Assembly: GCA_946538875.1 (NCBI GenBank)
Contig: CAMNHD010000085.1
Span: 1 to 6,863 of the forward strand
DNA: 6,863 nt
Direction of reading: 5' to 3'
Origin: an uncultured Treponema sp.
GTDB taxonomy: Bacteria > Spirochaetota > Spirochaetia > Treponematales > Treponemataceae
The translations under genes and the position numbers were made by a program. This document shows positions 1 to 6,863 of the stretch, piece by piece. Within the stretch, counting starts at the first letter, position 1. Each line of letters begins with the position of its first letter. The notes under the pieces were generated by a model, which was given only the letters and a program-made list of their open reading frames with translations, had not been told where the DNA came from and did not search any database.

Positions 1-1161
1 CACTCCCGTCTCTTCCACCATTGCCGGTTCCGACACTTCAGGATTAACCTCAGGTTCTTCCTTGCGCACAGGACGGTGCTTTGTAGTACCCCAGTAGACC
101 ACCTGGGGACCTTCTTTAGACTCCCCGTTGTTGAACAGGGCCGCCTTCTCCGCTTCCTTGGCTTGGTCAAGGACAGGCCGTCCATCATCTTCCTCAGCCT
201 CAAACTGCTCAGGGATTTCCCCGATTTCCTCAGGCTCTTCCACCTGACCGTCAGAGAATTCCTCGCCTACAGCCTCTTCGTAAGTAAGTGTCGCATCAGG
301 ATCAACTTCCACATCCTGCACCTGCACATTGTAGTCATCAGGAGCAGTGTAAAAATCATTTATGTCAACAATTTCTTTTTTTGCATCGGGCACGTGAAGT
401 TCAGTTTTTTCAGGAGAAGCCTTAAGCACTTTTTCCAGTTTCCGGCGGTTTTTCTGGAGGAAGCCAAGGAAAGTCTTTGAGATTGAAGGCTTGGAATCAA
501 AGTCCTCCTCATAGTCGTAAGACTCATCCACAACAGTCTTTTCCGACTCATCAGGAGACGGTTCAAAGAATGACTCGTTCACCTCGGGTTCGGCAAAAGC
601 GGAATCATCCTCAGCAAGAGTCTCTTCATCCTTCTGCGCAGAAACACGGGCCTCATGGCGCTTAAGGGCATCAGCACGCCTTGCACCGGCCTCCTGAACC
701 GCATCAAGTTTTTTCTGCACGGCACCAGCTATGACCAGAGTCACAAGATATTCCGCCACTATAAGCAGAATGGTAAACAAAAGCAGCACCACTATCTTGA
801 TTATAGCAACGGGCCCATAGTTAGTGGCATGGATATTCTTTGCCCAGCTCTCGGCAAAAACCACAGTAAAGAACGGCAGTGGGCTGATAAGCAGAGAAAG
901 CGCCCTTTGAACCGACCACTTTGAGTCAAAGCAGAAACTACCTGCCGCCAGAAAGAACACTGGAATCAGCAGGCTTGAAAAACCGTAGGCATCATAGAGA
1001 AGCCTTCCCAGCCTGCGCAGAATGTTTCCGTCGCTTATGTCAGGATTTCCAAAATCAAACAGTTTGAATATTATTGCAACTGCAAAAAGCACCGCCATTA
1101 CAAACATGACGGTACCGGCCACCAAAGCGGTGACCCTTTCCTTTTTAGACATAGTTTTCAT
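1..1161 (-). CDS. ftsK: FtsK/SpoIIIE-type DNA translocase, N-terminal part (cut by window edge)
   Basis: Only the first 387 codons are in the window; the reading frame is open to base 1, so the motor domain lies outside. Seen: a short basic N-terminus, then four hydrophobic segments at about residues 11-33, 59-78, 84-103 and 117-147. The stretch LGRLLYDAYGFSSLLIP (51-67) resembles the GxxGxxLxxxLxxxfGxxxxLlP pattern of the FtsK 4TM domain. From about residue 150 comes a charged helix, then a long linker rich in Glu and Asp, low in hydrophobics. Known for the family: a membrane-anchored, septum-located, ATP-driven DNA pump that clears chromosomes at division. The linker between membrane part and motor is typically long and poorly conserved. 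The start at 1161 is preferred over a second ATG at 1152 because AGGGTGG lies a few bases upstream. It is divergent from rsmI. The call is an inference from the N-terminal half alone; another 4TM protein with an acidic tail is possible. Confidence 0.78.
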   Translation of the reverse strand, partial: MKTMSKKERVTALVAGTVMFVMAVLFAVAIIFKLFDFGNPDISDGNILRRLGRLLYDAYGFSSLLIPVFFLAAGSFCFDSKWSVQRALSLLISPLPFFTVVFAESWAKNIHATNYGPVAIIKIVVLLLFTILLIVAEYLVTLVIAGAVQKKLDAVQEAGARRADALKRHEARVSAQKDEETLAEDDSAFAEPEVNESFFEPSPDESEKTVVDESYDYEEDFDSKPSISKTFLGFLQKNRRKLEKVLKASPEKTELHVPDAKKEIVDINDFYTAPDDYNVQVQDVEVDPDATLTYEEAVGEEFSDGQVEEPEEIGEIPEQFEAEEDDGRPVLDQAKEAEKAALFNNGESKEGPQVVYWGTTKHRPVRKEEPEVNPEVSEPAMVEETGV

Positions 1162-1248
1162 GATTCCACCCTGTTTGCCTATACGGATGTACAGACAAAA
1201 ATTATCCCTTTCACTAAACTTTTTAAGTCTTCGTGATTATCCGCTTAC

Positions 1249-1277
1249 ATTATCGGTGAATTTTCACTTAAATTCAA
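1249..1277 (-). promoter_or_regulatory. Possible sigma-70 promoter of the ftsK-like gene
   Basis: On the minus strand TTGAAT (1277-1272) is followed after 17 bases by GATAAT (1254-1249). The match is 4 of 6 and 5 of 6 to consensus, with ideal spacing. The leader to the start codon would be about 80 bases. Two more GATAAT boxes lie at 1241-1236 and 1206-1201 without good -35 partners, so the exact promoter is uncertain. Confidence 0.4.
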
Positions 1278-1318
1278 CCACTTTTTCAAAACTGATTTTC
1301 ATGGCTTTGTACCCATAC

Positions 1319-1347
1319 TTGTCATAATTACCTTTTGTATATATAAT
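1319..1347 (+). promoter_or_regulatory. Strong sigma-70 promoter of rsmI
   Basis: TTGTCA (1319-1324), a 17-base spacer and a perfect TATAAT (1342-1347) form a near-consensus vegetative promoter. Six bases separate the -10 box from the GTG start codon at 1354, so the expected transcription start coincides with the first base of the gene. Confidence 0.75.
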
Positions 1348-1353
1348 TAAACT

Positions 1354-2088
1354 GTGTCTGAACTTTATATTGTGGGTACCCCTATAGGGAACCTTGGCGA
1401 CATTACTTACAGAGCTCTGGAAACATTCAAGGCGGTGGATGTGATTGCGGCGGAAGATACACGCCACACCATGGAACTTTTGACCCACTTTGAAATCCGC
1501 AAGCCCCTTATCAGCTGCAGGGCACAGAACGAGGAATTCGCTTCCGAGAAAATAATCAAGCTTCTTGATGAAGGTCAGACCGTAGCTTACGCAAGCGATG
1601 CAGGAACACCAGGCATATCAGACCCGGGAGCAATACTGGCCGGACTGGCGCGCAAGGCAGGTCACAAAGTGGTACCCATTCCGGGAGCAAGTGCCTTTGC
1701 AACCCTGGCAAGCGTGGCCGGAGCAGGAGGCAAGACACTCATCTTTGAAGGATTCCTTTCTCCAAAACCCGGCAGAAGGCGCAGTAGGCTCAGGGAACTT
1801 CTGGCTACAGGGGACGCCATAATCCTTTATGAAAGCCCGTTCAGGATTGTAAAGCTCCTGGCAGACATTGCGGCGATTTCCCCAGACAGGCGTGTAGTAG
1901 TCGGGCGGGAACTGACCAAGCTGCACGAGGAGATAAACGATGCCACAGCCGCCGAGGTTTACGCAGATTATTCTTCACGCAGCAAGATTTTAGGCGAATT
2001 CGCGGTTTTTATCTCCGGCGAGAAAAAGGTTAAACTTTCAGACGTATCTGACGATAATAAAAGGGAGGAAGGTTACTATGATGATTGA
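1354..2088 (+). CDS. rsmI: 16S rRNA 2'-O-ribose C1402 methyltransferase RsmI
   Basis: RsmI transfers a methyl group from S-adenosylmethionine to the 2'-hydroxyl of C1402 in 16S rRNA, in the ribosomal P site. Family motifs are clear and in order: GTPIGNLGDIT (8-18), AEDTR (33-37), SDAGTPGISDPG (81-92), PGASA (110-114), YESPFR (159-164) and RELTKLHEE (185-193). At 244 residues it is shorter than typical members (about 270-290): after the GEFAVFISG strand (214-222) only a charged tail follows, so the usual C-terminal helical extension is missing. The start is GTG at 1354. An in-frame TAA at 1348-1350 and the N-terminal position of the GTPIGNL motif leave no realistic alternative. No Shine-Dalgarno sequence precedes it, and the promoter sits so close that the mRNA is probably leaderless. 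The last 11 bases overlap flgM. Confidence 0.95.
   Translation: MSELYIVGTPIGNLGDITYRALETFKAVDVIAAEDTRHTMELLTHFEIRKPLISCRAQNEEFASEKIIKLLDEGQTVAYASDAGTPGISDPGAILAGLARKAGHKVVPIPGASAFATLASVAGAGGKTLIFEGFLSPKPGRRRSRLRELLATGDAIILYESPFRIVKLLADIAAISPDRRVVVGRELTKLHEEINDATAAEVYADYSSRSKILGEFAVFISGEKKVKLSDVSDDNKREEGYYDD
2031..2057 (+). promoter_or_regulatory. Sigma-28 (FliA)-type flagellar promoter for flgM, inside rsmI
   Basis: TAAACTTT (2031-2038), an 11-base spacer and GACGATAA (2050-2057) match the class III flagellar consensus TAAAGTTT-N11-GCCGATAA at 14 of 16 positions with the exact spacing. Transcription would start near 2064, leaving a leader of about 14 bases that still includes most of the flgM ribosome binding site. 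It lies wholly within the last codons of rsmI. Confidence 0.65.
2063..2072 (+). promoter_or_regulatory. Ribosome binding site of flgM
   Basis: GGGAGGAAGG ends 5 bases before the ATG at 2078; the GGAGG core is 9 bases from it. This is a very strong site, in contrast with rsmI, which has none. It favours the ATG at 2078 over the adjacent ATG at 2081, though either could be used. Confidence 0.75.
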
Positions 2089-2365
2089 CAAGATTTCAGG
2101 AATCAATTCCATTAACTCTTTGCAGAATACAAACCGTACTTCTGCAACTGGAAGCTTACGTTCAGCATCAGATGAGATCAGTGTGTCGGACGAAGCCAAG
2201 GAATTGGCTGACGCATACTACCTCAATCAGGTTGCAGCAGAAACTCCTGATGTACGTTCTGAGCTTATTGAACAGATTAAGCTTAAAATCCAGGATCCAA
2301 ACTACCTCAGTGCTGAAACCATTGCGGCTACGGCGGATCGTATTATGACCGCTTACGGACTTTAA
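2078..2365 (+). CDS. flgM: Anti-sigma-28 factor FlgM
   Basis: FlgM binds and holds the flagellar sigma factor FliA until the hook-basal body is complete and FlgM is exported. The 95-residue length fits the family. Seen: a polar, low-complexity N-terminal half rich in Ser, Asn and Thr (about 1-33), as expected for a disordered region. Next comes the family's ISVSDEAKELA segment (34-44). The C-terminal sigma-binding helices follow, with PDVRSELIEQIKLKIQDPNY (57-76) and TIAATADRIM (81-90), matching the PDVR-x-E-x-I-x-x-K-x-x-I-x-x-x-x-Y pattern. It overlaps the end of rsmI by 11 bases in another frame, so rsmI readthrough transcripts would couple translation. A sigma-28-like promoter lies about 20 bases upstream, which would make FlgM its own indirect repressor as in enteric bacteria. 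No fliA or other flagellar gene is in the window. Confidence 0.9.
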   Translation: MMIDKISGINSINSLQNTNRTSATGSLRSASDEISVSDEAKELADAYYLNQVAAETPDVRSELIEQIKLKIQDPNYLSAETIAATADRIMTAYGL

Positions 2366-2373
2366 TCCGTAAG
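2352..2373 (+). repeat. Hairpin straddling the flgM stop codon
   Basis: CTTACGGA (2352-2359) and TCCGTAAG (2366-2373) form a perfect 8-bp stem around a 6-base loop that contains the TAA stop codon (2363-2365). No T-run follows, so it is not a classical terminator. It may protect the mRNA 3' end or act in termination or mRNA stability. Confidence 0.55.
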
Positions 2374-2383
2374 AACACCTCTT

Positions 2384-2528
2384 AAGAACTGTCCTGATAA
2401 GTTCCGAGGACTTTCATGCCTTGTTTGAACAGGGTACCTGCATCATTGCCTTTTGGCGAGACACTTGCAGTTTTCCGGATTAGATCCGGGAATGAATGTT
2501 CCGGCTTGATCCGGCAGTTCTTTTTTTT
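2384..2528 (+). ncRNA. Candidate structured RNA of about 140 nt ending in a T-run
   Basis: By hand folding, the two ends pair: 2384-2393 with 2513-2522 (10 bp, one G-U), followed directly by eight T residues (2521-2528), as in an intrinsic terminator. Inside this, AAG 2399-2401 pairs with CTT 2505-2507. Bases 2404-2417 then pair with 2492-2504 (12 bp, including one G-U, with one bulged A and one T-T mismatch). The top carries three hairpins. The first is 2418-2424 with 2429-2435, loop TTGA. The second is 2438-2442 with 2466-2470, topped by 2446-2450 with 2455-2459 and loop TTTT. The third is 2474-2480 with 2484-2490, loop TAG. No open frame or start site is apparent. It could be an independent small RNA, a folded 3' end of the rsmI-flgM transcript, or a leader regulating the gene at 2748. 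I do not recognise it as 6S, SRP, tmRNA or a known riboswitch. I see no convincing dedicated promoter. Confidence 0.5.
2513..2528 (+). terminator. T-run at the 3' end of the rsmI-flgM transcript or the folded RNA
   Basis: Eight consecutive T (2521-2528) follow the 3' strand GGCAGTTCTT of a 10-bp helix whose 5' strand lies 120 bases upstream. A local alternative is CCGG (2501-2504) pairing with CCGG (2511-2514). Rho-independent termination here is likely, but the hairpin actually used is not clear. Confidence 0.55.
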
Positions 2529-2538
2529 ATTTAAATTC

Positions 2539-2625
2539 CTGGCATGAACCCCAGGCGCCTACGCCCGATTTGCAAGGCCCGCAAGGGGCCGCCCTGCGGC
2601 TGGAGCGCAAGCGCAACCTGGAAAA
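2539..2625. repeat. GC-rich block of consecutive small palindromes
   Basis: Several short inverted repeats follow each other: CCTGG with CCAGG, GGCCC-GCAAG-GGGCC, GCCGC-CCT-GCGGC and GCGC-AA-GCGC. Base composition is far above that of the flanks (the T-run before, A-rich DNA after). It resembles REP-like intergenic elements in style, but I cannot show that it is repeated elsewhere in the genome. A similar GC-rich hairpin block occurs at 6486-6573. Confidence 0.4.
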
Positions 2626-2736
2626 GCGGGGAACTTGCCACAGACCGCATGTTTTTACATCTGCAGAGCACGCCACCCAAGCGTTCCGTTCCAAAAAATT
2701 AAAGTATGGTCTAAGTTCAGCCGTTAAAATAAGGGT

Positions 2737-2741
2737 AGGAG
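2737..2741 (+). promoter_or_regulatory. Ribosome binding site of the dehydrogenase-like gene
   Basis: AGGAG lies 6 bases before the ATG at 2748, separated by a run of T. Ideal spacing and the good N-terminal match of the protein fix this start. Confidence 0.75.
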
Positions 2742-2747
2742 TTTTTT

Positions 2748-3896
2748 ATGGCAGACTTTATCTTTAAAATTCAACCGAACATCATTCTTGGTTCTTACAC
2801 TACCAGCCGCCTGGGACAATACGTAAAGGAATGGGGCACCAAATATATGGTTATCATGGACCCTATTCTAAAGCAGGTGGGCAATGCTGAAAAAGTTACT
2901 CAGTCTCTTGCCGACAGGAAAATTGACTTTTTTACTTTTGAGGAAATTCCTGAAGGCGCGGACACACAGGTTGTCATAAACGCTCTGTCGCTTGCGCGCG
3001 AGGCTCACATCCACGGCGTGATTGCTGTGGGCGGTTCCAAGGCACTGAATCTGGCCAGGGCAGTCTGCACCCTGTACCACGAAAACCACGAACTGTATGA
3101 CTTTATCGACGGCGCATCCCCTACCACGGCCCCTCTGCCATTGGTGGCACTTCCTACGACTATCCGCGACTGCTTTGTCTTTACCGACAGAATTCCTATA
3201 ATTGACGCACGCTCTTCCAAGATTAAGCTGCTCAAGTCACAGAATGCGCTCTGCAGACTTGTTCTGTTCGACCCAAACCTTGCGGTGACTCTTACTGAAA
3301 ACCAGACTGCTTCCATGGCGATTGAAACTCTTGCCATTGCGACCGAGGCTTACCTTAACCAGAAGGCCACTTTCTTCAGCGACATGATTGCTGAAAAGTC
3401 CGTGGAACTGCTGAGCTATGCCCTGGACGGTTCTCCCAGCCTTACAATCACCACTCCGCAGGAAGTCCTTTACAGTCAGGCGGGCTGTATGGCATCCCTT
3501 GCGGCGGCATCAAGTTCTGTGGGCGCTGCATCGCTTATCTCCATGTGTCTCAACGCACGGTTCAAAATTTCACGCTCGCTGACCACGGCAATTCTTCTTC
3601 CTTATATTATAGAAGACGGGGCCAAATACCGGAGCGACAGGCTTGCACGTCTTAGCCGCATACTCCGCGCCGCCCCACAGACCGCATCCGATGCGGAGGC
3701 AGTAAGCGCCTTTGTCGAATACGTAAGGCAGCACATTGCCAAGTCCAATCTGCCGGCACGTCTCAAGGACCTGAATGTTACGATTGAACAGCTTGCCCTT
3801 GCGGCAGAAGATGCCGGAGAACTTGACCTGATAAATACACTTCAGCGCAGCATGACCAGCGACGATCTGTTTGACATCATCAAGCAGGCATTCTAA
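2748..3896 (+). CDS. Iron-containing alcohol dehydrogenase-fold protein lacking metal ligands
   Basis: The 382-residue length and order of segments fit the Fe-ADH/glycerol dehydrogenase family: a nucleotide-binding N-terminal half, with AVGGSKALNLARAV (93-106) aligning to the AVGGGSxxDxAKAV motif, PLVALPTT (131-138), FDPNLAVTL (174-182), ETLAIATEAY (193-202) and TAILLP (280-285). Active members oxidise alcohols or polyols with NAD(P) and a bound Fe or Zn. Here every usual metal ligand seems replaced: the Asp and His of DALTHAIEAY become Glu193 and Ile197, the His of AHPLG becomes about Met266, and the His of PHGxAN becomes Arg276. The cofactor motifs GGGSxxD and GTGSE are also altered (GGSKALN; RDCFVF at 140-145). 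The frame is intact and codon use is normal, so the gene is maintained rather than decaying. I infer a non-catalytic or re-purposed family member. The next gene follows after 6 bases and is probably co-transcribed. Confidence 0.8.
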   Translation: MADFIFKIQPNIILGSYTTSRLGQYVKEWGTKYMVIMDPILKQVGNAEKVTQSLADRKIDFFTFEEIPEGADTQVVINALSLAREAHIHGVIAVGGSKALNLARAVCTLYHENHELYDFIDGASPTTAPLPLVALPTTIRDCFVFTDRIPIIDARSSKIKLLKSQNALCRLVLFDPNLAVTLTENQTASMAIETLAIATEAYLNQKATFFSDMIAEKSVELLSYALDGSPSLTITTPQEVLYSQAGCMASLAAASSSVGAASLISMCLNARFKISRSLTTAILLPYIIEDGAKYRSDRLARLSRILRAAPQTASDAEAVSAFVEYVRQHIAKSNLPARLKDLNVTIEQLALAAEDAGELDLINTLQRSMTSDDLFDIIKQAF

Positions 3897-3902
3897 GCGG
3901 CC

Positions 3903-4727
3903 ATGATTGAACCTGAAAAACTCTTTCAACTGGCAGCAGGACAAAAAAGACGCAAGCTCGCACTGACGTTCGGTGAACTTGAACGCGACATTGCGGGTAT
4001 TGCGGAAAAAGGCACCGCCTACAACTTTTCCAAAATGACAAGGCAGGAATACACCAAAGCCGTTGTGAAAATCCTGCTGCAGGATCCAAAGCTTCCCGAA
4101 CAGACCGCCACTCAACTCAAGGAACTTCTTGCCTCCCAACCTTTTGACGAACTGCGCACATGCAACATCGCACGCAACGCACTGCTTTCCATAATCGGTA
4201 CTTTTCCTGCCGAGTGGGACCTTGTGATTGCGCCGCACAAGAACTCAGATCAGACTGTAGCCACACGCAAATTCTTTCCGAATGTCTGCGTCTACGCGGA
4301 AGACATACGCTCACCGTTCAATGTGGGCTCTATTTTCCGCACGGCAGAAGCTATGGGCTGCGACAAGGTGTTTATCTCACCCCAGTGCACTGATCCCGGA
4401 CAGAGCAAGGCTATACGCAGCGGAATGGGCTGCATCGAGACAATGGGCTGGGAAAGGCTTTCACTCGAACAGTTGCCGGAGAATCTGCCGGTATTCGTAC
4501 TGGAAACCGGTGGCACTCCGATTCAGGAATTTGAATTTCCGAAGGAAGGAATTGTTATAATCGGTTCAGAAGAACTTGGGGTTAGTCCTGAGGCACTCCA
4601 CCGCGGCACTTACGGGCGGGTCAGCATTCCTATGACAGGACTCAAGGCTTCGCTTAATGTCGGTGTAGCTTTTGGGATTTTGATGCAGGCTTGGGTCCAG
4701 GCTCTTGGCGGCGCGGGACGCTGTTAG
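3903..4727 (+). CDS. SpoU/TrmH-family RNA 2'-O-ribose methyltransferase
   Basis: SPOUT-fold enzymes of this family methylate a ribose 2'-hydroxyl in tRNA or rRNA with S-adenosylmethionine, acting as dimers with a trefoil knot. All three family motifs are present: motif 1 around EDIRSPFNVGSIFRTAEA (133-150) with Asn140 and Arg146, motif 2 GSEELGVSPEAL (221-232), and motif 3 VSIPMTGLKASLNVGVAFG (240-258). The N-terminal 125 residues are mostly helical-looking (KLFQLAAGQKRRKLALTFGE, then an Arg/Lys-rich segment). They do not look like the L30e-like substrate domain of RlmB or TsnR, so the RNA target cannot be named. The gene begins 6 bases after the stop of the dehydrogenase-like gene with no clear Shine-Dalgarno sequence, which suggests translation by coupling. 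Its last codons (from about 4719) run into the 19-bp tandem repeat. Confidence 0.88.
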   Translation: MIEPEKLFQLAAGQKRRKLALTFGELERDIAGIAEKGTAYNFSKMTRQEYTKAVVKILLQDPKLPEQTATQLKELLASQPFDELRTCNIARNALLSIIGTFPAEWDLVIAPHKNSDQTVATRKFFPNVCVYAEDIRSPFNVGSIFRTAEAMGCDKVFISPQCTDPGQSKAIRSGMGCIETMGWERLSLEQLPENLPVFVLETGGTPIQEFEFPKEGIVIIGSEELGVSPEALHRGTYGRVSIPMTGLKASLNVGVAFGILMQAWVQALGGAGRC

Positions 4728-4846
4728 CAGTACGGGCGGCACTTAGCGGTGCAGTAACTGCCTGGCTGGGCAGTAACCGCTTAGCGGCGCAGTAACCGCT
4801 TAGCGGTGTGATACCCGCTTACCGGCGCAGTACCCCTAACTGGCAC
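4728..4846. repeat. Degenerate 19-bp tandem repeat between convergent genes
   Basis: CAGTA-like units begin at 4752, 4771, 4790, 4809 and 4828, exactly 19 bases apart; a sixth, longer copy of 24 bases starts at 4728. The two best copies (4771 and 4790) read CAGTAACCGCTTAGCGGYG. Each contains the small palindrome CCGC-TTA-GCGG, so the array can fold on either strand. There are no spacers and no T-run. It fills the gap between the stop codons of the methyltransferase and the GHKL-HDOD gene and may help end transcription from both sides. Confidence 0.75.
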
Positions 4847-4859
4847 CGCCCCCATCCGC

Positions 4860-6365
4860 CTAGTGCTTGTCATGCTCAAACGACTTGCTGAGCCTGGTAC
4901 TAAGCGCCACGATATCCGCTTCAGACTGAATCCCGAACATCTTGAGAGTTTCCTGTGAGAACTGACCAAAGTCAACCACACCCTCACCATAATGCGCAAG
5001 CAGATCAGAAAAATTCACCACATAAACCAGCTTGCGGACAGCCTCGGGAGCCTCCACAGGATCATGATGGTAACGGATCACATCCGCAATAACCTGCGGG
5101 AAATTCCACTTTTCAGCAATACGGGCACCCACCTCACCATGATTGACACCGGCAACCATACGCTCGAACAGCCCCGCACTCACACCGCGCTCCTTAGCCA
5201 TCACAGTGATCTTCTGCAGAATATCCTCATGGGCAGTCTCAAAGATAATCTTTCCCATATCATGCAGAAGCCCACAGACATAACTATCCTCAACCAGATT
5301 ACGCTCGTTAGGAGCACGGCAGAAGTTACGGGCCAGATTGTAAGCATAGAACGCAACCCTGTAGGAATGGTCCCACAAAGCACGGATATTTTCGTCAGTA
5401 TCACTGGTAAGCGCCTGCATGGAGCCGATAGAAAACAGCAGGTTACGGATACCACGCAGACCCGCAAGCTTTACCGCCTCGCCAATAGAAGTACACTGAC
5501 TGGCCAGGCCGAACGAAGCAGAGTTCACAAGCTTAAGCAGCTCGGCAGTAAGCGAAACATCATTGGAAATCTTCTGTGCAATATCGCTCATCTGACTGTC
5601 AGGATCATTGATAAGCCGGTTCACCTCAGTGATATTCTCCGGGAACTCAGGCAAGCCCTTTATCAGATTAATAAATTCGTCCGAAAGCTCTGAAAAATCC
5701 TTTGCAGACTCCTCACTGAACGGAATAATCATCCTGGTGATAGTCTCGCCGTTTTCGCTCAGAACCTGATAGTTTTCGTCAGTAAGCCCCACCTTCTTGA
5801 GCACCAGAATCATAATCACAAGACCAAGACCCGCACCCTCGGAACTGTCAAGAAGCTGCTCCATACCTTCCTCAATAGAATTGTACTGCAGAGCCCTTGT
5901 AATCTTATCATGGATACGCTTGTACTCAAACACCGTAAGCTCAGCCCTGTTGCGGACCTCCAGTTTTATCTTGTTATTCCTGGTCTGAAGACTGAATTTT
6001 ATATAGTAGCCCTCACTTTTCTGCTTTCCAAGATAATAATTTATGTTGGTAAGGGTATCCTCCTTAAAAGACTTCATTCCCTCGTTGTAGTCACTCAGAT
6101 TGTTGATATCCAGATGCTTGTCCGCAAAATAGACACGCTTGGTATTAGCCTTTTTTGCATTATTGATCAACTCCTTAAGACAGTAGCTCAGATTGTCCTC
6201 CATCTGGCTCTGGTTGATCTCCGTCAAAAAGACCTTCAGCACATCCGTCATGTATTCTTCCATCTCGTGCGGCAGCGTATAAGTAGTAATAGTCAAAGGA
6301 ACGCCCGACTGAATAGCCATGCGCACTTTGGAGACATCTACCTGAATTCTTTTTGCTTGTGCCAT
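4860..6365 (-). CDS. GHKL ATPase-like / HDOD fusion signalling protein
   Basis: This soluble protein of 501 residues has two parts. Residues about 30-215 look like a GHKL (histidine-kinase-type) ATPase domain: N-box ELINNAKKA (65-73) with Asn69, and G2-box SSEGAGLGL (174-182). The usual DxGxG box is not evident; EVRNRAEL (136-143) stands near its expected place. Residues about 225-440 are an HDOD domain, beginning LPEFPENITEVNRLI (238-252), with NDVSLTAELLKLVNSASFG (268-286). Unlike many HDOD domains it keeps a full set of HD metal-ligand candidates: His333, His368-Asp369 (LLHDMGK), His409 (NHGEVG), His433-His434 (YHH) and Asp454. No signal peptide, membrane segment, kinase dimerisation helix or receiver domain is visible. 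HDOD proteins usually act in signalling, motility or stress control; the role here is unknown. The start at 6365 is supported by AAGGA about 10 bases upstream. It is convergent with the methyltransferase gene. Confidence 0.82.
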   Translation of the reverse strand: MAQAKRIQVDVSKVRMAIQSGVPLTITTYTLPHEMEEYMTDVLKVFLTEINQSQMEDNLSYCLKELINNAKKANTKRVYFADKHLDINNLSDYNEGMKSFKEDTLTNINYYLGKQKSEGYYIKFSLQTRNNKIKLEVRNRAELTVFEYKRIHDKITRALQYNSIEEGMEQLLDSSEGAGLGLVIMILVLKKVGLTDENYQVLSENGETITRMIIPFSEESAKDFSELSDEFINLIKGLPEFPENITEVNRLINDPDSQMSDIAQKISNDVSLTAELLKLVNSASFGLASQCTSIGEAVKLAGLRGIRNLLFSIGSMQALTSDTDENIRALWDHSYRVAFYAYNLARNFCRAPNERNLVEDSYVCGLLHDMGKIIFETAHEDILQKITVMAKERGVSAGLFERMVAGVNHGEVGARIAEKWNFPQVIADVIRYHHDPVEAPEAVRKLVYVVNFSDLLAHYGEGVVDFGQFSQETLKMFGIQSEADIVALSTRLSKSFEHDKH

Positions 6366-6400
6366 ACTTTACTTTTCCTTGATTTTCCAGTATATAACTA

Positions 6401-6429
6401 ATTATCGGCACGAAAAGGGTTTAAGTCAA
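6401..6429 (-). promoter_or_regulatory. Promoter of the GHKL-HDOD gene
   Basis: On the minus strand TTGACT (6429-6424) and GATAAT (6406-6401) are separated by exactly 17 bases, a good sigma-70 promoter (5 of 6 in both boxes). Transcription would start near 6394, giving a leader of about 28 bases. The -10 region also reads GCCGATAA, the perfect sigma-28 -10 box, but the matching upstream box is poor (3 of 8). Confidence 0.65.
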
Positions 6430-6485
6430 GTTTTTTTGGGCAGGCCGCAGCTTCCACACCCATCATAACGAAAAAACACCCCCTT

Positions 6486-6573
6486 TCCCGAAAATCCGGG
6501 CCTTCCGGGCTCCCCTACGGTCGGTACGCATCCGCGCACGGCCTCCGGCCCCCTCCACGCCCATGCGTACGCC
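6486..6573. repeat. GC-rich block with a long inverted repeat
   Basis: GTACGCAT (6524-6531) pairs perfectly with ATGCGTAC (6563-6570), enclosing a smaller hairpin GGCC-TCC-GGCC (6540-6550). Just upstream, TCCGGGC occurs twice (6495-6501 and 6504-6510), next to CCCG-AAAATC-CGGG. Composition contrasts sharply with AT-rich flanks on both sides. It is similar in style to the block at 2539-2625, though not an obvious copy of it. Confidence 0.45.
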
Positions 6574-6656
6574 TGGGTGTATGGTAAAACATGCCGCAAT
6601 CAAGTTGAACGTATATTGTTTGTTGTTTACAAAGAACGCGGAGCTGAGTCAAATTT

Positions 6657-6709
6657 ACTTCAAAGTCAACTTCACTGTACTTCACTATCTTTTTTACATA
6701 TTATGAAGT
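6657..6709. repeat. ACTTCA repeat cluster upstream of the last gene
   Basis: ACTTCA occurs at 6657, 6669 and 6679, close to one helical turn apart (12 and 10 bases). A fourth copy is inverted (TGAAGT, 6704-6709). This pattern suits a protein-binding array, but no known operator is recognised. Confidence 0.4.
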
Positions 6710-6716
6710 GTTTTTT

Positions 6717-6735
6717 AAACTAACAGTTTACTGTT
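6717..6735. promoter_or_regulatory. Operator-like overlapping dyads
   Basis: AAACT-AAC-AGTTT (6717-6729) and AACAG-TTTA-CTGTT (6722-6735) are two overlapping perfect inverted repeats. They lie just upstream of, and partly over, the expected -35 position of the TATAAT at 6755. A repressor bound here would block transcription of the gene starting at 6767. Confidence 0.4.
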
Positions 6736-6754
6736 TCTTTCTGTAGATTCCTTT

Positions 6755-6760
6755 TATAAT
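6755..6760 (+). promoter_or_regulatory. -10 box of the last gene
   Basis: A perfect TATAAT ends 6 bases before the ATG at 6767. At the 17-base spacing the -35 position (6732-6737) reads TGTTTC, a poor match, so the promoter may need an activator or be weak. Confidence 0.5.
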
Positions 6761-6766
6761 GTGCGT

Positions 6767-6863
6767 ATGGAATATTCATATTCAATTCAACCAGTAAAAC
6801 GAACTGTTGTTGATATACCGGCAACTTCAAGACTCTTAAAGGACTTGCGCAATAAAAATGGAT
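6767..6863 (+). CDS. Start of an unidentified protein, possibly an XRE-type regulator (cut by window edge)
   Basis: An open frame of 32 codons runs off the window, starting MEYSYSIQPVKRTVVDIP. The last visible residues, RLLKDLRNKNG (22-32), resemble the first helix and turn of Cro/CI-type helix-turn-helix domains (LKxLRxxxGLTQ), which is why a regulator is suggested; eleven residues cannot prove it. The operator-like repeats in front would fit an autoregulated repressor. There is no Shine-Dalgarno sequence, and the TATAAT box is so close that the mRNA may be leaderless. A GTG at 6761 in the same frame is an unlikely alternative because it directly follows the -10 box. The upstream in-frame stop is at 6716-6718. 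Confidence 0.45.
   Translation, partial: MEYSYSIQPVKRTVVDIPATSRLLKDLRNKNG

What the first reader, a model, noticed from the sequence alone, without database searches (positions are those of the whole stretch)
2384..2528. Unassigned, strongly folded RNA candidate downstream of flgM
The ends of a 139-base stretch pair over 10 bp and are followed at once by eight T. Inside lies a second long-range helix of 12 bp with one bulge and one mismatch, then three hairpins, giving a rod topped by a four-way junction. Such nested long-range pairing is unlikely by chance and no known RNA family was recognised. TAAGAAC also occurs just upstream (2370-2376), which could swap into the closing helix and make a two-state switch.
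Basis: partly seen in the sequence, partly recalled or inferred. Interest (0 to 1): 0.75.

Follow-up and report, generated by a model that had tools for sequence, protein, structure and literature searches.

The report
Repeat palindromes inside the flgM terminator
The folded stretch after a spirochaete flagellar gene is real, but it is best read as an old copy of a widespread genomic repeat (paired palindromes) sitting inside that gene's transcription terminator, not as a new regulatory RNA.

Summary
The fold is real: z -6.4, 0 of 200 shuffles as good, with the rod, four-way junction and T8 described. It is not a conserved flgM RNA: 79 of 80 Treponema-group flgM loci have a plain hairpin-plus-T there, and neither of two covariance models finds a relative in the 80. 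The junction part (2412-2497) belongs to a dispersed repeat family. A model built from 31 copies in four other genomes, without the window's letters, picks out exactly 2412-2497 (32.7 bits, E 1e-5; best place elsewhere 5.4). The family is an inverted pair of TGTC-tagged REP palindromes with compensatory changes between copies, found in 95 of 196 genomes of the genus. It fits the published CGTC REP dimers, already reported in Spirochaetes (PMC3733652). The outer helix plus T8 resembles flgM terminators elsewhere, though its 3' arm also contains a REP-like core. Best reading: a flgM terminator with degenerate REP units in its loop. Its role in termination and message stability is inferred. The proposed switch is 12.8 kcal/mol uphill. 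The window's genome is not held, so its copy number and the insertion event are untested.

The parts
1354..2088 (+). gene upstream: tetrapyrrole-methylase-family protein (the name rsmI is recalled), overlaps the start of flgM
   Evidence: Pfam TP_methylase, E 4.7e-32; coordinates
2078..2365 (+). flgM, anti-sigma-28 factor
   Evidence: Pfam FlgM, 32.2 bits, cut-off 25; 78% identical to a protein a source names FlgM of Treponema sp.
2352..2373 (+). small hairpin over the flgM stop codon; holds the TAAG of the upstream TAAGAAC copy
   Evidence: fold of 2340-2560
2384..2401 (+). 5' arm of the outer helix (terminator stem), pairs with 2505-2522 (16 pairs)
   Evidence: the two arms as a duplex -14.6 kcal/mol
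2505..2522 (+). 3' arm of the outer helix
2501..2516 (+). REP-like core CCGGCTTGATCCGGCA overlapping the 3' arm of the outer helix (one base missing against CCGGACTTGATCCGGCA)
   Evidence: local alignment score 27; none of about 1,676 other 31-nt segments of the window reaches it
2521..2528 (+). T8 at the end of the outer helix: intrinsic-terminator tail
   Evidence: read from the sequence
2412..2497 (+). degenerate REP dimer (TTTCAT ... ATGAAT); family copies TGTCAT ... ATGACA
   Evidence: model R2 built without the window's letters: 32.7 bits, E 1.1e-5, filters off
2418..2435 (+). first REP-like palindrome (hairpin 1), strongly diverged
2438..2470 (+). spacer hairpin between the two REP units
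   Evidence: the matching helix is the weakest in the family, 78.1% of cells paired, and not predicted by RNAalifold
2473..2491 (+). second, inverted REP palindrome (hairpin 3)
   Evidence: best REP alignment of the window, score 29; 0 of 1000 shuffles of 2384-2528 as good
2401..2406 (+). GTTCCG, left copy of a possible 6-base duplication (other copy 2498-2503)
   Evidence: sequence only; suggestive, not tested

Best explanation
The structure is the intrinsic terminator of the flgM transcript with degenerate copies of a dispersed repeat in its loop: an inverted pair of TGTC-tagged REP palindromes (CGTC type) with a spacer. Shown here: 2412-2497 matches that family; the family is repeated in many genomes of the genus, differs in presence between species at orthologous sites, and keeps its hairpins by compensatory changes; other species have a plain hairpin-plus-T after flgM. 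Inferred: the outer helix with T8 ends transcription; the insert folds on its own and lets the distant arms meet, so termination is kept; the long folded 3' end then shields the short flgM message from exonucleases or offers a double-strand cleavage site. The insert itself is most likely a passenger.
For: Model R2 (letters from 31 copies in G002, G007, G018 and G037) scores 2412-2497 at 32.7 bits, E 1.1e-5; best place elsewhere in the window 5.4 bits; no match at E <= 0.1 in 466,982 bases of 80 flgM neighbourhoods. In the window copy 24 of 25 model pairs are standard although only 46 of 83 letters match the consensus; 10 pairs differ on both sides. Family: 95.4% of 775 cells paired, covariation score 0.263 against 0.091 +- 0.009, 13 pairs with double changes against 7.2; 0 of 500 shuffles reach these. 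REP core pattern: 24 of 196 genomes, 67 hits in G007 and 19 in G002, reversed-pattern control 0. Dimer pattern: 20 of those 24 genomes, control 0. R2 at E <= 0.001: 95 of 196 genomes. Presence/absence: one copy with its flanks in G002 and not in G006 or G001; another in G002, not in G001. Terminator: 79 of 80 flgM loci have a hairpin plus T-run; in 7 of 80 that hairpin's 5' arm holds CTGTC, and L003 has AAGGACTGTCC ... GGCAGTCC-T9 at this very place.
Against: The TGTC tag is TTTC in the window copy. R2 is independent in letters, not in design: copies were found through a model of the window's fold and the structure was named with that fold in mind; RNAalifold on the same copies did not predict the spacer helix. 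One covariation measure is weak: further pair types 21 against 18.0, reached by 36 of 500 shuffles. The window-only model's best hits have E 1e-4 per genome over 196 genomes. The 3' arm of the outer helix itself contains a REP-like core, so the 'native terminator' may be partly repeat-derived. A simple terminator scan does not call this site, since the loop exceeds 100 nt. No transcript data. The window's genome is not held and the nearest flgM relative among 200 genomes searched is 77% identical, so the same insert in a sister strain, or its empty site, could not be seen.
Confidence: 0.73

Rival explanations
1. The whole 139 nt, outer helix included, is repeat-derived: either a composite that arrived as one unit (outer inverted arms of the type GGGGCTGTCCAAAAAGTA around a REP dimer) or a small cluster of REP units. 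The T-run was met or evolved afterwards and made it the flgM terminator.
For: In G002 (4), G007 (7) and G004 (1) the dimer end is joined to such an arm at 12 places (20 genomes searched, up to 3 mismatches, reversed-pattern control 0). My script printed 6 of those 12 loci; in 4 of the 6 both arms pair around a dimer, and in a fifth (L245) around another palindrome. One G002 copy is missing with its flanks from G006 and G001. The window's 3' outer arm contains a REP-like core. The window arm CTGTCCTGATAAGT resembles CTGTCCAAAAAGT.
Against: Shared arm letters are few (CTGTCC, then A.AAGT), and plain flgM terminators with the same CTGTCC stem exist (L003). The printed composite copies have no T-run directly after the arm. 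With 3 mismatches the arm pattern alone gives 15 hits against 2 controls in G002, but 22 against 16 in G007 and 14 against 15 in G004.
Confidence: 0.33
2. A functional flgM-linked RNA: a discrete small RNA, or a 3' UTR switch using the two TAAGAAC copies.
For: Strong fold, T8 end, next to a regulator of flagellar genes, no Rfam match.
Against: Not found at flgM in 80 relatives; switch form 12.8 kcal/mol worse; the inner part matches a repeat family; no promoter-like site on this strand in 2000-2900.
Confidence: 0.06
3. A DNA-level element only (REP dimer cruciform) whose presence in the transcript is incidental.
For: It also folds as DNA (z -4.7); the window copy matches R2 on both strands (32.7 and 23.9 bits).
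Against: The T8 is exactly placed for RNA termination on the flgM strand, and 79 of 80 relatives have a hairpin plus T-run there.
Confidence: 0.2

Closest known systems
CGTC-tagged REP dimers (Di Nocera, De Gregorio and Rocco 2013, PMC3733652; abstract, the sections on CGTC families and on dimers, and passages read)
   Same: TGTC accepted as a variant tag, A-T pairs at the stem base, short loops, mostly inverted dimers, some spacers with complementary ends or stem-loops, REPs mostly downstream of genes, Spirochaetes named among hosts, no dedicated transposase known
   Different: the window copy has TTTC instead of the tag and sits inside a terminator stem; the word Treponema does not occur in the paper's main text (figures not held)
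REPINs (Bertels and Rainey 2011, PMC3116915; passages read)
   Same: REP doublets as inverted repeats with a spacer, forming hairpins, with compensatory changes
   Different: REPINs are tied to RAYT transposases; PF01797 (Y1 transposase) was found in 2 of 17 genomes with such repeats and not in G002 or G007
Intrinsic (Rho-independent) terminator
   Same: GC-containing stem ending in T8, at the place where 79 of 80 relatives have a hairpin plus T-run
   Different: loop of over 100 nt, itself folded, instead of a few bases

Membership tests
CGTC REP superfamily (dimer) | tag CGTC or TGTC at one end | tested here: not met
   Window copy: TTTC. So it is called a degenerate relative, not an intact unit. 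Family copies have TGTC in 30 of 31 and CGTC in 1, but TGTCAT ... ATGACA was required when I picked 30 of them, so this is partly imposed
CGTC REP superfamily (dimer) | palindromic stem of 8-9 bp with A-T pairs at its base, loop of 4-5 | tested here: inconclusive
   family copies: stems of up to 9 bp starting AT, loop 5; window units as folded 7 and 8 bp with loops of 4 and 3, close but not exact
CGTC REP superfamily (dimer) | two units in opposite orientation with a spacer, tags outward | tested here: met
   R2 match over the full model, 1-83, at 2412-2497
CGTC REP superfamily (dimer) | many copies per genome | tested here: inconclusive
   met in relatives; the window's own genome is not held, and the window holds one R2 match place
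REPIN in the strict sense | associated RAYT (Y1) transposase | tested here: not met
   in relatives only: PF01797 in 2 of 17 genomes (G149, G188), none in G002 or G007; not testable for the window's genome
Intrinsic terminator | stem followed at once by a run of T | tested here: met
   arm 2505-2522, T-run 2521-2528
Intrinsic terminator | short loop (3-8 in the scan used) | tested here: not met
   0 terminator-like sites in 2000-2900
Intrinsic terminator | ends transcription in the cell | not testable with these tools
   needs 3'-end mapping
Conserved flgM-associated structured RNA | present after flgM in relatives | tested here: not met
   0 of 80 loci with model R1 at E <= 5 or R2 at E <= 0.1, default filters. 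DNA search of 200 genomes (4 candidates scored in each): 27 matches at E <= 0.01, all of 35 bases or fewer, 24 of the 27 within the last 48 of 175 query bases

The most novel reading that the evidence does not exclude
CGTC-type REP dimers in Treponema travel nested inside outer inverted arms, and such nested palindromes can land in, or become, working transcription terminators: mobile, self-folding terminator inserts that spread through the genus without a RAYT transposase, by an enzyme that recognises the outer arms.
Probability: 0.12. Interest if true: 0.55.

Novelty: new member of a known kind. Interest (0 to 1): 0.28.

Why it matters
It is a clean case of a highly significant single-sequence fold that looks like a new structured RNA but resolves into a repeat plus a terminator once relatives are read. 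It also shows a TGTC-tagged REP-dimer population with compensatory changes (31 copies from four genomes) and matches in 95 of 196 Treponema-group genomes. In 15 of 17 such genomes tested no Y1 transposase was found, which bears on the open question of how CGTC REPs move.

Tried and rejected
Rfam family: nothing on this stretch at E <= 5; nothing at gathering threshold in four loci that hold family copies. Conserved flgM RNA: rejected. Switch by TAAGAAC: rejected on energy. A gene inside: no ORF of 50 aa or more lies within 2384-2526. Recurrent terminator AAGRACTGTYC ... GGCAGTYC-T7: real but rare, 6 of 196 genomes. Flank pairing as a trait of the family: not general; 37 copies have median duplex -8.5 against -7.8 for mixed pairs; the window's flanks pair at -22.4, bettered by one copy (L219, -24.3) and reached by 24 of 1369 mixed pairs. 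Clean target-site duplication: none readable in the presence/absence loci. Y1/RAYT transposase: found in 2 of 17 genomes. Transposase for the outer arms: not found; the arm pattern is too loose to settle it. A weak R1 hit in G013 (E 0.035) with many broken pairs was not followed. Papers: the searches listed no paper whose title or abstract start describes this family in Treponema; few of the listed papers were opened, and subscription journals are largely not held.

Rows left out: one search listed 37 copies from 36 of the 40 fetched loci or fewer (several loci gave none, two gave two). A3 uses 30 of the 37 plus L215, which I placed by hand from the R1 hit. Left out were L212, L237, L239 and the two rows each of L226 and L227 (overlapping fetches of the same two places). 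The patterns fixed letters: TGTCAT and ATGACA ends, and CGG / CCG in one hairpin, so constancy there says little; I chose the orientation of each copy. Double changes in 5 of 7 pairs of hairpin 1 were not directly imposed.

Full report
What was claimed and whether it is there. The stretch 2384-2528 folds at -57.0 kcal/mol, z -6.36, with none of 200 shuffles as good. No Rfam family matches it.

Surroundings. The gene order is a tetrapyrrole-methylase-family gene (1354-2088; rsmI by recall), flgM (2078-2365), the element, an iron-containing alcohol dehydrogenase-like gene (2748-3896) and a SpoU-type methylase gene (3903-4727). FlgM is 78% identical to a protein that a source names FlgM of Treponema sp.. 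The window's own genome is not held; among 200 genomes of the genus of G001, 185 have a FlgM match and the nearest is 77% identical.

The same place in relatives. A scan of genome contigs kept 80 flgM loci. Behind flgM stands, in 79 of 80, a hairpin followed by at least five T; the T-run starts a median 60 nt from the stop codon and the hairpin is a median 26 nt long. The miss is L054. In the window the T-run starts 158 nt from the stop codon by the same measure. No locus holds a relative of the window's structure by the window-only model R1 at E <= 5 or by the family model R2 at E <= 0.1. A DNA search of 200 genomes, four candidates scored in each, gave 27 matches at E <= 0.01, all of 35 bases or fewer, 24 of them over the 3' tail. 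I conclude that the structure is not a conserved companion of flgM.

What the inner part is. One related genome, G007, holds many copies of a palindrome TGTCATTGCCGGACTTGATCCGGCAATC. The two best alignments of such REP units in the window both lie in the element: score 29 at the third hairpin (0 of 1000 shuffles of the element as good) and 27 at 2501-2516, in the 3' outer arm; the next place outside has 20. The core pattern is present in 24 of 196 genomes, with 67 hits in G007 and 19 in G002 and none for the reversed control. Model R1, made from the window alone, found its best matches in G002 (E 1e-4) and G007 (E 2e-4 and 7e-4), and a weak one in G013 (E 0.035) with many broken pairs. The G002 and G007 matches are inverted pairs of these palindromes with a spacer: TGTCAT, hairpin, spacer, hairpin, ATGACA. 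The dimer pattern occurs in 20 of the 24 REP-bearing genomes, control 0 (palindromic places can count on both strands, so 184 strand matches in G007 are fewer places).

Test without the window's letters. Thirty-one copies from four genomes were aligned (A3; selection told under tried and rejected). For the three-hairpin structure 95.4% of 775 cells pair; 13 of 25 pairs have changes on both sides (shuffled mean 7.2); covariation score 0.263 against 0.091; none of 500 shuffles reaches these three. A fourth measure, further pair types, is less clear: 21 against 18.0, reached by 36 of 500. The tool warns that relatedness inflates such counts, but slid controls give covariation of 0.013-0.065. The spacer helix is the weak one (78.1% paired), and RNAalifold does not predict it. 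Model R2 from A3 finds 2412-2497 of the window at 32.7 bits, E 1.1e-5, every position scored; the reverse strand of the same place is second (23.9), as expected for a palindrome, and the next place has 5.4 bits. In that alignment 46 of 83 letters match, 24 of 25 pairs are standard, and 10 pairs differ from the consensus on both sides. This is what an old copy that kept its fold looks like. R2 matches 95 of 196 genomes at E <= 0.001, with at most 23 candidates scored per genome. Caveats: the copies were reached through the window's own model, the structure was named with the window's fold in mind, and E-values of these models are rough.

Mobility. At one G002 place the dimer with its flanks is missing from G006, whose sequence on both sides aligns, and from G001, whose downstream flank is more diverged. 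At another it is missing from G001 together with some flanking bases. A third is shared by G002 and G006, and G001 has a different short palindrome there. No clean target duplication can be read. PF01797 transposases were found in 2 of 17 genomes tested and not in G002 or G007.

The outer helix. Its stem, AAGAACTGTCC ... GGCAGTTC-T8, resembles terminators of the genus. L003 has AAGGACTGTCC ... GGCAGTCC-T9 behind flgM itself, and in 7 of 80 flgM loci the terminator's 5' arm holds CTGTC; an AAGAACTGTTC ... GGCAGTTC-T9 follows a tRNA-Met gene in L102. The strict pattern is rare, 6 of 196 genomes. A direct repeat GTTCCG (2401-2406, 2498-2503) would fit an insertion into the loop of such a hairpin, but six bases are weak evidence. 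Against this, the 3' arm contains a REP-like core, and a composite class exists: in G002, G007 and G004 dimer ends are joined to arms of the type GGGGCTGTCCAAAAAGTA at 12 places, and in 4 of the 6 places printed both arms pair around a dimer as in the window. So whether the outer helix is native or repeat-derived is open; I lean to native.

How it most likely works. Inferred: the outer stem and T8 terminate the flgM transcript; the insert folds locally and brings the distant arms together; the folded end may stabilise the message or be cut by a double-strand RNase.

Against the literature. Di Nocera et al. 2013 (PMC3733652; abstract, sections on CGTC families and dimers, and passages) describe CGTC-tagged REPs, with TGTC among the common variants, stems of 8-9 bp with A-T at the base, loops of 4-5, mostly dimers, some with structured spacers, REPs lying mainly downstream of genes, CGTC repeats found in Spirochaetes among five phyla, without a dedicated transposase. 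The family found here fits; the window copy lacks the tag and is called a degenerate relative. REPINs (PMC3116915, passages) share the architecture, but the RAYT link was tested in relatives and mostly not met. A 2025 survey (PMC12306157, passages) reports REPs in Spirochaetota with motifs similar to those of other taxa and does not contain the word Treponema in its main text. A 2021 search for structured RNAs (PMC8040213, passages) predicts that 230 of its 250 palindromic candidates could form terminators and says the rest may be REPs, which is the trap this finding illustrates.

Verdict. A real structure, ordinary in kind: a repeat plus a terminator. Interest 0.28.

Noticed in passing
window 2501-2516: A third REP-like core (CCGGCTTGATCCGGCA) lies in the 3' arm of the outer helix, so the terminator stem and the repeat overlap; unexplained whether by descent or chance.
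   Followed up: partly
window 4723-4836: Copies at a 19-base step (CTTAGCGGTGCAGTAACTG type; five 38-nt members listed) between the SpoU-type gene and the convergent HDOD gene.
   Followed up: no
window 2545-2680 and 6470-6600: GC-rich, palindrome-like intergenic stretches by eye; possibly another repeat family of this genome.
   Followed up: no
L013 and L014, after flgM: Two relatives also have an unusually long 3' region (T-run ending 170 and 167 nt from the stop codon), not matched by R1 or R2.
   Followed up: partly
L243, L244, L247, L249 (G007 and G002): Nested elements: outer inverted arms of the type GGGGCTGTCCAAAAAGTA around a REP dimer.
   Followed up: partly
flanks of copies in L208, L209, L219, L239 (G002 and G007): Short tandem runs of partial REP units (TGTCATTATCGGGCTTGAAA and similar) beside dimers, as if units were added or lost stepwise.
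   Followed up: no
window 1-1161, minus strand: Open frame with hydrophobic N-terminal stretches and an acidic tail, no Pfam match, cut by the window's edge; it could be the start of an FtsK-like protein (recalled, untested).
   Followed up: no
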